From NCBI RefSeq assembly GCF_000014945.1, contig NC_008553.1:1054001-1118000 (forward strand): a stretch of DNA of 64,000 nt, given 5' to 3'. The DNA comes from Methanothrix thermoacetophila PT. GTDB taxonomy: Archaea > Halobacteriota > Methanosarcinia > Methanotrichales > Methanotrichaceae. Within the stretch, counting starts at the first letter, position 1; the number at the start of each line of letters is the position of its first letter. Shown here piece by piece: positions 1-64,000 of this stretch. The notes under the pieces were generated by a model that saw only the letters and a list, made by a program, of their open reading frames with translations, searched no databases and was not told the DNA's origin. Both the position numbers and the translations under genes were made by a program.

Positions 1-62
1 CATCCTCGCCTAACCAATTTCTCATTGTATTCGCGCCAATTGCGGTTATCCTCATAGGCCAT
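1..62 (-). CDS. IS5-type transposase, N-terminal fragment cut by window edge
   Basis: The ATG lies at 62-60 on the minus strand, and the first 20 or so residues are identical to the start of the transposase at 52581-53450. The rest lies outside the window. It is presumably an intact second copy of the gene, but that cannot be seen here. See the entry at 52581 for domain and catalytic residues. Confidence 0.9.
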   Translation of the reverse strand, partial: MAYEDNRNWREYNEKLVRRG

Positions 63-110
63 GAAATATATTATATATTTTCCTAGTTTAAATAGTTATC
101 CAACACAGCA
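1..110 (-). mobile_element. Left-edge copy of IS5-type insertion sequence (partial)
   Basis: These 110 bases are an exact reverse complement of 52533-52642, the first 110 bases of the complete element at 52533-53520. The terminal inverted repeat is at 96-110 and reads ttatccaacacagca. The element points left and runs out of the window, so its far end and target duplication are not visible. If the insertion followed the same 8-bp rule as the internal copy, the duplicated target is aacttttt at 111-118. The lack of any mismatch suggests recent transposition. Confidence 0.95.
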
Positions 111-410
111 AACTTTTTCATACTAAGTAGATATTTTATTAGTTTCTATATGAGTATTTCGGTTTCTATAATACGTTTTTAGTTATCCAGATGGATACTT
201 TTTCATGTATATGTAATGACTTGACATTGTTCTCTACTACTATCTTCCGGCAACGTTAAAATAAAATATTTTCAATTTATATTGCCTTTCTACTTTAGAA
301 AGGGGGTAGAGGCGATTGAGGTTTGATTTGAGGAGGCGAGATCTTTTTGTGTCTATAACTATATTGAGATATATTTGTATGAAGTATAACGATATTTTCT
401 GGGTTGGGAC
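111..410. other. AT-rich spacer between two mobile elements
   Basis: Low-GC sequence with no credible gene. It contains a partial match to the inner-element end (ttagttatcc near 179-188), which may be chance. I see no tRNA, promoter or ordered repeat here. Confidence 0.5.
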
Positions 411-1690
411 ATGCGATGTGAGCAACCGTGGACGTTAGTACGTGGAGGGTTTGCTGTTAAACCGCGGTCAAGGGAACTGCACCAGGTTTGCGAAGACTGT
501 AAGGAAGAGCACCTCGCAGTCGTTGCAGAACTTCATCACGGATTCGCCGTGGGACGAGAGGAAGGTCATAGAGAGGCTCCAGAGGGACATTGCAGAACTG
601 ATCGGAGATCCAGTTGAAGGTTCGATACACATAGATGAGACAGGATTCCCGAAGCAGGGCACCCATTCGGTGGATGTTCAGAGGCAGTACTGCGGCCGGC
701 TTGGTAAAGTCGATAACTGCCAGGTGGGTGTCTTTCTCGGATACGTAAACGGCTCACGTCGAACACTTATCGATGGTCAGATGGTCAGCTGTATCTCCCA
801 GAGGAGTGGGCGAACAACAGCAGGCTGCGCAACAAATGCAAGGTTCCGAAGGATGTGAGGTTCAGGACGAAAGCCGAGATCGGGCTCGATATGGTGCTCA
901 ACGCCCGTAAAAACGGAGTCCCTTTCGGCTGGGTCGGAATGGACTGTTTCTACGGCGAACAGTCACATCTCCGGAAGAAGCTCGATGAGGAAGGGCTGGT
1001 CTATATCGCAGACATAGCCAGGGACACTCGAGTCTGGATCAAAATGCCTGAGATCGGCATACCAGAACGAAATGGAGATCGAATTCCATCGCGCAAACGG
1101 GTTCTCGACGGCGAACCTGAGCCGATAGAGGTACAGAAGCTCAAAGACCAGATTCGGGATTGGTCTATTGTAACAGGGATACAGAGCGAAAGGTGCTCCA
1201 GATCGAGATCGCTGCCATACGAGTCCATCCGGTCGAGGAGAGACTGCCAGGCAAGGAACAATGGCTCATAATCAGAAAAGATTCTGGAAGCTCATCATTC
1301 AAGTACCAGGCTATCGAACGCACCATGTGATACTGAAATCGAGCGACTCGCCAAAATGTCATGCAGCCGCTACTGGATCGAACGCGCGTTCGAAGATGCT
1401 AAAGGTGTCGCATCACTCGCAGATTATGAGACCCGATCGTGGAGATGCTGGCATCACCACGTCAGGTCTTCCTCGCAATGCTCGCTGTACTGATGATGCA
1501 GATCCAACTCGGTTCAAAGGCAGATCTGCTGACAGTCCAGGACGCAAGGAGATACTCGAGGTCATACTCCCAAGAGGAATGATCGATGATCGCACACTCC
1601 TGGAAATCATAAAGGCCAGGCATAAAGCAAGAGTCTCTGCCAGAGTATCGCACCACCGAAGATCTGCAGCATCGTCCTCTAAATAGTAGT
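411..1690 (+). pseudogene. IS701-family transposase, multiply frameshifted
   Basis: Pieces of one transposase are spread over three frames. At 442-790 the reading includes HIDETGFPKQG and RQYCGRLGKVDNCQVGVFLGY-type sequence holding the first catalytic Asp. At 855-1080 it includes GWVGMDCFYGE with the second Asp, followed by YIADIARDTRVW. Near 1380-1470 a third frame reads IERAFEDAKGVASL and then YETRSWRCWHHH, the glutamate region and signature of the IS701 family. Several indels separate the pieces, so no functional protein can be made. Base composition is close to the core genome, which suggests an old insertion that has ameliorated. Terminal repeats were not located. Confidence 0.85.
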
Positions 1691-2231
1691 AGGAGATGAC
1701 AGTGTCAAGTTAATTTGGCTTTTTATACCCAAAGTCTGCTTATGCCTGGTGGGAGCGTTCCGGAACGAAAATGGAATTGCTGTGGTGCCTCAGGTCGTCG
1801 GGTTCGGTGACGACCTCCTGGAGGAGGCGAACAGAGCGCTGAGGCTGTGAGAGCGCTCGCGATGAGGTGCATATTGTGGAGAGGCCCTTTATCCAGAGCT
1901 GGGCTGCTGCACATCATACCATCATCTGTGCTCCGATATCCCCATGCTGCCCATCGAGGGTTGCCGGCTATTTTGAGCCAAGCTCAAAAAATATTTAAGC
2001 AAGATACACCATCTAAGTAATATTGAACGCTCTTATGTGTTTGGCAACTTGGAGGCTGTGCGGTGTGGCAGATGTAAACGCTCATCCATCTGCCATGAAC
2101 GCATAGCAGGGTCATTGCCTCTTCGGGCAAGTCACCAGATGGATAAGAGCGATCATTAAAATTGGACCTGAGGTGAGAATATTTCTGCCAGTTCAGATAT
2201 ACTAAAAAGAGGTGAGCTAGTTCGAGCGCTA
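1691..2231. other. Intergenic region with a short coding-like remnant
   Basis: No full gene is seen. At about 1752-1850 on the plus strand a short open stretch reads like protein (it includes VVPQVVGFGDDLLEEANRAL before a stop). It may be the tail of a deleted gene, but I do not recognise the family. From 1970 to 2000 the sequence becomes AT-rich (aaaaaatatttaagc), compatible with a promoter. The remainder holds nothing I can name. Confidence 0.35.
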
Positions 2232-3292
2232 GTGCTGGCAGTCCTTCTAATTTTCGTAGCAGCTACAGCCAGTGCAGTCACAGGATTGCAGAAGGAGCAG
2301 TCGGCCTTAACACCAGCACAGTCTATTGGGGCAAGGACCGGTTACACAAACGAGTTCACAAATGAGACAATTATGGCTTTGGATTTGTACTATACAGACG
2401 CGAAGGAGTCCCCCGGCTCTGTCTACCACGCGGGAACGCCGCATCCGCATTACACAAGAAGGAGTGGAAACATCTACAGCTTCCTATTCCATCCAGGGGT
2501 ACCTGAGAAGCTTTACTTTGTTAATGCTAACGAGAACAAGATCTATTTAACAGTCTTAACCAGCTTGGGCTATTCGGCAGAGGAGGTGGTCTACACACAG
2601 TACCTACGTAAGGGACATAGCATTCGCGCTGGATGACGCCGGTAATCCGCATCTCTACTTCAGCGAGGCCACAGGTGCTGGAGCTAACGGCATGATTTAC
2701 AGGCTTGAGGGCAACGGCACAGCGACTCCATTCTACGAGGTCAGGCTTTCTGATGTCGGCGGCTCGTGGGCGGTGACTTTGCATTCGATACTGCGGGGAA
2801 CCTGTACCTGAGTTCTGGAAACCGCATACCTGCAAGCATATACAGGGTAAGATCGGGAACCGGTGCTGTTGAGACTGTCTATACCGATAACGCAGAGCCG
2901 ATCAAAGGGCTGATCGTGCAGGACGGGCACATATACTACGCAAATTGGAGAGACACAATTTATGATCTGAATCTCACAGATGGGAGAAAGATCGACATCT
3001 ACATGGACCCGAACAGAACCTGGCTCTCCGATGTGGGATTCAGGCGCGTTCTGAGTGCTGATGAAATACCAAGAGCTGGGACATACGACAGATTGCAGCT
3101 GAGAGATTTTACGAGGACAATGACCAGAGCAGCTATCCACAGATAGCCACCCATACGTCATCGGTTAAGATCGACATGTGTAGAATTGGACTTAATAGTC
3201 TTATCCCCCCTCAGTACTGCTATCAGGACTCAAGTCCACAGGTGGTCGATTTGAATCAGACTCTCCAATCTGGCGTGATCACAATTTGTTAA
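2232..3292 (+). pseudogene. Secreted beta-propeller-like protein, broken by three frameshifts
   Basis: A GTG start at 2232, preceded by a purine-rich aagaggtgag, opens a signal peptide (hydrophobic core then ATASA). The frame runs to a stop at 2636. The homologous reading continues in another frame from about 2597 (VRDIAFALDDAGNPHLYFSE), shifts again near 2770 (GDFAFDTAGNLYLSSGNRIP), and probably a third time near 3103, where a frame reading ERFYEDNDQSSYPQIATHTS stays open to a stop at 3292. Repeated short motifs with D-x-x-G-N-x-Y resemble NHL/SMP-30-type propeller blades. The substrate is unknown. Three indels in about 1 kb argue for real decay, not a sequencing error. Confidence 0.7.
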
Positions 3293-3390
3293 ATTCCATG
3301 GTCAATATATTTACATACCTTAACCGATGACCAATGAAATGGATTTACATAAAGTTACGCAAAGGACTATAAATCATAAGAACTGATAAG

Positions 3391-3410
3391 TAGATATTAT
3401 TAAATAGCAA
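3391..3410 (+). promoter_or_regulatory. Candidate archaeal TATA region for the dockerin-binding protein gene
   Basis: An AT-rich run with tattattaaata lies about 85 bases before the ATG at 3487, in an otherwise AT-rich 190-base spacer. It fits an archaeal TATA box with a 5' leader, but position is the only support. Confidence 0.35.
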
Positions 3411-3486
3411 AAAATCCCAATACCAATGTAGCTACACTCTCTCCAAGGCAGTGTTCATCAAAATAAGATTTAGAGGGAGGAAGAAC

Positions 3487-4776
3487 ATGGGAACTGCAAA
3501 ATCGATTAGCGCGTTAATCGTGATATCGTGCTTTATCATTACCCAGGCGTCGGCCGGGAATTTTGTACTGCACATATTCGGAAATGCGAACATGGATGAC
3601 CGTATCGACGAGAACGATCTGGAATTCATTCGGATGGTCATCCAGGGCGAGAAAAGTGCCACCGAGCTTTGCGATGCCGATCATAATGGCGTGGTGGATG
3701 CATCTGACATCACCCAGGTAGAGCGCATCATTAACGGAACTGCAACAGAGATAACGGTGATCGATTCTGATGGAAATGTGGTGACCCTTCCTCAGCCGCT
3801 GGAGCGGCTGGTGATCTACAATCATCAGTGCGCGGAGGTACTCCAGCTCATGGGTGTGGACGACCGGGTGGTGGGCGTCAGGGATACTTTTGCAGAGCAG
3901 CGGAACCGTTTCCCCAGGCTGAGTCAGGTGACCAGCATAGGAAGTGGCGGCGAACCCAACATCGAAGCGATACTTAAGGTCAAACCCCAGGTGGTGCTGG
4001 CATACACATTCTATCCTGTTGAGGATGCACTTGACGCAAAGCTTCCTCCAGATGTAAAGGTTCTGCGTCTTGACTGTGAGTGCAGTGGTATCGGGCCAGA
4101 TGCCATGCGGGAGAAGATCACCATGATGGGATACATATTTGGCACCCAGGACCGAGCGGAGAAGTATCTGAAATGGCATGATGCTATCGTCTCCCAGGTT
4201 GAGGAGAGGGTGAAAACGATACCTGAGGATAAGAGGGTGCGCGTGTATCTCGAAAGCACGCCGGAAGGGAGCAACCCTCAGACATCAAGAACCGCCATAG
4301 GTAGTGGTCACGCCGCAAACAAGCTTATTGAGATGGCTGGCGGCGTGAATATAGCAGTTGGCCACCTGCCAAAGTATCTCGATACCCCTACGGAATACGG
4401 GGAGATTGAGACGGAGTGGGTGATATCCCAGAACCCAGATGTAATAGTCGGAAGGGCTATGGGAAAGGGAATACGACCCTACGAGAACGTGAACTCCAGC
4501 CTTCTCCAGAGCTACGATAGGGAGATCAGGAATCTTCCTGGTTTTGACAGGGTTAAGGCAGTGCAGGATGGCCGTGTGTACATAATCACCAATGATTACG
4601 CTGTGACACCGAACTACCCGTCTGCGCTGCTGGCACTGGCCAAGTGGTTCTACCCGGAGCTCTTCCAGGATGTTGACCCGGTGGCTGCGCATCAGGAGTA
4701 CGTCAATATGATGGGACTGGATTTCGATGTGAGAACAAGAGGCGCCTTCACGTTCCATGCAGGTAACTCATCCTGA
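3487..4776 (+). CDS. Exported dockerin-fused ABC substrate-binding protein (BtuF/FepB fold)
   Basis: The product has 429 residues. The ATG at 3487 follows gagggaggaagaac, a strong Shine-Dalgarno, so it is preferred over the upstream start at 3451. Residues 1-23 form a signal peptide. Residues about 31-85 hold two calcium-loop helices of dockerin type (NANMDDRIDENDLEFI and DADHNGVVDASDITQVERI). Residues about 100-425 form a periplasmic binding fold of the cobalamin/iron-siderophore class (LVIYNHQCAEVLQLMG, NPDVIVGR, VYIITNDYAVTP). The dockerin implies docking to a cohesin-bearing surface protein instead of a lipid anchor. No permease or ATPase gene adjoins it. The gene stands alone among decayed mobile DNA. 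Confidence 0.85.
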   Translation: MGTAKSISALIVISCFIITQASAGNFVLHIFGNANMDDRIDENDLEFIRMVIQGEKSATELCDADHNGVVDASDITQVERIINGTATEITVIDSDGNVVTLPQPLERLVIYNHQCAEVLQLMGVDDRVVGVRDTFAEQRNRFPRLSQVTSIGSGGEPNIEAILKVKPQVVLAYTFYPVEDALDAKLPPDVKVLRLDCECSGIGPDAMREKITMMGYIFGTQDRAEKYLKWHDAIVSQVEERVKTIPEDKRVRVYLESTPEGSNPQTSRTAIGSGHAANKLIEMAGGVNIAVGHLPKYLDTPTEYGEIETEWVISQNPDVIVGRAMGKGIRPYENVNSSLLQSYDREIRNLPGFDRVKAVQDGRVYIITNDYAVTPNYPSALLALAKWFYPELFQDVDPVAAHQEYVNMMGLDFDVRTRGAFTFHAGNSS

Positions 4777-4873
4777 GGAACTCGCCCCATTTTTGCTTCT
4801 GACGAAATAGCAAAAATTTGACATCATTATATTTTATCGATTCTTTTTTATATGGATACGTGGGTCGTCCGCA
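4777..4873. other. AT-rich downstream spacer
   Basis: Noncoding bases after the binding-protein stop codon. A run rich in T (attatattttatcgattcttttttat near 4826-4852) could act as an archaeal terminator. No stem is evident. Confidence 0.3.
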
Positions 4874-5092
4874 TTACGTCGAAGTCGTCTCAAAATTCAC
4901 AGTCTCCTCCAGATAATGAGAAATGCGACCAGCTGCAGGAATCCCAGGAAGCAAACCAATGCATCCGGTTACAAGCATATACAGTATCCCATTGATGGTC
5001 TTCCGGTCGTCGGCTCTCTTTCTGCCAACTGCTGGCTGCATGGGTAAGAGTGGTTTGATGAACAACCACCGCTCATCGGTCAGCTCTTTATA
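4874..5092 (-). pseudogene. IS5-family transposase N-terminal remnant
   Basis: On the minus strand the reading ELTDERWLFIKPLLP, then GRKRADDRKTINGILYMLVTGC, matches the N-terminal helix-turn-helix region of IS5/IS427-type transposases. It then degenerates and stops at 4874 with no DDE core. Only about 70 residues remain. It differs in sequence from the intact transposase at 52581, so it comes from another element. Confidence 0.75.
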
Positions 5093-5160
5093 GTTATCCG
5101 CATAACTGTGTATAACCTATTGCTCCGAGGAACCGTTGTATCCATGATCCGGCGTAGCTC

Positions 5161-5409
5161 ATGGAGTGCGCGAATCTGGACCAACCCTCTGAGATGACTC
5201 TTTTTGCGTCTTCCAGGTTTTTTGGTAGTCTGCCATTATCAAAGGCAACTGCCCAGATTCGCGTGAAGGTCAAACGCATACTCCGGAGGCATGGATATCC
5301 GGTGGACAGACAGGATGAAGCTGTGCTCACCGTCCTGGAGCAGGCAGAGGCGGTGGCCGCGGAGTGGGCCTCACGAGCCTCTCACTCCGATTTCAATCCT
5401 TCATCTTGA
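5161..5409 (+). pseudogene. Type I restriction endonuclease HsdR, C-terminal remnant
   Basis: The last 45 or so residues ([20 protein letters not shown], then [13 protein letters not shown]) match the conserved C-terminal end of HsdR subunits of type I restriction-modification systems. Nothing upstream encodes the nuclease, helicase or the HsdM and HsdS partners. The system has been deleted down to this stub. Residues before about 5250 do not resemble HsdR and may be fused debris. Confidence 0.65.
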
Positions 5410-5547
5410 TACCTTTCCATGCTCCAATCTGCTTTTCGCCCACTTTTGGATAGCAAGCCAAAAAGGGATGATAGTCTGATCCATCATGCGTGAACCAAAT
5501 GCTTTCATATACCGCGCTGGAGGGAAACCTCTGAGAGGGCATTATTG

Positions 5548-6425
5548 TCACAGTCGCAGGAACTGCTCGTACTTCTCCCGCCTGGTGGCATCAGAGATGT
5601 GCATGTACCGCATGGTGGTGTGAACATAAGAATGCCTCATGAGCTCCTTGACTGTCACGATATCGCAGCCACGCTTCACCAGGAGGCTCCCAACGCTGTG
5701 CCGCGAGAACACATGCACCCCTCCCTGCTTCTCGATACCTGCGAGCCTCTTGTAGTACATGAACATCCGGTACACCCCACGGCGCTCCCAGCGTTTTCCG
5801 AAGTCAGTGTAGAAGAGCGGTCTGCGCCCCTCAATCAGGAGCGGAGGCCGGACCTCAAGGTAATGCCTGAGGGTCCTTGCGCAGTCATCGGTGATGTAGA
5901 CCACTGCGTCCCTGCCACCCTTACCACCACGCACGAAGACTGTCAACGCCTTCAGATCCACATCAGAATCGTCCAGGTTGACAGCTCGCTGGCACGGAGA
6001 CTGGCATAAAACATGGTCTTCAGCATCGCAAGATGTTTTATGTTACTGCACACACTGAATATTCTTGTGATATCCAGCTCATCAAAATAGTACGGGAGGG
6101 TGTTGTTCGGCTTGATGAACTTGAAGCTGACATGCTGCCCGAGCATCTCGTGGTATTTCCGTATCGAGAACGAGTAGTTGTTGACCGTGCTCCGTGATAG
6201 CCTCATGTCATGGAGATGATCCCTGAAGCGGGCAAAATCATCTGCACTCGGCGAATCAGTTCCCGCGAATTCCATGTACTTCCTCACATGCAGCACATAC
6301 ATGGGTATGGTGGACGGTCGAAGCCCATTATCCTCCAGGTACCTCCTGTAACGCTTCAGAGCGGGCATGAGATCTTCAGCATCACGCTTCCTCTTCCAGT
6401 TCACATTCATACGCTTCTTGGACAT
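5548..6425 (-). pseudogene. Tyrosine recombinase (XerA/integrase type), single frameshift
   Basis: The N-terminal core-binding domain (start 6425) and first catalytic Arg (YASLRASEL) are in one frame that stops at 5952. The catalytic domain continues in a second frame, with DLKALTVFVRGGKGGRD (beta-hairpin Lys), an HVFSRHS box, and MRYMHIS with the nucleophilic Tyr. The break is near 5965-5980, where restoring one lost base would give a reading close to SELSNLDDSDVDLKA. The His-Arg box has one extra residue compared with the usual HxxRH. The gene starts 97 bases from the 3' end of tRNA-Leu, the usual arrangement for an integrase next to its attachment site. Confidence 0.85.
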
Positions 6426-6521
6426 GCCACATCATCCCTGAAGCAGCGAGCGCGAAAGAGAACCCTGCATCCCAGATATAAATTCTATGGGAGTTATGAA
6501 TCAAAAATCGATATGCTTAAA

Positions 6522-6604
6522 TGCGGGGGACGGGAGTCGAACCCGCGAACCCCTTCGGGACAGGGTCCTAAGCCCTGCGCCTTTGACCTCTTGGCAACCC
6601 CCGC
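6522..6604 (-). tRNA. tRNA-Leu(UAG)
   Basis: On the minus strand a 7-bp GCGGGGG/CCCCCGC acceptor stem, a D arm, an anticodon stem CAGGG/CCCTG around loop CTTAGGA (anticodon TAG at 6570-6568), a long class II variable arm and a GGTTCGACTCCC-type T arm are visible. Discriminator A is at 6522. The 3'-terminal CCA is not encoded. The gene lies between argF, which ends at 6609, and the decayed integrase, and is a probable integration target. Confidence 0.95.
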
Positions 6605-6608
6605 ATCC

Positions 6609-7547
6609 CTAAAGAGGCCTGCGCCCCACCATCCATTCCAGGACAGCCTTTGATGTGTGAAGCCTGTTCTCGGCCTCCTCTAATACAACACTCTGCGGGC
6701 CGTCCATGACCTCGTCCGTGATCTCCTGGCCCCTGTGCGCCGGCAGGCAGTGCATCACTATCGCGTCCCTTCCAGCAATCTCAAGAATCCTCTGATTTAT
6801 CTGATACCCGCTGAAGCTCCTGAGACGCTCAGCCTCCTCTGCCTCATCACCCATCGAGATCCATGTGTCTGTAACGAGCACATCAGCATCATGCGCTGCC
6901 TCTGATGGCTCAGCGGTGATCTCCGGCACGCCGCCGAGCTCTCTGGCCCTTTCTAATATTTGGCCCTTTGGCTCATAACCCCTGGGCGATGCCACGATCA
7001 TCCTCATATTCAGCATGGCAGACGCCAGGATCAGTGAGTTGCACACGTTGTTCCCATCCCCGATCCACGCTATCCGAAGACCCTCGAGATAACCAAAGTG
7101 CTCCCTGATCGTCATCATGTCCGCCAGGATCTGAAGCGGATGCTCCTGGTCTGAGAGCGCGTTTATCACAGGCACGCTCGAGTGAGCTGCAAGCTCCTCC
7201 ACAGTTCTGTGAGAGAAGACCCTGGCGGTTATCCCATGTACATATCTTGAGAGAACCCTCGCGGTGTCGCCAATCGTCTCGCCGCGCCCGAGCTGGAGCT
7301 CATTTGCGCTGAGATAGAGTGGATGCCCGCCGAGCTCTGTGGCTGCGACCTCCAGGGATACGCGGGTGCGAGTCGACGGCTTCTCGAAGATCATCGCAAC
7401 GCTCTTTCCTGCAAGAGGCAATCTATCGCCAAACGCACATCCGCCCCGGCCGGAGCGCTCTGCCTTGAGATCCTCCGCCCTGTCCAGGAGTGCCACGATC
7501 TCCTCAGGAGAGAGATCGGCTATCGATATCAGAGAGCGATTGCTCAT
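6609..7547 (-). CDS. argF: Ornithine carbamoyltransferase
   Basis: Cytoplasmic enzyme making citrulline from ornithine and carbamoyl phosphate in arginine synthesis. The 312 residues are the normal length. Visible are the carbamoyl-phosphate loop STRTR, the DQEHPLQILAD segment, DGNNVCNSL in the second domain, and the ornithine loop HCLPAHRG. The start codon overlaps the fwdD stop by four bases (ATGA), so it appears to be the last gene of the formylmethanofuran dehydrogenase operon. That is an unexpected partner for a biosynthetic enzyme. The end abuts tRNA-Leu. Confidence 0.97.
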   Translation of the reverse strand: MSNRSLISIADLSPEEIVALLDRAEDLKAERSGRGGCAFGDRLPLAGKSVAMIFEKPSTRTRVSLEVAATELGGHPLYLSANELQLGRGETIGDTARVLSRYVHGITARVFSHRTVEELAAHSSVPVINALSDQEHPLQILADMMTIREHFGYLEGLRIAWIGDGNNVCNSLILASAMLNMRMIVASPRGYEPKGQILERARELGGVPEITAEPSEAAHDADVLVTDTWISMGDEAEEAERLRSFSGYQINQRILEIAGRDAIVMHCLPAHRGQEITDEVMDGPQSVVLEEAENRLHTSKAVLEWMVGRRPL

Positions 7548-7921
7548 GAGACCAGCTCCCTGAGAAGGTCCTCGACTGTTGGAACTTTATCGTCTGTCAC
7601 GCTTACCGTCGCGCTGATGCTCTTGTAGCTGGGTATCCGGGTATCATCTGTTTCCGCTGGGACCAATCGGTTCGACCAGGGGCTGTTCGGCATGAATGCC
7701 AGACCGGGATGCGCATCATCAGAGATTCTGGCCACCACGACGACCCTCCCGTTATCGCTCTCCACGAGCACATTCGATCCGTCTTTTATTCCAGCCTTCG
7801 CTGCATCGCTCTTATCAAGAAAGACCACAGCGCTCATCCTTCTGTAGTCCTCGCCGAACCTGTCGACCTCCTGAACCTCGCTCTGGAATATGTCTCTGAA
7901 CGTCACGATCGTAACCCTCAT
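7544..7921 (-). CDS. fwdD: Formylmethanofuran dehydrogenase subunit D
   Basis: A 125-residue molybdopterin-dinucleotide-binding domain protein (FwdD/FmdD). It completes the pterin site of the CO2-fixing/formylmethanofuran-oxidising complex. The double-psi barrel features are present: RRMSAVVFLDKSDAAKAG, then VLVESDNGRVVVVARI and GLAFMPNSPWSN. The ATG directly follows the fwdB stop with no gap, and the stop overlaps argF, so the three are translationally coupled. Whether the metal is W or Mo cannot be told from this subunit. Confidence 0.93.
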   Translation of the reverse strand: MRVTIVTFRDIFQSEVQEVDRFGEDYRRMSAVVFLDKSDAAKAGIKDGSNVLVESDNGRVVVVARISDDAHPGLAFMPNSPWSNRLVPAETDDTRIPSYKSISATVSVTDDKVPTVEDLLRELVS

Positions 7922-9142
7922 TCAGATCTCCTCCAGGATCTTCGAGAGAACCTCTTCATCTGATGGATACTCGCTCTTCATGATCGGATCGAACTCGATC
8001 CTCACACCGTCCATCCTGAGAGCGCTTCCGCCTGCCTCGATGCCAGACAGAGCTGTTGGTATCACAACCCTCGAGAGCTCGGTGGTGAGAGTCCTGTGCG
8101 GATCGAGGGTGATCATCGGGACCCTCGCGAGCGCCTTCGCGATCCCTGCTGGAAGGGATGATATAGGATCAGTTCCCACAACCAGAGCGAGATCGCAGCT
8201 CTTCAATGCCTCAACCACGCTGTACATCGGCCCGTGATCAACACCATCACCAAACGATACCCTGTTTATGAAGCCTGTCTCATCGAAGAGGAGCTGGTTG
8301 AACCCTCGCATGTTGTAATGCCCCACCATCGGTATGACATTGTATCTGGTGGTCTCGTTCAACCTGCTTACCAGCGCCTTCAGGCGGTCCATTCTCCCCT
8401 TGAGGGAGTACGCAAGGCCCAGCCCGGGGAATATAACGCCCATATCCGCTTTTTTCAGAGTGGTTATCATTGAGATCATGGCCTTCTTGTCTCTCACCTT
8501 GGGAATCTTCCCATCGAGGACAGCAAGCATCGCCTCGATGAGATCTGCATCCCCTCCCGGAGAGATCTGTATGAAGTTCCCGGCGAGTATCTTGGCTGTG
8601 GGAGATGTCCTGATGTCTATCAGAAAAGCGGTCCTGTCCTCCTCATGCCCCCTCTGGAGCTTCTCCCCACGCGGGAAGTATGAGAAGCGTGACATGTGTC
8701 TTGGGTGGCTGCTCGATGGATCACACCCCCAGAAGATCAGAGTGTCTCCGTAGTTTCTCACATCGTCCAGGGTGCAGGTCGGGAGCTCTCCGCGAATAAT
8801 CATATCCACGATCTCACCCTGGCATATGGAGGAGGTATCATCGATGATTGCCCTGGTCTTCCTGGCGAGCTCGATGCCCTTCCTCTGCGCCTCCAGTGTC
8901 GAACACGACCAGCCGAATAGCAGAGGCCTCTTCGCATCTCTCAGCATCTCCGCAGCCCTGGAGATTGCCTCATCGATGCCGACCTGCTTCCCATCAACCC
9001 TCGGCACAGATCTGTCGGAGGTGAGGGATCTGTACCTGCCGAAGCCCTTCCTGCATAGGTTCTTCGTCTTGGCTATTCTTCTTCCATCAATCGAGACCTC
9101 GATATCATCGCAGAGAAGGGAGCATCCTGTGCATACAGCCAT
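7922..9142 (-). CDS. fwdB: Formylmethanofuran dehydrogenase subunit B (catalytic)
   Basis: A 406-residue molybdo/tungsto-pterin catalytic subunit. It forms formylmethanofuran from CO2 in hydrogenotrophic methanogenesis, or oxidises it in the reverse direction. The N-terminal CTGCSLLCDD plus a later Cys (NLCRKG) gives the 4Fe-4S site of this family. SSICQGEIVD lies where the metal-ligating Cys is expected, and IFWGCDPSSSHPRH is the characteristic segment after it. The ATG follows GAGGTGATTCA. Subunits A and C are not in the window, so this is a partial fwd set. In an aceticlastic organism the complex would serve biosynthesis or methyl oxidation, which is inference. Confidence 0.93.
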   Translation of the reverse strand: MAVCTGCSLLCDDIEVSIDGRRIAKTKNLCRKGFGRYRSLTSDRSVPRVDGKQVGIDEAISRAAEMLRDAKRPLLFGWSCSTLEAQRKGIELARKTRAIIDDTSSICQGEIVDMIIRGELPTCTLDDVRNYGDTLIFWGCDPSSSHPRHMSRFSYFPRGEKLQRGHEEDRTAFLIDIRTSPTAKILAGNFIQISPGGDADLIEAMLAVLDGKIPKVRDKKAMISMITTLKKADMGVIFPGLGLAYSLKGRMDRLKALVSRLNETTRYNVIPMVGHYNMRGFNQLLFDETGFINRVSFGDGVDHGPMYSVVEALKSCDLALVVGTDPISSLPAGIAKALARVPMITLDPHRTLTTELSRVVIPTALSGIEAGGSALRMDGVRIEFDPIMKSEYPSDEEVLSKILEEI

Positions 9143-9151
9143 TGAATCACC

Positions 9152-9610
9152 TCAGACGAACTCTATGGCCTTGCTCGGGCAGGTCGCAGTGCACAGATTG
9201 CACAATATCCTGTTCGGGCCGAACCGCCTGCACTCCTTCGGGTTGAGGCACTTCACAACACCATCCTCCACGACCAGTATGACCTTATCGCTCTTCGGCC
9301 CCAGCCCGATTGCAGATCCCTTCGGGTCGTTTGCCACGTTCACCGGGCAGGCCACCACACAGTTGCCGCAGCCGTAGCACCGATCCTCGTGGATTATCAG
9401 CCCGGTCTCTGTGGCGCCTGCAACCGGCGCCATCACCTCTCTGAGCTTCTTCAGCTTCTCCTCGTATTTTGGCTCCAGCAGAGGCGTGCAATCCTCGATC
9501 TGCTTCTCCCTGGCAAGAAGGGCAACAGCGAATGCCATGCATGTCGGCAGGCCACATTTCTTGCAGTTCAGCTTTGGTGTTAGCTGATATATCTCCATAA
9601 CGCTGACCAT
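9152..9610 (-). CDS. Polyferredoxin-like subunit of the formylmethanofuran dehydrogenase cluster
   Basis: About 152 residues. The N-terminus has a four-Cys Fe-S motif (LNCKKCGLPTCMAFA) of the kind found in corrinoid Fe-S protein and FwdE/FwdG-like proteins. Two 4Fe-4S ferredoxin motifs follow (CYGCGNCVVACPVN and CNLCTATCP). It probably carries electrons to FwdBD. The ATG at 9610 is preferred over an adjacent upstream TTG because AGGTGAT sits seven bases before it. It is first in the operon, ten bases before fwdB. The fusion of the two Fe-S modules could equally be named FwdG or FwdF-like. Confidence 0.85.
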   Translation of the reverse strand: MVSVMEIYQLTPKLNCKKCGLPTCMAFAVALLAREKQIEDCTPLLEPKYEEKLKKLREVMAPVAGATETGLIIHEDRCYGCGNCVVACPVNVANDPKGSAIGLGPKSDKVILVVEDGVVKCLNPKECRRFGPNRILCNLCTATCPSKAIEFV

Positions 9611-9678
9611 CAAATATCACCTGCCCTGGAAGGGTTCTATTTCCATGCGTAATAATTGTATCCATTGGCGGGCGGGGT

Positions 9679-9836
9679 GTCCGGATAAGAGCTGAATTCA
9701 GAAATCTGTGGATTGCTGCCGACAGTGGTGCAAAACCGTCTTCAAACACGTGGACAGGGATAAGAGCTGAATTCGGAAATCTGTGGATTGCTGCGTTTGG
9801 ATGGAGGAGATACTCAATACTTATTCGGACAGGTCC
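9679..9836. repeat. Dispersed inverted-repeat element, 1.5 tandem copies
   Basis: The left half (ggataagagctgaattcrg..atctgtggattgctgc) occurs twice, at 9679-9720 and 9752-9795, followed by the right half, which ends ttattcggacaggtcc at 9836. Ends are inverted copies of one another. Related copies lie at 13820, 21480, 28588 and 39504. Here it occupies the leader between the likely promoter (9915-9930) and the fwd operon. Confidence 0.75.
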
Positions 9837-9911
9837 GGCGGGCGATGTGGTGTACACAACTCTGATATTCCCATGCTGTTTTGAATATTCAGGATCAGAC
9901 AGGCATCTCAA

Positions 9912-9935
9912 TACAAAAAATTTAATATAAATATG
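9912..9935 (-). promoter_or_regulatory. Candidate TATA promoter of the fwd-argF operon
   Basis: On the minus strand the sequence reads catatttatattaaattttttg, a good archaeal TATA match just after the end of the upstream gene. It would give a leader of about 270 bases carrying the repeat element before the first gene at 9610. Confidence 0.45.
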
Positions 9936-9944
9936 ATGCTCTTG

Positions 9945-10412
9945 TCAGAGCTTCCTTATGCGCATCAGGCACCCGCTCTCAGATAGCTCGGTCTCCAGGC
10001 CAATTCCCATCTCTCTGAATGCTGATTTCCAGTGCATCTCTGAGCAGGTCCTGCAGTGCTCCTTTGCGACAAGTGACGCTCCGAGCCTTGAGAAGGCCTT
10101 GGCGCCCTCGAGGATCGCACATCGTTCTCTGTTTATAACCACAGATCCGTCGTCTTCTGTCACCTCAATCTCGGAGCCGAACATGTTCTTCTCGTTCGTT
10201 GCTATCGCCACCGCCACATCCAGTGGCTCTGTGAGATCGAGGCGCTTGAATGTCGCTGCCACCTGCCTGGCGCCAAGCTCCAGGAACTCCCTGATGCCCT
10301 TCTTTCCCAACCGCTTTCCTACGTAGCCCATGCTCCCGTAATAGTTGCCAAGCCACCATCCGACAACGCGCTGCTGTATCTCTGACAAGGTCAGTACTGG
10401 TATGTCTGTCAT
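9945..10412 (-). CDS. Uncharacterised cysteine-containing protein near hdrD
   Basis: A 155-residue cytoplasmic protein that I do not recognise with certainty. It is mixed alpha/beta without membrane segments. The C-terminal third has Cys and His residues in HCRTCSEMHW, plus another Cys at NRERCAILEGA and ESGCLMRI, which suggests a metal site or an L-2-amino-thiazoline-carboxylate-hydrolase-like fold. It reads in the same direction between hdrD (195 bases upstream) and the fwd operon, so it may share expression with methanogenesis genes. Confidence 0.75.
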   Translation of the reverse strand: MTDIPVLTLSEIQQRVVGWWLGNYYGSMGYVGKRLGKKGIREFLELGARQVAATFKRLDLTEPLDVAVAIATNEKNMFGSEIEVTEDDGSVVINRERCAILEGAKAFSRLGASLVAKEHCRTCSEMHWKSAFREMGIGLETELSESGCLMRIRKL

Positions 10413-10606
10413 CTTGCTCTACCAGGCTTTTGCCCTTCAGCTATAAGAGCATCGTGATGAACATAAAGCGCCACCAACCGTAGAAGATCCCTGCCGGCGA
10501 CGGTAAAGAGGTCAATACCACAGAACCCTTTGCCGGTCCAGAGCCTCCACTCACGGTGCAAAATCTCTGCTTTAAAAACGCCAGACAACAAATTGTGGCA
10601 GGAGGC

Positions 10607-11977
10607 CTAATGGGCCTCGCCGACGATGTCCTTTCCTGCCTCCTTGCCTGTCACTGTCTCCAGCTTGCAGACGTCCTTGCAGACGATCGTATCCTGCTCC
10701 TGGTACTTGGTGTAGGGGTTCTCCGGAATCGTCACATCGAGACCCATCGCAGCTGCCACGAGCTCCACGACATCCAGGACCTTTATCGGAGAGTTCACCG
10801 AGTTCCTGCCGTCCATTATGTTGCGCCTGCAGAACGGGCATGTGCTTGCTATGATGTCTGCCCCAACCTGCTCGGCATCCCTGAGCCTGTTAACCGCGCA
10901 GTCAAGCGCCAGGTCTGGAATTCCGGCCTTCACGCCGCCTCCTGCGCCGCAACACCTCTGGAACTCCCTGCTCCTCTCCATATCGATGAACTTCAGCCCG
11001 GGTATCGACTGGAGGACATCTCTTGGAGCCTCGAACGCCCAGTCCCTGCCCTGGATGTGCATTAGATGGCGGCCACTGTGGCAGGGATCGTGGAATGTCA
11101 CTGTGTATTCTATGCTTCTCTTGTAATCCACCTCTCCAGACCTTATCTTATCTCTTAGATATACTGAGAGAGGCACGTTCTTGTATGGTATGTAGCCTTC
11201 ATACCATCGGGGCCAGTCTATGGTCGCAGTTCTCATGCATCCAGCACAAGCGTAGAGGACCGTCTCGACTCCCCTGTCCTTGAGGGCGTCTATGTTGTGA
11301 ACCGCATGCTCCTTCATCACATCTCTCTGTCCAGTCCTGACAAGCGCTGAGGCGCAGCACCACTCATCCTTGCCGAGCATGCAGAAGTCCACACCGAGCG
11401 CGTTCAGCACCCTCACCGTCGCAACACCGAGAGCCTGCTGCCTGTATGCCGCTGTGCATCCTGCGAAGTAGGCGATCTTCCCAGACTCATCGACCTTCGC
11501 GTCCTTCGGAACCCAGCAGAGCCTGTCCTCCTGCTTCGCCTGATACGGGTTTCTGTCCGTCTTGAGCAGCTTCGGGAAGAAGGACTGTTTTCCGTAAGGG
11601 CCGTTGCCTCTGACCACAAGATTTGGCCTTATCGCCTCCCAGAGCTCCACGGTGAGTATCGCGGACTCGCAGACAGTGCCGCAGACGCCACATGTCGTGC
11701 AGTAGTATGTATCCTCTGTGTACTTGTTTATATCATCCTCATGGAGCGGCTTGGGTCCAAAGAGCTTCGCCCTAAGACCATACTGGCTGTCGAGGAGCTC
11801 TCTGAACTTGGCGATCTTGTACATCGGGGTTATCTCAGGCCTGTCTGGGCGTACAGCGTAAGTTGGACACCAGTTCATGCACTCCTTGCATCTCGTGCAG
11901 GCGTTCAGCTCCATGAGCTGAGTGGACATCAGGAATCCTGATATGAGGGGCTTATTGTTGGTCTTGTTATTCGCCAA
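10607..11977 (-). CDS. hdrD: CoB-CoM heterodisulfide reductase subunit D
   Basis: A 456-residue catalytic subunit that reduces the CoM-S-S-CoB heterodisulfide in the last step of methanogenesis. Two 4Fe-4S motifs come first (ACTRCKECMNWCPTY and YYCTTCGVCGTVCE). Two cysteine-rich CCG domains follow: EWCCASALVR with CAGCM, and HDPCHSGRH, FQRCCGAGGG and STCPFCRRN. These bind the noncubane clusters. The TTG start at 11977 follows GGAGGCGAGTAAA, which overlaps the end of hdrE, so the two are coupled. A later ATG (MSTQLMELN, 11926) is possible. Electrons come from reduced methanophenazine through HdrE. Confidence 0.95.
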   Translation of the reverse strand: MANNKTNNKPLISGFLMSTQLMELNACTRCKECMNWCPTYAVRPDRPEITPMYKIAKFRELLDSQYGLRAKLFGPKPLHEDDINKYTEDTYYCTTCGVCGTVCESAILTVELWEAIRPNLVVRGNGPYGKQSFFPKLLKTDRNPYQAKQEDRLCWVPKDAKVDESGKIAYFAGCTAAYRQQALGVATVRVLNALGVDFCMLGKDEWCCASALVRTGQRDVMKEHAVHNIDALKDRGVETVLYACAGCMRTATIDWPRWYEGYIPYKNVPLSVYLRDKIRSGEVDYKRSIEYTVTFHDPCHSGRHLMHIQGRDWAFEAPRDVLQSIPGLKFIDMERSREFQRCCGAGGGVKAGIPDLALDCAVNRLRDAEQVGADIIASTCPFCRRNIMDGRNSVNSPIKVLDVVELVAAAMGLDVTIPENPYTKYQEQDTIVCKDVCKLETVTGKEAGKDIVGEAH

Positions 11978-11978
11978 T

Positions 11979-12731
11979 TTACTCGCCTCCTCTGTTTGCG
12001 AGGATCGTCATCGGCGCTGCTATGACGTGAAGGTACCTGCTCCACGGGAGTATGAATGCGAATAGACAGAGCGCCAGTATCGTGTGTATCAGTGCGAAGT
12101 GTGGAGCATAAACCGGATTTGCGAAGACATCTCCCACCAGGAACGCGTTTCCGCGCATCCACTCCGCATAGAAGCCCGTTATTGTTATCAGGAACACTCC
12201 ACCGATGAGCACCACATCGTAACCAGTTGTCGCGTCCCTGACCTCTTTGAGCAGGATCCTGCGAAGTATCGAGATCGTGGAACCGAAGAGCAACAGATAT
12301 CCAAAGATGTCAAAGGGCAGCTCCATAGCCTTCTTCACCATCTCAGCCTGATGAGCCATGCCAAGAATGTTAAAGTGCTCTATAATATCCATGAAAAGAC
12401 CGAGACCCGAAAGCGCAGCAAGTGTCACAAATCCATAAAAGATGGCCATATGCATGACCCATCTGACGGGGCTTCTTCGCAGAGTTCTCCTGAGGAGAAG
12501 CACATCCAGTATAAGTGTTCTTATAAAGACCCATACTCCGTCCTTGAATGCCTCATGAATCCAGGTGGCAATGAACAGCCAGAAGCTGTGGGCGAGCGGC
12601 TCTTGGTATCCTGTGGAGCCAATGCCCCACTTCTTGAAGTTGAAGTACATGCCGTAGAGCCAGATCGCCAGCACAACGACTGTCAAAGCTATCACGATGG
12701 AGAAGGTGAGGCCCAGTGTGTAAAACGCCAT
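11979..12731 (-). CDS. hdrE: Heterodisulfide reductase membrane cytochrome b subunit
   Basis: A 250-residue integral membrane protein with five or six hydrophobic segments (about 5-27, 90-115, 145-165, 175-195 and 215-240) and histidines suited to b-heme (VMHMAIFYGF and APHFALIHTI), as in NarI-type cytochromes. It takes electrons from methanophenazine and passes them to HdrD, contributing to the proton gradient. It is upstream of and directly coupled to hdrD. The presence of hdrDE implies a cytochrome-containing methanogen. Confidence 0.95.
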   Translation of the reverse strand: MAFYTLGLTFSIVIALTVVVLAIWLYGMYFNFKKWGIGSTGYQEPLAHSFWLFIATWIHEAFKDGVWVFIRTLILDVLLLRRTLRRSPVRWVMHMAIFYGFVTLAALSGLGLFMDIIEHFNILGMAHQAEMVKKAMELPFDIFGYLLLFGSTISILRRILLKEVRDATTGYDVVLIGGVFLITITGFYAEWMRGNAFLVGDVFANPVYAPHFALIHTILALCLFAFILPWSRYLHVIAAPMTILANRGGE

Positions 12732-13028
12732 CTGATTTCCTCCTACGCCAAATCTGTTTTACGAGCAGCCGTTATCGGCGAATTAGTTACCAGTCACTAA
12801 TACTTAAACATTCCTCCAAGCTGGATGTGATGCTTCCGAAGTGTATTCGAGAGTTCCACCGCGCTGGTTCTGATAGCATATTCTGTGATTCGACCACACG
12901 ACCCGATAACCATCATTAGGCTTTACAGCAGATAGATGCGAGATTAATATTACTAACATATAGATTGAATGCACAAAATAAACTATTTATATTATAACAA
13001 CAATACACAATGCTAAAAGAAGACCGTG
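12732..13028. promoter_or_regulatory. Divergent promoter region of hdrED and an HTH regulator
   Basis: About 300 AT-rich bases. For the plus-strand regulator a TATA-like ctatttatattat lies near 12983-12995, about 35-45 bases before its start. For hdrE, on the minus strand, tttaagtatt near 12800-12812 lies about 70 bases before the ATG. The shared spacer makes the HTH protein a natural candidate to control hdrED. Confidence 0.45.
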
Positions 13029-13451
13029 ATGTGCATGAGACAGTTCTCTGTAAGGGTTCTCGATGAGAGGGACGCCGAGTTTGTGGAGACTCTGGTCTCC
13101 GTGGGCATACCCAGAAACGTGGCTGCCATGATAACATACCTATCCAATGTGGAGGAGGCCACATCCAGGGAGATCGAGATTGGCTCAAACCTCAGACAGC
13201 CAGAGGTCTCAGTTGCGATGAGAACGCTCAGGGCGAACAACTGGGTGGAGGAGAGAGAGCTGAAGAAGGACGGCAAGGGCAGGCCCATGAAGGTGTACAG
13301 GTTGACTGTGAGCCTCGACGAGATCATAAAGCACTTTGAGGAGGAGAAGAAGAGAGAAGCTGCAAAGATAATGGAAAGCATACAGAGGCTGAGAGAACTG
13401 GGCAAGAAGCTCAGCCCGAGGGGATCTAGCCAGCAGATACAACCCGGATGA
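13029..13451 (+). CDS. Winged-helix transcriptional regulator
   Basis: About 140 residues. Residues 20-75 form a winged helix (IPRNVAAMITYLSNVEEAT, then SNLRQPEVSVAMRTLRANNWV), followed by a basic wing (KKDGKGRPMKVYRL) and a C-terminal coiled coil (HFEEEKKREAAKIMESIQRL) likely for dimerisation. It resembles archaeal TrmB/MarR-like predicted regulators. Starts at 13026, 13029 or 13035 are possible because no clear Shine-Dalgarno separates them. It is divergent from hdrED. The last 26 bases overlap the oppositely oriented ubiquitin-like gene. Confidence 0.85.
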   Translation: MCMRQFSVRVLDERDAEFVETLVSVGIPRNVAAMITYLSNVEEATSREIEIGSNLRQPEVSVAMRTLRANNWVEERELKKDGKGRPMKVYRLTVSLDEIIKHFEEEKKREAAKIMESIQRLRELGKKLSPRGSSQQIQPG

Positions 13452-13635
13452 TCTCGATCTCTCCTGGAAGCACTAAGTCATTAAATGGAACGGGAACCCC
13501 GTCCCTCGTAATCGCCACGGTCTCTGGGTTTATACCAAGAAGATCCAGAATCTCGTAGTACGAGGTCCCCTCAGGCAGGACGAGCTGCCTCTCAGACTCG
13601 ACACCAGCGAATATTCTCACAGATACTGATATCAA
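13426..13635 (-). CDS. Ubiquitin-like small protein (SAMP/ThiS/MoaD fold), single terminal Gly
   Basis: A 69-residue beta-grasp protein. It reads SVRIFAGVESERQLVLPEG, has a helix STARTing YYEILDLLGI (residues 25-34), and ends in EIEIIRVVSAG. The fold and size are those of archaeal small modifier or sulfur-carrier proteins. These normally end in Gly-Gly for E1-type activation. Here a TAG stop follows Ala-Gly, so activation may be impaired or changed. The start is TTG at 13635, with GAGGAGTAGGGG upstream, five bases after the stop of the 41-residue gene. Confidence 0.8.
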   Translation of the reverse strand: MISVSVRIFAGVESERQLVLPEGTSYYEILDLLGINPETVAITRDGVPVPFNDLVLPGEIEIIRVVSAG

Positions 13636-13640
13636 AACCC

Positions 13641-13766
13641 CTACTCCTCACCGCCTGCGCCCTTCAGCTCATCCAGGTGTGTCTTCAGCAGCTTCTCCTC
13701 AAGGCTCTCCATCTTCTTACCGCCCTTCCTCTCGGTCTCGCGCTTCTTGAACTTAGGCACAAGCAT
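13641..13766 (-). CDS. Small basic protein of 41 residues, unknown
   Basis: ATG to TAG reads MLVPKFKKRETERKGGKK, then a charged helix (ESLEEKLLKTHLDELK), then GAGGEE. It is highly charged, with a basic head, an amphipathic helix and an acidic tail. I know no family for it. Support comes from its position five bases before the ubiquitin-like gene on the same strand, with that gene's ribosome-binding site overlapping its stop. Codon use looks normal for the genome. Confidence 0.5.
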   Translation of the reverse strand: MLVPKFKKRETERKGGKKMESLEEKLLKTHLDELKGAGGEE

Positions 13767-13819
13767 CACCAGAAAATGATATATCCTCAACTGTATTAAG
13801 TTTTATCCTTTTCAGAAGG

Positions 13820-13895
13820 AGCAGTCCGAACAAGAGCTCAAGCCAGAAATTTGGACCTAGCTCCTTGGATGTCTGAGATACTTATTCCTAATCGG
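13820..13895. repeat. Dispersed inverted-repeat element copy
   Basis: Degenerate copy running from gcagtccgaacaagagctcaagccagaaatttggacc to gagatacttattcctaatcgg. In reverse complement it matches the copy at 21480-21568 (shared aggtccaaatttctggc) and the TIR class ggacctgtccgaataag. Confidence 0.6.
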
Positions 13896-14415
13896 AAATT
13901 CCTTCCAGAAAGATGGTGACGCGGCAGAGTCGCTGTTAATGAACGTTATGGGTGCACCAGGATCGTGCATAGAAATCGATCAATACGTTTCAAACAACAA
14001 GTCCTCTGAGATCACATGGTGACCAGGAAGCCAGACCAGTGCACCTGCTGGGGCTGAATGCTGAGCAGTTTACTGTGAAAGCACGACCTGAAGGAATCCA
14101 CCTCCGGTATATAGACACGTTTTTTGGAAGAAACCATCCCGAATGCTTTCGTCCTTTCGGCACGCATCTACTGTTGCACGCGGGTTTCCGGACGACTTAA
14201 TACCTTACCGGAGTCTGTCTTTTGAGATAGAATTCGTCTCGAAACTATTTAAGCAACGATGCGGATCTGCATCGATCCTGCGCGGAAATACAATCCACAT
14301 AAATCAATACGCCTGGGAATTTTGAGACGACTTCATACAATGCTTTGGATGCACGGTGCTTCAAAGAACATTTGCATGGAGAGCCTTTTTAAAATATGAG
14401 CTACATCTTTCCACC
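13896..14415. other. Long intergenic region without recognisable gene
   Basis: About 520 bases. A 60-codon frame at 14143-14325 lacks family features and a ribosome-binding site, and I do not accept it. No tRNA or ordered repeat is seen. Sequence just before 14416 is only moderately AT-rich, so the promoter of the next gene is unclear. Confidence 0.4.
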
Positions 14416-15267
14416 ATGGGAAGACGAGCAGAGCGTCCCATGCTGTGGATGCTTCTTGTGATAATCTCGGTTCAGGTCCTCTCGCTGGGTATGATGCCTG
14501 CGCTTTCGGCGAGTGAGGTTCGGGTCTTCGAGGATCCATCTGCGACGTCAAATGCCATACTCTACATTGTGCTGGTGCTGATATTCACTGGATTTCTTCT
14601 TTTAGCGACAAGGCTCGGCTGGGGCTGGCTCGTCTCAGGAACCGTCCAGCTCTGCCTATTCCTCAGCGTATTTTACGTTCTCGGTGTATACCTGCCTTGG
14701 GTGCTGGCTTTCTCGATCTCCCTTGCTCTCATGCTTGCGATGGTATACTACCCAGAGTGGTACGTTGTGGACCTGCTGGGGATTCTTGTGAGCGCGGGGG
14801 TCAGTGTTCTCTTTGGCCTCAGCATGGAGACCCTGCCTGTGGTCGTTCTCCTCGCCATTCTTGCTGTCTATGATGCGATATCTGTCTACAAAACAAAGCA
14901 CATGGTAACGTTGGCTGAGAGCGTGATAAATATCAGGGCGCCTCTGCTCTTCGTCATCCCGAAGAGCAGGAGCTACAGCTTCCGGGGCAGGGGAGCTGAT
15001 AGAAGAGAGGCGTACTTCCTGGGGCTGGGAGATGCGATAATGCCATCTGTGCTTGTTGTATCCGCGAACTGGTCGCTTCCCGCGGGTCATGAGATCTTCG
15101 GCGTTGCCCTGCCGGCGATCGGCGCGATGCTCGGGACGTACATGGGATTCATGTTTCTCGCAACGACATCGGGCGAGAAACCGCAGGCTGGATTGCCCTT
15201 CCTCAACGGCGGTGCTGTAATCGGATTTCTCGCAGGATGCATGCTATCAGGCGTGCGGCCATTTTGA
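14416..15267 (+). CDS. Presenilin/signal-peptide-peptidase-type intramembrane aspartyl protease
   Basis: A multi-pass membrane protein of about 283 residues (from 14416). A longer frame starts at 14356. Roughly nine hydrophobic segments are seen. The family hallmarks are present: the first catalytic Asp in LAVYDAISVYK (residue 153 from 14416), the second in FLGLGDAIMPS (residue 206), and a PAL-equivalent AGLPFLNGG near residues 259-267. This matches archaeal presenilin homologues (PSH). It probably cleaves transmembrane helices such as leftover signal peptides. Substrates are unknown. It stands alone, convergent with the ligase-like gene. Confidence 0.88.
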   Translation: MGRRAERPMLWMLLVIISVQVLSLGMMPALSASEVRVFEDPSATSNAILYIVLVLIFTGFLLLATRLGWGWLVSGTVQLCLFLSVFYVLGVYLPWVLAFSISLALMLAMVYYPEWYVVDLLGILVSAGVSVLFGLSMETLPVVVLLAILAVYDAISVYKTKHMVTLAESVINIRAPLLFVIPKSRSYSFRGRGADRREAYFLGLGDAIMPSVLVVSANWSLPAGHEIFGVALPAIGAMLGTYMGFMFLATTSGEKPQAGLPFLNGGAVIGFLAGCMLSGVRPF

Positions 15268-15370
15268 GCGTGCTGCATGTGGATCTCTGGGTCCAGACCG
15301 AGCCCTTTGCATCGGCGCTGTTGCATGAAATCAGAATCCTCTCGTCAGTCGAAGGGACTTTCTGGGCACT

Positions 15371-16528
15371 CTAGCGAGGTACAATCTGAAAGTCAACTCT
15401 GCTCCTCTTTCCCAAGAGATATGGAGCAGATTGCGCGCGCACCATTACTGGAAGACCGCTCTGAAGCAACTCTTCGTGTTCAAGGGGTTCCACGACGGAG
15501 ACGTTAATAGTCTCACCATTGATATTCTGCACGACATCTGATGCCAGTTGGAGCCTCTCCGAGTACTCCAGATCCACGATCTCTTTGCCATCGATACAGA
15601 CCGCATCCCAGATTATGATCGAGGGCCTGATCGATGATCTCCTGGCGCTCCTCCTCCGGTTTATCAGTCTGGTGATCTGGGAGAGATCTTCCCCTGTATG
15701 CATTTCTCCCTCAAGCATCGCAGATCTGCTCGCCTCTGTTTTAAGACCGCTGAGGACATGGCTGATATCCCTTCGTCTGTTGGTGAACAGCCAGGATCTC
15801 TCCTCTGATACGTGGAGCTGGACCCTGATGCCTCTTCTTGCATAGCAGATGATATCCGATTTGGCAATGGAACCGTGCGCAGACGTGATCCTCACATGTG
15901 GAATCTCCATCATGACGAACGGGATACCGGGTGTGAGCCTTATAGTGTCCAGAGAACCGGTAGATGCAGCCTCCGCCACATGCCCCATCTCCGGCAGCCT
16001 CGAGTATGCTGCCCATACCTTTTCGACATCCACCCCATAAGCTCTTGATATCGCTGCTGCAATCGTCCTCGGCCCGATCCCGGATCTGAGCCCCGCTGCT
16101 GTGAGAGCTATGTATCTCCCCTCGAGCGGCGGTGATGATAGCAGGAGGCCCGTGAGCATGGACCTGCGTCGACCCTCAGATCCCCGTCCCTTCGACTTCA
16201 TGATCTTGTTAAGCACGCTGTGGACGTAGCAGATGGTAAGAGACGGCTCGCCTATGCCTCTCTGGCGCTTGTGGCGGATCGCGTGCTCTGCCATCTCTCC
16301 CATATCCCCACCCTCAATCCGATCGGAGATCGAGAGGATCGCGTCCATCAGTATATCTCTTCCGGTGAGCTCCCCCGGACTCCAGCTCGGCCTTATTCCA
16401 CCTGTCAGGAGCCGCACCGCAGGGCAGATCTCCTCTTTAGAGATAGATCTCAGGAGAGATGCGAGGGCGCCGATCCTGTCCCGCTTCCTGCAGCTCAGAA
16501 GCTCTGCAATTCTCGTGTATTCTGTCAT
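15371..16528 (-). CDS. Degenerate ATP-dependent DNA-ligase-like protein without catalytic lysines
   Basis: The product has 385 residues. Residues 1-180 match the N-terminal DNA-binding domain of archaeal LigI. The adenylation domain can be followed by its motifs: motif I KYDGIRVQIH appears as ARRGIRVQLH (residues 230-239, Lys and Asp lost), motif III as MLEGE (271-275), motif IIIa as IIIWDAVCIDG (304-314), motif IV as LPVMVR (Lys to Arg), and motif V as VDFQIVPR (Lys lost) at the C-terminus. The OB-fold is absent. It cannot be a normal ligase. A DNA-binding or regulatory role is possible. The frame is intact, so it is not simple decay. Confidence 0.8.
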   Translation of the reverse strand: MTEYTRIAELLSCRKRDRIGALASLLRSISKEEICPAVRLLTGGIRPSWSPGELTGRDILMDAILSISDRIEGGDMGEMAEHAIRHKRQRGIGEPSLTICYVHSVLNKIMKSKGRGSEGRRRSMLTGLLLSSPPLEGRYIALTAAGLRSGIGPRTIAAAISRAYGVDVEKVWAAYSRLPEMGHVAEAASTGSLDTIRLTPGIPFVMMEIPHVRITSAHGSIAKSDIICYARRGIRVQLHVSEERSWLFTNRRRDISHVLSGLKTEASRSAMLEGEMHTGEDLSQITRLINRRRSARRSSIRPSIIIWDAVCIDGKEIVDLEYSERLQLASDVVQNINGETINVSVVEPLEHEELLQSGLPVMVRAQSAPYLLGKRSRVDFQIVPR

Positions 16529-16596
16529 GATCCTCCGCGGGTGACGGCGGTACCTGCATTTTCAGATCCGGCCATCACCCAAGTCCTGCCTTTACC

Positions 16597-17883
16597 TTAT
16601 CTGAGAATCCTTACGATCACGAAGATCCCGCATGCGTTTATGGCCAGCATCAGGAGAGCGCCGACGAGCCATCTGGGAATCAGTCCTCTGTCGGGCTGGC
16701 GGAGATCCAGTGTCGTGTCATCGAATAGGACGATGGATCTCAGATGCCCATCGAGATGGAGATCGTAAACTCCTCTCTCCAGCCCCCTGAATGTGTAGCT
16801 GGAGGAGCCGCTGTCTTCTGCAATAAGAGAGCCGTTTCTGTAAATATCCACATCACCCGGGCGCGGCAGCTCCACCCTCAGGCTGTAAGTCTTTCTTATG
16901 GGGAGGCTTCTACCATCGCTCATCGGGAGATCCCCCTCTATTCCGAGCAGCGCGAGAAGCGTTGGGGCGATATCCGCCTGCGACCACTTGCCGCCCACGA
17001 TCACATCGTCCACGCCAGGGCCGATTGCTATCAGTGGTATCCTCAGACTCTCCAGACGGTCAGAGTAGTTCTCTCCCGCATGCCCTCCACGGGATCCTTT
17101 GAAGGACATGCCATGATCTGCGGTAACGATGAGCAGCACATCTCTCTCCCTGCAGGTGCGAACCAGCTCCCCCAGCCCCACATCCAGCGCCCTTACAGCT
17201 CTGATATACTCGTCGAACCCTCTGTAATGACCAGCTGAGTCGATGCCGCCGAGGTTTACGATGAGCAGAAAGGGCAGGTCCAGCCTTCTCACGATATCTG
17301 TGGCGGCATCAAGCCCCCATCGATTGTATCTTGGATAGCTGGAACTGTAAAATCGGTAGGCGTGCATCCATTCCTCCAGGATCCTCCTCGCATCCTCAGG
17401 GAGATCGCTTCTGGATCCCATGATGGGCTCAGCTGAGAGAGAATTGTTCTCAAAATAAAGAACGCCATCCTGCTTCAGGAGCATGCTCATGAAGTCGCCC
17501 CTCTGAAGTACCGCAAGGCAGATGTATCCTCTCTTTCGGGCTGCGTCGAATATCGTGGCGTTATCCATTCCCACAAGAATCTCATCAGCACTCGAGCACC
17601 CTGTGACGATCGTGCTGTGCCCTGGAACAGTGGACGGCACCGGCGCCCGGATGTCGAGAACCCTGGCGCCATCGCTGATATTGAATAGCACTGCCTGCTT
17701 GAGGGGCCTCCCCTCTACAGAGTATGGGATATGCTCGGGATAGATGTAGCTCGACCCGAGTCCATCGACGATGAGAAGGACAGCCCCTTTTGGAGACCCC
17801 ACACCGTCCGGAGATATGCCGTCGCTGGCGCAGATTGCTGGAGATATGAGAAGAAAAATGATGAGCGGTAGCATCAGCAGCAT
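16597..17883 (-). CDS. Membrane-anchored alkaline-phosphatase-superfamily protein
   Basis: The product has 428 residues. An N-terminal signal peptide ([19 protein letters not shown]) is followed by the phosphatase/sulfatase core: VLLIVDGLGSSY (metal Asp), VPSTVPGHSTIVTG with the nucleophilic Ser/Thr, NLGGIDSAGHYRG, TADHGMSFKGSRGGHAGE, and then a small beta domain. A C-terminal transmembrane segment (LVGALLMLAINACGIFVIV) precedes a short basic tail. The active domain lies outside the cell. Substrates could be phosphoesters, sulfates or phosphoglycerate-like molecules. The start codon overlaps the stop of fae-hps, so the two are coupled. Confidence 0.85.
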   Translation of the reverse strand: MLLMLPLIIFLLISPAICASDGISPDGVGSPKGAVLLIVDGLGSSYIYPEHIPYSVEGRPLKQAVLFNISDGARVLDIRAPVPSTVPGHSTIVTGCSSADEILVGMDNATIFDAARKRGYICLAVLQRGDFMSMLLKQDGVLYFENNSLSAEPIMGSRSDLPEDARRILEEWMHAYRFYSSSYPRYNRWGLDAATDIVRRLDLPFLLIVNLGGIDSAGHYRGFDEYIRAVRALDVGLGELVRTCRERDVLLIVTADHGMSFKGSRGGHAGENYSDRLESLRIPLIAIGPGVDDVIVGGKWSQADIAPTLLALLGIEGDLPMSDGRSLPIRKTYSLRVELPRPGDVDIYRNGSLIAEDSGSSSYTFRGLERGVYDLHLDGHLRSIVLFDDTTLDLRQPDRGLIPRWLVGALLMLAINACGIFVIVRILR

Positions 17884-19076
17884 CAGAAGTCTGTCATGAT
17901 CCTGTACTGATCGATCTCGCTCTTCTTCAGCTGGCTCAGGAACTGCTCGGTCATATCTCTTACATCCTTTGATCTCGTTATTGCTCTGCCAACCACGATT
18001 ATGTCTGCACCAGCCCTGAGTGCGTCCCTGACGTTATCCACCCTGATCCCGCCGGCAACTGCAACCAGGATTTTTCCCCCGAGAGATTTGATCTCAGGGA
18101 TGCTCTGCCACGCATGCTCGCTGTTCTCCATGTCAATCGCCCTGTGGAGCTCAACCACGTCAGGAAGCACCGAGAGGCTCCTGAGAACCTCAACCGGATC
18201 GCGCACGTTGAGCATATCCACTATGGAGTATATGCCGGTCTTCTTCGCCTCCTTGATCGCGAGCTCGATTGTCTTCCTTGGCGCCAGTCCGGAGATGACA
18301 ACAGCATCCGCAGACGCATCAGCAGCAAGCCTGACCTCGAGATTCCCTGTGTCCAGGGTCTTCAGATCGAGCACTACAAACGATCCAGGTCTCGCTCTCC
18401 TCACCTCCCTCACGACCTGAACACCATGCATCTTCACCAGCGGCGTGCCCATCTCTATCAGCAAATGATCGCTTTCGGGGATCTCAGACAGGACCCTCTT
18501 CACCTCGGCGAGATCGACGATATCGAAAGCTATCTGAAGGTAAGGCGGATCCCACAGCCTCATGACCCTGTAGCCCATCACAGGATGCACAGATCTCTCC
18601 TTCTCGTAGAGAACCTTGTCGACGTCCGGGAATCCCTCCATCGCCCTTTGTATGGCGAGCTTCGTCGCGCCGTAGTTGTACCTGTAGATCGCGTCGTAGT
18701 CCTTCGCATCAGGGTGGATGAAGACGGATACTATGATCACCAGCTCCTCAGCACGCTCCTTTGGGATCACACCCTCCTCCACTGCATCTGCCACGGCCTT
18801 TGCCACCGCAGTCTGGGCCGGACCGAATATGATCGCCGCCTGTTCCATGTTCTTCACGGTGACCTTCGGAACTATCAACGTCGATGGCTTTGCCAGAAGG
18901 TTCGGCCGTATGACAGAGAGAAGCGGGGTGTGCCCGGCTGACAGCTGCGTGAGACCATTTGCAAACGCAATGCCCACCGGACCGTTCTTATCCCCGATAA
19001 GCAGATCGATGTGAGCTACCTCGGGCTCCTTCCCGATAAGAGCCTCTCCTACCAAAAACAATCCTACACCTCTCAT
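17883..19076 (-). CDS. fae-hps: Formaldehyde-activating enzyme / 3-hexulose-6-phosphate synthase fusion
   Basis: A 397-residue bifunctional enzyme typical of methanogens. Residues 1-165 are Fae ([31 protein letters not shown]), which condenses formaldehyde with tetrahydromethanopterin. Residues 170-390 are Hps, an OMP-decarboxylase-like barrel ([37 protein letters not shown]), which interconverts hexulose-6-P with ribulose-5-P and formaldehyde. In archaea without the oxidative pentose pathway it supplies ribose phosphates while Fae traps the formaldehyde. An alternative TTG start a few codons in would follow AGAGGTG. Confidence 0.96.
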
Positions 19077-19239
19077 CCCGAAAAAGGCTGCTGACGTATT
19101 AATCTTTCCGCCGGTCTGAAGTGGGGCTATACGTACTCAGCGCATTGATTCAGATGTTGGATGGAGCGCTCGGGTTGCAGCCGACACGATTCATGGAATC
19201 ATCACGGAGAGCAGCATGTGGCCACAACGGATGAATGTA

Positions 19240-20043
19240 TCAGAACGTATCTCTCATCCGCCGGAGCATCTCCTGTATAACCCCAGACATCGCAGCTCTC
19301 CGTCTTGCCTCGCTGATGAGCATCCTCGAGACGCGCTGCTTCGTGTAGCGATCCTCCTCCCATTCCAGGTCGCTGTAGCCGACATCCATCAGCATCAGCC
19401 CCTCCGGCGGTGCTGTGGGCGCGCCGTGTGGGGTCGATGGATCGAGAAGCTCCAGGATCCAGTCCACGGGTTTTTCGCCAATGCCTATAAGCTCGAGGGC
19501 CCCGACGATGCGTCGGACCATGTTCCAGATAAACCCCTCAGCTCTCACATCAAATACGACAATCCCACAATGCGCATTCACATCGATGGAGATGATCCTG
19601 CGAACAGTGTCCACCTTTGACATGGAGAAGTTCCGAAAGTCATGGGTGCCGACGAGATGCCCTGCAGCCTCTCTCACAGCGCTCAGATCGATATCAGGAG
19701 AGAAGAGGAAATACCTGTACTCCCTCCATAATGCGCTCCACCTGGCGCTGAACCCGACCGGCGCGACAGCCCTGGCCCATGCCCATACATCTGATGGCAG
19801 TAAACTATTTATCACTCTGGGGAATGCGAGATACGCTCTATCCTCTTCAATCCAGAAATCGATAACCTGGCCGAGCGCGCTTACGCCTCTGTCCGTTCTT
19901 CCCGCATAGCAGAAGTCCCCGTTTGCGACCCCGATTCTCAGAAGGGCATCTCTCATGACAGACTCCACTGTGCGAAGCCCCGGCTGCCTCTGAAATCCGT
20001 AGTACCTATCTCCGAGATATGCGATCTTCAGTGCAATCTTCAT
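19240..20043 (-). CDS. truA: tRNA pseudouridine synthase A
   Basis: A 267-residue enzyme that converts U38-U40 of the tRNA anticodon arm to pseudouridine. It starts KIALKIAYLGDRYYGFQRQPG. The catalytic Asp lies in CYAGRTDRGVSALGQV. FSARWSALWREYRYFL and GFIWNMVRRIVGAL are family segments. The start is ATG at 20043. It is separated from the aconitase-family gene upstream by 100 bases. Confidence 0.95.
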   Translation of the reverse strand: MKIALKIAYLGDRYYGFQRQPGLRTVESVMRDALLRIGVANGDFCYAGRTDRGVSALGQVIDFWIEEDRAYLAFPRVINSLLPSDVWAWARAVAPVGFSARWSALWREYRYFLFSPDIDLSAVREAAGHLVGTHDFRNFSMSKVDTVRRIISIDVNAHCGIVVFDVRAEGFIWNMVRRIVGALELIGIGEKPVDWILELLDPSTPHGAPTAPPEGLMLMDVGYSDLEWEEDRYTKQRVSRMLISEARRRAAMSGVIQEMLRRMRDTF

Positions 20044-20143
20044 CGCATCAGAAATAAAATGCGGACTTCGCAGGGGACGTCGCGGCCCCCTGCACCGCTC
20101 AGATCTTCTCTTCTGAAGTGGGTTTTGCGAATCTCAACCGCTA

Positions 20144-21415
20144 TCAGATCTCCCTCGGATCTGTGATCTCTCCTGTTATGGCGCTCGCCCCTGCGACTGC
20201 CGGAGAGCAGAGATAAACCTCGCCCTTCGGGCTGCCCTGCCTTCCGACGAAATTTCTGTTCGATGTTGACAGGGAGACCTCTCCAGGCCCGATCAGCCCA
20301 AAGCTTCCACCCATGCACGGGCCGCAGCAGGGAGACTCGACGATCGCGCCCGCCTCCATGAACTTCTCGATGAGTCCTGCCCTGAGTGCCCTCATGTATT
20401 CCTTCCTGCTCGCAGGGATTACTATCATCCTGACTCCCCGTGCGACCGGCTCATCACCCATCACCTCTGCGGCGAGCTTCAGATCCTCAAATCGTCCGTT
20501 CGTGCATGACCCGAGGAAGATCTGGTCAATCTTCACATGAGGGAGCCTGCTGACAGGCACCACATTATCAACACGATGTGGCATGGCCACCTGTGGTTCG
20601 AGATCGTTCACATCCCAGTGTTTTTCTTCGAAGATTGCGTCCTCATCGCCCCTGATCGGCTCCTCTGTGAGCCACTCCTTTAGGTATGTCATGGTCACCC
20701 TGTCAGGCTCCACGAGCCCTGCCTTCGCGCCCATCTCTATCGACATGTTGGTCATGGTCATTCTCTCTGCGATGCTCATCCTCTCGACCGCAGATCCGGC
20801 GAACTCGCATGCGAGGTAGTTCGCACCATCTGCGCCGATGTCGCCGATGATCCTGAGAATCACATCCTTTGATGTGACTCTCCTACGTAGGCGCCCGTCT
20901 ATCACAAGCCTGAGGGTCTGAGGAACCATAAACCAGAGCTTTCCTGTGGCGAAGACGCTGGCCATATCTGTTGAGCCAATGCCGGTAGCGAATGCACCCA
21001 GCGCGCCGTAGGTGCATGTGTGAGAATCAGTGCCGACAATGAGCTGTCCTGGAAGCACATGGCCGTTCTCCGGCATGACCTGATGACATATTCCGCTAAA
21101 CACATCGTAGTTTATGATGCCCTGCTCTTTTGCAAATGCCCTCAGCATCTGATGGTTCTCAGCTGCCTTTATGCTGTCTGCAGGCACCTGATGATCGAAG
21201 AGGATCACGATCCTGGAGGGATTCCAGACCCTGGCCCCTTTGCCTGCAATCTCATAGAAGCCCCTGACAGCAAGGGGTCCGGTTATGTCATGTATCATCG
21301 CGCAATCTATCGAGGCCATGACGAACTCGCCAGCCCTGGCCTCCTTGTTCGCGGCCCTTGAGAATATCTTCTCGGAGAGGGTTTGACCAGCCATGCTCAG
21401 GCCCATCACGCCCAT
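20144..21415 (-). CDS. 3-isopropylmalate dehydratase / homoaconitase large subunit
   Basis: A 423-residue aconitase-superfamily 4Fe-4S protein. Substrate and cluster motifs are visible: [23 protein letters not shown] and the two-Cys CCGPCMGG. Methanogens carry two such large subunits, one for leucine (LeuC) and one for 2-oxosuberate/coenzyme B synthesis (HacA). Sequence alone does not separate them here. The small subunit is not adjacent. Starts at 21415 or a few codons downstream ([10 protein letters not shown]) are possible, and the latter fits the family N-terminus better. Confidence 0.93.
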
Positions 21416-21479
21416 GATAGATAAATCTTGACCCTGAAGCCGCTTTGAGGTAGTTCATTCAAGTGGTGCCGATGGGACC

Positions 21480-21568
21480 GGACCTATCTGAATAAGGATT
21501 ACGTGTTTCTGACATGCAGAAGCAGTAAGGTCCAAATTTCTGGCCTCGGCTCTTATCCGGACAGGTCC
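21480..21568. repeat. Dispersed inverted-repeat element copy (most complete ends)
   Basis: An 89-bp unit starts ggacctatctgaataag and ends cttatccggacaggtcc, so the ends are near-perfect inverted copies. The interior is agcagtaaggtccaaatttctggc. Four other intergenic sites have relatives. There is no coding capacity, and I could not assign a target duplication. Confidence 0.75.
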
Positions 21569-21696
21569 ATGGGACATGTGGAATAAGGTAAAAGCCGGAA
21601 TTGGTTATAAATTCACTGAAATACGCCCTCTATCATTCACATACACGGGATACCTTGCATCATGGGCGTGTTCTCCCAGAACCTCATGAACTGCAC

Positions 21697-22938
21697 CTAC
21701 TCTTCCGAGATAAGCCTCTCGTAGCAGCGCTGGGCTTCATCAAGTATCTTAGCTTCACCCTCGATCACGCCATCCCTCATGAGCACCCTTCCGTTGCATA
21801 TCGTGTAGCTCGCCTCTCCCGACATGCTGTAGACCAGATGTGAGATCATCGATGTCACAGGTATGAACCATGGTCTTCTCATGTTGATCAGGGCGAGATC
21901 CGCGAGGGCCCCTCTCCTTATACCCATATCAAGGGAGAATGCCTTGTATGCATTCTCTGTGGCCATCCGCCAGACAGCATCAGCCGGAAGTATCGCTGAA
22001 CGCCCGACAGAGCACTTCTGGACCACGGCTGCAACCTTCATCTCCTCGAAGATGTCCAGGTTGTTGTTGCTCGAAGCTCCATCCGTTCCAAGACAGACGT
22101 TCACCCCATGCTCGATGAGGGTCGCGACCGGAGCGATGCCTGATGCGAGCTTGAGATTGCTTATCGGGCAGTGGGCGACGTTCACATGCCTCTCCGCAAG
22201 GATCCTGATGTCCCTCGGCGTCAGCCACACGCAGTGCGCTGCCACCACTCTCTCGCTGAGAAACCCAAGGTTTTCAAGATACTCCACAGGGCTCATGTGC
22301 CGCTGGTTCACAAATGTATCGACCTCATCCCTGGTCTCTGAGAGGTGGATGTGGATCTTGACATCATACCTCTCCGCGATATCCTTTGCCCTGAGAAGCG
22401 TCTCCTCTGAACACGTGTAGACAGCATGCGGGCCCACAGCCGGCTTTATGAGATCGTCATCTCTCCATTTTTTTATGAATGGCTCGACATCATTGATGAA
22501 CTCCGGCCGCATATCGAATAGCACGCCTGAGAGCACACCCCTGATCCCCATCTCCCTGGTGGCAGCAGCAGTCTCATCCATGAAGTAGTACATGTCATTG
22601 TAGCACGTCACGCCGAATCTTATCAGCTCCAGGCAGCCCAGCTTCACTCCAGCACGAACATCAGATGGCTTCAACCTCGCCTCCAGCGGCCATATCTTCT
22701 CCTGAAGCCAGGGAATGAGCTCCATATCATCTGCGTATCCCCTGAGAAGCGTCATGGCCAGGTGTGTGTGGCTGTTCACAAGACCCGGAACTGCGAGCAT
22801 GTTTCTTGCATCTATGATCTCATCATCATTCGGCCTCAAATCTCTTCCAACCTCAGAGATGCGGTTCCCCTCGATGAGAATGTCGATGTTCTTCAGCAGA
22901 GACCCGTTTCTAATGATGGATGCACTGCGAATTAGCAT
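21697..22938 (-). CDS. mtaD: Methylthioadenosine/S-adenosylhomocysteine deaminase family amidohydrolase
   Basis: A 413-residue cytoplasmic zinc amidohydrolase. The metal motif VNSHTHLAMTLLRGYADD, then HIHLSETRDEV, VAAHCVWL and CLGTDGASSNNN supply the His and Asp ligands of the MtaD/DadD family. In methanogens DadD deaminates 5'-deoxyadenosine, SAH and MTA, salvaging radical-SAM and methylation by-products. With ahcY at 33996 the window has two SAH-consuming routes. It is transcribed divergently from tRNA-Ser. Confidence 0.93.
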   Translation of the reverse strand: MLIRSASIIRNGSLLKNIDILIEGNRISEVGRDLRPNDDEIIDARNMLAVPGLVNSHTHLAMTLLRGYADDMELIPWLQEKIWPLEARLKPSDVRAGVKLGCLELIRFGVTCYNDMYYFMDETAAATREMGIRGVLSGVLFDMRPEFINDVEPFIKKWRDDDLIKPAVGPHAVYTCSEETLLRAKDIAERYDVKIHIHLSETRDEVDTFVNQRHMSPVEYLENLGFLSERVVAAHCVWLTPRDIRILAERHVNVAHCPISNLKLASGIAPVATLIEHGVNVCLGTDGASSNNNLDIFEEMKVAAVVQKCSVGRSAILPADAVWRMATENAYKAFSLDMGIRRGALADLALINMRRPWFIPVTSMISHLVYSMSGEASYTICNGRVLMRDGVIEGEAKILDEAQRCYERLISEE

Positions 22939-22994
22939 GGACGGATGTATAAGCGGTAGATATTAATACCCTCTTGCCCGGAAAAATGTGATGG

Positions 22995-23098
22995 GCTGAG
23001 GTAGCCAAGTGGCCTACGGCGCTGGTCTTGAGGTTCCGTAAGGAACAGGCTAACCAGTGGTGCATCGCACCGCGTGAGTTCGAATCTCACCCTCAGCG
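22995..23098 (+). tRNA. tRNA-Ser(UGA) with a 19-base intron
   Basis: Acceptor GCTGAGG pairs with CCTCAGC, discriminator G is at 23098, the long variable arm is GTGGTGCATCGCACCGC, and the T arm contains GAGTTCGAATCTC. The anticodon stem CTGGT (23022-23026) pairs with ACCAG (23053-23057). Anticodon TGA is at 23029-23031. Between G37 (23032) and A38 (23052) lie 19 extra bases that fold as gttcc-gtaa-ggaac plus flanks, the canonical archaeal bulge-helix-bulge position. Splicing gives an 85-base class II tRNA. Confidence 0.9.
23033..23051 (+). other. tRNA intron (bulge-helix-bulge)
   Basis: The 19 bases between anticodon-loop positions 37 and 38 of tRNA-Ser have a 5-bp hairpin gttcc/ggaac with loop gtaa. 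They are removed by the archaeal splicing endonuclease. Exact cut sites are inferred from the stem register. Confidence 0.8.
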
Positions 23099-23129
23099 TA
23101 TACAAATTTCTCCGACAAAAGATGGTGTT

Positions 23130-24488
23130 ATGCCCTCTGAAAATCCAACCGATAACTGCATCGCATCCGATCTCATCTCGACTGCCGTGAGAATCCTCCG
23201 GCTCGGCCCGATATGCGACAGCTGTTTTGGCAGGCAGTTCGCCATGCTTGGGACAGGCATGACAAACAGCGAGCGCGGGCGATCGATAAAAACGCTCATG
23301 GTCATGAGTGCAGATCTCCAAGCTTCTGATGAGTCCAGGGAGATGCTGCGCGCACTCGCACCGTCCTGCAGGCAGGCCAGGCTCAGGCTGGGGGTCGAGG
23401 GCGACGATGAGAACTGCTGGGTGTGTCTTGGTCAGATGTATCCGGAGCGCCTGGAGGAGCTCGCAGACAGGGCTGTGGATGAGCTTAAAGGAATAGAGTG
23501 CAGCAGGTTTCTGGTCGGCACATTCATGAGCGGTCTTCTTGCTGAGAATGAGGAGCTCCTGCTCGCGGATGGTTGCTCCAGGCATGCAGAGCCCATGAAG
23601 TCAGAGATCAACCGCGAAGTGGGGAAGCTCATAGCATTGAAGAGCGGGAAGCAACCAGATCTCAACAATCCTGAGGTTGTTGTGCATCTTCATCTCTCAG
23701 ACGGGCACGTCGAAATACAGATCCAGCCGCTTTACATCTACGGGAGGTACAGGAAGCTTCAGCGCGGATTTCCGCAGACGAGATGGCCGTGTAGGGTCTG
23801 TGGCGGAAGGGGCTGCGAGAGATGCGGCAACACAGGGCGAATGTACCAGGAGTCTGTGGATGAGCTCATAAGGGGCCCGATCGTGGAGGCGGCGGACGCT
23901 GAGGACACGGTTTTCCATGGCGCTGGGAGAGAGGACATAGATGCCAGGATGCTTGGCAGCGGCCGGCCCTTTGTGGTCGAGGTCGTGCGTCCACGCAGAA
24001 GAGATCTTGATCTGAACGCGCTGAGGGACGAGATAAACAGACGTTGCAGTGGCAAGGTAGAGGTCAGCGATCTCATTTTCGTTGACAAATCCATGGTCGA
24101 GATGGTGAAGAATGAGAGGTTCGAGAAGACCTACGAGGCTCTAATCGAGTTCTCCGTACCAGTGGAGGAAGAAAAGCTTAAATCCGCCCTGTCCAGATTG
24201 ATAGGTTTTGTAGAACAGCGTACGCCAACTCGCGTCTCTCACAGAAGGGCGGATAAGGTCCGCAGGAGGGCGGTGCATAGCGCCGAGCTGGAGGAGTTCA
24301 GCGGCAGAACGGCAAGGATAACCGTCCGCTGCGATAGCGGGCTCTACGTTAAAGAGCTGATATCAGGGGATGCTGGCAGGACCAGGCCCAGCCTTGCGGA
24401 GCTTCTAGAATCAGACGCCAGGGTCGTGGAGCTGGATGTAATAGATGTAGGTGGAGTGCCTAATGCCAAAATCACACGGATTTCGTAA
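23130..24488 (+). CDS. pus10: tRNA pseudouridine(54/55) synthase Pus10
   Basis: About 452 residues. ATG at 23130, just after tRNA-Ser, is chosen because the frame upstream runs through that tRNA. The N-terminal THUMP-like domain carries a zinc CxxC ([16 protein letters not shown]) with a second zinc group later ([16 protein letters not shown]). The catalytic domain has [16 protein letters not shown] with the nucleophilic Asp. It makes pseudouridine 54 and 55 of tRNA in archaea. The end overlaps rpl21e by 26 bases, making it the first gene of a conserved archaeal translation/transcription run. Confidence 0.95.
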
Positions 24489-24753
24489 GAACACCAGGGA
24501 TAAGCTCAAGAAGAGCGTCAGGGAGAGGGGAATCTCTCCTGTAGTCAGGGCGATACAGGATTTCGCCGTTGGTGAGAAGGTTCACATAATAATCGATCCC
24601 AGCATTCATAAAGGGATGCCACACCCGAAGTTTCATGGCAGGACCGGAACTGTGGTGGGCAGGAGAGGAAGAGCTTACGTGCTGGAGGTCCCGGATCAGA
24701 GCGCAAAGAAGCTCGTTATAGCCTTACCCGAGCACCTGGTTGCTCAGAAGTAG
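24463..24753 (+). CDS. rpl21e: Ribosomal protein L21e
   Basis: A 96-residue protein. It starts [18 protein letters not shown] and contains [18 protein letters not shown] and ends [10 protein letters not shown], all typical of the archaeal/eukaryotic L21e family of the large subunit near 5S rRNA. The ATG at 24463 lies inside the pus10 frame, and an upstream GTG in the same frame is not needed. The rpoF start follows three bases after the stop. Confidence 0.97.
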
Positions 24754-24756
24754 AAG

Positions 24757-25104
24757 ATGATAGTCAAGAACGTTCTGAAAGATGAACTGCTCACGATAGC
24801 AGAGGTGAATGCGCTTCTCAAAGAGATCCGGGAGAGAAGGTCGGGCGAGGCCGAGGAGCTCGGATATGAGCTCAGGCGGGCCATGCGCCATGCAGAGCTC
24901 TTCTCCCACAGCACGCCTGAGGAGAGCAGGCAGCTTGTGGAAGCTCTCCTGGCTCTTGAGAAGGTTACCCCCGAGATAGCTGTGAAGATAGCGGACCTCA
25001 GGCCCATGACCAGGGACGAGCTCAGGGCAATCTATGCGAAGGAGAAGTTCTCGCTGACAGAGGAAGAGCTGGACGCGATTCTGGATATAGTGCGCAGGGG
25101 GTAA
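24757..25104 (+). CDS. rpoF: DNA-directed RNA polymerase subunit F (Rpb4)
   Basis: A 115-residue helical protein forming the RNA polymerase stalk with RpoE. It starts MIVKNVLKDELLTIAEV. KITPEIAVKIADL-type and MTRDELRAIYAKE segments form the HRDC-like C-terminal helices. Tight spacing (three bases after rpl21e, seven before the DUF655 gene) and the archaeal order L21e-RpoF-DUF655-KsgA support the call. Confidence 0.95.
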   Translation: MIVKNVLKDELLTIAEVNALLKEIRERRSGEAEELGYELRRAMRHAELFSHSTPEESRQLVEALLALEKVTPEIAVKIADLRPMTRDELRAIYAKEKFSLTEEELDAILDIVRRG

Positions 25105-25111
25105 GTCTCTC

Positions 25112-25717
25112 TTGCCCGATAGCAGGCCTCCAAGGAGGGAAACAGTAGCCCGGATACTTGACTATCTCCCCTACGGGCACGTTTCGGAGGCCATAACAAG
25201 CTACCAGAAGCGTCCGCTTGTTCAGGCAGTGGGCGAGGGAAACTTCGTTCTGATGGAGATGACCCCAAAGGAGGGGGTGGTTCCGACTGTCGGGCAGCGG
25301 GTGAACCTGACAGCACGCGATGTGATCGAGCGCGTGAACAGGAGGATCACCTACGGCGATCTCACAAACAGCGCCAAGCTCGAGCTCGGGTATGAGATAC
25401 AGAAGATAGTGCTCGATAACGAGGACAGGTTCATCAGGTACTTCAACGAGGCTGGACCGATAACAACAAGAATGCACGGTCTCGAGTTACTCCCGGGTAT
25501 AGGGAAGAAGCTGATGTGGGCCATACTCAATGAGAGGAAAAAGGGCCCTTTCAGGAGCTTTAAAGATCTCTCTGAGAGGGTGAAGGGTCTGCACAACCCT
25601 GAAAAGCTCATCGCGAAGCGCATCGAGGAGGAGCTCATGGACGACCGGATCAAGTACAGGGTGTTCACAGCAGAGCCGAAGGAGCCGAGGCCTGCCGAAA
25701 CCCGCAGAAGGCCATGA
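25112..25717 (+). CDS. DUF655 nucleic-acid-binding family protein
   Basis: A 201-residue protein with a TTG start at 25112. The N-terminal half is an OB-like beta domain (ETVARILDYLPYGHV, GEGNFVLMEM). The C-terminal half has helix-hairpin-helix motifs (LLPGIGKKLMWAILNERKK, FKDLSERVKGLHNPEK), as in the archaeal DUF655 family. It is almost always found between rpoF and ksgA, so an RNA or ribosome-biogenesis role is inferred. No catalytic residues are evident. Confidence 0.9.
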   Translation: MPDSRPPRRETVARILDYLPYGHVSEAITSYQKRPLVQAVGEGNFVLMEMTPKEGVVPTVGQRVNLTARDVIERVNRRITYGDLTNSAKLELGYEIQKIVLDNEDRFIRYFNEAGPITTRMHGLELLPGIGKKLMWAILNERKKGPFRSFKDLSERVKGLHNPEKLIAKRIEEELMDDRIKYRVFTAEPKEPRPAETRRRP

Positions 25718-25790
25718 ACACAGGGTGCAGAGACCGGTTCCGGGGGAGCTGGTCATCCCTTAAATGAGTAGGGTCTCCTTGGTGTTTCAC

Positions 25791-26540
25791 ATGAAATCCG
25801 GGCAGCATTTTCTAACGGACAGAGGGATCGCGGAGAGGATAGCCGGCTACGCTGAGATCTCTCCCTCGGATAGAATACTGGAGATCGGCCCCGGGAAGGG
25901 GAGTCTGACGGAGTTTTTGGCCGCCAGGGCGGGCAGGGTTTACGCTATAGAGGCGGATCCTGAGCTCGCCCGCTATGTGGAGGAAAGCTTCCCAAACGTC
26001 GAGGTGATCCAGGGTGATGCGCTCCGTGTAGATCTGCCGGAGTACAACAAGGTCGTATCAAATCTCCCCTACCACATCTCGACAAAGATAACGCTGAGGC
26101 TGCTCAGGAACCCCTTCGATCTCATGGTGCTGATGTACCAGAGAGAGTTTGTGGAGAGGATGCTCGCCTCTCCCGGCAGCAGGGAGTATGGACGGCTGAG
26201 CGTGAATGTCTCATACTACGCTGATGTCGAGGTTCTTGAAACCGTGCCGAGATCCGCGTTCAGGCCGATGCCGCATGTCAGCTCATCTGTTGTCAGACTC
26301 CGGCCGAGGAGAGACAGGGAGTTGGTCGACGAATTGATCTTCTCATCGATAAGCAGGGATCTCTTCACCAAGAGGAGAAAGAAGGTCAAAAACGCGCTGG
26401 CGTCGATAGGCGTTGCTGATGATGTGATGCTCGATCTCGACCCCTCAATACTCGATGCGAGGCCGGAGGATCTTGGGGTCGATGAGTTCGTTCAGATCGC
26501 CAGGGTGGTCTCGGAGCATCGGTCGAGAGACTCGCTGTGA
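25791..26540 (+). CDS. ksgA: 16S rRNA dimethyladenosine transferase
   Basis: A 249-residue SAM-dependent enzyme that dimethylates two adjacent adenosines in helix 45 of 16S rRNA (KsgA/RsmA/Dim1). Motif GQHFLTDRG opens the fold, SAM motif I is ILEIGPGKGSLT, the acidic motif is YAIEADPEL, and the catalytic NLPYHIS motif is intact. ATG 25791 gives the family-like MKSGQHFL with GGTG seven bases before it. ATG 25764 is also possible. It is last in the pus10-rpl21e-rpoF-DUF655 run. Confidence 0.95.
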   Translation: MKSGQHFLTDRGIAERIAGYAEISPSDRILEIGPGKGSLTEFLAARAGRVYAIEADPELARYVEESFPNVEVIQGDALRVDLPEYNKVVSNLPYHISTKITLRLLRNPFDLMVLMYQREFVERMLASPGSREYGRLSVNVSYYADVEVLETVPRSAFRPMPHVSSSVVRLRPRRDRELVDELIFSSISRDLFTKRRKKVKNALASIGVADDVMLDLDPSILDARPEDLGVDEFVQIARVVSEHRSRDSL

Positions 26541-26643
26541 TGAGCTCATCAGGAGCGCTATCTCGCAAGGAGTGTCGAGGCGGGTGAGTGCTGACGTTTG
26601 CGTGACATCGTGAAAAAAGAACGTGCGCGATTTTCAAGCTCGA

Positions 26644-27891
26644 TCACCACAGCGCATATCCGAAGTATCTCGCCGCGAAGAGCACTCCGAGTGTTATAAC
26701 AAGAATCCCGAAGATCTTGGTAATGTAGCTGCCCGCCGATATGTATCTGTCGGCTATTCTTGCAGCTGCAGACCTTGAGAGTGCTGCCATCGGTATCACC
26801 GGCACACCATGTCCGAGACCGAAGACGAACAGCATGATCCCGCCGCCCAGGGGCGAGATGTCCTGTGAGATGAGCCAGATTATCACAGGAAACACGAGCG
26901 ATATCGCGCATGGAGCCCAGCCCAGAGAGAAGAACGCGCCGAGGAAGAACGCGCCCAGGGTCGAAGAGCGCTCGAATATTTTTAGCGATACGTTGATCAG
27001 GCGCTCTAGATAGCTCTTTTCAGATCTCCGGAAGCTGAAGATCGGGCCCACAAACTCGCTCAGGGGGATGATGCTGTTCACACCCAGCACAACCAGCAGC
27101 AATCCGGCGGCGAGATCGAAGAGCCTGGAGCTGCGCATGAATATGCCGAGCTGGGATACGAAGAGCCCGATGACAAAAAACACCGCTGCCATGCCGATTG
27201 TGAATGCGATCCCGATCGCCAGCCCCTCTCTGTAACCATCTGCAGTGTCACGCCTCCTTCTGGAGATGATGTATGAGAAGAGCGCCGCGAGGAGCGCCAC
27301 AGAGCATGGCGAGAGCGATGTCATCATCCCGAGCGCGAACATGCCAATGGCAGAGGTCCCGGCGCGTGAGGACGAGAGCCAGCCTGAGCTCCTTTCATCG
27401 GCGCTCCTCAGATCTGCATATAGTTTATCAGAGCTCTGGATGCCATCTATCAGCCCCCTGCCTATCTGGTAAACGCGATAGACCTTGACCACATCTCCAT
27501 CTGAATTTAATACTATTATCGTCGGGTTTGAGAAGCCCGTGCCCGAGGACCAGTAGTCCATGTACCGTCCTGCAGCAGGATACGGCTGGAAGTCTTCCAC
27601 CCAGGGCCATGTCACGTTAACCCCCCACCACGAGAGGGCCAGAGAGCTGCCGTTCTCTGAGTATGGATTCTTCCGTATGTTTATCGAGAAGATCTCCACA
27701 TCAGGATGCTCTGCCGCGAGCCTTGCTATCTCAGCTGTCTGTGTGGAGAGGACCTCCTCACATTCCCTGCATATCGGGCTCTCTATGTTTGTGATGTACA
27801 GAAGAGAAGGTCCCTGGGTGCTCTCCACGGCAGCCTCTGCAGCAAATGAAGAGCAGACCAGCAGGATTGCCAAAAAATGAACCGAGCGCAT
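26644..27891 (-). CDS. Thioredoxin-like/CcdA (DsbD-type) membrane thiol-redox protein
   Basis: About 415 residues. A signal peptide is followed by an extracytoplasmic thioredoxin-fold domain with CRECEEV (residues near 38-44). Six transmembrane segments follow, with CcdA hallmarks TSLSPCSVALLAALFSYI and SLGWAPCAISLVFPVI, each carrying one redox Cys. It moves reducing equivalents from cytoplasmic thioredoxin to exported proteins. ATG at 27891 overlaps the TGA of the upstream thioredoxin-like gene (TGATG), so the two form a coupled pair. Confidence 0.88.
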   Translation of the reverse strand: MRSVHFLAILLVCSSFAAEAAVESTQGPSLLYITNIESPICRECEEVLSTQTAEIARLAAEHPDVEIFSINIRKNPYSENGSSLALSWWGVNVTWPWVEDFQPYPAAGRYMDYWSSGTGFSNPTIIVLNSDGDVVKVYRVYQIGRGLIDGIQSSDKLYADLRSADERSSGWLSSSRAGTSAIGMFALGMMTSLSPCSVALLAALFSYIISRRRRDTADGYREGLAIGIAFTIGMAAVFFVIGLFVSQLGIFMRSSRLFDLAAGLLLVVLGVNSIIPLSEFVGPIFSFRRSEKSYLERLINVSLKIFERSSTLGAFFLGAFFSLGWAPCAISLVFPVIIWLISQDISPLGGGIMLFVFGLGHGVPVIPMAALSRSAAARIADRYISAGSYITKIFGILVITLGVLFAARYFGYALW

Positions 27892-28406
27892 CAAGCTCCA
27901 GCCCAGCCATCTCTGTTTTCATTGTACAGATCAATCGCGTCGTCCAGGTAAGACCTGATCCAGTCTTCCCCAGTGATGTCCTCAGAGCTGTGCCATCCAA
28001 CCCTCACATCACCGTTGTCGTTCACGAGGGTGACCACCACAGTGAGTGGCACGAGTGCCTTCCCGCCGTCCGGATCATAAACCAGGACATCAGCAGCACG
28101 CGCATCGGAATCCCCGGAGAGATCGAAGAACGTCACGTCTCCGGCGTAATCCTGCATCACGCTATCAACAGCCTCCTTCTGTGGCGCACAGTAATCGCAG
28201 TTCAGGTGCACGAAAATCAGAACCGGTTTATCCTTTAGAGCATTCAGAACCCACTCTGGATGATTCACAGAGCCACCTGCATTGGTATTATCCTCCGGAT
28301 ACGATACCCACCAGTCGTCTTTTCCAGCGCCAACAGAGTGCTCTGCCCCCATCGCTGAGAGCGAGAGCACCAGCAGAACCACTATCAAGCTATATGGCTT
28401 CAACAT
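27891..28406 (-). CDS. Exported thioredoxin-like protein
   Basis: About 171 residues from ATG 28406, which follows CTGGGGGTCGT and gives a clean signal peptide (LKPYSLIVVLLVLSLSAMGA). A longer frame starts at 28448. The thioredoxin core is VLIFVHLNCDYCAPQKEAV, with active site CDYC, then DVTFFDLSGD and the cis-Pro region ALVPLTVVV. It is the likely extracytoplasmic partner of the CcdA-type protein encoded directly downstream. Confidence 0.85.
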   Translation of the reverse strand: MLKPYSLIVVLLVLSLSAMGAEHSVGAGKDDWWVSYPEDNTNAGGSVNHPEWVLNALKDKPVLIFVHLNCDYCAPQKEAVDSVMQDYAGDVTFFDLSGDSDARAADVLVYDPDGGKALVPLTVVVTLVNDNGDVRVGWHSSEDITGEDWIRSYLDDAIDLYNENRDGWAGA

Positions 28407-28544
28407 ACGACCCCCAGTGCGGCCTCTCCGCATCAGCAGTGCTTTCATTAGTCTACATAAATCAATTTCGGTTCAACATGCGTGGATATGAGGGGGTATG
28501 TTCGAATGAGGATTGAGCACCTCCGCCATCCGAAAGCAGCGAGC

Positions 28545-28574
28545 CACAGATTTCTTAAACACAGATTTCTTAAA
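28545..28574. repeat. Perfect 15-bp tandem duplication
   Basis: cacagatttcttaaa occurs twice head to tail in the spacer upstream of the secreted-protein gene. It contains TATA-like ttcttaaa and could duplicate a promoter element. No function is proven. Confidence 0.6.
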
Positions 28575-28587
28575 TCATCTCTTGTTT

Positions 28588-28655
28588 GGACCAGGTCTCA
28601 TCCAAAAGCAGTAATACTCAAATTTCCGGCTTAAGCTCTCAGCTCTCATTTGAAC
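28588..28655. repeat. Dispersed inverted-repeat element copy (degenerate)
   Basis: ggaccaggtctcatccaaaagcagtaatactcaaatttccggcttaagctctcagctctcattt matches the copies at 21480 and 13820 in the agcagtaa..caaatttc.ggc core. The ends are worn. Confidence 0.5.
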
Positions 28656-28753
28656 ATCTCTATGAGGTGGACCGCAAAGTATCTATTCGCGGAGATCGAG
28701 AAGATGCTGTGGATTGCATGTCACTCTCACGGAATCCGAAAGGGGAAGCTGGC

Positions 28754-29374
28754 ATGAGGCATTTCCCAGTCCTGGTTTATGTGCTCGTCTTAGTCCTGAT
28801 ATGCCTCAGTGTGGGCCCCGCATCCGGTGGAGGCAACCGCACCCTGACCCAGCACTCGTATCTGTTTGTCAACGGCTATATGGACGAGACAAAGATATAC
28901 GAGACTGACTACGGGTTCAAGGGGCAGAAGCTTGTTGTCGGTACGCGGGGCAGCGGGACCGTCTCCAGAAGACAAACAATCGACTTCTGGAGCAGCAATA
29001 CATCAGATGAGAGCGAGATGTATTTCAACGAATGGGGTTACTTTGAATACCATCCGTATTCAGAGGGTCCGTCTGAGAGCGATCTGAAGAACGCGCTCTG
29101 CGCGAAGAACTACGATGTCGGTAGCGTGGTCTCAGAGAGCTACTCATCCATAAAAGATCTGGTCAAGGACACCACCATATATCAGAGCGAGAACGTCTCG
29201 CTCTACCAGATCAACTCATATCTCCATGGCACTGCCAGGATAGGGGCGCGGTTTGTCAACAAAACAGACAAAACAACCAACATGCTCATGGGTGGCCTCT
29301 ACATAGGCGAGGTCAATATACGTGAGGAGATAGAGGTTGGCGAGAATCCACCGCTGACGCTACCATGCGCCTGA
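28754..29374 (+). CDS. Secreted protein of unknown function
   Basis: About 206 residues from ATG 28754, chosen because it opens a signal peptide (RHFPVLVYVLVLVLICLSVG). The mature part is rich in Tyr, Ser and Asn with several N-glycosylation sequons (GNRTLT, SSNTSDE, ENVSLY, VNKTDK). It is beta-rich, with no catalytic motif and no membrane anchor. I recognise no family. It is probably a surface or extracellular protein, and lies 30 bases before an overlapping frame of the next gene. Confidence 0.7.
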   Translation: MRHFPVLVYVLVLVLICLSVGPASGGGNRTLTQHSYLFVNGYMDETKIYETDYGFKGQKLVVGTRGSGTVSRRQTIDFWSSNTSDESEMYFNEWGYFEYHPYSEGPSESDLKNALCAKNYDVGSVVSESYSSIKDLVKDTTIYQSENVSLYQINSYLHGTARIGARFVNKTDKTTNMLMGGLYIGEVNIREEIEVGENPPLTLPCA

Positions 29375-29514
29375 GCGGGATTCCGACGCAGTCTGCAGTC
29401 CAGTTGTGGCCCCGATCAGGTGAGCTGCCTTTCAGGTATTCGCATTCACAGATACGGCACATAATGCATGCTTTTGATCTCGCAGATGTGAGCTTCGAGG
29501 TACACCGGGAAGAG

Positions 29515-30273
29515 ATGATTGTCGTATACAGCAGGGGCTTTGAGAAGCGGTATCCCACAAATCCTGTTGAGAATCCTGACAGAGTCAGGCTTACAGCCCA
29601 GGAGCTCTCTGGCTACGAGTTTTTCGAGCCAGCTCCAGCGAGCCAGGAGGAGATCGCATCGGTCCATACCTCAGGGCATATTGAGCGCGTCAGAATGCGA
29701 GGGCTCTACGGGGCTGCAGCCCTTGCAGCTGGTGGCGCTGTTGCAGCCGCGAGGATCGCACTGAGAGAGCCGGCCTTCGGGCTGATCCGCCCGCCAGGAC
29801 ATCATGCATCCTCTGATCACTCATGGGGCATGTGCTTCTTCAACAACATCGCTGTGGCTGTGAAGGCCATCAGGCCTCATGTCCGAAGGGTCCTTATCCT
29901 GGACATCGACCTGCATTTCGGAGACGGCACTGTGAGCATATTTCGATGGGATCCGGATGTGAGCGTTGTCAACATCGGCGCCATCGACATTAACTTCGAT
30001 TACATAAATCTCGATAGCATCGGATATATCGAGCAGGTGAAAAACGCGCTCGAATTCCACGAGTACGATATCATAGGCGTGTCAGCGGGCTTTGACACAT
30101 ATCGTCTGGACTGGGGCGGTATGCTCGATATAGACGACTACAGGAAGATCGGTTCCCTGATAAGAGATGCATCTGAGGAGAGATGCGGCGGGCGCAGGTT
30201 CGCTGTTCTCGAAGGCGGGTATCATCAGGATCTGAGATACTGCATCAGGAGTTTCGTTTCCGGATTCGAATGA
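29515..30273 (+). CDS. Histone-deacetylase-family (AcuC-like) zinc hydrolase
   Basis: About 252 residues from ATG 29515. The frame is open from 29365, but the upstream part shows no family similarity. Family motifs are RPPGHHASSDHSWGMCFFNN (two active-site His), VLILDIDLHFGDGT (zinc Asp/His), SAGFDTYRLDWGG (zinc Asp) and VLEGGYHQDL. The length is short compared with the usual 300-370 residues. It may deacetylate proteins such as Alba-type chromatin proteins or polyamine-like small molecules, and the substrate cannot be read from the sequence. Confidence 0.88.
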   Translation: MIVVYSRGFEKRYPTNPVENPDRVRLTAQELSGYEFFEPAPASQEEIASVHTSGHIERVRMRGLYGAAALAAGGAVAAARIALREPAFGLIRPPGHHASSDHSWGMCFFNNIAVAVKAIRPHVRRVLILDIDLHFGDGTVSIFRWDPDVSVVNIGAIDINFDYINLDSIGYIEQVKNALEFHEYDIIGVSAGFDTYRLDWGGMLDIDDYRKIGSLIRDASEERCGGRRFAVLEGGYHQDLRYCIRSFVSGFE

Positions 30274-30462
30274 TCCGAATGCAGGGCGAGCTGGCAGCAT
30301 GCATATGAGATCGCCTCCAAACCTCGTCTTCAAAATACATGCACACCGCAGCAGACTTGACAGAGTTTATATCAGAGGGATTTGCAGGAAGCCTCTCACA
30401 TCCCTCCGATCAGCCTGAGGGGCACGAGGTTTTTCATCAGATGGTGCATACAAGAGTTCATG

Positions 30463-31785
30463 ATGCCTGCATTTATTATCGCAGGAACCCACAGCGGGGT
30501 AGGCAAAACCACTGTCACTCTGGGACTGATGGCAGCTTTGAGAAGAAGAGGAATGACAGTACAGCCCTTCAAGGTAGGGCCTGATTTCATAGACCCGACA
30601 CACCACACTGCAATATGCGGCCGGCACTCTCGCAACCTGGATACGTTCATGATGGGTGAAGATGGAGTGAGACGGTCGTTCCTCTCCGCGATAAGAGGCG
30701 CAGACGTCGCGGTGGTTGAGGGGGTGATGGGGCTATACGATGGGATCGGTGGTGGCGAAGAGGCCAGCACCGCGCATGTTGCAAAAGTTCTCTCCATTCC
30801 TGTGGTGCTTGTGGTTAACGTGCACGGCATGTCAAGATCTGCAGCTGCCCTGATACACGGCTTCAGGTCATTCGATCCCTCTGTGAATATCATCGGGGTC
30901 ATACTGAACCAGGTCGGGAGCGAGCGACATTTGGAAGCGCTCAGAGAGTCCATAAATTTCAGGATATTCGGAGCACTTCCGAGGAGGAGGAGCATCTCGC
31001 TCCCGAGCAGGCACCTAGGCCTGGCAATGGGCTTCGAGATAGATCATGATGTGAATGCGCTTGCGGATCTCGTTGAGGAGAACGTCCTGCTGGATGAGCT
31101 GCTCGAGGCTTGCGCGCTTCCGGTCGATGTGCCAGAGAGGGAGAGCACAGGAAGCGTGGAGAGCTGCGTGCGCATCGCGATCGCCCTCGATGAGGCGTTC
31201 TGCTTCTATTACCAGGATAACATCGATCGCCTGAGGAGTACTGGCGCGGAGATAATACCGTTCAGTCCCATTCGGGATGCGCTTCCAGATGTTGATGGCA
31301 TCTACATAGGTGGTGGATACCCCGAGCTACACGCGACCGCACTTGAAGCTGGAAGGTGCATTCCTCAGATTAGAGAGGCTGCATCTGATGGCATGCCGAT
31401 CTACGGAGAGTGTGGGGGTCTCATGTATCTTGGGGAGCATCTGGTCGTGGAGGACAGGAGCTATAAGATGACAGGGGTCCTTCCAGCCTCGACTATGATG
31501 ACCAAACGTCTCCAGGCTCTGGGATACGTCGAGGCTGAAGTCGTGAGAGACAATCCATTCTCCCAAAAGGGCAGTGTGATAAGAGGGCACGAGTTTCACT
31601 ACTCGAGAATGGAGTGCGACAGGGACGCAAAGTTCGCATACAGGCTCAGGCGCGGTAGGGGAATTGAAAACGGCATGGACGGTTTGATCGAGCACATGAC
31701 CCTCGGCGGATACCTCCACGCGCACTTCGCCTCATTCCCCCTGGAGAGGTTCATGGAGAGCTGTATCGCATACAAAAGAAGGTGA
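30463..31785 (+). CDS. cfbB: Ni-sirohydrochlorin / cobyrinate a,c-diamide synthase
   Basis: A 440-residue amidotransferase. The N-terminal P-loop is GTHSGVGKTTVTLGLMAALR, followed by GPDFIDPTHH and EGVMGLYDG. The C-terminal glutaminase-like domain has IYIGGGYPELH, YGECGGLMYLGE with the nucleophilic Cys, and a late HFASFPL. It amidates the a and c carboxylates of sirohydrochlorin-type macrocycles. In methanogens CfbB serves coenzyme F430 and CbiA serves cobalamin, and they are close paralogues. Neither is excluded here. Starts at 30460 or 30463. Confidence 0.9.
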   Translation: MPAFIIAGTHSGVGKTTVTLGLMAALRRRGMTVQPFKVGPDFIDPTHHTAICGRHSRNLDTFMMGEDGVRRSFLSAIRGADVAVVEGVMGLYDGIGGGEEASTAHVAKVLSIPVVLVVNVHGMSRSAAALIHGFRSFDPSVNIIGVILNQVGSERHLEALRESINFRIFGALPRRRSISLPSRHLGLAMGFEIDHDVNALADLVEENVLLDELLEACALPVDVPERESTGSVESCVRIAIALDEAFCFYYQDNIDRLRSTGAEIIPFSPIRDALPDVDGIYIGGGYPELHATALEAGRCIPQIREAASDGMPIYGECGGLMYLGEHLVVEDRSYKMTGVLPASTMMTKRLQALGYVEAEVVRDNPFSQKGSVIRGHEFHYSRMECDRDAKFAYRLRRGRGIENGMDGLIEHMTLGGYLHAHFASFPLERFMESCIAYKRR

Positions 31786-31938
31786 GCGGACTGTAAAAAT
31801 CGGCAAGACTGGATCTTTAGGAGAGATGCAACAGATACAGAGGAGCCGATCTCCGCGTCTCTCCTAGCCATTCCCTGCAGCCCGACCAGGCGTAGACACC
31901 CTCCCCTCCTGCTTTAAGACTCGCCTACCTGCTCTCTA

Positions 31939-33171
31939 TCACACGTCCATCGACGTGGATCCCGAGATCTCTCCTGCCAGGGGTTTAGATATCATATCCC
32001 TCGCCTCATCTAGACTCGAGGCGTTCGCGAGGAGCCACATGAGCTTGACCAAGGCCACCTCAGGGAGCATGTCCTCTGCCTCAATTGCTCCCGCTGCCAG
32101 CATGTCCCTGCCCGTATCGTAGACCCTGTCGCAAATCCTCCCGCGGAGGCACTGGGACGCCACAACCACGGGTATGCCATTATCCGTGGCCTTTTTTATG
32201 AACGGTATCCAGTCGGTGGCCACATGCCCAAGACCCGTGCCCTCGATGACTATCCCCCTGTAGCCCAATTCTATGAGGTGATTGAATATCTCTGGATCAG
32301 CGCCGGGGAAGTACTTTATAAGGGCGCATCTCGGCTCGAGCCTGTCGAAGAGCTGGAGCTCACACTCTCCACGCTTTCTGTAATCCGAGAATATCTCAAT
32401 CCTTCGTGTGGTGTAATCGACCCTCCCGATCGGCGGATGGTTGATGGACTGGAACGCGTCCCTTCTCGAGGTATGCATCTTGCGGACCCTGGTGCCCCTA
32501 TGGATCAAACAGTAATCATCGCTGGTGCTTCCGTGCATCACAACACAGACCTCTGCGATATCGCTTACTGCAACAGTCGAAGCGCAGATCGCGTTCATCG
32601 CCGCATCGCTGCTCGGCCTGTCCGAGCTCCTCTGCGAGCCGACGAGCACCACTGGCACCGGAGTCCTGAGCATGAATGAAAGAGCCGCTGCCGTATACGT
32701 CATCGTGTCCGTTCCGTGGGTTATCACCACGCCCTCCGCACCGTTTTGTATCTCCTCAGCGACAGCTCTTGCGAGCTCGATCCAGTACTCCGCGCGCATG
32801 TTCTCGCTGAGGATTGTGTAGAGAACCCTTGCGTGATAGCGCGCGATATCTCCAAGCTCCGGTATCGCTGAGATGATCTCCTCAGCAGAGAACTGGCTCG
32901 TCACAGCTCCGGTCCTGTAATCGACCTTGCTGGCTATCGTGCCTCCTGTTGAGATTATTGTGACGAGCGGCAGATCCTCGCGCATCCGGATTTGCTCAGG
33001 CTGCTTCTCATGCTTCTGCGCCCTTTCCAGGACCTCTATACTGTCAGGAACGAGCCCGATGTTGTAGCCGTTGCTGAGCTTTATCACGACGTGATCGCTG
33101 CGCGAGGGCATCAGTATCCCCTCGTACCTCATACCACCCTTTATTACAGCCACTCTGTCTCCCAGCTCCAT
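31939..33171 (-). CDS. gatD: Glutamyl-tRNA(Gln) amidotransferase subunit D
   Basis: About 410 residues. Archaeal asparaginase-like subunit of the GatDE complex, which converts Glu-tRNA(Gln) to Gln-tRNA(Gln) by hydrolysing glutamine. An N-terminal GatD-specific domain ([13 protein letters not shown]) is followed by asparaginase motifs [12 protein letters not shown] and [16 protein letters not shown] 33171 after GAGGTGTGGCCC is preferred over the frame start at 33198. It lies ten bases after hisA. gatE is not in the window. Confidence 0.95.
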
Positions 33172-33181
33172 GGGCCACACC

Positions 33182-33910
33182 TCAAAGCGTCTTTGCAAGC
33201 TCCAGAGCCTCTCTCAGATTGAGAGTGCCGGTATATATTGCGGTCCCTATCACAGCTCCTGCCGCACCCGCATCGCTGAGAAGCTTTATATCATCAAGAG
33301 AGCTGACACCACCTGCTGCGATGACCGGTATGCTAACTGCCTCGACCAGCTCTCTTGTAGGTTCGGGATCGACACCACGCTGCTGACCCTCTGTATCTAT
33401 GTTAGTGAAGAGTATCGAGCCTGCCCCGAAGCTCTCGAAGACGATGCCAAGCTCGATCGCATCAAACTCCAGCGTCCTCTGCCAGCCCTCTGATGTAACG
33501 CGCCCATCTCTCACATCAAGGGCAACCATGATGCGATCTGGTCCGTACTCCTCTGCGAGCTCCTTCACGACTGGAGGATCCCTGAGGGCCATCGTGCCCA
33601 GTATGACGCGATCCACGCCTGTATCCAGGACCTCTGCAACATCTGAGCGGCTCCGTATCCCCCCACCGACCTGGACGAAGACCTCCAGCTCTCCGACGAT
33701 TCTCCTGAGTATCGGCGCGTTCAGCCTGGTGCCCTCTATCGCGCCGTCCAGATCTATTATGTGAAGATGATCAGCGCCCATATCCGCCCATCGGACCGCC
33801 TGAACCAGCGGATCGTCCAGGGACACAACCTCGCTGCCAGGCACGCCCTGGACGAGCTGGACGCATCTTCCGCCGCGCAGGTCCACAGCGGGAAATATGT
33901 CAAACGTCAT
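33182..33910 (-). CDS. hisA: Phosphoribosylformimino-AICAR-phosphate isomerase
   Basis: A 242-residue TIM barrel for histidine synthesis, converting ProFAR to PRFAR. N-terminal [20 protein letters not shown] carries the catalytic Asp. [14 protein letters not shown], the second Asp in [10 protein letters not shown] and [12 protein letters not shown] are present. ATG 33910 (MTFDIFPA) fits the family better than the frame start at 33946. It is upstream of and adjacent to gatD on the same strand, a pairing with no obvious metabolic link. Confidence 0.95.
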
Positions 33911-33995
33911 AATGGCTGGTGAGTGAAAGCTGCAGTGATATAACACTTGGCCTGAGCCGATAGATAAAGCATTTAGGCCAGCTCGCGTTCAGGAG

Positions 33996-35264
33996 ATGGG
34001 TGATAGATTGGAGAAGAGCATCGTGAAGGATATCACGCTCGCGGACGCCGGTGCGCGAAGGATAGAGTGGGCGAGGAGGCACATGCCGGTGCTCCAGCTC
34101 ATAAAGGAGGAGTTCGAGAGGGAGAGACCTCTTGAGGGCATAAGGATAGTCGCATGCCTGCATGTGACGGTAGAGACCGCCAATCTGATAGAGGCGCTGC
34201 GAGCAGGGGGCGCGGAGATCGCTCTCACGGGATCGAACCCGCTGAGCACCCAGGATGATGTCGCAGCTGCTCTTGCATCCCGTGGCATACATGTGTACGC
34301 ATTCCGCGGCGAGAACGAGAGTGAGTACTATGAGTGCATAGAGCGCGCTCTGGAGCTCCGCCCGAACGTGACGCTCGATGATGGAGCTGACACGATAGCA
34401 GTTGTCCACAAGAGCCATCGCGAGCTCATCCCCGAGATACTTGGGGGATGCGAGGAGACCACGACAGGGGTCATGAGGCTCAGGGCCATGGCAGATGACG
34501 GCGCTCTGGCATATCCTGTGATAGCTGTGAACGATGCCGAGACGAAGATGATGTTCGACAACAGATATGGTACAGGGCAGTCGACGTTGCACGGGATAAT
34601 GAACGCGACGAACTTCCTCTTCGCCGGAAAGACCGTGGTTGTCGCAGGCTATGGCTGGTGTGGCCGCGGGTTCGCGATGCGTGCCAAGGGATTGGGAGCA
34701 AACGTGATCGTCGTGGAGACCGAGCCGAGGAAGGCACTTGAGGCTGCGATGGACGGCTACAGGGTGATGTCGATGCGATCCGCAGCGCCGCTTGGTGACC
34801 TCTTCGTGACGCTCACAGGCGATATAAATGTGATAAGAAATGAGCACTTCGAGCTGATGAAAGATCAGGTGATACTTGCGAACAGCGGGCATTTCAACGT
34901 GGAGATCGACATCCCCGGACTGGAGAGCATGGCCGTCTCCACTGACGAGATTCAGCCAAACGTTAAGGAGTACGTCATGCCTGACGGACGCAGGATATAC
35001 CTGCTCGCTGAGGGGAGACTGATCAACCTGGCAGCTGCATACGGCCATCCTCCCGAGGTAATGGACATGTCTTTCGCAAATCAGGCGCTTTCAGTGAGAT
35101 ACATAGTCGAGAACGGAAGGAGGCTTGAGCGGAAGGTGTATCCGGTACCTGTGGAGATAGACAGGAGGGTGGCAGAGCTCAAGCTGAAGGCGATGGGGAT
35201 AGAGATCGAGAGGCTGACTCCAGAGCAGGACAGGTACCTGCACAGCTGGCAGATGGGGACGTGA
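33996..35264 (+). CDS. ahcY: S-adenosylhomocysteine hydrolase
   Basis: A 422-residue NAD-dependent enzyme that splits SAH into adenosine and homocysteine. Visible are [26 protein letters not shown], the [11 protein letters not shown] segment, the NAD loop [16 protein letters not shown], and C-terminal SVRYIVENG. The stop overlaps the spacer of the kinase-like gene that follows. It is first in an apparent operon with that kinase and a tRNA methyltransferase, which is consistent with recycling of SAH produced by methylation. Confidence 0.95.
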
Positions 35265-35266
35265 AC

Positions 35267-36352
35267 ATGGACATAAGCAGGGATAGCATTGAGAGATACC
35301 TGAAGAGCATATTCGGGGATGGTGCCAGGTTCACATCCATAAGAAAGATGGGTGAGACCATCCCGACCACAGGGGACGTGAAGGGCTTTGGTTACGGCAG
35401 CCCGCTGCTGATCGAGTATTTTCTCGATGGCAGGAAGGAGTATCTTGTTCTCTCGACCATGCGGGTGCAGCACGGCTTTGGGCACGATCATTTCTCAGAC
35501 AGGGCGCAGGTCATGCTCTGGCAGCACTCGACGTTCAACAAGCTTCCAAAGCATGTAAGATCGATAGATGTCGGGTACTTCACACCCTCCGGGGATATGA
35601 GATCCTGCGGCGATGCACAGGAGTTCTTCCTTGTGATGGAGAGGATCGAGGGGAGGGAGTACTTCTTCGATCTTGAGCGGGTCAAGGAGAGCGGGGCTAC
35701 AGAGCTTGACAGAGCGAGAGCTGCTGCGCTCGCGGAGTATCTTGCTGAGATACACAGCGTGAAGCACAGCTGCCCGCCGCTCTACAGGCGCAGGATCAGG
35801 GACACGATCGGCCATGGAGAGGGTATCATGGGCATTCTTGACGATTATCCGGATGCGCCTGAGTTCCTCGAGCGCGGCGAGCTCTGCGAGATCGAGAAGC
35901 GGTGTGTGGAGTGGCGATGGAAGCTGAGGTCAATGACCCACAGGCTCTGCCAGGTCCACGGCGATTTCCATCCGTGGAACGTGATGTTCAGGGAGGGCAG
36001 CGATTTCTCTGTGCTTGACAGGAGCAGGGGTGAGTGGGGCGAGGCCGCGGACGACCTGAGCGCGATGTCGATGAACTACATATTTTATTCCGTCCAGAAG
36101 GAGATGAGGCTTGCAGGAGGTCTCAGGGATCTCTTCGAGATCTTCTTCGAGAGGTATCTGGATAGGACAGGCGATGAGGAGGTTCTCGATGTCATAGCTC
36201 CGTTCTTCGCGTTCAGAGCTGTTGTCGTGGCCAGTCCCACCTGGTACCCGCTCCTCTCATATGACGTCAGGAGGACGCTCTTCAACTTCCTGGAGAACGT
36301 TCTGGATGACGATTCGTTCGATTACAGGAACGTGAACGGGTATCTGAGATAG
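35267..36352 (+). CDS. Aminoglycoside-phosphotransferase-fold small-molecule kinase
   Basis: About 361 residues. The protein-kinase-like APH fold is shown by a catalytic loop VHGDFHPWNVMF (Asp and Asn near residues 233-238) and a metal loop FSVLDRSRGEWGEAADDL. The nucleotide-binding lobe is less clear (GYGSPLLIEYFL). The ATG is three bases after the ahcY stop. The substrate is unknown. The methylation-cycle context could suggest a nucleoside or methylthioribose-type substrate, but this is speculation, and antibiotic resistance is unlikely from the operon setting. Confidence 0.8.
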   Translation: MDISRDSIERYLKSIFGDGARFTSIRKMGETIPTTGDVKGFGYGSPLLIEYFLDGRKEYLVLSTMRVQHGFGHDHFSDRAQVMLWQHSTFNKLPKHVRSIDVGYFTPSGDMRSCGDAQEFFLVMERIEGREYFFDLERVKESGATELDRARAAALAEYLAEIHSVKHSCPPLYRRRIRDTIGHGEGIMGILDDYPDAPEFLERGELCEIEKRCVEWRWKLRSMTHRLCQVHGDFHPWNVMFREGSDFSVLDRSRGEWGEAADDLSAMSMNYIFYSVQKEMRLAGGLRDLFEIFFERYLDRTGDEEVLDVIAPFFAFRAVVVASPTWYPLLSYDVRRTLFNFLENVLDDDSFDYRNVNGYLR

Positions 36353-36355
36353 TTG

Positions 36356-37393
36356 ATGAGAAGCGATCACCTCCCGGGTATGGCAAAGCTCTACGCCTTC
36401 GAGCTCTCCGGAGAGCATCCGACGGTACCGAGGAGTGAGGTGCTTTCGCTCCTCAGAATCCATGCTGCATACTTCAGAGAGGTGGCTGAAGTAGATCGCT
36501 GTCTGCTTGTGGAGGCGGATGATCTTGACTTGAGAATCCTGGAGCAGAGGCTCGCGATGACCCACAGGATTCTTGAGGTTCTCAAGGTATGCGATGCCAG
36601 CCCCGAAAACATTGAGAAGGCACTCCGCTCGCTCGATCTCCCAAGGCTGAGATACAGGATGAGGGCCAGCCGTCTCGGAGAAGGATTCGTCAAAAGCCAC
36701 GATCTCGAGCGAATGGCTGGAAGGGTGCTCCACTCAATGGGTTACAGAGCAGATCTCGAGAACCCGGAGATGGACATCCGCGCGATCATATCCCGCAGCA
36801 AGGTTGTGTTCGGATACGAGGTTGCGAGGCCTGACAGGGGTGGATTTGAGAGGCGCAGGCCGCATCTGAAGCCCTTCTTCTATCCCGGAGTTCTTATGCC
36901 GAGGATGGCGAGGGCCCTGGTCAACATCACGATGGTCAGACCTGGAGAGCTGCTGCTCGATCCCTTTTCTGGGACAGGTGGGATTCTGGTCGAGGCCTGC
37001 CTAATAGGAGTCAGGGGCGCGGGCGTGGATGTGCAGGAGAAGCTGAACAGGGGTGCCAGGGCGAACCTGGAGGGGCTGGATGCGGATCTGATACTCGGGG
37101 ATGCGAGATGCCTTCCATTTAAAGACGCTTCTGTGGACGCAATAGTCTCTGATACACCATACGGCAGATCCGCGGTGATAAAAGCGAGATCGAAGGATGA
37201 GATCCTCTCCAGAAGCTTCGAGGAGATGTTCAGGGTTCTAAAGGCCGGAAGGCGTGCGGTGATCGTCACAGACAGACCTGCAGAGGAGCTGCTGAGATCG
37301 AAGGAGTTTCGAATAGTGGAGCTCCACAGCGACAGGGTCCACAGGAGCCTGACGAGATACATTCACGTGTGCGAGAAGCCCGCTGACTTTTGA
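36356..37393 (+). CDS. trmG10: tRNA (guanine10-N2)-dimethyltransferase
   Basis: About 345 residues. An N-terminal THUMP domain (residues about 50-150) precedes a Rossmann methyltransferase: LLLDPFSGTGGILVEACL binds SAM, GAGVDVQEKL and ILGDARCLPF follow, and the catalytic motif is SDTPYGRSAVI, an N6/N2-amino-type DPPY variant with Thr at the second place. It methylates G10 of tRNA in archaea. It starts a few bases after the kinase gene. Co-transcription with ahcY makes sense because it produces SAH. Confidence 0.9.
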   Translation: MRSDHLPGMAKLYAFELSGEHPTVPRSEVLSLLRIHAAYFREVAEVDRCLLVEADDLDLRILEQRLAMTHRILEVLKVCDASPENIEKALRSLDLPRLRYRMRASRLGEGFVKSHDLERMAGRVLHSMGYRADLENPEMDIRAIISRSKVVFGYEVARPDRGGFERRRPHLKPFFYPGVLMPRMARALVNITMVRPGELLLDPFSGTGGILVEACLIGVRGAGVDVQEKLNRGARANLEGLDADLILGDARCLPFKDASVDAIVSDTPYGRSAVIKARSKDEILSRSFEEMFRVLKAGRRAVIVTDRPAEELLRSKEFRIVELHSDRVHRSLTRYIHVCEKPADF

Positions 37394-37399
37394 AATGCA

Positions 37400-37412
37400 G
37401 GCTACATATTAA
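37400..37412 (+). promoter_or_regulatory. TATA-like element before the FilR1-type regulator
   Basis: acatattaatac lies about 45 bases before the ATG at 37457, a standard archaeal TATA position if the leader is short. Confidence 0.35.
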
Positions 37413-37456
37413 TACAGGGATTCTAAACTCTGACTCGGCATTCTAAGGGGTTCGGC

Positions 37457-38266
37457 ATGACGGTATGCGATGACTTCGATCTTGCAGAGGATCTGCTCAA
37501 GGGATTCACCAGATCCGCAATACGTACCAAGGTCCTTCTCTCGCTCAAGGATGGAGAGCTGACCGCAGGAGATCTCGAGAGGCTGCTGGGAACAAGAGCA
37601 TCGACGATACTGCATGCAGTCAAGGATATGATCGAGTCCGGGACAGTCGTCAGGGGCCTCAGGGGATACACGCTCACAAACACGGGTCGCATTCAGGCGT
37701 TGATGCTGAGCAGGCTTTTAAGCGCGATTGTTGTGCTGGAGAAACACAAGGATTTCTGGAGGACCCATGACATCAGCGCGATTCCGGATGATCTCCTTGT
37801 GGACATAGGTCTTCTAAGGGATGGTGAGATAGTCAGTGGAGACCCGGCCGCGATACTCAGGACGCAGCAGATATTCGTATCACAGCTCATCTCATCAAGA
37901 AGCATATATGGGGTATCGCCCATCATAATTCCAGAGTATCCCACAGCGATAGATACTGCTGTGAAGAACGGTGCGCATGTGGAGCTTGTTCTCACAGCTC
38001 CCATTGTTGAGATCGTTGCGAGAGAATACAGGGATATCCTGAAGGATATTCTCAGAAAGGATAACTTTGAGCTCTACAGGCTCGATGCTGAGGTCAGAGC
38101 AGCGTTTACAGTCATCGACTCCTCCCTCTCCCTCGGACTCTTCAGGCTCGATGGTGGCTATGATATCGGTCATGACCTGATATGCACAGGTCCTGGGGCC
38201 AGAGAATGGGGAATGAGGCTCTTCCTGCACCACAAGAAGAGGGCGGAAAGGATCACTTCAATATAA
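37457..38266 (+). CDS. HTH regulator with methanogen FilR1-type C-terminal domain
   Basis: A 269-residue protein. An N-terminal winged helix (TRSAIRTKVLLSLKDGELTA, DLERLLGTRASTILHAVKDM) is joined to a C-terminal domain of the methanogen regulator class once called DUF1724, known from FilR1 of Methanothrix harundinacea, with the IYGVSPIIIPEYPTAIDTAV region and LFLHHKKRAERITSI end. FilR1 links carboxyl acyl-homoserine lactone signalling to methanogenesis gene expression. A similar signal-dependent role here is inference. It is monocistronic. Confidence 0.88.
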   Translation: MTVCDDFDLAEDLLKGFTRSAIRTKVLLSLKDGELTAGDLERLLGTRASTILHAVKDMIESGTVVRGLRGYTLTNTGRIQALMLSRLLSAIVVLEKHKDFWRTHDISAIPDDLLVDIGLLRDGEIVSGDPAAILRTQQIFVSQLISSRSIYGVSPIIIPEYPTAIDTAVKNGAHVELVLTAPIVEIVAREYRDILKDILRKDNFELYRLDAEVRAAFTVIDSSLSLGLFRLDGGYDIGHDLICTGPGAREWGMRLFLHHKKRAERITSI

Positions 38267-38349
38267 ACATGTGCATCAGCAAAGCAGACTCATGAGACAG
38301 CCTGCTGCAGAATATTAACATTGAGGGCGGGCAGATCCCGCCTCGCCGC

Positions 38350-39210
38350 TCATACCAGGCCAGCGCGCTGGAGCCTCAGCAGGGCTGTTGTATCCAGCTT
38401 CTCTCCCTTCTTGAACTGATTCAGGATCTCCTCGGCCTCGCGCTTTGCAGCTTCCTTTGCGCGATCCTCTCTGGCATCGCGGCTCTTCTTCTTGAGGCCC
38501 ATGATGATCTTATCAAAATCGCGGATCTCCCTCTGTGTCCTTATGAACTCTCTGTGCTGCTCATCCGCCGCCTCCTGAGCCTTTATGAACTCGCGGTGTG
38601 CAGCATCTGCCTCGGCCCGCTTCTGATCCGCCTCTTTGAACGTGGCAATCATCTTGTCGTGATACTCCTGGGCCAGCTCAGCGTATCTGGTGACGTCCTC
38701 GTGATGCTTCGAGGCCTGCTCGCGCAGCGCCTGCGCCTCCTCAAGCAGCTTCTTCAGCTCCTCGTTCTTCTCGAGCTGCTCCTTGCGGAGCTTGAACTCG
38801 TTGTGGAGCATCGCGATCCTCTCGACGAGCTGCTTCTCCTTATCCGGGCTGAGCACCTCGGTCTGCTGCCTGAACTCCAGATGGTCTATCTCCCTGCGAA
38901 GCTCGCGGATCGATCTGTCTCCTGAGAGATTGTACTTCTTCCTGATCTCGTCGATCTTCGCATAGATCTGGTTCGTCTTCTCGTTGAGCTCATCGCGAAG
39001 CCTCTTTGACTCCGCGACCTTGGTGTTGTACTCGTCGCGAAGCTTCTTGAGCTCCTGTGCCTTCTCTATGAGCTCCTTGGTCTCCTTGTTCAGCTCGTTC
39101 CGCTTCGCAGCCCACCTGCTGGCCTCCGCGTTCAGCTGGCTGCGTCTTTCCTTGAAGATAAGCGACTCCTGTTTGAGCTTGGCCTTCTTCTCTTCCAGTT
39201 CTGCAAGCAT
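38350..39210 (-). CDS. Long coiled-coil protein (COG1340-like)
   Basis: About 286 residues from ATG 39210, which follows two AAGGAGG tracts. A GTG at 39273 is possible. Almost the whole chain is a charged coiled coil (LAELEEKKAKLKQE to DKIIMGLKKK), broken near residues 95-115 by KKYNLSGDRSIRELRREI, a conserved short insertion of archaeal COG1340 proteins. The C-terminus is basic and ends LDTTALLRLQRAGLV. It has no membrane segment. Family members are linked by neighbourhood to translation in other archaea, but no role is proven. Confidence 0.85.
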   Translation of the reverse strand: MLAELEEKKAKLKQESLIFKERRSQLNAEASRWAAKRNELNKETKELIEKAQELKKLRDEYNTKVAESKRLRDELNEKTNQIYAKIDEIRKKYNLSGDRSIRELRREIDHLEFRQQTEVLSPDKEKQLVERIAMLHNEFKLRKEQLEKNEELKKLLEEAQALREQASKHHEDVTRYAELAQEYHDKMIATFKEADQKRAEADAAHREFIKAQEAADEQHREFIRTQREIRDFDKIIMGLKKKSRDAREDRAKEAAKREAEEILNQFKKGEKLDTTALLRLQRAGLV

Positions 39211-39503
39211 CCTCCTTTTTTCCTCCTTTTCCAGCACATGGCTGGGGTTCTGTCTGGGCCTGCTGCCCAGCACGCCCGTAGGCGTATCTACACCACTCTA
39301 CGCTATGGGGTTCCCTCGACAGCACATCAGCAGGGTCCTGCACGTCAGATATCAGCAAATCAGTATTACCGCAATGCTATGGCGATGTTGTGATCGTATC
39401 GCATGTGCTCTCCACCAAAATACTTCCCTGTTGCGGACCATGCTGGCCAACTACTGCACAGACGTCAGATATCTTTAACGTATTAATCTTTTGGTGGGTC
39501 TAT

Positions 39504-39593
39504 GGACCTGTCCGAATAAGGGCTGAATTCAGAGATCTGTTGCTTGCTGCTTTTGGATATGGTGGAGATACTTAATCCCTGCTCGGATCTATG
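39504..39593. repeat. Dispersed inverted-repeat element copy
   Basis: It starts with a perfect end ggacctgtccgaataag, continues gctgaattcagagatctgttgcttgctgcttttggat, then gagatacttaatccctgctcgg. It matches the 9752-9836 copy across most of its length. The right end is degenerate. Confidence 0.75.
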
Positions 39594-39711
39594 GCAGGCG
39601 GAGTTTGCCACTCATGGAGACCTCTGCAATGGTGTGTATTTTGTATGTGATATCTGGCCGCTGCGATGACTGGGCTGAATTGTATGTCAGCGAAATGACC
39701 GTTCACAAATC

Positions 39712-39820
39712 CTGCGGCATCACATATTGATGAGCACAGTGATGATGTGTATAAGAGCGTCCTGTGATCTGTGATAACAACTGTGCTGCGGCATCACATA
39801 TTGATGAGCACAGTGATGAT
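39712..39820. repeat. 35-bp perfect direct repeat, 39-bp spacer
   Basis: The 35 bases from ctgcggcatcacatattg to cacagtgatgat occur at 39712-39746 and again at 39786-39820 without mismatch. Each contains an inner dyad atcac/gtgat. There are only two units. No cas genes are nearby. Confidence 0.8.
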
Positions 39821-39971
39821 ATGTAAGTACAGGAGTGTGGTAGGCCATCATTTTACTTACAGACAATTATTTAATATCAGAATGCCATTAAAATACTGTT
39901 ACCGGGATATTCCCGCCATACAGGACCTCCAATCCTGTTTCGGCGTGGCTTTCCTGTACAATATGTATCGC

Positions 39972-42685
39972 ATGCAGAATGGTGTGGGGGTTTTCAGATA
40001 GCAGAGCTGCAACCACATTCCAGACATACAGAGGATGTACTGCATGAGCTGAACACTTCTGCAACAGGTCTCAGCCAAAAGGAGGCAGCTGAGCGACTAG
40101 AGCGCTTTGGCAGAAACACGCTTCCAAGAGCGAAACCTCTGGGTATATGGTCGCTATTTCTGCGGCAGTTTCTGAGCCCTCTCATTTACGTGCTCCTGGT
40201 AGCAGCAGTGGTATCTTTCTTCCTGGAGAGGCATACGGATGCCTTCTTCATCCTGGCTGTGCTTCTGATAAATGCAGTCATCGGCACGGCTCAGGAGTAC
40301 TCAGCTGAGCGGAATCTTGAGTCTCTTAGAAATCTTGTCAGGACGTACGCACGTGTTGTCAGAGAGGGCGAGAGCTTCGAGGTGGATGCAGAGGAGTGTG
40401 TGCCTGGGGACATAGTCCTCCTGGAGGAGGGCATGAAGGTGCCTGCGGATCTCCGTCTCATTGAGACGCACGCGCTCAACGTGGATGAGTCCCTGCTCAC
40501 AGGAGAGTCAGCCCCTGTATCAAAAGATGCATCTGCTGTGCTGAAATGGAATGCTGCTCTGGGCGATCGTGTCAACATGGCCTTTGCTGGGACCATCGTG
40601 ACGCGTGGGCGTGGCAAAGGAGTGGTGGTGGCGACCGGCATAGAGACCGAGCTTGGAAGGCTGGCTGAAACCCTTACAGATGTGGAGTCTGCAAAGCCGC
40701 CTCTTACCCGGAGAATGGAGGTGTTCTCCGGTAATATAGCGAAGGCAGTCTTGATCGCTGTGCTTCTGATAATCGCCATCGAGGTCAGAAGAGGCATGGA
40801 TCCGGCACAGGTCTTCGTTCAATCGGTGGCCCTTGCAGTCTCCGCGATTCCAGAAGGACTGCCTGTAGCGCTCACAGTGGTGCTTGCGGTTGCAGTCAAC
40901 CGCATGGCACGGCGTAACGTCATCGTCCGTCGCATGGTTGCAGTGGAGACCTTGGGATCCTGTGACTTCATAGCATCTGACAAGACCGGCACGCTCACAA
41001 TGAATGTGCTGACGGCGCGGCTGGTGGCCATACCAGGGCATGGATACATGGAGGTGACAGGAGACGGCATCTCACCAGAGGGGGAGATCAGAACAGCTCA
41101 CGGGAGACCCACCGAGCGGGAGGAGCATCTCATTAAAAGAGTTGTTACTGCAGCGACTCTCTGTAACGAGGCATTCTTCGGTATGCGCAATGGTCGCTGG
41201 GTCCACCATGGGGATACGGTCGACGTGGCGCTTCTTGTCATGGCGCACAAAGTGGGAGTGATGCAGGCGGATGTTACCGCGAAGCACCCCATGGTCGCAC
41301 AGATACCATTTGCCTCGGAGAGAAAGTTCGCAGCCACGCTTAACAGGGTGGGCGAGAGGCACCAGGTGTTCGTCAAGGGTGCGCCTGAGATACTGATAGA
41401 GATGTGCGATAGGATGGTGACAATAGATGGAGATGCACCACTGGAGAGAGATGCGATCGAGAGATGTGCGGCGGATATGGCGAACAACGGCTACAGGGTT
41501 CTTGCGATAGCTGATGGTGTGGTTGAAAGCGATGAGGAATTCTCGGACAAGCAGCTCAGAGGGCTCACATTCCTGGCACTGATCGGAATGATCGATCCCT
41601 TGAGACCCGAGGCAGAGCATGCGGTGGCAAGATGCAGAAAGGCCGGAATACAGGTTGCGATGGTGACCGGCGATCATCCGATTACTGCGCTGGCCATAGC
41701 TCGTGAGCTGGGGCTGGCCCAGAGCATGGAAGAGGTGGTGACAGGCCCGGAGCTCAAAAAGGCGGAACATATCGGAGATGAGGCGTTTGACGATCTCATT
41801 CGCCAGGCCAGGGTCTTCGCAAGGGTTGAGCCCAGACAGAAGCTGGACATCGTTCAATCTCTGATCCGCCTGGGGCATACAGTTGCTGTAACTGGAGATG
41901 GTGCAAATGATGCGCCTGCTATGCGCGCAGCCCATGTTGGCGTCGCTATGGGGATGAGCGGGACGGATATTGCAAAGGAGAGCGCGGAGCTTGTCATAAC
42001 AGATGACAACTTCGCATCCATCGTAGCAGGCGTGGAGGAGGGCAGGGTCGCATACAGCAATGTGCGCAAGGTCATATTCCTCCTGGTATCGACAGGTGCT
42101 GCGGAGATAGTGCTGTTCTTCCTGTCTCTCTTTGCAGCGGTGCCCCTTCCGCTGCTTGCAGTTCAGCTCCTCTGGCTCAACCTCGTGACAAATGGTATAC
42201 AGCACATAGGACTCGCTCTGGAGCCGGCTGAGGGCGATGAGATGAGGAGACCGCCAAGGCCTCATGGGGAAGGCATCTTCAACAGAATAATGGTCGAGAG
42301 GATACTGCTCTCATCCATCGTAATGGGCGGAATTACATTCATGCTTTACAGGTATCTCCTGAGCACCGGATCGAGCATGGATGAGGCGAGAAACAGCACC
42401 ATGCTTCTCATGGTGCTCTTCGAGAACTTGCAGGTATTCAACAGCCGCTCAGAGCTGCGCTCCGCATTCAGCCTGAGCCCGATGAGAAACCCCATTCTGG
42501 TGATCGGCACTCTCGGAGCACAGCTGGTCCACATAACAGCCATGTACACTCCATGGCTCAGCGGTGTGCTGAACATCGGGCCTGTATCACTTGAACACTG
42601 GGCCAGACTTCTGGCACTTGCTCTCACGATACTGGTTGCGATGGAGGCGTACAAGATGGTGCGCCGCAGGGTTCCCAGTGCCTGA
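39972..42685 (+). CDS. Type II (SERCA/PMR1-like) cation P-type ATPase, probable 5' frameshift
   Basis: Membrane pump. Motifs: DESLLTGESAP, PEGLPVALTV (type II helix 4), SDKTGTLTMN with the phosphorylated Asp, and TGDGANDAPAMR. Six C-terminal membrane segments follow. The Cation_ATPase_N region (ELNTSATGLSQKEAAERLE) is encoded from about 40008, but that frame has no ATG, GTG or TTG back to a stop at 39877. The first usable start in frame is GTG 40190, inside membrane helix 1. ATG 39972 would supply a normal N-terminus if the GGGGG at 39986-39990 had one more G. So either the gene is frameshifted or the run hides an indel. Likely substrate is Ca2+ or a similar cation. Confidence 0.85.
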
Positions 42686-42829
42686 GGCTATCTCAAAATA
42701 GACTATCACATCGGATTGTTTTTGAGTGTGTCTCAGGGCGTGATCTCCCCGGAGTTCGCGCCATGCTACTCTGTCACTGCTCCTTCCTGAATCTCGGGTT
42801 TTCCGCAGACCCCTGCGCATCGGGATGCT

Positions 42830-43756
42830 CTATAAATCGGATTGCGGAAAAGGATTGCTGGCAGAACCTTTTGCAGCTCGGTTCTCCGAATCATCCATTC
42901 CGTTTTCAGCAGCTCTTCTCAAATCCGATATAATCTCTCGAACCTCAGGTCCGAATGTGAGATATCTCACAGGGTATGGTATAACTATTCCGTTCCTGTC
43001 GAACTCCTTTTTAATCTCGAAAAGCAGGTCTCGTGTCATATCGAATGCTGTGGACTGATCTTTTGCCCTGGTTAGCAATCTGAGGCTGATGCCCGAGTCC
43101 TCGAACGCCATGACTACTGCATTCGGGAGTGAGCCGGTTGGGAGGCAGTCTGGATGTCTCCTCGCCACGTCCACCATTATATCCATTGCTTTTTTGAGAT
43201 CTGAGTCGTAGCTCACCTGCACATACACCGGAACGAGGACTGATGGATCAACTATGCTGTAGTTGGTCAGAACCTCGCTCTGGAGGACTGAATTAGGGAT
43301 CACTAGCCTCCGGTTATCCCAAGTCCTCAGGACCGTATGCACAAGTCTCATATCCTCCACATAGCAGTACTCGTCGCGGAACATCACAGCATCGCCGATC
43401 CGGAATGGCTGAGATATTGATATCAAGATACCGGCCACCACGTTAGACAGGCTCGACTGGGCTGCCAGGCCCACGACTATTGATGCAAATCCAGCAGCCA
43501 CAAATAGCGAAGTTATCATGCCAATGGCCTGTGGAAATACTGTAGTTACTGTCGCCATTGCACCGATCAGAGCCACAGATAGAACAACGACTCTTCTGAG
43601 GATGCTCAGAGTGGTCATCAGCTCGGGATGTGGTAAAACCAATTTGCTGATTAAAAATTTGTTTAAATAGTGTGCCACGATAAACGTTAGCGTCAGACCT
43701 GCTGCTAATTTGATCACAGAGAGCAGAAAGCCATTATCTATGTATGGTATTTGCAT
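42830..43756 (-). CDS. MscS-family mechanosensitive channel
   Basis: A 308-residue membrane protein. Three N-terminal transmembrane segments (about 10-30, 50-75, 80-105) are followed by the pore helix and beta domain: ASIVVGLAAQSSLSNVVAGI and then QPFRIGDAVMF, DMRLVHTVLRTWDNRRLVIPN, and a C-terminal alpha/beta domain. It releases small solutes on hypo-osmotic shock. It is convergent with the P-type ATPase. The upstream spacer (43757-44047) holds nothing recognised. Confidence 0.93.
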   Translation of the reverse strand: MQIPYIDNGFLLSVIKLAAGLTLTFIVAHYLNKFLISKLVLPHPELMTTLSILRRVVVLSVALIGAMATVTTVFPQAIGMITSLFVAAGFASIVVGLAAQSSLSNVVAGILISISQPFRIGDAVMFRDEYCYVEDMRLVHTVLRTWDNRRLVIPNSVLQSEVLTNYSIVDPSVLVPVYVQVSYDSDLKKAMDIMVDVARRHPDCLPTGSLPNAVVMAFEDSGISLRLLTRAKDQSTAFDMTRDLLFEIKKEFDRNGIVIPYPVRYLTFGPEVREIISDLRRAAENGMDDSENRAAKGSASNPFPQSDL

Positions 43757-44047
43757 CGTGCAGCCTCCTGTGCCCCATATCTGCTGATCTCTCCTGAATA
43801 TGGCTCACTGAATGAGGGAATAATGCAGGCAGCCGGTGTTATAGGCATGTTCCGGGGAGGTGATGCAGCTGATTTACGGATAATCGAATACATGAAACCC
43901 TCTTTCACAGTAGCCTCTCATTAATTTTATAACTTGCCCCGGCAGTAAGCCAGACTGGCAGGGAACTCGTCCCAAAAGGCTCATGAACCCCCAAACTTTT
44001 ATGGAACAATCGATTACCCAGAATCCGGCATCGAGGCAGGGAAGAGC

Positions 44048-44791
44048 ATGATGGTGAACCTCGGCGGCGTTGTGCCCCTATCCACAATCGACTGGCCCGG
44101 GAGACTCTCCGCAGTCGTCTTTCTGCGAGGATGTCCCTTCAGATGTCCATTCTGCCAGAACGCGGAGCTTCAGAGCGGCTGGACGCCAGTGGAGATCTCG
44201 GAGCTGATAAACCACCTCTTTCCCAGAAGGGGCGCAGGCCAGAGCATACTCCATGAGTTCAGCGGATCAGTGTGCATCGATTCCGTTGTTCTCTCCGGGG
44301 GCGAGCCGCTCGCGCAGAGTGATGCCGTCGTCGCGATTGCAAGGGAAGTCGATGTGCGCGGCCTCGATCTGGGGATTGAGACGAACGGTTACTATCCAGA
44401 GAGCCTGGAGGTTTTGATATCAGAAGAATATCTGGACATGGTCTTTCTCGACATCAAGGCAGCTCCTAGGGAGGATATGTATCAGAGGGCCACGGGGATC
44501 AGAGACGCTCTCCCACGGGTTCTCAGGAGCCTGGATGTGATCGTGGAGCACGGTATACCTTTCGAGATAAGGATCACGGTCTTTCCCGGGATGCCCTCGG
44601 AGGATGAGCTGAAGGAGGTCTCAGATCTTTTGTGGCGCCTGCAGCCCCGCTCCCTCGAGTCGGTCGTCCTCCAGCAAGGCCACCCTCCGCGTGGCGAGTT
44701 CGAGCCCGTGTCTGAGGAGGATCTCATCAGGCTTGCGCAATTGTTAAAGTTCAATATCAGGATCAGATCTGTGAGGGGGAGCCTTCCGTGA
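44048..44791 (+). CDS. Radical-SAM activating enzyme (anaerobic RNR/PFL activase type)
   Basis: A 247-residue protein. STIDWPGRLSAVVFLRGCPFRC begins with the 4Fe-4S CxxxCxxC (CPFRCPFC, last Cys in PFCQN). VVLSGGEPLAQ is the SAM-binding GGE motif, and GIETNGYYPE and VFLDIKAAP follow. This is the COG1180/NrdG-like group that installs a glycyl radical on a partner such as class III ribonucleotide reductase. No glycyl-radical enzyme is next to it. Its stop overlaps the start of the next gene (GTGA). Confidence 0.9.
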   Translation: MMVNLGGVVPLSTIDWPGRLSAVVFLRGCPFRCPFCQNAELQSGWTPVEISELINHLFPRRGAGQSILHEFSGSVCIDSVVLSGGEPLAQSDAVVAIAREVDVRGLDLGIETNGYYPESLEVLISEEYLDMVFLDIKAAPREDMYQRATGIRDALPRVLRSLDVIVEHGIPFEIRITVFPGMPSEDELKEVSDLLWRLQPRSLESVVLQQGHPPRGEFEPVSEEDLIRLAQLLKFNIRIRSVRGSLP

Positions 44792-45336
44792 GGATCATCG
44801 GATTCGTGGGGATGCCCGGCTCTGGAAAGAGCGTGGCATCCGATGTTGCGAGGGAGATGGGCATCAGAGTCGTTGTTATGGGTGATGTGGTCAGAGCTGA
44901 AGCGAGGAGAAGAGGCCTGGAGCCGACGGATGCTAACCACGGGATGGTAGGGGATGAGCTCAGGCGATCCGAGGGGGAGGATGCGATCGCGAGAAGGTGC
45001 CTGGAAGGTTTAAGCAGGGATGAGACGATCGTGGTCGATGGAATAAGGAGCGGTGCGGAGGTTGAGTACTTCAGATCTGTTGCGGATCGGTTTCATCTCA
45101 TAGAGATATTCACCCCGCCGGAGCAGAGGCTGAGGAGGATCGCGGCCAGAGGCAGGTCTGATGATAATAATTGCGGAGACCTCTCCGAGGCGCTGGAGAG
45201 GCGCGACGCCCGGGAGCTCGGCTGGGGGATGGGCGAGGCGATAGCCGCAGCCGGGATGAGAATATGCAACGACTGCACGCTCGATGAGTTCAGGGAGCGA
45301 ATAAGGGTGGTGCTGGAGGAACTCTGCAGGTCTTGA
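44788..45336 (+). CDS. UPF0200-family P-loop kinase
   Basis: A 182-residue protein with a GTG start at 44788. Walker A IGFVGMPGSGKSVASDVA, VVMGDVVRAEARRRG, VVDGIRSGAEVEYF and a LID-type RLRRIAARGR segment fit the archaeal UPF0200 group, related to dephospho-CoA and adenylate kinases. The substrate is not proven. It is translationally coupled to the radical-SAM gene. Confidence 0.88.
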   Translation: MRIIGFVGMPGSGKSVASDVAREMGIRVVVMGDVVRAEARRRGLEPTDANHGMVGDELRRSEGEDAIARRCLEGLSRDETIVVDGIRSGAEVEYFRSVADRFHLIEIFTPPEQRLRRIAARGRSDDNNCGDLSEALERRDARELGWGMGEAIAAAGMRICNDCTLDEFRERIRVVLEELCRS

Positions 45337-45488
45337 ACAACCTGAAAGGCATCCCTCGTCGGAGCGCCACCGATGTCTGCGGAACTTCATGGCATCGCTG
45401 GCAGTTTCATCAGTGAAGTGGGGTTTGCGTCTTCGCCCCCGCAAGTTAAATATCTTTGCAGCAAACAGACTCATGGAGGTGAGATCGA

Positions 45489-45647
45489 ATGTGTACAGTT
45501 GGAGGTGGCCCGGATCTAGGCGCGATCGAGGAGGGTCTGTCCGCCAAGGATTACATATGCCTGGACTGCGGAAACAAGTTCAAGGGGATGGGCAAGAGGC
45601 CGATGTGTCCCTCATGCAAATCCAGAAACGTAAAGCTTGAGAGATGA
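45489..45647 (+). CDS. Small zinc-ribbon protein
   Basis: A 52-residue protein from ATG 45489, which follows GGAGGTGAGATCGA. The C-terminal half is a zinc ribbon with YICLDCGNKFKG and RPMCPSCKSRNVK, the spacing of rubredoxin/ribbon knuckles. The N-terminus has MCTVGGGPDLG. The stop overlaps the ATG of the next gene (ATGA), so translation is coupled. It resembles nucleic-acid- or protein-binding mini-ribbons, and the function is unknown. Confidence 0.8.
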   Translation: MCTVGGGPDLGAIEEGLSAKDYICLDCGNKFKGMGKRPMCPSCKSRNVKLER

Positions 45648-46096
45648 GGATCAAGATTGCAGACGATGAGATAGCGTACCTTCGTGGCCGTACGGGAACG
45701 CTTGCGCTGGCCAGGACGCTTGGCAGGTATTTCTTTCTCGAGACCGAGCGAGAGGAGATCGTTTTATTCACAGATCCAGGGGATCTGATAGTCGCCTCAT
45801 CATTCGGCACCGGCGATGCGGTTGAGCGGGGTTTGAGGTGCACGATATTCCACATCCGCGAGCTTGGCTCTCCTCTCATAGTGCTTCCGAAGGGACACCC
45901 TGCCTCCCCCAGGCTCAAGGTCGTCGTATCTGTGGGAAAGAGGACGCGCATCAGCTGCAGAATACGGCCAGGGACCCATCCTGAGCAAGATGTGCTCTGC
46001 GGGGCTGAGGAGATGGATGGGCTTGAGATACATGGAACGAATGATGGCGCAGAGGTCATTGGATTTGCTGGAGAGGTTTGCGTAGAAAGGCTATGA
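45644..46096 (+). CDS. Conserved-looking protein of unknown function
   Basis: A 150-residue soluble beta-rich protein: MRIKIADDEIAYLRGRTGT, FFLETEREEIVLFTDPGDLI, GSPLIVLPKGHPASPRLKVV. No membrane segment or catalytic motif is seen, and I do not recognise the family. Its ATG overlaps the zinc-ribbon stop and its stop overlaps the HisB-like start, so it is the middle gene of a tightly coupled trio. Confidence 0.75.
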   Translation: MRIKIADDEIAYLRGRTGTLALARTLGRYFFLETEREEIVLFTDPGDLIVASSFGTGDAVERGLRCTIFHIRELGSPLIVLPKGHPASPRLKVVVSVGKRTRISCRIRPGTHPEQDVLCGAEEMDGLEIHGTNDGAEVIGFAGEVCVERL

Positions 46097-46629
46097 CGCT
46101 ATCAGCACGCCGCACCACATACGAGACCGACGTGGACGTTTGCATTGATCTCCATGGCAGGGGAGAGGCAGAGGTCTCGACGGGCATAGAGCTTCTCGAT
46201 GATATGTTGAGGATAATTGCATCATCCGGGCAGTTCGATATCAGAATCAAAGCCAGAGGCGATGAGACCGGAGATCACCACCTCGTCGAAGATGTCGGGA
46301 TAACACTTGGAATGTGCCTCTCAGCTGTGAAGAGCGGCACCGGTAGCGCGATAGTGCCATATGGGGAGTGCACAGCTCTTGCTGCCGTGAGCTTTGGAGC
46401 TCCTGGGTTCAGGGGGGATCTGAAGCTCTCCTTTGAGAAGATCGGCGGAATGGCGATGGAGAACCTGGTACACTTCATGCGGTCTATGGCATACAGCGGA
46501 TCATTCACCCTCCACGTCATCACAGACGGCGGCGATGACAGGGAGAAGATAGTCTCCGCGATGAAGGCCCTCGGAGCTGCGCTCAGAAACGCGATAGGGG
46601 ACGGCGGATTCGAGGAGCGACAGCTCTAA
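46093..46629 (+). CDS. HisB-like protein lacking several metal ligands
   Basis: A 178-residue relative of imidazoleglycerol-phosphate dehydratase. The first half keeps VEVSTGI-like EAEVSTGIELLDDML, FDIRIKARGD and DHHLVEDVGITLG (His62, His63, Glu66). The His of the usual LDHML is Asp here (residue 37), the VPMDE segment reads VPYGE, and the second HHxxEAxFKA block is replaced by GDDREKIVSAMKALGAAL. Two-manganese catalysis as in normal HisB therefore seems unlikely. The fold is kept. It may have another role, or it may be a true HisB with unusual chemistry. Confidence 0.8.
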   Translation: MTLSARRTTYETDVDVCIDLHGRGEAEVSTGIELLDDMLRIIASSGQFDIRIKARGDETGDHHLVEDVGITLGMCLSAVKSGTGSAIVPYGECTALAAVSFGAPGFRGDLKLSFEKIGGMAMENLVHFMRSMAYSGSFTLHVITDGGDDREKIVSAMKALGAALRNAIGDGGFEERQL

Positions 46630-46901
46630 TAGGAGGCTCTGTTTTGATGTTTCAGTATTGTCAAACTCCTTCCGCCCCTTGAGTTCCTTACCTCATCACT
46701 TTCGTGGAAAAATCATCGTGTATCTCAGCATGGCCGAAAGATGGAAATCCTGGATTTTCGTGTCAGAGACCGACAGAACGAATGCGATCGGGATGCATGA
46801 GTCTGCAGCTTTGAATTAGAGGGATGTGTGGCGAACGATGATGCTTGAAGTCAGCTCTTCCTGATGGGGTGGCTGAGCGCTCGCCCACACCGGGAGGTAT
46901 T

Positions 46902-47360
46902 ATGAAGGATATCGTGGAGGTTCTCAGGGATGAGGGCATAACAGTTGATGATATTGTTGCGACTGCTCTGGAGCTGTACGTCCCGCACCCGGGCGTCGAG
47001 ACCCGTGAGAAGGCGGATGCTGTGTTCAGGAGGGAGCTGAATATTGCACTCTCGGATCCGAACCTGGCCCTTCTCATATACGCGGGGATTCTTCTGGAGG
47101 AGAGGGGTAGGATGAAGATGCTTCCGAACCTGAGGGGAGAGGATTACGAGAGGGATCTGACATATCTCATAGCAGATGAGGTTCTTGGCATGAGCATAGC
47201 AAAGTACATCGGAGGATACAAGGGAACATTCGAGTACGTCAGGTACGACAAGGCAAAACCCGGGATCCTCTCCAGGCTCGGCCCCTTCATGGACGATGTG
47301 ATCGGCGGGCTCATCGGTGGCGTTTCCTCGAACATGTACACTAGGGCGGGATTCAGCTGA
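46902..47360 (+). CDS. cobZ: Adenosylcobalamin-phosphate phosphatase CobZ (PgpA-like)
   Basis: A 152-residue protein from ATG 46902 after CCGGGAGGTATT. The family shows KDIVEVLRDEGITVDDIVATAL, ELYVPHPGVETREKADAVF, and the DLTYLIADEVLGMSIAKYIGG region with GFMDDVIGG-like FMDDVIGGLIGG. Methanosarcina CobZ removes the phosphate at the end of the nucleotide-loop pathway. The neighbours cobS and cobY catalyse the other loop steps, which supports this assignment over phosphatidylglycerophosphatase. Confidence 0.88.
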   Translation: MKDIVEVLRDEGITVDDIVATALELYVPHPGVETREKADAVFRRELNIALSDPNLALLIYAGILLEERGRMKMLPNLRGEDYERDLTYLIADEVLGMSIAKYIGGYKGTFEYVRYDKAKPGILSRLGPFMDDVIGGLIGGVSSNMYTRAGFS

Positions 47361-47377
47361 GAGATCTGCTCTTCGCG

Positions 47378-48118
47378 ATGAGGTCGGGCTTCGGTTTCCT
47401 CTCCACGATACCAGTTGGGATAACCATGGAGGGGATCGAGGCCCTGATGAGACATGTCTACATCTTTCCGATCATCGGGATGGCACTGGGCCTGATCTTC
47501 GCAGCCGTGGCCTATCTCCTGGACCTCTTTCTGCCTCAGGATATCACGGCCGTATGCATAATGATCGCGATATACTGGGTTTGCGGAATAAACCACATAG
47601 ATGGCCTCGCAGACTTCGGCGATGGCGTGACCGCGCACGGTAGCATCGAGAAAAAAATAAAGGCCATGAAGGACGTGAACCTTGGATCCGGCGGGGCTGT
47701 TTTTGTGATGATGGTTCTACTCTCGCTCTACTCCGCGATCAGGTCCATGGATCATTATATCCTGCCAGCTGCTCTTATTGTCTCTGAAATCTCAGCGAAG
47801 CAGTCGATGCTGGCGTTTGCAGCGTTCACAGAGCCGTTCCATTCAGGCCTTGGCCAGATCATGATAGACAGAACAGGAAAGAGGGAGTTCCTGATCGCTC
47901 TGATCATCACATCAATCGCATCAGCTCTCCTGCTGAATACAACCGGACTGATAATGGTCATCGCCTCAGTAATATCAGCGCTCTATCTGGTGCGCGTCTC
48001 GAAGAGAAACTTCGGCGGTGGGTCGGGCGATGGCATAGGCGCGTCGAATGAGATCGGCAGGGCCGTAGCGCTGTGTGCGGCGCTCGCGCTGGGGGTGAGT
48101 GGCTGGACTGCGTGGTGA
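47378..48118 (+). CDS. cobS: Adenosylcobinamide-GDP ribazoletransferase (cobalamin synthase)
   Basis: A 246-residue integral membrane enzyme with about seven hydrophobic segments. The signature GINHIDGLADFGDGVTA, then KAMKDVNLGSGG and EISAKQSMLAF are present. It joins adenosylcobinamide-GDP and alpha-ribazole phosphate. It starts 17 bases after cobZ. The last base of its TGA is the first base of the cobY ATG. Confidence 0.95.
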   Translation: MRSGFGFLSTIPVGITMEGIEALMRHVYIFPIIGMALGLIFAAVAYLLDLFLPQDITAVCIMIAIYWVCGINHIDGLADFGDGVTAHGSIEKKIKAMKDVNLGSGGAVFVMMVLLSLYSAIRSMDHYILPAALIVSEISAKQSMLAFAAFTEPFHSGLGQIMIDRTGKREFLIALIITSIASALLLNTTGLIMVIASVISALYLVRVSKRNFGGGSGDGIGASNEIGRAVALCAALALGVSGWTAW

Positions 48119-48720
48119 TGGCCGGAGGAAAGGGCAGCAGGCTTGGAATGGGCGAGAAGCCGATGGTCCGGCTCTACAAAAAACCACTGATCGATTATGT
48201 CGTGTCAGCCCTCAGACCATCGACCGAGAGGATAATCGTGGCCACGACCAGAGCCACACCTGAGACGAGAAGATGGTCTTTGGGAAAGAATCTGGAGGTT
48301 GTGGATACATCTGGATCGGGCTACATCCCGGATATGGTTGAGGCTGTGGAGCGCGCGGGTATATCCGGGCCCGTCATGGTGATAATGGCAGATCTTCCTT
48401 TGATCACAGAGGAGATCGTGAGAGAGGTTATTGATGCGTATAAATCCAGGCCGGAGCCTGCGCTCTCCGTCCATACCCTTCTGAGCCTCCACAGATCTCT
48501 CGGCAGAAGGCCTGATGTGATCTTCAACTACATGGGAGAGCTAATAGTGCCGGCTGGCGTGAACATTCTCACAGGATCGAGGATCTCCGATGAGCAGGAG
48601 GACTTTCACCTCATCATGAACAGAATCGAGCTCGCGATCAACATAAATACACCAGATGATCTCAGGATCTGCGAGAGGATCATAAAAAGACGGATGGAAT
48701 CGCAGGGTGATATGGATTGA
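48118..48720 (+). CDS. cobY: Adenosylcobinamide-phosphate guanylyltransferase
   Basis: A 200-residue archaeal nucleotidyltransferase (CobY replaces bacterial CobU). The GTP-binding motif MAGGKGSRLGMGEKPMV is at the very N-terminus. VMADLPLITEEIV and ININTPDDL follow. It forms AdoCbi-GDP, the CobS substrate. ATG 48118 overlaps the cobS stop, and two GTG codons lie just upstream. The 3' end overlaps the next gene by four bases. Confidence 0.93.
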   Translation: MAGGKGSRLGMGEKPMVRLYKKPLIDYVVSALRPSTERIIVATTRATPETRRWSLGKNLEVVDTSGSGYIPDMVEAVERAGISGPVMVIMADLPLITEEIVREVIDAYKSRPEPALSVHTLLSLHRSLGRRPDVIFNYMGELIVPAGVNILTGSRISDEQEDFHLIMNRIELAININTPDDLRICERIIKRRMESQGDMD

Positions 48721-49079
48721 ACGGAGACATCATCATAGATGGAGAGGTCTACAGGATCTCAGAACTTGAGCTCCTCACGGGCGAGAGGAATCCGAAGAAC
48801 ACCAGGGATTACATCCTGCTGCTCGCAAAGGTTCTGCAGAACCCTATGAGGCTTCCTGAGCTGCTCAGGGAGTTCTGCACGCTGAGGAACACGCTCAGCG
48901 AACCCGAAAAGGAGGAGTTGCGCATGGCGCTGCTCAGGGTGCAGATAGACAGCGAGCTCAGGATGCATGAGGACATCCTGCGGTTCCAGCAAAGGCGCTA
49001 CGTGGCCCAGGTGATAGAGATCCTCATCTTCAAGGAGCTTCTGCTGGCGCCGAAGGAGATAGAGGGCGATTTTGAGTGA
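48717..49079 (+). CDS. Small helical protein of unknown function in the cob run
   Basis: A 120-residue protein with a TTG start at 48717 overlapping the cobY stop. Residues 1-20 form a short beta unit (GDIIIDGEVYRISELELL). The rest is helical (NTRDYILLLAKVLQNPMRLPELL, EELRMALLRVQIDSELRMHE, QVIEILIFKELLLAPKE). No family is recognised. Coupling to cobY suggests a cobamide-related or accessory role, which is inference. Confidence 0.7.
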   Translation: MNGDIIIDGEVYRISELELLTGERNPKNTRDYILLLAKVLQNPMRLPELLREFCTLRNTLSEPEKEELRMALLRVQIDSELRMHEDILRFQQRRYVAQVIEILIFKELLLAPKEIEGDFE

Positions 49080-49249
49080 CTGACATAGAACACACCCATG
49101 ATCAGCTGAGTCCTGTCCGTGCTTAAGAGCCGCCCAGCGCGACTGCAGCATCTTGAAGAACAGAGGCGCATCTCCGCTTTGGTGAGCGCTGACACGATAC
49201 TCCTTCGACCAGAGGGAACATTTTTCCATCAAAACGCTCATCCGAAATC

Positions 49250-50017
49250 ATGGGCCAGTTTGTCATAACGCCAGCGGCTGGAAAGCGTCTGATAGCCAGG
49301 GCTGTGGCCGCGCATCCTGCGGTCCGTGAGGCGATGCGATCCGGTAATGTAGTGATAGTCGCAGGCACCACGAACAGTTACGTGGCTGAGGAGCTGCTCG
49401 AGCTGATCGGCCAGAGGGACGGATTCTCGAGGCGCAGGTTCTTTAGGGGCATCACGCTTCCTCCCTGGATGGAGACCAGCGAGACGGGCCGTCTTCCGGA
49501 CGAGCTTGGCTTCCCCGGTGATGTGGTCATAAGGGAAGGGAAATGGAGCAGGGGGCTGACGCTCTTCGATGTGGTCGACGATCTCTCAGAGGGCGATCTG
49601 ATAATCAAAGGTGCAAACGCGCTCGATCTCCGGCGGAGACAGGTCGCTGTCCTCATAGGGCATCCACGAGGAGGGACGATCATCGCTGCGCTCCAGGCCG
49701 CAGTCGGGCGCAGGGTCTCTCTGATGATTCCTGTTGGTCTTGAGAAGCGTGTAGATGCTGATCTCATGGATCTCTCGCGCAGGCTGAACGCTCCGGGATC
49801 GATGGGGCTGCGCCTTCTTCCTGTACCGGGTGAGATAATAACAGAGCTCGATGCGATACGCATTCTGACAGGCGCAGAGGCAGAGGTCATGGCCGCTGGC
49901 GGCGTCTGCGGCGCTGAGGGCAGCGTCTGGCTCCACGTCCATGGAGACGGAGAGAAGGCTGCCTCAGAGCTTATCAGATCGATAGCATCTGAGCCTGCCT
50001 TCGATCTGCAGAAATGA
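49250..50017 (+). CDS. Conserved-looking protein of unknown function
   Basis: A 255-residue protein: MGQFVITPAAGKRLIARAVA, NVVIVAGTTNSYVAEELLE, GFPGDVVIREG and DLIIKGANALDL, GHPRGGTIIAAL, and a C-terminal ferredoxin-like segment (GSVWLHVHGDGEKAASELI). The pattern resembles a NagB/sugar-isomerase-like alpha/beta domain with a small regulatory domain, but no catalytic residues can be assigned. No membrane segment is seen. It is followed by a phosphoesterase gene 18 bases downstream. Confidence 0.75.
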   Translation: MGQFVITPAAGKRLIARAVAAHPAVREAMRSGNVVIVAGTTNSYVAEELLELIGQRDGFSRRRFFRGITLPPWMETSETGRLPDELGFPGDVVIREGKWSRGLTLFDVVDDLSEGDLIIKGANALDLRRRQVAVLIGHPRGGTIIAALQAAVGRRVSLMIPVGLEKRVDADLMDLSRRLNAPGSMGLRLLPVPGEIITELDAIRILTGAEAEVMAAGGVCGAEGSVWLHVHGDGEKAASELIRSIASEPAFDLQK

Positions 50018-50035
50018 CCTACAGAAATCACCATA

Positions 50036-50806
50036 TTGATTGAGGGGAATCCAGCAACGGATGGGTGGGTTCACGTGAGGGTTCTCCCCATTGCAGGAGA
50101 GGCGGTCCTCATCGCAGAGGGCGAACACAGAGTCATGGTTGTTGCGGATCTGCATCTTGGCATCGAGTACGAGCTCTGGCTCGGGGGCGCGAACCTCCCG
50201 AGCCAGACAGGAAGGCTACTTGATCGGATTCTGGGTGTGATTGAAGCACATGATCCTGAGAGACTGGTTGTGCTCGGTGACCTGAAGCACAACGTGCCCA
50301 GAACGAGCTGGCAGGAAAGGGTCGAGGTGCCCGAGTTCATCAGCAAGCTCTCCAAGGTTGTAAAGGTCGTTCTGGTTCCAGGGAACCACGATACAGGTCT
50401 GCGGGATCTCGCACCAGGAGCAGAGGTCTGCGAGCCTGAGGGAGTGGTGATCGATGGCGTCGGGTACTTCCACGGTCACACCTTTCCCAGCCAGGAGGTG
50501 CTATCATCCGGAATTCTCATCACCGCGCACCTTCATCCATCCGTCAGGCTCGTGGATCCCCTGGGTGCATCGAGGAGCGAGCGGGTCTGGGCGAGATCAT
50601 CCCCGAGGGGATATGAAAGCGAGATTATCATCATGCCGGCCTTCAACCCACTCTGCGGCAGCCTGCCCCTGAATGAGATGGATGAGAAGAAGGGCCCGCT
50701 CATGAAGCTCGTCGATTTGAATCGCTCCAAGATATACCTCCTCGACGGCACGTATTTGGGAAGGCTTGAGGAGATAATATCAGCTCAGAGACGCAAAAAG
50801 AGGTGA
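50036..50806 (+). CDS. Metallophosphoesterase of the COG1407 type
   Basis: A 256-residue calcineurin-like phosphoesterase with a TTG start. The metal motifs are present in order: VVADLHLGIEYE (DxH), VVLGDLKHN (GDxxH variant), LVPGNHDTGLRD (GNHD), FHGHTFPS and TAHLHPSV (the GHxH equivalents). This archaeal/bacterial group lies in DNA-repair neighbourhoods in other organisms, and its substrates are not known. It ends 17 bases from the convergent NosD-like gene. Confidence 0.85.
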   Translation: MIEGNPATDGWVHVRVLPIAGEAVLIAEGEHRVMVVADLHLGIEYELWLGGANLPSQTGRLLDRILGVIEAHDPERLVVLGDLKHNVPRTSWQERVEVPEFISKLSKVVKVVLVPGNHDTGLRDLAPGAEVCEPEGVVIDGVGYFHGHTFPSQEVLSSGILITAHLHPSVRLVDPLGASRSERVWARSSPRGYESEIIIMPAFNPLCGSLPLNEMDEKKGPLMKLVDLNRSKIYLLDGTYLGRLEEIISAQRRKKR

Positions 50807-52093
50807 ACAAAAGAAATACGTCGTCAGATGGCCAGCCCCTTCGCGTACGCAGATATGCAGCCGGAAATTGGCCACACGAACTTTATATCCATCAGATGCT
50901 CGTCCCAGGAGCTCAGCGGGAACCTGTCGATGTTGTTTCTCTCCTCGCCGCTCTGTATGTTGTATGGACTGCATACCTCCTGGCAGATGTGATCGCTGTA
51001 GTAGTTCCCCTCGCTGCCGTTGTCCCAGATGTTCCTCCCGTAGTAGACCGAGCTGTCCAGTGCGCTCTGCCTGTTGTCTATCATCGCATTGTGGTAGAGC
51101 GTGTTGGCCGTGCTGTAGATGTCCAGACGAATGCCCACTCCGTTCATCATCGCGCGGTTGCCGCGGATAGTGTTGTTCTCCGAGCGCGAGATGTCTATGC
51201 CAATTGCATTGCTGTGCACGCTGTTCCCGATCACCATGTTGTCCTTCGATCCCTCTATCCTGATGCCCGCGTCGTGGTTGCTGCTCGCGTTGTTCCTGTG
51301 AACTATGTTGCACCTGCTCTCATCTGAGATGAGGATGCCATCCTTTATGCTGCTGATGACGGTGTTGCTGGAGATCAGATTGTTTGTCGCGCGTTCTGTT
51401 TTTATCCCGAAACCATTTCCATTGAGGCTGTTTCCGGAGATGTTGTTCTCGTAGGATTCTATGACCTCTATCCCGCACTCTCCGTTTCCGTAGATGTCAT
51501 TGCTCTCTATCACATTTCCGCTGGACATGTTCAGTATCTCTATTCCAGCACCATGACTCATAGATACGTTGTTCCTGGAGATCATGTTGCTAGAGCCCTC
51601 TATCTCCATTCCGTCGTGGATGTTCTCCAGCAGCTCATTGCTCTCAATTACATTGCCATCGCCATATACTATGATCCCACAATCATCATTTGCGTTGATC
51701 CTGTTCCACTGCACTGTATTATTGCTACCCCATATCTTCATGCCCACGAGGCTGTTTCTGGTGATGCTGCAGTTGATGATGCTGTTGCCGGAGCTTCTTA
51801 TCACAACGCCAGAGCCAGCGCACTCGCTGACGTTGCATCCCTCGATCCGGCTGCCGTTCGACTCGATGACAATTCCGCCCCCGATGATGTTTATGCCGCT
51901 CAAGGCCACACCATCAGCAAGTATCCTGATCTCGCCATCGATTATCGCGCTCTCTTGACCTATAATGTTCACGGTCTTATTGACGATCAGGCTCTCACTG
52001 TACGTTCCCGGCTGGAGATAGATCGTATCTCCATCGGATGCGGAACTGAGCGCATCTCCTACTGATCCAGCGGGTTGGAGCTCTGCTGCACTT

Positions 52094-52103
52094 GCGTGGA
52101 GCG
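52094..52103. repeat. Target-site duplication of outer element, left copy
   Basis: gcgtggagcg at 52094-52103 is repeated at 53969-53978, directly outside the outer element ends gggtgtgtct and agacacaccc. It marks a 10-bp duplication. Confidence 0.92.
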
Positions 52104-52524
52104 GGGTGTGTCTAATATGCTAATATTAGAATATGCTGTATTCCAAAGTTAAGCTAAGATAAATTTTAATATACCATAAAACAAGCAAATAACATGCTTA
52201 AGAGATGGGATACAAGATTATACGATATTAAGTTAATATTAGAAGTATTTGATTCGTTATCGTTAGATTTGCGATCAATAAATGCTCCAAAACCAAAAGT
52301 TTATGATTTGGAGACCATAATTAAGGCACTTTTGATAAAAGAGTTTGAGGGGCATTCTTTAAGATCAGCAGAAGTTAGGATTAAAGAAGTGCTTGGAATA
52401 AGAATTGATCATTCAGTTTTGCATTTCTGGGAAAAGAATTTATCTTCAAATATTGAAGAGATATTAAATAAAGTTCTTGAAAGGTTACAATCAATAGATT
52501 ATACAGATAGTTTCATTGATTCCA

Positions 52525-52532
52525 CTAAATTC
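52525..52532. repeat. Target-site duplication of inner element, left copy
   Basis: ctaaattc at 52525-52532 is repeated at 53521-53528, directly outside the inner element ends. It is an exact 8-bp duplication inside the outer transposase gene. Confidence 0.95.
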
Positions 52533-53520
52533 TGCTGTGTTGGATAACTATTTAAACTAGGAAAATATATAATATATTTCATGGCCTATGAGGATAACCG
52601 CAATTGGCGCGAATACAATGAGAAATTGGTTAGGCGAGGATGGTTTTACCTTAGCACTGACTTTGTGAATAATTGGGATGAAGAGCTACTGAAGATGAAT
52701 AAGAACAAGAATGGCAGACCCTATCGCTATCCTGAGACATTTATTCAATTTTGTGGTTTAGCATACGCCTTTCTTCATTTACCATACAGGCAGCTCGAAG
52801 GATTTATTCAGGCGCTAAGCGGATTTGTTCCTGGGCTGTTGGCTGCCGATTATTCGACATTATGGCAGAGGATTACGAATTTGGAGTTGAATATTCCAAT
52901 ACCTGATAACGATTTAGTGGTCGCAGTTGACTCAACAGGAATGAAGGTTACGAATAGAGGCGACTGGATGAGAGAAAGTCATGGTGTTGAACGCAGAGGC
53001 TGGATAAAAGTGCATATCGCCGTAGATGTTGAAACAAGGAAGCCCGTAACCTTCGAGATAACCGATGAGACCGTCACTGATCATGAGATGGTAAAACCGC
53101 TGCTGGAAGATGTTAAGCTTGAAGATTCACTGATGGATGGAGCTTATGATAAGGAGGGGGTATTCGATTTCATGAAAGAGAAGGGCGTAGATATGCCTGG
53201 AATCAAGATCAGGAAGAATGCTATCGTCAAAGCAGGCTCGTCCAGAGCCGAACCAGTTCTTGAGTTTATGAAGTATGGATACCACAGTTGGAAAATTGTG
53301 CATGGATATGGAAGAAGGTGGGCGGCTGAAAGTGTATTCTCAGCAATTAAGAGGATATTTGGCGAGACTGTGAGGGCCACTTCGAAGGAAGGCATGATTC
53401 GCGAAGTACGCAGGATGTTCACATTTTATACTATAATTTTAAGCGTATAACATTATGACGAAGATTCTTGAAAGAATAAGAGAGAATATATGAATATAAA
53501 GCTACTTATCCAACACAGCA
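52533..53520 (+). mobile_element. Inner IS5-type insertion sequence, complete (988 bp)
   Basis: Perfect 15-bp terminal inverted repeats (tgctgtgttggataa at 52533-52547 and its complement at 53506-53520), an exact 8-bp target duplication and one intact transposase gene. A copy with identical first 110 bp starts at the left window edge. The element looks active or recently active. The 8-bp duplication fits the ISH1-like branch of IS5, an assignment made by reasoning, not by search. Confidence 0.95.
52581..53450 (+). CDS. IS5-type transposase (intact)
   Basis: A 289-residue DDE transposase. The N-terminal part (KNGRPYRYPETFIQFCGLAY, FLHLPYRQLEGFI, DYSTLWQRI) is the family DNA-binding region. 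The catalytic core has VVAVDSTGMKV (first Asp), MDGAYDKEGVFDF (second Asp) and RRWAAESVFSAIKRIFGE (Glu) with the expected Y/R/E spacing. The ATG is 48 bases after the left end. The stop is 70 bases before the right end. Low GC compared with host genes. A copy of its start is at 62-1. Confidence 0.95.
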   Translation: MAYEDNRNWREYNEKLVRRGWFYLSTDFVNNWDEELLKMNKNKNGRPYRYPETFIQFCGLAYAFLHLPYRQLEGFIQALSGFVPGLLAADYSTLWQRITNLELNIPIPDNDLVVAVDSTGMKVTNRGDWMRESHGVERRGWIKVHIAVDVETRKPVTFEITDETVTDHEMVKPLLEDVKLEDSLMDGAYDKEGVFDFMKEKGVDMPGIKIRKNAIVKAGSSRAEPVLEFMKYGYHSWKIVHGYGRRWAAESVFSAIKRIFGETVRATSKEGMIREVRRMFTFYTIILSV

Positions 53521-54025
53521 CTAAATTCGCAAATAAAAAAAGGATATCATAAAGATACAAGCAATAACCAGGAAAAATGAAACGATATTCCCTGTGGAAA
53601 CGAGGATAAAATCGGAACTAACAGTGCCTGAGGGATCAGGCTATTTATTTGGTGACGGTGAATATGATTCCAGGAAATTTTTGAATGATGTTGTAGATAA
53701 AGGTTACATGCCTGTTATTAAACCGAGAAAAATAAGTGCCGGTGGTTTTGGATCCAGAATCAGAGATCGGATCTTTAATAGAGAAATATACAAACACAGA
53801 TCAGTTTGTGAAGGATTCTTTGGTGCTTTGACCAATTGGTTTGGAGATAGAATACCATGTTTCCTCGAAGAGACAACTATTACAAGGATGCTTCTGAGAG
53901 TACTGGCTTATGCATTGAGAATTCTATCAAGATTTAGTATAAAATAAATTTGAATGATAGACACACCCGCGTGGAGCGTGAGCGTTATAAAGAGCAGAAT
54001 GATTATCCTCAGAAATCTCATGGTC

Positions 54026-55144
54026 TCACCCGCTCAGGTCCGACTTCAGGCGGTCGTCCATGGAAGCACCATCCAGGTTGGCCTTCTCGAGCGATCTCAG
54101 TGTGAACTCATCGTACTCGATGTTGCGCAGGCTCGCCCCGCTCAGATCCACGTTCGTCATCTCGACCATGTGCATCGTCACATCATTCAGCACCGCCCCT
54201 GCGAGGTTCGAGTTTGTGAGGAAGACTGTGTCCATCTTCGCCTTTTTGATCTGCACCCCATGCATATCGATGTCCCTGAGGTCGAGATTGAAGAGCGATG
54301 TCTTGTACAGGATTGCTCCGCTGAGGTTTACACCTGTCGTCTTCACAGAATCCAGCACCACCTCTGAGATATCCGCGCCTGCCAGATTGGCCCCGCTGAG
54401 ATCCGCGTAGCGCATCTTGCAGCCGCTTAGGTCCGTATCTCTCAGCTCTGCCTCTGTGAGGTCTGCATAATCCAGGCTTGCGTCACTCAGATCCGCGCCT
54501 GTCATTCTGGCCCTCATCATGTATGACCGCGTGAAGTCGGAGCCGCTGAGATCTGTACCTGTCAGGTTCGCTCCGTAGAGCTCAGCTCTGGAGAACTGGC
54601 TCTCCCTGAACCGGCTCCTGCTCATATCCGCCCAGCTCAGATGAGCGCCGACGAAGTTCGCATGGCTAAGCGATGCGCCGGAGAAGACCGCGCCTGTGAG
54701 ATCTGTGCGAAAGAACCTGGTTCCAGTCATCTCAGCATCCTCAAGAGAGACATCGTCCATCAGGGCCTCTGTGCAGTCCGCCATGGTCAGATTTGCGTTT
54801 ACCAGACTTGCACCACTAAGCCGCGCGTTCCTGAGCTTGGCCCTGGAGAGATCCGTGCCGCTGAGATTTGCGCCGCTGAGGTCCGCCATGCTCAGATCCG
54901 CGCCTGCCAGCGAAGCACCTTCGAGGTTTGCATTAACAAGCCAGGCGGATCTCAGATAGGCTCCGTTGAGGTTTGCACCCCTGAGATCCGCGCCCGTCAG
55001 GTCTGACTGGTTGAGACTTGCGCCGCTGAGATCCCGGCCGCGCAGATCAGAGAAACGGAGATCAGATCTGTCACATATATCCACTGCATATGCAGTGCTC
55101 ATTAAAATCGTGAGAATTATTATCATTTTATAACCTGAGCTCAT
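54026..55144 (-). CDS. Exported pentapeptide-repeat protein
   Basis: About 372 residues from ATG 55144 (CCAGGTGGTATT upstream). A longer frame starts at 55207. The signal peptide MIIILTILMSTAYA is followed by some 60 tandem A(D/N)LSG-type pentapeptides (DLSGASLNQSDLTGADLRGA and so on), forming a right-handed quadrilateral beta-helix. Such repeats serve as scaffolds, and being exported it is unlikely to be a Qnr-like gyrase protector. It is in an operon between the transglutaminase-like gene and the interrupted NosD-like gene, so two different beta-helix proteins are encoded side by side. Confidence 0.9.
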   Translation of the reverse strand: MSSGYKMIIILTILMSTAYAVDICDRSDLRFSDLRGRDLSGASLNQSDLTGADLRGANLNGAYLRSAWLVNANLEGASLAGADLSMADLSGANLSGTDLSRAKLRNARLSGASLVNANLTMADCTEALMDDVSLEDAEMTGTRFFRTDLTGAVFSGASLSHANFVGAHLSWADMSRSRFRESQFSRAELYGANLTGTDLSGSDFTRSYMMRARMTGADLSDASLDYADLTEAELRDTDLSGCKMRYADLSGANLAGADISEVVLDSVKTTGVNLSGAILYKTSLFNLDLRDIDMHGVQIKKAKMDTVFLTNSNLAGAVLNDVTMHMVEMTNVDLSGASLRNIEYDEFTLRSLEKANLDGASMDDRLKSDLSG

Positions 55145-55199
55145 AATACCACCTGGGCGCAGGGATCCATTTGGCCGCTTGATTTGTGATCTCATCAAA

Positions 55200-55880
55200 T
55201 CAGGCATACCTCCACTTCGGGTTCAGAGAATCCAGGTATTTTATGTCCGGGAAGCTGTACGGCGCTCTGTAGTAGCTGCTGTCTGTGACAACGCCGTAGT
55301 AGCTGTCGACTGCAAGCCACCTGTCGCTGTTATCGGGATCTTCAACGATTATCCACAGATGGCCCTGGTTCTCAAACCCGCTCGGGTCATACATGTACAT
55401 TATTTTGTACCCGAACTGTGTATAAAGATTTGCCAGCTTTTGAGAACCATCGTAGCACATTCCGAGGGGAGTTACAGGAAAGATTGTGAGCCTGCTCACA
55501 GATTTGATAAACTCTTGATTGGTTGTCATATTGTAAGATCTGTCCTTCCTGATCTCCGCGATGGGTATCACCTGCATGATTCCTGTGCTCTTCGGTGGCT
55601 CCATCCAGAGGTCTGCAAGCCTTGGCGCCCCGCCATTGGGCGTGAGGTAAACGGTCTTACCGCTCGGAAGCTTGACCGTCACATATGACTTCTCAGGGGT
55701 CGCATCGTATCCATGTGATACCAGAAAAAACGCGAGGTCCTGTACAGTTATGCCGATATCCTCATAGCTGGAGATCAGCAGCCAGAGATCGTTGACATCA
55801 TCCGCAGACGAATGGCCGATGCTCAATACGACCAGCAAAATGATCCACACAGTTCGACTGCTGAGCGCCACCTCGGCCAT
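55200..55880 (-). CDS. Exported transglutaminase-like protein
   Basis: A 226-residue protein. The N-terminal signal peptide (TVWIILLVVLSIGHSSA) is followed by a helical/beta pro-region and then a Cys-His-Asp arrangement typical of transglutaminase/peptidase folds: GMCYDGSQKLANLYTQFGY (Cys), NQGHLWIIVEDP (His) and WLAVDSYYGVV (Asp). It is first in the three-gene exported operon. It could crosslink or cleave surface proteins, possibly the beta-helix partners. The active-site reading is an inference from the pattern only. Confidence 0.78.
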   Translation of the reverse strand: MAEVALSSRTVWIILLVVLSIGHSSADDVNDLWLLISSYEDIGITVQDLAFFLVSHGYDATPEKSYVTVKLPSGKTVYLTPNGGAPRLADLWMEPPKSTGIMQVIPIAEIRKDRSYNMTTNQEFIKSVSRLTIFPVTPLGMCYDGSQKLANLYTQFGYKIMYMYDPSGFENQGHLWIIVEDPDNSDRWLAVDSYYGVVTDSSYYRAPYSFPDIKYLDSLNPKWRYA

Positions 55881-55968
55881 CCTATAATACCGTAAGCTGG
55901 CGGTATATATTATCTTTCGTCATGCCCGGATTAACAACATTCTGGGCGATTGTCGACCCGATCTTTCA

Positions 55969-56100
55969 GCGGTTTTTGCTGTGTTGAATAATTCGATGCC
56001 TTGTGGCCAATAGCTATCGATTCCTACTAAAGTCTCATGTTATATGAATTAGCTCTCTGCTATTGGATTTCCAAACATTATTCAACACAGCAGCGGTTTT
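55969..56100. mobile_element. 116-bp MITE related to the inner IS, with target duplications
   Basis: The element proper is 55977-56092. Ends tgctgtgttgaataat and attattcaacacagca are perfect 16-bp inverted repeats. The first 11 bases equal the inner IS end. Inside, ccaatagc and its complement extend the inverted repeat imperfectly. The 8-bp flank gcggtttt at 55969-55976 is repeated at 56093-56100, the same duplication length as the inner IS. It has no coding capacity and would move only with a transposase supplied in trans. Confidence 0.92.
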
Positions 56101-56132
56101 GGCATGATGATCTCACAGATAAACAATCGCAA

Positions 56133-56141
56133 CCTTTAATA
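56133..56141 (+). promoter_or_regulatory. TATA-like element of tfs
   Basis: ctttaatat lies about 27 bases before the tfs ATG, which fits a leaderless transcript. It is downstream of the MITE, so the insertion left the core promoter intact. Confidence 0.4.
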
Positions 56142-56165
56142 TGGCAAGGGTCGACCTGCCTGCTG

Positions 56166-56474
56166 ATGGAATTCTGCCCTGCGTGTAAGAGCATGATGAT
56201 CCCCCGAGAGGGGATGATGGTGTGCAGAAAGTGCGGGATGAGGGTACCGAAGAGCTCTAACAACCCGATCGTCTCAGTGACGAACAAGCTCGAGAGGACT
56301 GTGCCGGTGCTTGAGCAGGAATCTGCAGGTCTGCCCACTACAAAGGCGAAATGTCCGGAGTGCGGGAACGATACTGCCTACTGGTGGCTCAGACAGCTGA
56401 GGGCTGCTGACGAGTCAGAGGTCCGCTTCTTCAGATGCACAAAGTGCGGGAATACCTGGAGAGAGTATGACTGA
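56166..56474 (+). CDS. tfs: Transcription factor S (TFIIS/RPB9-like)
   Basis: A 102-residue protein. An N-terminal zinc ribbon (FCPACKSMMIPREG, VCRKCGMR) and a C-terminal zinc ribbon (KCPECGNDTAYWWLRQLRAA, ADESEVRFFRCTKCGNTWREYD) are visible. The C-terminal hairpin has DE (ADES) at the place of the catalytic acidic pair that stimulates transcript cleavage by stalled RNA polymerase. ATG 56166 gives the family-like MEFCPAC. The longer frame upstream runs through the MITE and is rejected. Confidence 0.95.
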   Translation: MEFCPACKSMMIPREGMMVCRKCGMRVPKSSNNPIVSVTNKLERTVPVLEQESAGLPTTKAKCPECGNDTAYWWLRQLRAADESEVRFFRCTKCGNTWREYD

Positions 56475-56494
56475 ATGATGGATCACATGGAAAA

Positions 56495-56505
56495 CTATAT
56501 TAAAT
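56495..56505 (+). promoter_or_regulatory. TATA box of the pcn-priL operon
   Basis: ctatattaaata lies about 35-42 bases before the pcn ATG, a good archaeal TATA match in a 60-base spacer. Confidence 0.55.
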
Positions 56506-56536
56506 ACTAGATACTTCCTTTTCTGGAGGCGCTAGG

Positions 56537-57271
56537 ATGCTGAAGGCAGTTATTGATGCAGAAACCCTGCGGGATGCGATCGAGGCAGTATCTTCCTTGG
56601 TCGATGAGGTCAAGTTTACGATAACTGAGAAAGGGCTCGAGCTCAAGGCGGTCGATCCGGCGAACGTCGCAATGGTCTCGCTCAAAATCGACGCATCTGC
56701 ATTCGAGTTCTATCAGGCGACCCCGGGGGAGATCGGGGTTGATCTCGTGCGCCTGAGCGATCTGCTGAGCATGGCAGACAGAGGAGAGCGTGTGCGGCTT
56801 GAGCTTCTGGAGGACGAGAGAAAGCTGAGGATCGGTGTTGGATCTCTCTCGTACACGCTGAGTTTAATAGATCCGAGCGCGATACGCAAGGAGCCCAGGA
56901 TTCCTGAGCTCGATCTGCCGGCGCACGTGGCGATCCCAGGGGCGGAGTTCAGGAGGGCGATCAAAGCTGCTGAGAAGGTGAGCGATCACGTCGTGCTGGG
57001 CGTGAAAGACGACATCTTCTACATGGAGGCTAAGGGCGACATAGACGCGCTCAAGCTCACGATGCGTAGTTCCGAACTTCTCGACATGAAGCCAGGCGAG
57101 GCCAGATCGCTGTTCTCTCTGGATTACCTCTCGGACATGAGCAAGTCCATAGGAAAGGCCCCTGAGGTCAAGCTTGAGATAGGCATCGATTATCCGCTGC
57201 GGATCAGCTTCATGTTGAAGGATAATGTCCATGTCAGCTACCTCCTAGCGCCGAGAATAGAGCAGGAATGA
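56537..57271 (+). CDS. pcn: DNA polymerase sliding clamp (PCNA)
   Basis: A 244-residue clamp protein. It starts MLKAVIDAETLRDAIEAVSS. MVSLKIDASAFEFYQ, DLVRLSDLLSMA, VSDHVVLGVKDDIFYMEAKGD and PLRISFMLKDNVHVSYLLAPRIEQE follow the two-domain PCNA fold, with the interdomain connector near residue 120. The homotrimer holds polymerases, ligase and FEN1 on DNA. The stop overlaps the priL ATG (ATGA). Confidence 0.97.
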   Translation: MLKAVIDAETLRDAIEAVSSLVDEVKFTITEKGLELKAVDPANVAMVSLKIDASAFEFYQATPGEIGVDLVRLSDLLSMADRGERVRLELLEDERKLRIGVGSLSYTLSLIDPSAIRKEPRIPELDLPAHVAIPGAEFRRAIKAAEKVSDHVVLGVKDDIFYMEAKGDIDALKLTMRSSELLDMKPGEARSLFSLDYLSDMSKSIGKAPEVKLEIGIDYPLRISFMLKDNVHVSYLLAPRIEQE

Positions 57272-58260
57272 GGGCATTCTGGTATCCGTTCACACACGCA
57301 GCAGCAAAGGAGATCCGGCTTATCGATGCTCCGCTGGAGGACGTGCTCAGCAGCAGGGCGTTTCAGCCTGTCAGGCGCAGGGCAGTTGAGCGCGTCCGCG
57401 GAGCGCTGCATGGAGAGATACCTGATGCGGATGCATCAGACGGCGTGAAGCAGAACGTAGAGCTTTTATCGTATCCTCTCGCCAGGCTGATCGTCTCGTG
57501 CATTGATGATGACTACCTTCTGAGGCGCTATGTCCTGGCGGAGGCGAAGCTCGCCCACAGGAGGTTGAGAAGCTCAGACACAGAAGAGGTGCTTGAGATA
57601 GCCAGGGATCTGGGGATGAGTCCGATTTATGAGGGGGATAACTTCAGAATACATTTTACGGATTTTGTGATCTCCGCGGCGAGGTTCAGGAGCCAGAAGT
57701 GGAAGCTCATCAACAGAACCATCGACCACGGCTATCTCAAAGTTACCCGGGAAGAGCTGCTCCGCCTGATGCAGGAGAGAATCAGGGACAGGATACAGGA
57801 GGGGCTCCCGCTCGATGCTGGAAGCATATGTGAGGGGCTGTCGGATCACCTGAGATCCATAAGAGACGAGCTCGCATCATCGAAGCGGAGCTCGATGGTG
57901 GATCTCGGTGAGTTCAGCCGGGACGCTCTGCCGCCATGCATGAGATCGCTGCTGGAGCAGCTCGCTGCCGGCAGAAACCTTGCTCACACAGCGAGGTTTG
58001 CGCTCACAAGCTTTCTGCTCAACATAAATCTGGGTGTCGAGGATATAATCGGCATCTTCAACAACACCCCCGATTTCGATGAGGAGATGACAAGATATCA
58101 GATAGAGCACATCGCCGGCTCTACAGGAACGAGATACACCCCACCTTCATGCTCCACGATGCTCACATACGGTAACTGTCCTGGAGGCGATGAGCTCTGC
58201 AGGCGCATAAAGCACCCAATAAGCTACTACAGGCGTCGCCTGCGTGAATCGCGATCCTGA
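57268..58260 (+). CDS. priL: DNA primase large subunit
   Basis: A 330-residue protein. The N-terminal alpha/beta part starts MRAFWYPFTHAAAKEIRL. The C-terminal 4Fe-4S domain has its four Cys in LPPCMRSLLEQL, PPSCSTMLTYGNCPG and LCRRIKHPISYYRRR. It partners PriS to make RNA/DNA primers. It is translationally coupled to pcn. PriS is not in the window. Confidence 0.95.
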   Translation: MRAFWYPFTHAAAKEIRLIDAPLEDVLSSRAFQPVRRRAVERVRGALHGEIPDADASDGVKQNVELLSYPLARLIVSCIDDDYLLRRYVLAEAKLAHRRLRSSDTEEVLEIARDLGMSPIYEGDNFRIHFTDFVISAARFRSQKWKLINRTIDHGYLKVTREELLRLMQERIRDRIQEGLPLDAGSICEGLSDHLRSIRDELASSKRSSMVDLGEFSRDALPPCMRSLLEQLAAGRNLAHTARFALTSFLLNINLGVEDIIGIFNNTPDFDEEMTRYQIEHIAGSTGTRYTPPSCSTMLTYGNCPGGDELCRRIKHPISYYRRRLRESRS

Positions 58261-58342
58261 GGGCCCATGCGATCCGGTTCGGAATGTCTGATCATCTGGG
58301 ACAGCCTCTGGCGAATGCACCGTCTCCGAGGTTTATGCCCGG

Positions 58343-59608
58343 TTATGTGGAGGCGCGCACGTTCGCTCCAAGCCTTCTCATATCCTCGAAGAATCCCGGA
58401 TATGATACATCGACCGATTCCGCTGTATCAATCCTGGTATCGCCTGCCACGATCCCTGCTAGGGTCAGTGCCATCACGATCCTGTGGTCGTGGTAGCCGT
58501 GGAGATCCGCACCGTGCAGATCGCCCCCATCGATCTCCAGGCCATCAGGCCTTTCCCGTATGTTCGCGCCCATCTTCTTCAGCTCGACCGCCATCGCATG
58601 AATCCTGTCGGTCTCCTTGTGTCTGACATGCTCCGCGTTTTTTATGACCGTACGCCCCTCAGCCACTGCTCCAAGCACCGCGAGCGTTGGCACGAGATCT
58701 GGAGTCTGGCTCGCATCTATCTCTCTGCCCCTCAGATCAGCTCCAGACACCCTCACCTCTCCACTCTCCATGTCCCACGAGACCTCAGCGCCCATCTCTC
58801 TGAGAATATCGACTATCGCAGAGTCGCCCTGCCTCGACGGGAACAGACCCTCCACAGTCGCAGATCCCGCGAGCGCGGCTGCAGCCAGCGGATAAGATGC
58901 AGACGAGAAATCACCCGGCACTGTGTACTCCGCAAGCCTGTAACTCTGGCCTCCACGCATGCGGAAGATGTCTCCATCAGTGCATATCTCGGCTCCGGCC
59001 TTCCTGAGGATGTCCAGGGTCATCTCCGCGTACGGCCTGGACTTCAGCTCGCCCTTTATCGAGATCGTCGTCTCGCCGCTGGAGAGGGGGCATGCAATCA
59101 GAAGGGCTGAAAGGAACTGCGAGCTCACGCTGCCATCCAGAGATGTCGATCCGCCTCTGAGCCGTCCTCTTATGACAAGCGGAGCGCGATCGTTTCCCCG
59201 TATGGAGAACGCCTCGGCGCCCAGCTCATTGAGCGCCTTGAGGAGTGGGCCGTTCGGCCTGCTGCGTATCGAGCTGTCGCCTGTGAGGACCGCGCCATCT
59301 GTGAGCGCCGCCACTGCTGACATGAACCTTAGCGTCGTCCCGGAGTTCAGAACATCTATGACGTTCTCAGGGGTTCTGGGCGCGCCTGAGACTCCCTGGA
59401 TCTCCAGAGAGTCCCCCCGCAGCTTCACATCGGCCCCGAAGGCATCACACGCGGATATCGTGGCTCTTGTGTCTGCAGATATGAGCGGCCTGTGCACGCA
59501 TCCTGAATCTGATAGCGCTGTGATGAGCACAGCTCTGTGCGTGTAGCTCTTCGATGGCGGTGCGCAGACGGTTCCCGAGATGGAGGAGCGTGAGACGGAT
59601 ACGATCAT
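58343..59608 (-). CDS. aroA: 5-enolpyruvylshikimate-3-phosphate synthase
   Basis: About 421 residues from ATG 59608 (frame open to 59623). Shikimate pathway enzyme joining shikimate-3-P and PEP. The motifs are APPSKSYTHRAVLI (substrate loop), VLNSGTTLRFMSAVA (a class motif with G and T/R for phosphate), TPDLVPTLAVLG and HKETDRIHAMAVEL and HDHRIVMALTLA. All key residues are present. Convergent with priL (82-base gap). It appears monocistronic. Confidence 0.97.
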   Translation of the reverse strand: MIVSVSRSSISGTVCAPPSKSYTHRAVLITALSDSGCVHRPLISADTRATISACDAFGADVKLRGDSLEIQGVSGAPRTPENVIDVLNSGTTLRFMSAVAALTDGAVLTGDSSIRSRPNGPLLKALNELGAEAFSIRGNDRAPLVIRGRLRGGSTSLDGSVSSQFLSALLIACPLSSGETTISIKGELKSRPYAEMTLDILRKAGAEICTDGDIFRMRGGQSYRLAEYTVPGDFSSASYPLAAAALAGSATVEGLFPSRQGDSAIVDILREMGAEVSWDMESGEVRVSGADLRGREIDASQTPDLVPTLAVLGAVAEGRTVIKNAEHVRHKETDRIHAMAVELKKMGANIRERPDGLEIDGGDLHGADLHGYHDHRIVMALTLAGIVAGDTRIDTAESVDVSYPGFFEDMRRLGANVRAST

Positions 59609-59722
59609 ATGAGATAGGATCACGGTATGATATATTAAGGATGCGTGAGGCTTCTGCTCTCATCTGCTGATCTGTGTCGCTGCGGGCTGTGACCTTCTGC
59701 AGGCTTTCGTATAAACCGGATC

Positions 59723-61237
59723 TCAGATAGATCTCACCCAGATCAGAGCGGAGATCAGGAGAATGAGCGCCAGCACAAATTCTGATGGATCTGATTCTAC
59801 CTCCCTTTTCTGGATTGACCTGCTGGTCTCAACTACATGGCTATCTGTGATGTTTTTCCCGCTCGTGTTGATCTCCAGGTGTCTCTCGAGCCTGAGAGAG
59901 GGAACCTCACATCGGAAGATGTTGTTCTCAGAATCGAAGTAGATCAGATCTACCGGTGGAAGCGCACAGGAGCCGTTCGGGCAGCGGACCGACCAGCAAA
60001 TGGTTCTGGACGAGCCGGCGGCAAGAGCGAAGCTGAGGTCGTTCTTTCCGTCCGATATCTCCACAGACTCCGGAAATATCCTGTAAGCTCGGACGCCTGC
60101 ATAACGGTTGCCGGTGTTTTTGACTTCCATGCATACCTGGAACTCATCAGGATCTCCTCCGGATGTCGCATACCGTTTCGCCTCGATCTGGGGCCCGAAG
60201 ACATCGACAACAGGACTCTCAGAGATCACGGTGTAGGTGCTCCCTGCTATTGAGTAGGTGCATCTCGCAGGTGGGAGAACCAGGCCCTCACCCGGATGCC
60301 TGGCCTTCACGGCGTAACTTATAATTTTACTCTCTCCCGGGATGAGCTCGAATTCCTTCACAGCCACTCCCTCTGACTGGAACTCATTACCCGCGGAGTC
60401 TGTGAAGCTCAGACCAAGCCTGACCTTTCCCGTGTTTCTGATTGAATTGATCACGTAGTACGTCCTGCCGAAGGTCTGTATCTCCTGCACGTGCTTGTGC
60501 AGCTCCACCGGCCCGGACACAGCAATGGGCAGGATGGTTTCAGATCTGTATCGATTGCTGTCTGCATCCAGATATTCTGCAGCAGCCACGAGCTCGATGC
60601 TATCTCTCTCGGGAAGGCTGGGGGTCTGGAAGCAGATCCTTTCCCTCCACACTTCTCCAGGCCGCAGAAGAGATCTGCGCATTTTTTTACCGATCTCTTT
60701 CATTGTTCCGTTCAACACATCTGAGTGAGGCTCGCTGAGATTGAGAAGGAGACGTATGCTCTCCGCATTCCCATCTCCTCTGTTCTCCACGAACACCTCC
60801 ACCCTGATCTGATCGCCACTGCGGTAGATATCCCTGTCAGGGGACATGCTGATAGATATCTCGGGTCGCGATCTCATCCTGATCTCAAGAATCGCCCGGG
60901 ATTCGTTGGAGAGGTATCCCTCCCTGCGGATCTCCTCCAGCTTTACACCAAGCTTCTCCCTGTTGTGCATGTCCTTCAGGACGAAAAACTCCCCTGCTCT
61001 CATGACGGTGGAGGATATGCTGCCATTGCTGTAAATGTTGATGAGAGCCGCGGGACTCTCGGGCACGACAGAGATATCGGAGAGCTCTACAGAATAACCA
61101 TCCACCTCGACCATCTCGCCCGGCTGGAGCTCTGCCTGGATGCCCTCTCCCCAGCCGGAATAAGCGGGAATCGATAGAAGAATGAATATCAGGAGCGCGA
61201 GGACAGATCTAGCTCCGGAAGAGAAGATAAACCGCAA
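59723..61237 (-). CDS. Exported membrane-anchored protein with CARDB-like repeats
   Basis: About 504 residues. A TTG start near 61237 (or ATG 61255) is used because the frame upstream overlaps the end of the previous gene. The signal region SVLALLIFILLSIPAYSG is followed by several immunoglobulin-like domains with CARDB-type phrases (RVEVFVENRGDGNAESIRLLL, VINSIRNTGKVRLG, VCMEVKNTGNRYAG) and paired Cys residues. A C-terminal transmembrane segment (EFVLALILLISALIWV) closes the protein. It is probably a surface adhesin or scaffold. The start remains uncertain. Confidence 0.75.
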   Translation of the reverse strand: MRFIFSSGARSVLALLIFILLSIPAYSGWGEGIQAELQPGEMVEVDGYSVELSDISVVPESPAALINIYSNGSISSTVMRAGEFFVLKDMHNREKLGVKLEEIRREGYLSNESRAILEIRMRSRPEISISMSPDRDIYRSGDQIRVEVFVENRGDGNAESIRLLLNLSEPHSDVLNGTMKEIGKKMRRSLLRPGEVWRERICFQTPSLPERDSIELVAAAEYLDADSNRYRSETILPIAVSGPVELHKHVQEIQTFGRTYYVINSIRNTGKVRLGLSFTDSAGNEFQSEGVAVKEFELIPGESKIISYAVKARHPGEGLVLPPARCTYSIAGSTYTVISESPVVDVFGPQIEAKRYATSGGDPDEFQVCMEVKNTGNRYAGVRAYRIFPESVEISDGKNDLSFALAAGSSRTICWSVRCPNGSCALPPVDLIYFDSENNIFRCEVPSLRLERHLEINTSGKNITDSHVVETSRSIQKREVESDPSEFVLALILLISALIWVRSI

Positions 61238-62126
61238 GGGCGACGATGAGCACATAAATGTACATGTGATCATTTGTAATGATGTTCTGCCCCTCCGCGT
61301 CCCTCTCAACGGTCTGCTTCGCTGTTCTGAGGGCGCTTACCTCAGTCTTTGGAGCAGTATTTGCAGAGCTGTTCTCAGATTTATTGCTCGATATCGTGCT
61401 GTCTGTTTCTTTTTTTAGGGAGCTCTGTGAGGACTGAGATGACTTCTCCTGAGCAGTCTTCTGGTCTCCACTGCGACTCGATTCCTTTTTGATCGCAACT
61501 CCTTTTGGAGCATAGATCACCACCGCATCATCGCCGATCAGATCCACGCTCCTGCTCTTCCTGTACTCGATCTCTGTATCGGGATCCTTCCAGCGCACGG
61601 ATATGTTGTGCATCCCGCTCTCAAGCTTGATCTTGCCGACCTCGGTCATCGCGCTCTTCTTCGCATTTGTGCACCGCTCGAACTTATCGTCGATGTAGAG
61701 GCAGACATCGAGATCTCTATCGTTCTCGTTCCTGACCAGGACTGTCAGGTAGAACTTCTCCGGTTCATCATTCTTTTCCGTGTAGAGTGTCACTGGCATG
61801 TCATATTTTACAGTGGCTGTCACAGATGATTCGTAACTCTTCCTGGTATCCTCGTCCCACCATGTTATCGTGAAGCTGTGCTCGCCATCGTCCAGGTAAT
61901 AGGTGCCGATTTCAGCCTCGTTCTCGGATGAAACCTCCTTCGAATCGACGAGGCTGCCGTCTATGAAGAGCGATACACGCAGACGATCGTCATCTCTGTT
62001 GAAGACATAGACGTGTGCCGCGCTCTTGCCCTCCTCGCTGAGGTTTCCCTGGTCAGATGCGAGAGCTGCAATGCTCAGAAGAGCTATGCAGGTGAGCAGA
62101 GCATGCAAGGAATATTTCTTACACAT
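61209..62126 (-). CDS. Exported membrane-anchored protein with Ser/Lys-rich stalk
   Basis: A 305-residue protein. Signal peptide KYSLHALLTCIALLSIAALA is followed by two similar beta domains, each with a D-R/DL-x-V-x-L-(Y/F)IDD-type centre (RLRVSLFIDGSLVDSKEV and DLDVCLYIDDKFERC). These are tandem copies of one module. A low-complexity stalk rich in Ser, Lys and Glu (residues about 220-270) leads to a C-terminal helix MYIYVLIVALAVYLLFRS. The stop overlaps the following gene by about 29 bases, so the two are coupled and the proteins probably act together at the cell surface. Confidence 0.75.
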   Translation of the reverse strand: MCKKYSLHALLTCIALLSIAALASDQGNLSEEGKSAAHVYVFNRDDDRLRVSLFIDGSLVDSKEVSSENEAEIGTYYLDDGEHSFTITWWDEDTRKSYESSVTATVKYDMPVTLYTEKNDEPEKFYLTVLVRNENDRDLDVCLYIDDKFERCTNAKKSAMTEVGKIKLESGMHNISVRWKDPDTEIEYRKSRSVDLIGDDAVVIYAPKGVAIKKESSRSGDQKTAQEKSSQSSQSSLKKETDSTISSNKSENSSANTAPKTEVSALRTAKQTVERDAEGQNIITNDHMYIYVLIVALAVYLLFRS

Positions 62127-62264
62127 TTATCATAGATTATGTCATGCAGCACGCATAAAAACTTAATTGTTCTATTAAGTGACACTATTAATATTAATAA
62201 TAGATTTTAATTCATATGACAAAAAGATTATATATCGCAGACGTTCGTTTATTCACGTGGGATC

Positions 62265-62657
62265 TTGAACGACTGGATTCTGGGCCTGCTGGTTGCAGAG
62301 GGCATACCTCTTCTGGCGCTTGTTTACTACCTGGAGCACAGGAGAAGGATGTATCTCCTCGAGAAGGGTTGTATGATCGTGGAATCTCCGGAGAGAAGAG
62401 CAGAGCGGAGGCTGTGCAACGGTCTGTTTCTCCTGCTCACCGGAGCCTTCGTGCTCTCGGTGCCCGCCCTCGCAAAAATCTTCGGCATCGAGGTGAGGGC
62501 AACTCTTGAGCAGGTTCTTGCAGGTTTTCTAATCGCATCAGCTGGGCTCGCACTCATCATAGGCACGATACTCATCATTAGAATGCCTCTTAAGCGCCCG
62601 GGGAATTACGAGTCGCATTCCGTTCCAGAGGCGGGCCGCGGGGCGTTGTGGAAGTGA
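62265..62657 (+). CDS. Small two-to-three-segment membrane protein
   Basis: A 130-residue protein with a TTG start at 62265. The hydrophobic segments are ILGLLVAEGIPLLALVYYL (residues 5-23), GLFLLLTGAFVLSVPALA (about 53-70) and FLIASAGLALIIGTILII (about 87-105), joined by charged loops (EHRRRMYLLEKG). It resembles predicted archaeal DUF-type membrane proteins. No function can be given. It is convergent with the ABC gene 20 bases on. Confidence 0.65.
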   Translation: MNDWILGLLVAEGIPLLALVYYLEHRRRMYLLEKGCMIVESPERRAERRLCNGLFLLLTGAFVLSVPALAKIFGIEVRATLEQVLAGFLIASAGLALIIGTILIIRMPLKRPGNYESHSVPEAGRGALWK

Positions 62658-62677
62658 TGGGAGAGCGGCATGGAGGA

Positions 62678-63433
62678 TCATGCGTCTGTGGAGCGAGCCC
62701 CTGCTGTGGATCCTGTCTTCCATTTTTCAACAGGCCCTCTGAACGTCACCATGCCGTCATGCAGCTCGCATACGGAGTCCGACATGAATCTCATCACGGC
62801 AGGGTGGTGCGAGATGTACAGGTAGCCGATGCCCCTCGTTCGCTGAATTTCCTTCAGGAGATTCAGAATCTGCGCCTGGACTGAGACGTCCAGCGAGGCT
62901 GTGGGCTCATCCAGTATCAGTATCCTGGGGTTCAGCAGAAGAGCTCTGGCGAGCGCGATCCTCTGGTTCTGCCCGCCGGATAGCTGTCTGGGAAAGCGAC
63001 AGAGCACCTCCTCAGAGAGGCCCACGACCTCCAGCGCCTCTTTTATGATCCCTTCGTGCTCACCATCAGGTACCCTGAGCAGATCCAGCACCTCCCTGAG
63101 CGATCTCCCGATGGTCTTCATGGGGTTCAGCGAGGATTCGGGGTCCTGAAAGACCATCTGCACGGACCTTCTGAATTCCGTGAACTCGTGACCTCTCATA
63201 CCACGCAGCTCTTTGCTGTTGAAGATCACCACTCCGGACGAGGGATGATCGAGCCCGGCGAGTATCCTCGCCAGAGTCGTCTTTCCAGATCCTGATGGCC
63301 CGAAGAGCCCCAATGTGTGCCCTTCCTCGATCTCGACCGTGACATCCCTGAGCACGCACCGTTTTCTCCGGAAGAACAGTCCCTCCTGATAGACCTTGCT
63401 CACGTTCTGCGCCCTCAGGTACACCTCCAGCAC
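62678..63433 (-). CDS. Oligopeptide/nickel-type ABC transporter ATP-binding protein (OppF/NikE-like)
   Basis: A 251-residue ATPase. Walker A GLFGPSGSGKTTLARIL, Q-loop QMVFQDPESSLNP, signature RQLSGGQNQRIALARAL, Walker B ILILDEPTASLDVS and switch HH in YISHHPAVM. The SSLNP and FPRQLSGGQ phrases are typical of the Opp/Dpp/Nik family. A second ATPase of the same family precedes it, overlapping by 19 bases. The membrane and binding proteins must lie beyond the right edge. Confidence 0.93.
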   Translation of the reverse strand: MLEVYLRAQNVSKVYQEGLFFRRKRCVLRDVTVEIEEGHTLGLFGPSGSGKTTLARILAGLDHPSSGVVIFNSKELRGMRGHEFTEFRRSVQMVFQDPESSLNPMKTIGRSLREVLDLLRVPDGEHEGIIKEALEVVGLSEEVLCRFPRQLSGGQNQRIALARALLLNPRILILDEPTASLDVSVQAQILNLLKEIQRTRGIGYLYISHHPAVMRFMSDSVCELHDGMVTFRGPVEKWKTGSTAGARSTDA

Positions 63434-64000
63434 CTCACGTATCTTCCGCAGGAGTTGTTGAGAGATGGCTTTTCGCGCGAGCAGATGTCCATCTTAAAAG
63501 GACATCTCGGATGAAACCTGCATCCCTCTGGAGGATCGATCATCGATGGGGTGTTTCCGGGTATGGGTTTGAAACCGCGATCAGGCATGCTCTCACGAAG
63601 TGCTTTTGTGTATGGATGCTCTGGATCGCAGAGCACATTCTCTGTCCTACCCATCTCCACGATCTCACCGCAGTACATCACGGCGATCCTCTCGGAGATC
63701 GAAAGGGCGACATCGAGATCGTGGGTTATCATTATAAGAGATGCGCTGCTCTCGTCTCTCACAGATCCTATCAGCTCCAGCGCATTCTCCACCATGCTCT
63801 GGTCCAGGCCTTTCGTCGGCTCATCCGCCATCAGTATTTTTGGTCTGAGAACCGATGAGCATGCGATCATGGCACGCTGGTTCATTCCGCCGGAGAGCTG
63901 GAATGGATACAGACGCCCGGCTCCGTTCAATCCGAGGGCGATGAGGAGCCTATCAGCCTCATGCAGGGCCTTGTGTCTCGGGAGGTTGAGATGTATCAGC
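63415..64000 (-). CDS. Oligopeptide/nickel-type ABC transporter ATP-binding protein (OppD/NikD-like), N-terminus off window
   Basis: Partial at the right edge. The frame is open through 64000 (AALHEADRLL-like segment, IALGLNGAGRLYPFQLSGGMN). Signature FQLSGGMNQRAMIACS, Walker B ILMADEPTKGLDQS and switch ITHDLDVAL are present, and the C-terminus has the Opp-type extension GCRFHPRCPFKMDICSREKP with Cys residues that bind an Fe-S or metal in some members. The Walker A lies outside. It pairs with the OppF-like gene for import of peptides or nickel. Confidence 0.93.
   Translation of the reverse strand, partial: LIHLNLPRHKALHEADRLLIALGLNGAGRLYPFQLSGGMNQRAMIACSSVLRPKILMADEPTKGLDQSMVENALELIGSVRDESSASLIMITHDLDVALSISERIAVMYCGEIVEMGRTENVLCDPEHPYTKALRESMPDRGFKPIPGNTPSMIDPPEGCRFHPRCPFKMDICSREKPSLNNSCGRYVRCWRCT

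Follow-up and report, generated by a model that had tools for sequence, protein, structure and literature searches.

A predicted DNA ligase pseudoenzyme retained across the methanogen family Methanotrichaceae

Catalytically dead members are familiar among kinases, proteases and decarboxylases. In DNA ligases, the OB-fold domain enables both the encircling of DNA and step 1 of the reaction. The closest described relatives of the gene analysed here are the archaeal or LIG1-type ATP-dependent DNA ligases (PF04675, PF01068 and PF04679; 3gde from A. fulgidus and 2cfm from P. furiosus), with which it has in common the DNA-binding domain, the nucleotidyltransferase fold and the motif order. The likeness extends to residues retained across the paralogues described below, namely the motif I Gly, Arg and Gln, the motif IIIa Asp, and a Tyr and a Gly between motifs IV and V, whereas the motif I Lys and Asp, the motif IV Glu and Lys, the motif V lysines, motif VI and the OB-fold are missing from the present protein, which falls in a separate clade.

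A second precedent is provided by dead DNA ligase IV. With the single yeast Dnl4 substitutions K282R, D284A or K466A, which alter the motif I Lys, the motif I Asp and a motif V Lys, adenylation is lost or severely impaired, and the mutant proteins nonetheless accumulate at breaks (PMC3694833). Together with dead Lig4 (PMC9638927, PMC11754673), they illustrate how a ligase scaffold can fulfil a structural role at DNA in which no sealing takes place, and by analogy such a role is proposed here. Those proteins are engineered mutants of an active enzyme of Ku-dependent NHEJ, whereas the paralogue is natural, ancient and encoded by a genome without detectable Ku. The AdoMetDC prozyme (PMC5201418) and deoxyhypusine synthase (PMC3663545) are likewise retained duplicates that have lost catalysis; their folds are unrelated to that of ligase and they regulate an active partner, whereas the partner of the present paralogue is only putative. 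No description of an inactive archaeal ligase paralogue, or of a DNA ligase that an entire family retains in inactive form, was found in the open-access texts searched.

The gene lies on the minus strand at positions 15371–16528 of the window (the whole 64,000-nucleotide stretch of Methanothrix thermoacetophila PT DNA that was analysed) and encodes 385 amino acids followed by a stop. The open reading frame starts with ATG and contains no internal stop, confirming the predicted 385 open codons, and a ribosome-binding-site-like GGAGG is located immediately 5′ of the start codon (16532–16536, minus strand). Pfam matches above the cut-off were obtained for DNA_ligase_A_N (PF04675, E 7.7e-17) and DNA_ligase_A_M (PF01068, E 1.2e-6), and both domains were present in all 36 paralogues compared; the C-terminal OB domain gave no Pfam match in the window protein. 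Residues 1–190 (15959–16528, minus strand) form the N-terminal helical DNA-binding domain, with helices spanning residues 3–190 of the AF2 model, and residues 196–385 (15374–15943, minus strand) form a degenerate nucleotidyltransferase core. The model was obtained with a pLDDT of 87 and a pTM of 0.88, and its closest structures by Foldseek were archaeal DNA ligases (3gde, TM 0.85), followed by DNA-bound human LIG1. The two Pfam domains and the TM of 0.85 to 3gde make the protein a member of the ligase superfamily in both ancestry and fold, and the ligase-like fold segments and DNA-binding domain recognized in the original prediction are indeed retained. The host genome, a single contig of 1,879,471 bases, contains one other ATP-dependent ligase (L041), which is full length and intact with a standard KFDG motif. 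Because this true ligase is intact, the paralogue is free of sealing duty.

Alignment of the paralogue motif I (CYARRGIRVQLH) with that of the host true ligase (EWKFDGARVQIH) placed Ala230 at the Lys site and Arg232 at the Asp site. The motif I remnant, ARRGIRVQLH (residues 230–239; 15812–15841, minus strand), has thus lost both the Lys and the Asp while keeping Gly233, Arg235, Gln237 and His239. The motif IV remnant VMVR (residues 361–364; 15437–15448, minus strand), part of a PVMVR segment, has lost the Glu and carries Arg in place of the catalytic Lys. The C-terminal tail, KRSRVDFQIVPR (residues 374–385; 15374–15409, minus strand), corresponds to the former motif V and is devoid of both motif V lysines and of the OB-fold. 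The motif IIIa Asp308 (15605–15607, minus strand) is kept in 35 of 36 paralogues.

Similar losses were observed throughout the family. Among 36 intact orthologues, the KxDG Asp, the motif IV Glu and both motif V lysines were missing from every copy, and the motif IV Lys was kept in one and replaced by Arg in 33. The motif I Lys was lost in 27, the site being occupied by Arg (19), Lys (9), Ala (6), Val (1) or Leu (1). All motif I, IV and V residues were present in the 29 catalytic ligases compared. The original prediction of ARRG instead of KxDG, of a motif IV ending in VMVR and of a motif V without Lys therefore agrees with the alignments; its statement that every catalytic lysine had been replaced holds for the window gene but not as a family rule, nine relatives having the motif I Lys. 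The ARRG sequence is fixed within the genus Methanothrix (Ala in 6 of 6) but not beyond it, and a new conserved active-site motif was rejected since the position differs between genera. A single-genome oddity or sequencing error was likewise rejected, the same ARRG being found in five congeneric copies.

The paralogue lacks, in its sequence, the defining catalytic features of a functional DNA ligase (motifs I, IV and V, and the OB-fold with motif VI), and it is rated a pseudoenzyme of the ligase family. We infer its biochemical inactivity from these residues and from the analogous Dnl4 mutants. Since the equivalent single changes cripple adenylation in Dnl4, the nine copies with a motif I Lys are most likely inactive as well; weak residual nucleotidyl transfer by these nine is just conceivable. 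Some nucleotidyl chemistry might in principle be kept via other residues, for instance in the handling of RNA or adenylated DNA, as the conserved motif I Gly, Arg and Gln, the IIIa Asp and the nine lysines would allow. Such chemistry is very improbable given the universal absence of the KxDG Asp, the motif IV Glu and both motif V lysines, the Ala at the Lys site in Methanothrix, and the lack of motif VI and the OB-fold in most copies.

The distribution of the paralogue was determined by profile search. An orthologue was detected in 49 of the 50 Methanotrichaceae genomes among 200 genomes of the class, the one without it being only 56% complete, so that the absence of orthologues, which would have told against retention, was not observed. 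Family paralogues scored 395–605 bits, compared with at most 284 bits outside the family in the same 200 genomes and at most 303 bits among non-family matches in 295 genomes of the phylum; no paralogue orthologue was found outside Methanotrichaceae in either set. The non-family matches had the ORF lengths of ordinary ligases, and KxDG was present in the 15 class- and phylum-level ligases fetched from among them. An earlier search of the host genome and 36 family relatives returned a match in every genome, with ligase and paralogue both present in all but one (G021, one match). Separately, a second ligase-like gene interrupted by a single in-frame TAG occurs in each of two genomes from this class (G052:C44:93705-94742 and G060:C1:1333967-1334734, the latter with KYDG), possibly reflecting pyrrolysine read-through or decay.

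In the phylogenetic tree, the 36 paralogues formed one clade (SH-aLRT 100) on a long stem branch, apart from every catalytic ligase. Distances between paralogues were correlated with those between the corresponding true ligases (Mantel r 0.94 for 21 genomes and 0.81 for 13 after thinning of genera; p 0.0002), and mean distances between genera were 0.63 and 0.35, respectively, i.e. about twice the divergence for the paralogue. As paralogue divergence tracks that of the true ligase, inheritance has been vertical. The paralogue stems from a single copy, duplicated from an ATP-dependent (LIG1-like) ligase, that the Methanotrichaceae ancestor already carried.

Loss of the OB-fold, as claimed in the original prediction, was evident in the window protein and in 29 of the 36 copies; it does not extend to the other seven, in which the domain is kept and motif VI is degenerate. 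A 546-residue relative (G019) still shows OB-fold strands and matches full-length ligases. Presence of the domain on the paralogue tree requires seven changes if regain is allowed and, by our reading of the tree, about 12 losses if it is barred. Whatever selection preserves in the paralogue can thus do without the clamp-closing domain. Decay is visibly under way in the C-terminal part of two relatives (L034 and L028) with the rest of the gene intact: in G021 the remnant continues out of frame, and in G023 most of the OB-fold is deleted.

Selection on the paralogue was assessed within the genus by pairwise counting estimates rather than codon-model fits, which gave an omega of 0.275 (bootstrap 0.22–0.35, i.e. 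0.224–0.350), well below 1 and indicative of purifying selection, compared with 0.07–0.10, or around 0.09, for the true ligase. By the same estimates the DNA-binding domain (0.18; 0.13–0.25) is the better conserved half of the protein, the core yielding 0.41 (0.32–0.53). In the DNA-binding domain, paralogues and ligases had 21 conserved columns in common, and a further 15 were conserved among paralogues alone; in the core, 12 columns were conserved in both groups and 45 ligase-invariant columns were lost. The high divergence of the paralogue and the decaying OB-fold remnants of the two relatives might raise the suspicion of a pseudogene in decay, or of an artefact of annotation or assembly. 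Either is scarcely credible, and decay was rejected, since the gene is universal in the family, has an omega well below 1, has survived relocation and has open frames in all copies but one, at a chimeric contig end; orthologues full of stops were thus not encountered. The exceptional copy (G029, L038) continues into unrelated sequence from about residue 320, close to the end of a contig; it has the look of a chimera, not of a frameshift, and is a probable misassembly. Catalytic death and selection are both well supported, and the window gene appears, on sequence evidence, to be a retained dead paralogue with intact, conserved orthologues under selection beside an active copy. The predicted purifying selection on a non-ligase role is in turn supported by the 49 orthologues in 50 genomes and the omega of 0.275; end-binding and regulation of the true ligase, offered there as examples, would be candidate roles.

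The properties of the DNA-binding domain bear on what this role may be. The GxG loop (Gly150 and Gly152) and other residues of the domain are common to paralogue and ligases, while the ligase-invariant Arg165, Glu170 and Arg174 (true-ligase numbering) are lost in paralogues. The paralogue domain is more basic, with a mean net charge of +0.5 (+7 in the window protein) versus −5.4 in ligases. The modelled fold and the basic charge are compatible with a DNA-binding accessory, and our preferred explanation, with a probability of roughly 0.55, is that a DNA ligase pseudoenzyme has been kept as a non-sealing DNA-binding accessory. Self-adenylation and sealing chemistry would have been lost early, as the residues indicate, while conservation and the confident model show that the DNA-binding domain was kept together with a folded nucleotidyltransferase core. 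The helical domain would bind nicks, flaps or ends without sealing them, and the paralogue would serve replication or repair as an occupancy, recruitment or regulatory factor beside the true ligase; this exact role is our inference. Repeated loss of the OB-fold, with the other two domains intact, suggests that the role for which the protein is kept does not depend on a closed clamp.

The region that harbours the PCNA-binding (PIP) motif in ligases was compared across the class (L041-L063 vs L001-L037). Gln89 of the window protein (16262–16264, minus strand) occupies this site; the Gln is invariant among paralogues as part of QxxL, with Leu/Ile present and without the aromatic pair of the Qxxhxxaa pattern. 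The true ligases of Methanotrichaceae have lost the Gln (PLTLAAF) and kept the hydrophobic or aromatic end, and elsewhere in the class the ligases of other families have both Gln and aromatics, those of one family having canonical QxTFSxF-type motifs. The clamp-binding motif thus shows complementary decay between true ligases and dead paralogues. This pattern could mean that the paralogue cooperates or competes with the true ligase on PCNA, modulating sealing as an inactive subunit or as a decoy; in other enzymes, catalytically dead paralogues are known to activate the partner enzyme (PMC3663545, PMC5201418). A PIP box nevertheless needs the aromatic pair that paralogues lack, which leaves this explanation improbable. 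A bolder version is a long shot: a natural ligase pseudoenzyme, indispensable or nearly so to a single methanogen family, that would mark or hold nicks and ends and gate the true ligase's access to the clamp, the two paralogues having split the ancestral clamp-binding motif.

The gene neighbourhood suggests a different association. Outside Methanothrix, the paralogue lies directly 3′ of a winged-helix gene of about 100 codons' product length in 43 of 43 family genomes, usually with a gap of 0–20 nt and with ftsZ upstream of the pair. The winged-helix gene occurs class-wide, yet none of the other families inspected has it beside a ligase. The paralogue might therefore work with this regulator in a transcriptional or chromosome-bound complex, in which the ligase fold would serve as a sequence-independent DNA-binding module linked to ftsZ rather than to repair. 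This is doubtful: co-transcription may mean shared timing only, and the paralogue persists in six Methanothrix genomes in which it has moved away from the ftsZ–winged-helix pair. In Methanothrix the cluster is broken into three places, each part of which persists in the genus: ftsZ and the winged-helix gene at ~967 kb, the paralogue at 1069 kb, and a radical-SAM gene with a surface-protein gene at 1390 kb. In many relatives this radical-SAM gene, of the Rv2578c/PA0069 kind, is located downstream of the paralogue. Its product is distantly spore photoproduct lyase-like (L105:9762-10616; G000:C1:1390075-1390908). It had no match in two g9 genomes (G018 and G013) and a weak match in G009, and an obligate partnership was rejected on these grounds.

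An operon logic within the window was also rejected, the neighbours (a metalloenzyme-superfamily gene, Fae-Hps and a presenilin-like protease) being common to the genus only. The last of these, a presenilin-family intramembrane protease (PSH) gene at 14356–15267 (plus strand), is convergent with the dead ligase. The MreA-family regulator located near ftsZ elsewhere in the genome (G000, ~965.7 kb) has a related second copy at 13026–13451 (plus strand). A role as an NHEJ ligase of the LigD or Lig4 type was rejected in turn: no Ku gene was matched in the host genome, and a Ku-type NHEJ role is accordingly unlikely.

The annotations of "ATP-dependent DNA ligase" in Methanotrichaceae genomes would count one non-ligase. 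If the paralogue binds nicks without sealing them, it would be a natural separation of ligase scaffolding from ligase chemistry, so far studied with engineered Lig4 mutants.

Follow-up and report, generated by a model that had tools for sequence, protein, structure and literature searches.

Nested insertion sequences very probably disrupted an exported beta-helix protein gene in Methanothrix thermoacetophila PT

Introduction

Gene inactivation by an insertion sequence (IS) that duplicates its target, including the arrangement of one IS within another, is a textbook process, and the locus described here shares its hallmarks: element ends, exact target-site duplications (TSDs) and a broken reading frame. 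The mechanism is no different from that of known IS inactivation; what sets the case in this archaeon apart is just which gene and which elements are involved. Among described elements, the IS5 family (NF033579) is the closest to the inner of the two ISs, which likewise has DDE_Tnp_1 and DDE_Tnp_1_5 domains, 15-b terminal repeats and 8–9-b TSDs. In contrast, the outer IS departs from this family in matching it weakly and in ORF2 only, in having two ORFs in different frames and in producing 10-b TSDs. For the interrupted gene, the nearest described proteins are NosD, the epimerase AlgG and the PL6 lyases, which have a signal peptide and a right-handed beta-helix (PF13229, PF05048) in common with its product. 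Unlike NosD, which serves copper/nitrous-oxide-reductase maturation, this locus is adjoined by no nos genes in the stretch read. A survey published in 2008 on recently active ISs names the organism solely for IS neighbours (PMC2246112), and in the literature we found no paper naming this locus or its elements.

The window analysed here comprises 64,000 nucleotides, bases 1,054,001–1,118,000 of a genome assembled as one contig, 1,879,471 b long. Five other genomes of the genus, i.e. sister species, formed the comparison set.

Results

An exported beta-helix gene divided by an insert

A minus-strand gene is split by a 1865-b insert (52104–53968) that has inverted terminal repeats, the outer bases of which match at 11 of 11 positions (GGGTGTGTCTA), and is flanked on both sides by the 10-b target duplication gcgtggagcg (left copy, 52094–52103; right copy, 53969–53978). 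The 5′ remnant on the minus strand (53979–54021) retains the ATG at 54021 and 14 signal-peptide codons, and the 3′ part (50824–52093, minus strand) retains 422 open codons. When the flanks are joined with one copy of gcgtggagcg, a single stop-free frame of 440 aa results, beginning MRFLRIIILLFITLTLHASAAELQPAGSVGDAL and running from ATG 54021 to a stop at 50824 (441 codons counting the stop). An earlier note on this DNA had placed the insert and its target duplication exactly to the base and had claimed that the flanks rejoin without a frameshift, as they do. Its expectation of an uninterrupted gene was sound, whereas the length of 'about 420 codons' that it gave was too short, and the '53-base start' that it described includes one copy of the target duplication, only 43 bases lying outside.

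Profile searches matched the beta-helix frame to Beta_helix (PF13229, 169 bits, in the 3′ part), and the NosD Pfam model PF05048 also matches well. The NosD subfamily model TIGR04247, however, scored 102.2 bits against a cut-off of 300. We accordingly rejected identification as a true NosD, the likeness being limited to the fold; the label 'NosD-like' used earlier is apt for a beta-helix and not for NosD identity. The hydrophobic N-terminus, which ends A-S-A-A in the joined frame and in most sisters, is a putative signal peptide. In the AlphaFold model of an intact sister protein (L056), a right-handed beta-helix is predicted with pLDDT mostly above 90 for residues 21–310; residues 17–60 are ordered and the end is poorly predicted past residue 351. 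With a predicted signal peptide and predicted coils, the rebuilt protein falls among the exported right-handed beta-helix proteins. The nearest solved folds to the L056 model are alginate epimerases, PL6 lyases and tailspikes, all at low TM-scores (0.2–0.5), and the fold faintly suggests a role in binding or processing surface polysaccharide.

Two elements, one inside the other

The outer IS occupies 52104–53968 (plus strand) together with its guest and measures 869 b once that guest and one copy of its TSD are removed. Its first transposase ORF (52194–52547, plus strand), cut by the inner IS, matches DUF772 (PF05598) below cut-off (E 5e-4), and its ORF2 (53594–53947, plus strand) matches the DDE_Tnp_1 end (PF01609, 32 bits, cut-off 23). 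No curated IS family cut-off was passed by this transposase: against NF033579, ORF1 gave no match and ORF2 reached 31.4 bits for a cut-off of 140, the split ORFs having been scored separately. Six other exact, uninterrupted full copies are present in the genome, making seven identical copies, and four of the six have 10-b TSDs of their own; the remaining two lie inside a duplicated 6,885-b unit and share identical flanks. Two sister species carry the element at 97–100% identity, and among 50 genomes of the order it was matched in three, all within the genus.

In the uninterrupted outer IS, ORF2 lies in frame −1 relative to ORF1 and the two overlap at an A7 run (53535–53541). This arrangement is identical in all outer IS copies, including the six intact ones (L035–L040), and the A7 run also occurs in a sister-species copy (L061). 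The transposase may thus need a −1 frameshift on the A7 run, by programmed frameshifting or by transcript slippage in an archaeal element, a possibility that we put forward tentatively and with slightly less than even confidence. An RNA structure 3′ of the run that could stimulate frameshifting was not found (z −0.19), nor were wider relatives of the element, sought in the 50 genomes of the order for conservation of the frameshift.

The inner IS (52533–53520, plus strand) is 988 b long, with the terminal repeat TGCTGTGTTGGATAA and the 8-b target duplication CTAAATTC at 52525–52532 and 53521–53528. It encodes a 289-aa transposase (52581–53450, plus strand) that scores 250.8 bits against NF033579 (cut-off 140); this score, above the curated cut-off, assigns the element to the IS5 family, and its ends and 8–9-b TSDs also fit. 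Within that family, its terminal repeat and TSD length resemble those of the IS903 subgroup. Eight other exact copies exist in the genome, six of them with their own 8–9-b TSDs. The nested insertion is beyond chance, because identical ends are found in other exact copies, six of the outer element and eight of the inner.

The 869-b DDE-transposase IS entered the signal-peptide codons and duplicated 10 b of target. The 988-b IS5-family element lies within ORF1 of the outer IS, flanked by its 8-b target copy, and has broken the transposase gene of this outer copy. The earlier note dated the outer IS before the inner; the inner IS is indeed the younger of the two elements in this nest, whereas the order of their arrival at this site is our inference. 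Nesting alone does not prove that the outer IS was already here, because six intact outer copies could act in trans. The pair might have been assembled elsewhere and moved here as a unit by transposase from any of them, for which the intact outer ends of the nested copy also speak. The genome, however, holds no nested outer and inner copy other than this one, and such a transfer would call for an additional event and for the donor to have been lost. We regard it as improbable and, given that single nested copy, hold the stepwise order, with the outer IS here first and the inner IS second, to be likelier.

Remnants of the gene and age of the insertion

The 5′ stub now encodes 37 aa and ends within the IS, so that at most a 37-aa signal-peptide fusion would be made from it. 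In the 3′ part, the earliest possible start is GTG 51972, before which no ribosome-binding site is recognisable; a product begun there would have neither the signal peptide nor the N-terminal cap. Without an earlier start and without a signal peptide, no exported product is expected from the 3′ part.

The 422 codons of the 3′ part contain no stop, whereas about 12–16 would be expected had the sequence been unconstrained over the whole lineage branch, a rough figure that counts substitutions only. On this reasoning, the insertion most likely dates to about the final quarter of the branch at the earliest. Values of dN/dS are 0.14–0.20 between the window and its sisters and 0.19–0.37 between sisters, and at codons on which the five sisters agree, the window alone differs by six changes that alter the amino acid and 29 that are silent. 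The open frame, the lack of an excess of amino-acid changes and the identical IS copies indicate recent damage, and we infer from the lack of decay that the insertion is young relative to the split from the sister species.

The same lack of decay would also fit a 3′ part still in use, with transcription starting in the operon or at an IS end and translation from GTG 51972 giving a 382-aa intracellular protein. In favour of this reading stands the open, undecayed frame, which a young insertion predicts just as well; against it are the missing signal peptide, the unrecognisable ribosome-binding site and a start that would fall inside the first coil, as judged from the ordered residues 17–60 of the sister model. 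We consider it very unlikely and favour a recently broken gene.

The same locus in sister species

The earlier note had proposed that sister strains should contain the gene uninterrupted. All five sister genomes encode such an orthologue (439–442 aa), 77–79% identical to the downstream part in the window. In each of them, as in the window, the ATG lies four bases past the stop of the pentapeptide-repeat gene; no sister has a different start, and 53979–54021 corresponds to the 5′ end of the gene in all five. Codons align one-to-one across the target site (window, ctc acg ctc cac gca agt gca gca; sister L054, ctc gcc ctc tca gcc agt gct gca). That the two pieces were never a single gene and that the flanks match by accident is a reading for which we found no supporting point, and five intact orthologues aligning across the site reduce its probability to practically nothing, ruling out unrelated sequences. 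In other genera of the family, a search of 44 genomes gave no beta-helix orthologue at E <= 1e-80.

Upstream lie an intact gene for an exported pentapeptide-repeat protein (54026–55207, minus strand), whose position in the order is kept in the five sisters, and the intact first gene of the row (55200–55880, minus strand), identified from its ORF and from profile searches as encoding an exported protein with no Pfam or NCBIfam match. The order of unknown-family exported protein, pentapeptide-repeat gene and beta-helix gene is kept in 5/5 sisters. The gene for the 440-aa right-handed beta-helix protein was the last of three tightly packed exported-protein genes. Its earlier description as the third member of an exported-protein operon was worded too firmly: the conserved order and tight spacing point to a putative operon.

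Upstream of the row's first gene lies a 116-b miniature element (55977–56092). Its ends (TGCTGTGTTGAATAAT) resemble those of the inner IS, and it has an 8-b target copy (GCGGTTTT). The corresponding position in the sister genomes gave no match to it, although further copies exist in this genome and in relatives.

Other traces of mobile elements

Target duplications (ATTTGGAAA and AAAAAGTT) have been swapped between two oppositely oriented IS copies of the inner type, one at window positions 1–116 (G000:C1:1053123–1054116, L047) and the other at G000:C1:1272609–1273596 (L050). This exchange points to an inversion of ~219 kb that would have arisen by recombination between the two copies, with nearly the whole window inside; in a genus search, the flanks of the two copies were not found together in the fragmented sister genomes. 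Elsewhere in the genome (G000:C1:1644000–1656000, L062), the 6,885-b unit that carries the outer IS occurs in exact tandem copies; judging by the matches at 1644079, 1650964 and 1657849, there may be three of them.

Both ISs are 98–100% identical between species (G003:C100 (L061), G004:C6 and other contig ends), and the genes of the same species at the beta-helix locus are 78–87% identical. This disparity suggests either that both ISs moved between species recently or that those assemblies are contaminated.

Discussion

The locus is an ordinary IS knock-out of a gene, unusually cleanly documented. A nested-IS disruption of an exported beta-helix gene very probably explains it as a whole. In all likelihood, the strain no longer obtains an exported beta-helix protein from this locus, and no near copy covers the loss, since the closest paralogue in the same genome is only 33% identical. 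The 3′ part should not be annotated as a complete gene. The case is a clean instance, and one that can be dated, of a gene recently lost to transposition in a methanogen that uses acetate: purifying selection maintains the gene in five sister species, but it is broken in this genome, which probably comes from a cultured strain. For studies of the surface proteins of the genus that use this strain, it means that the beta-helix protein is missing here.
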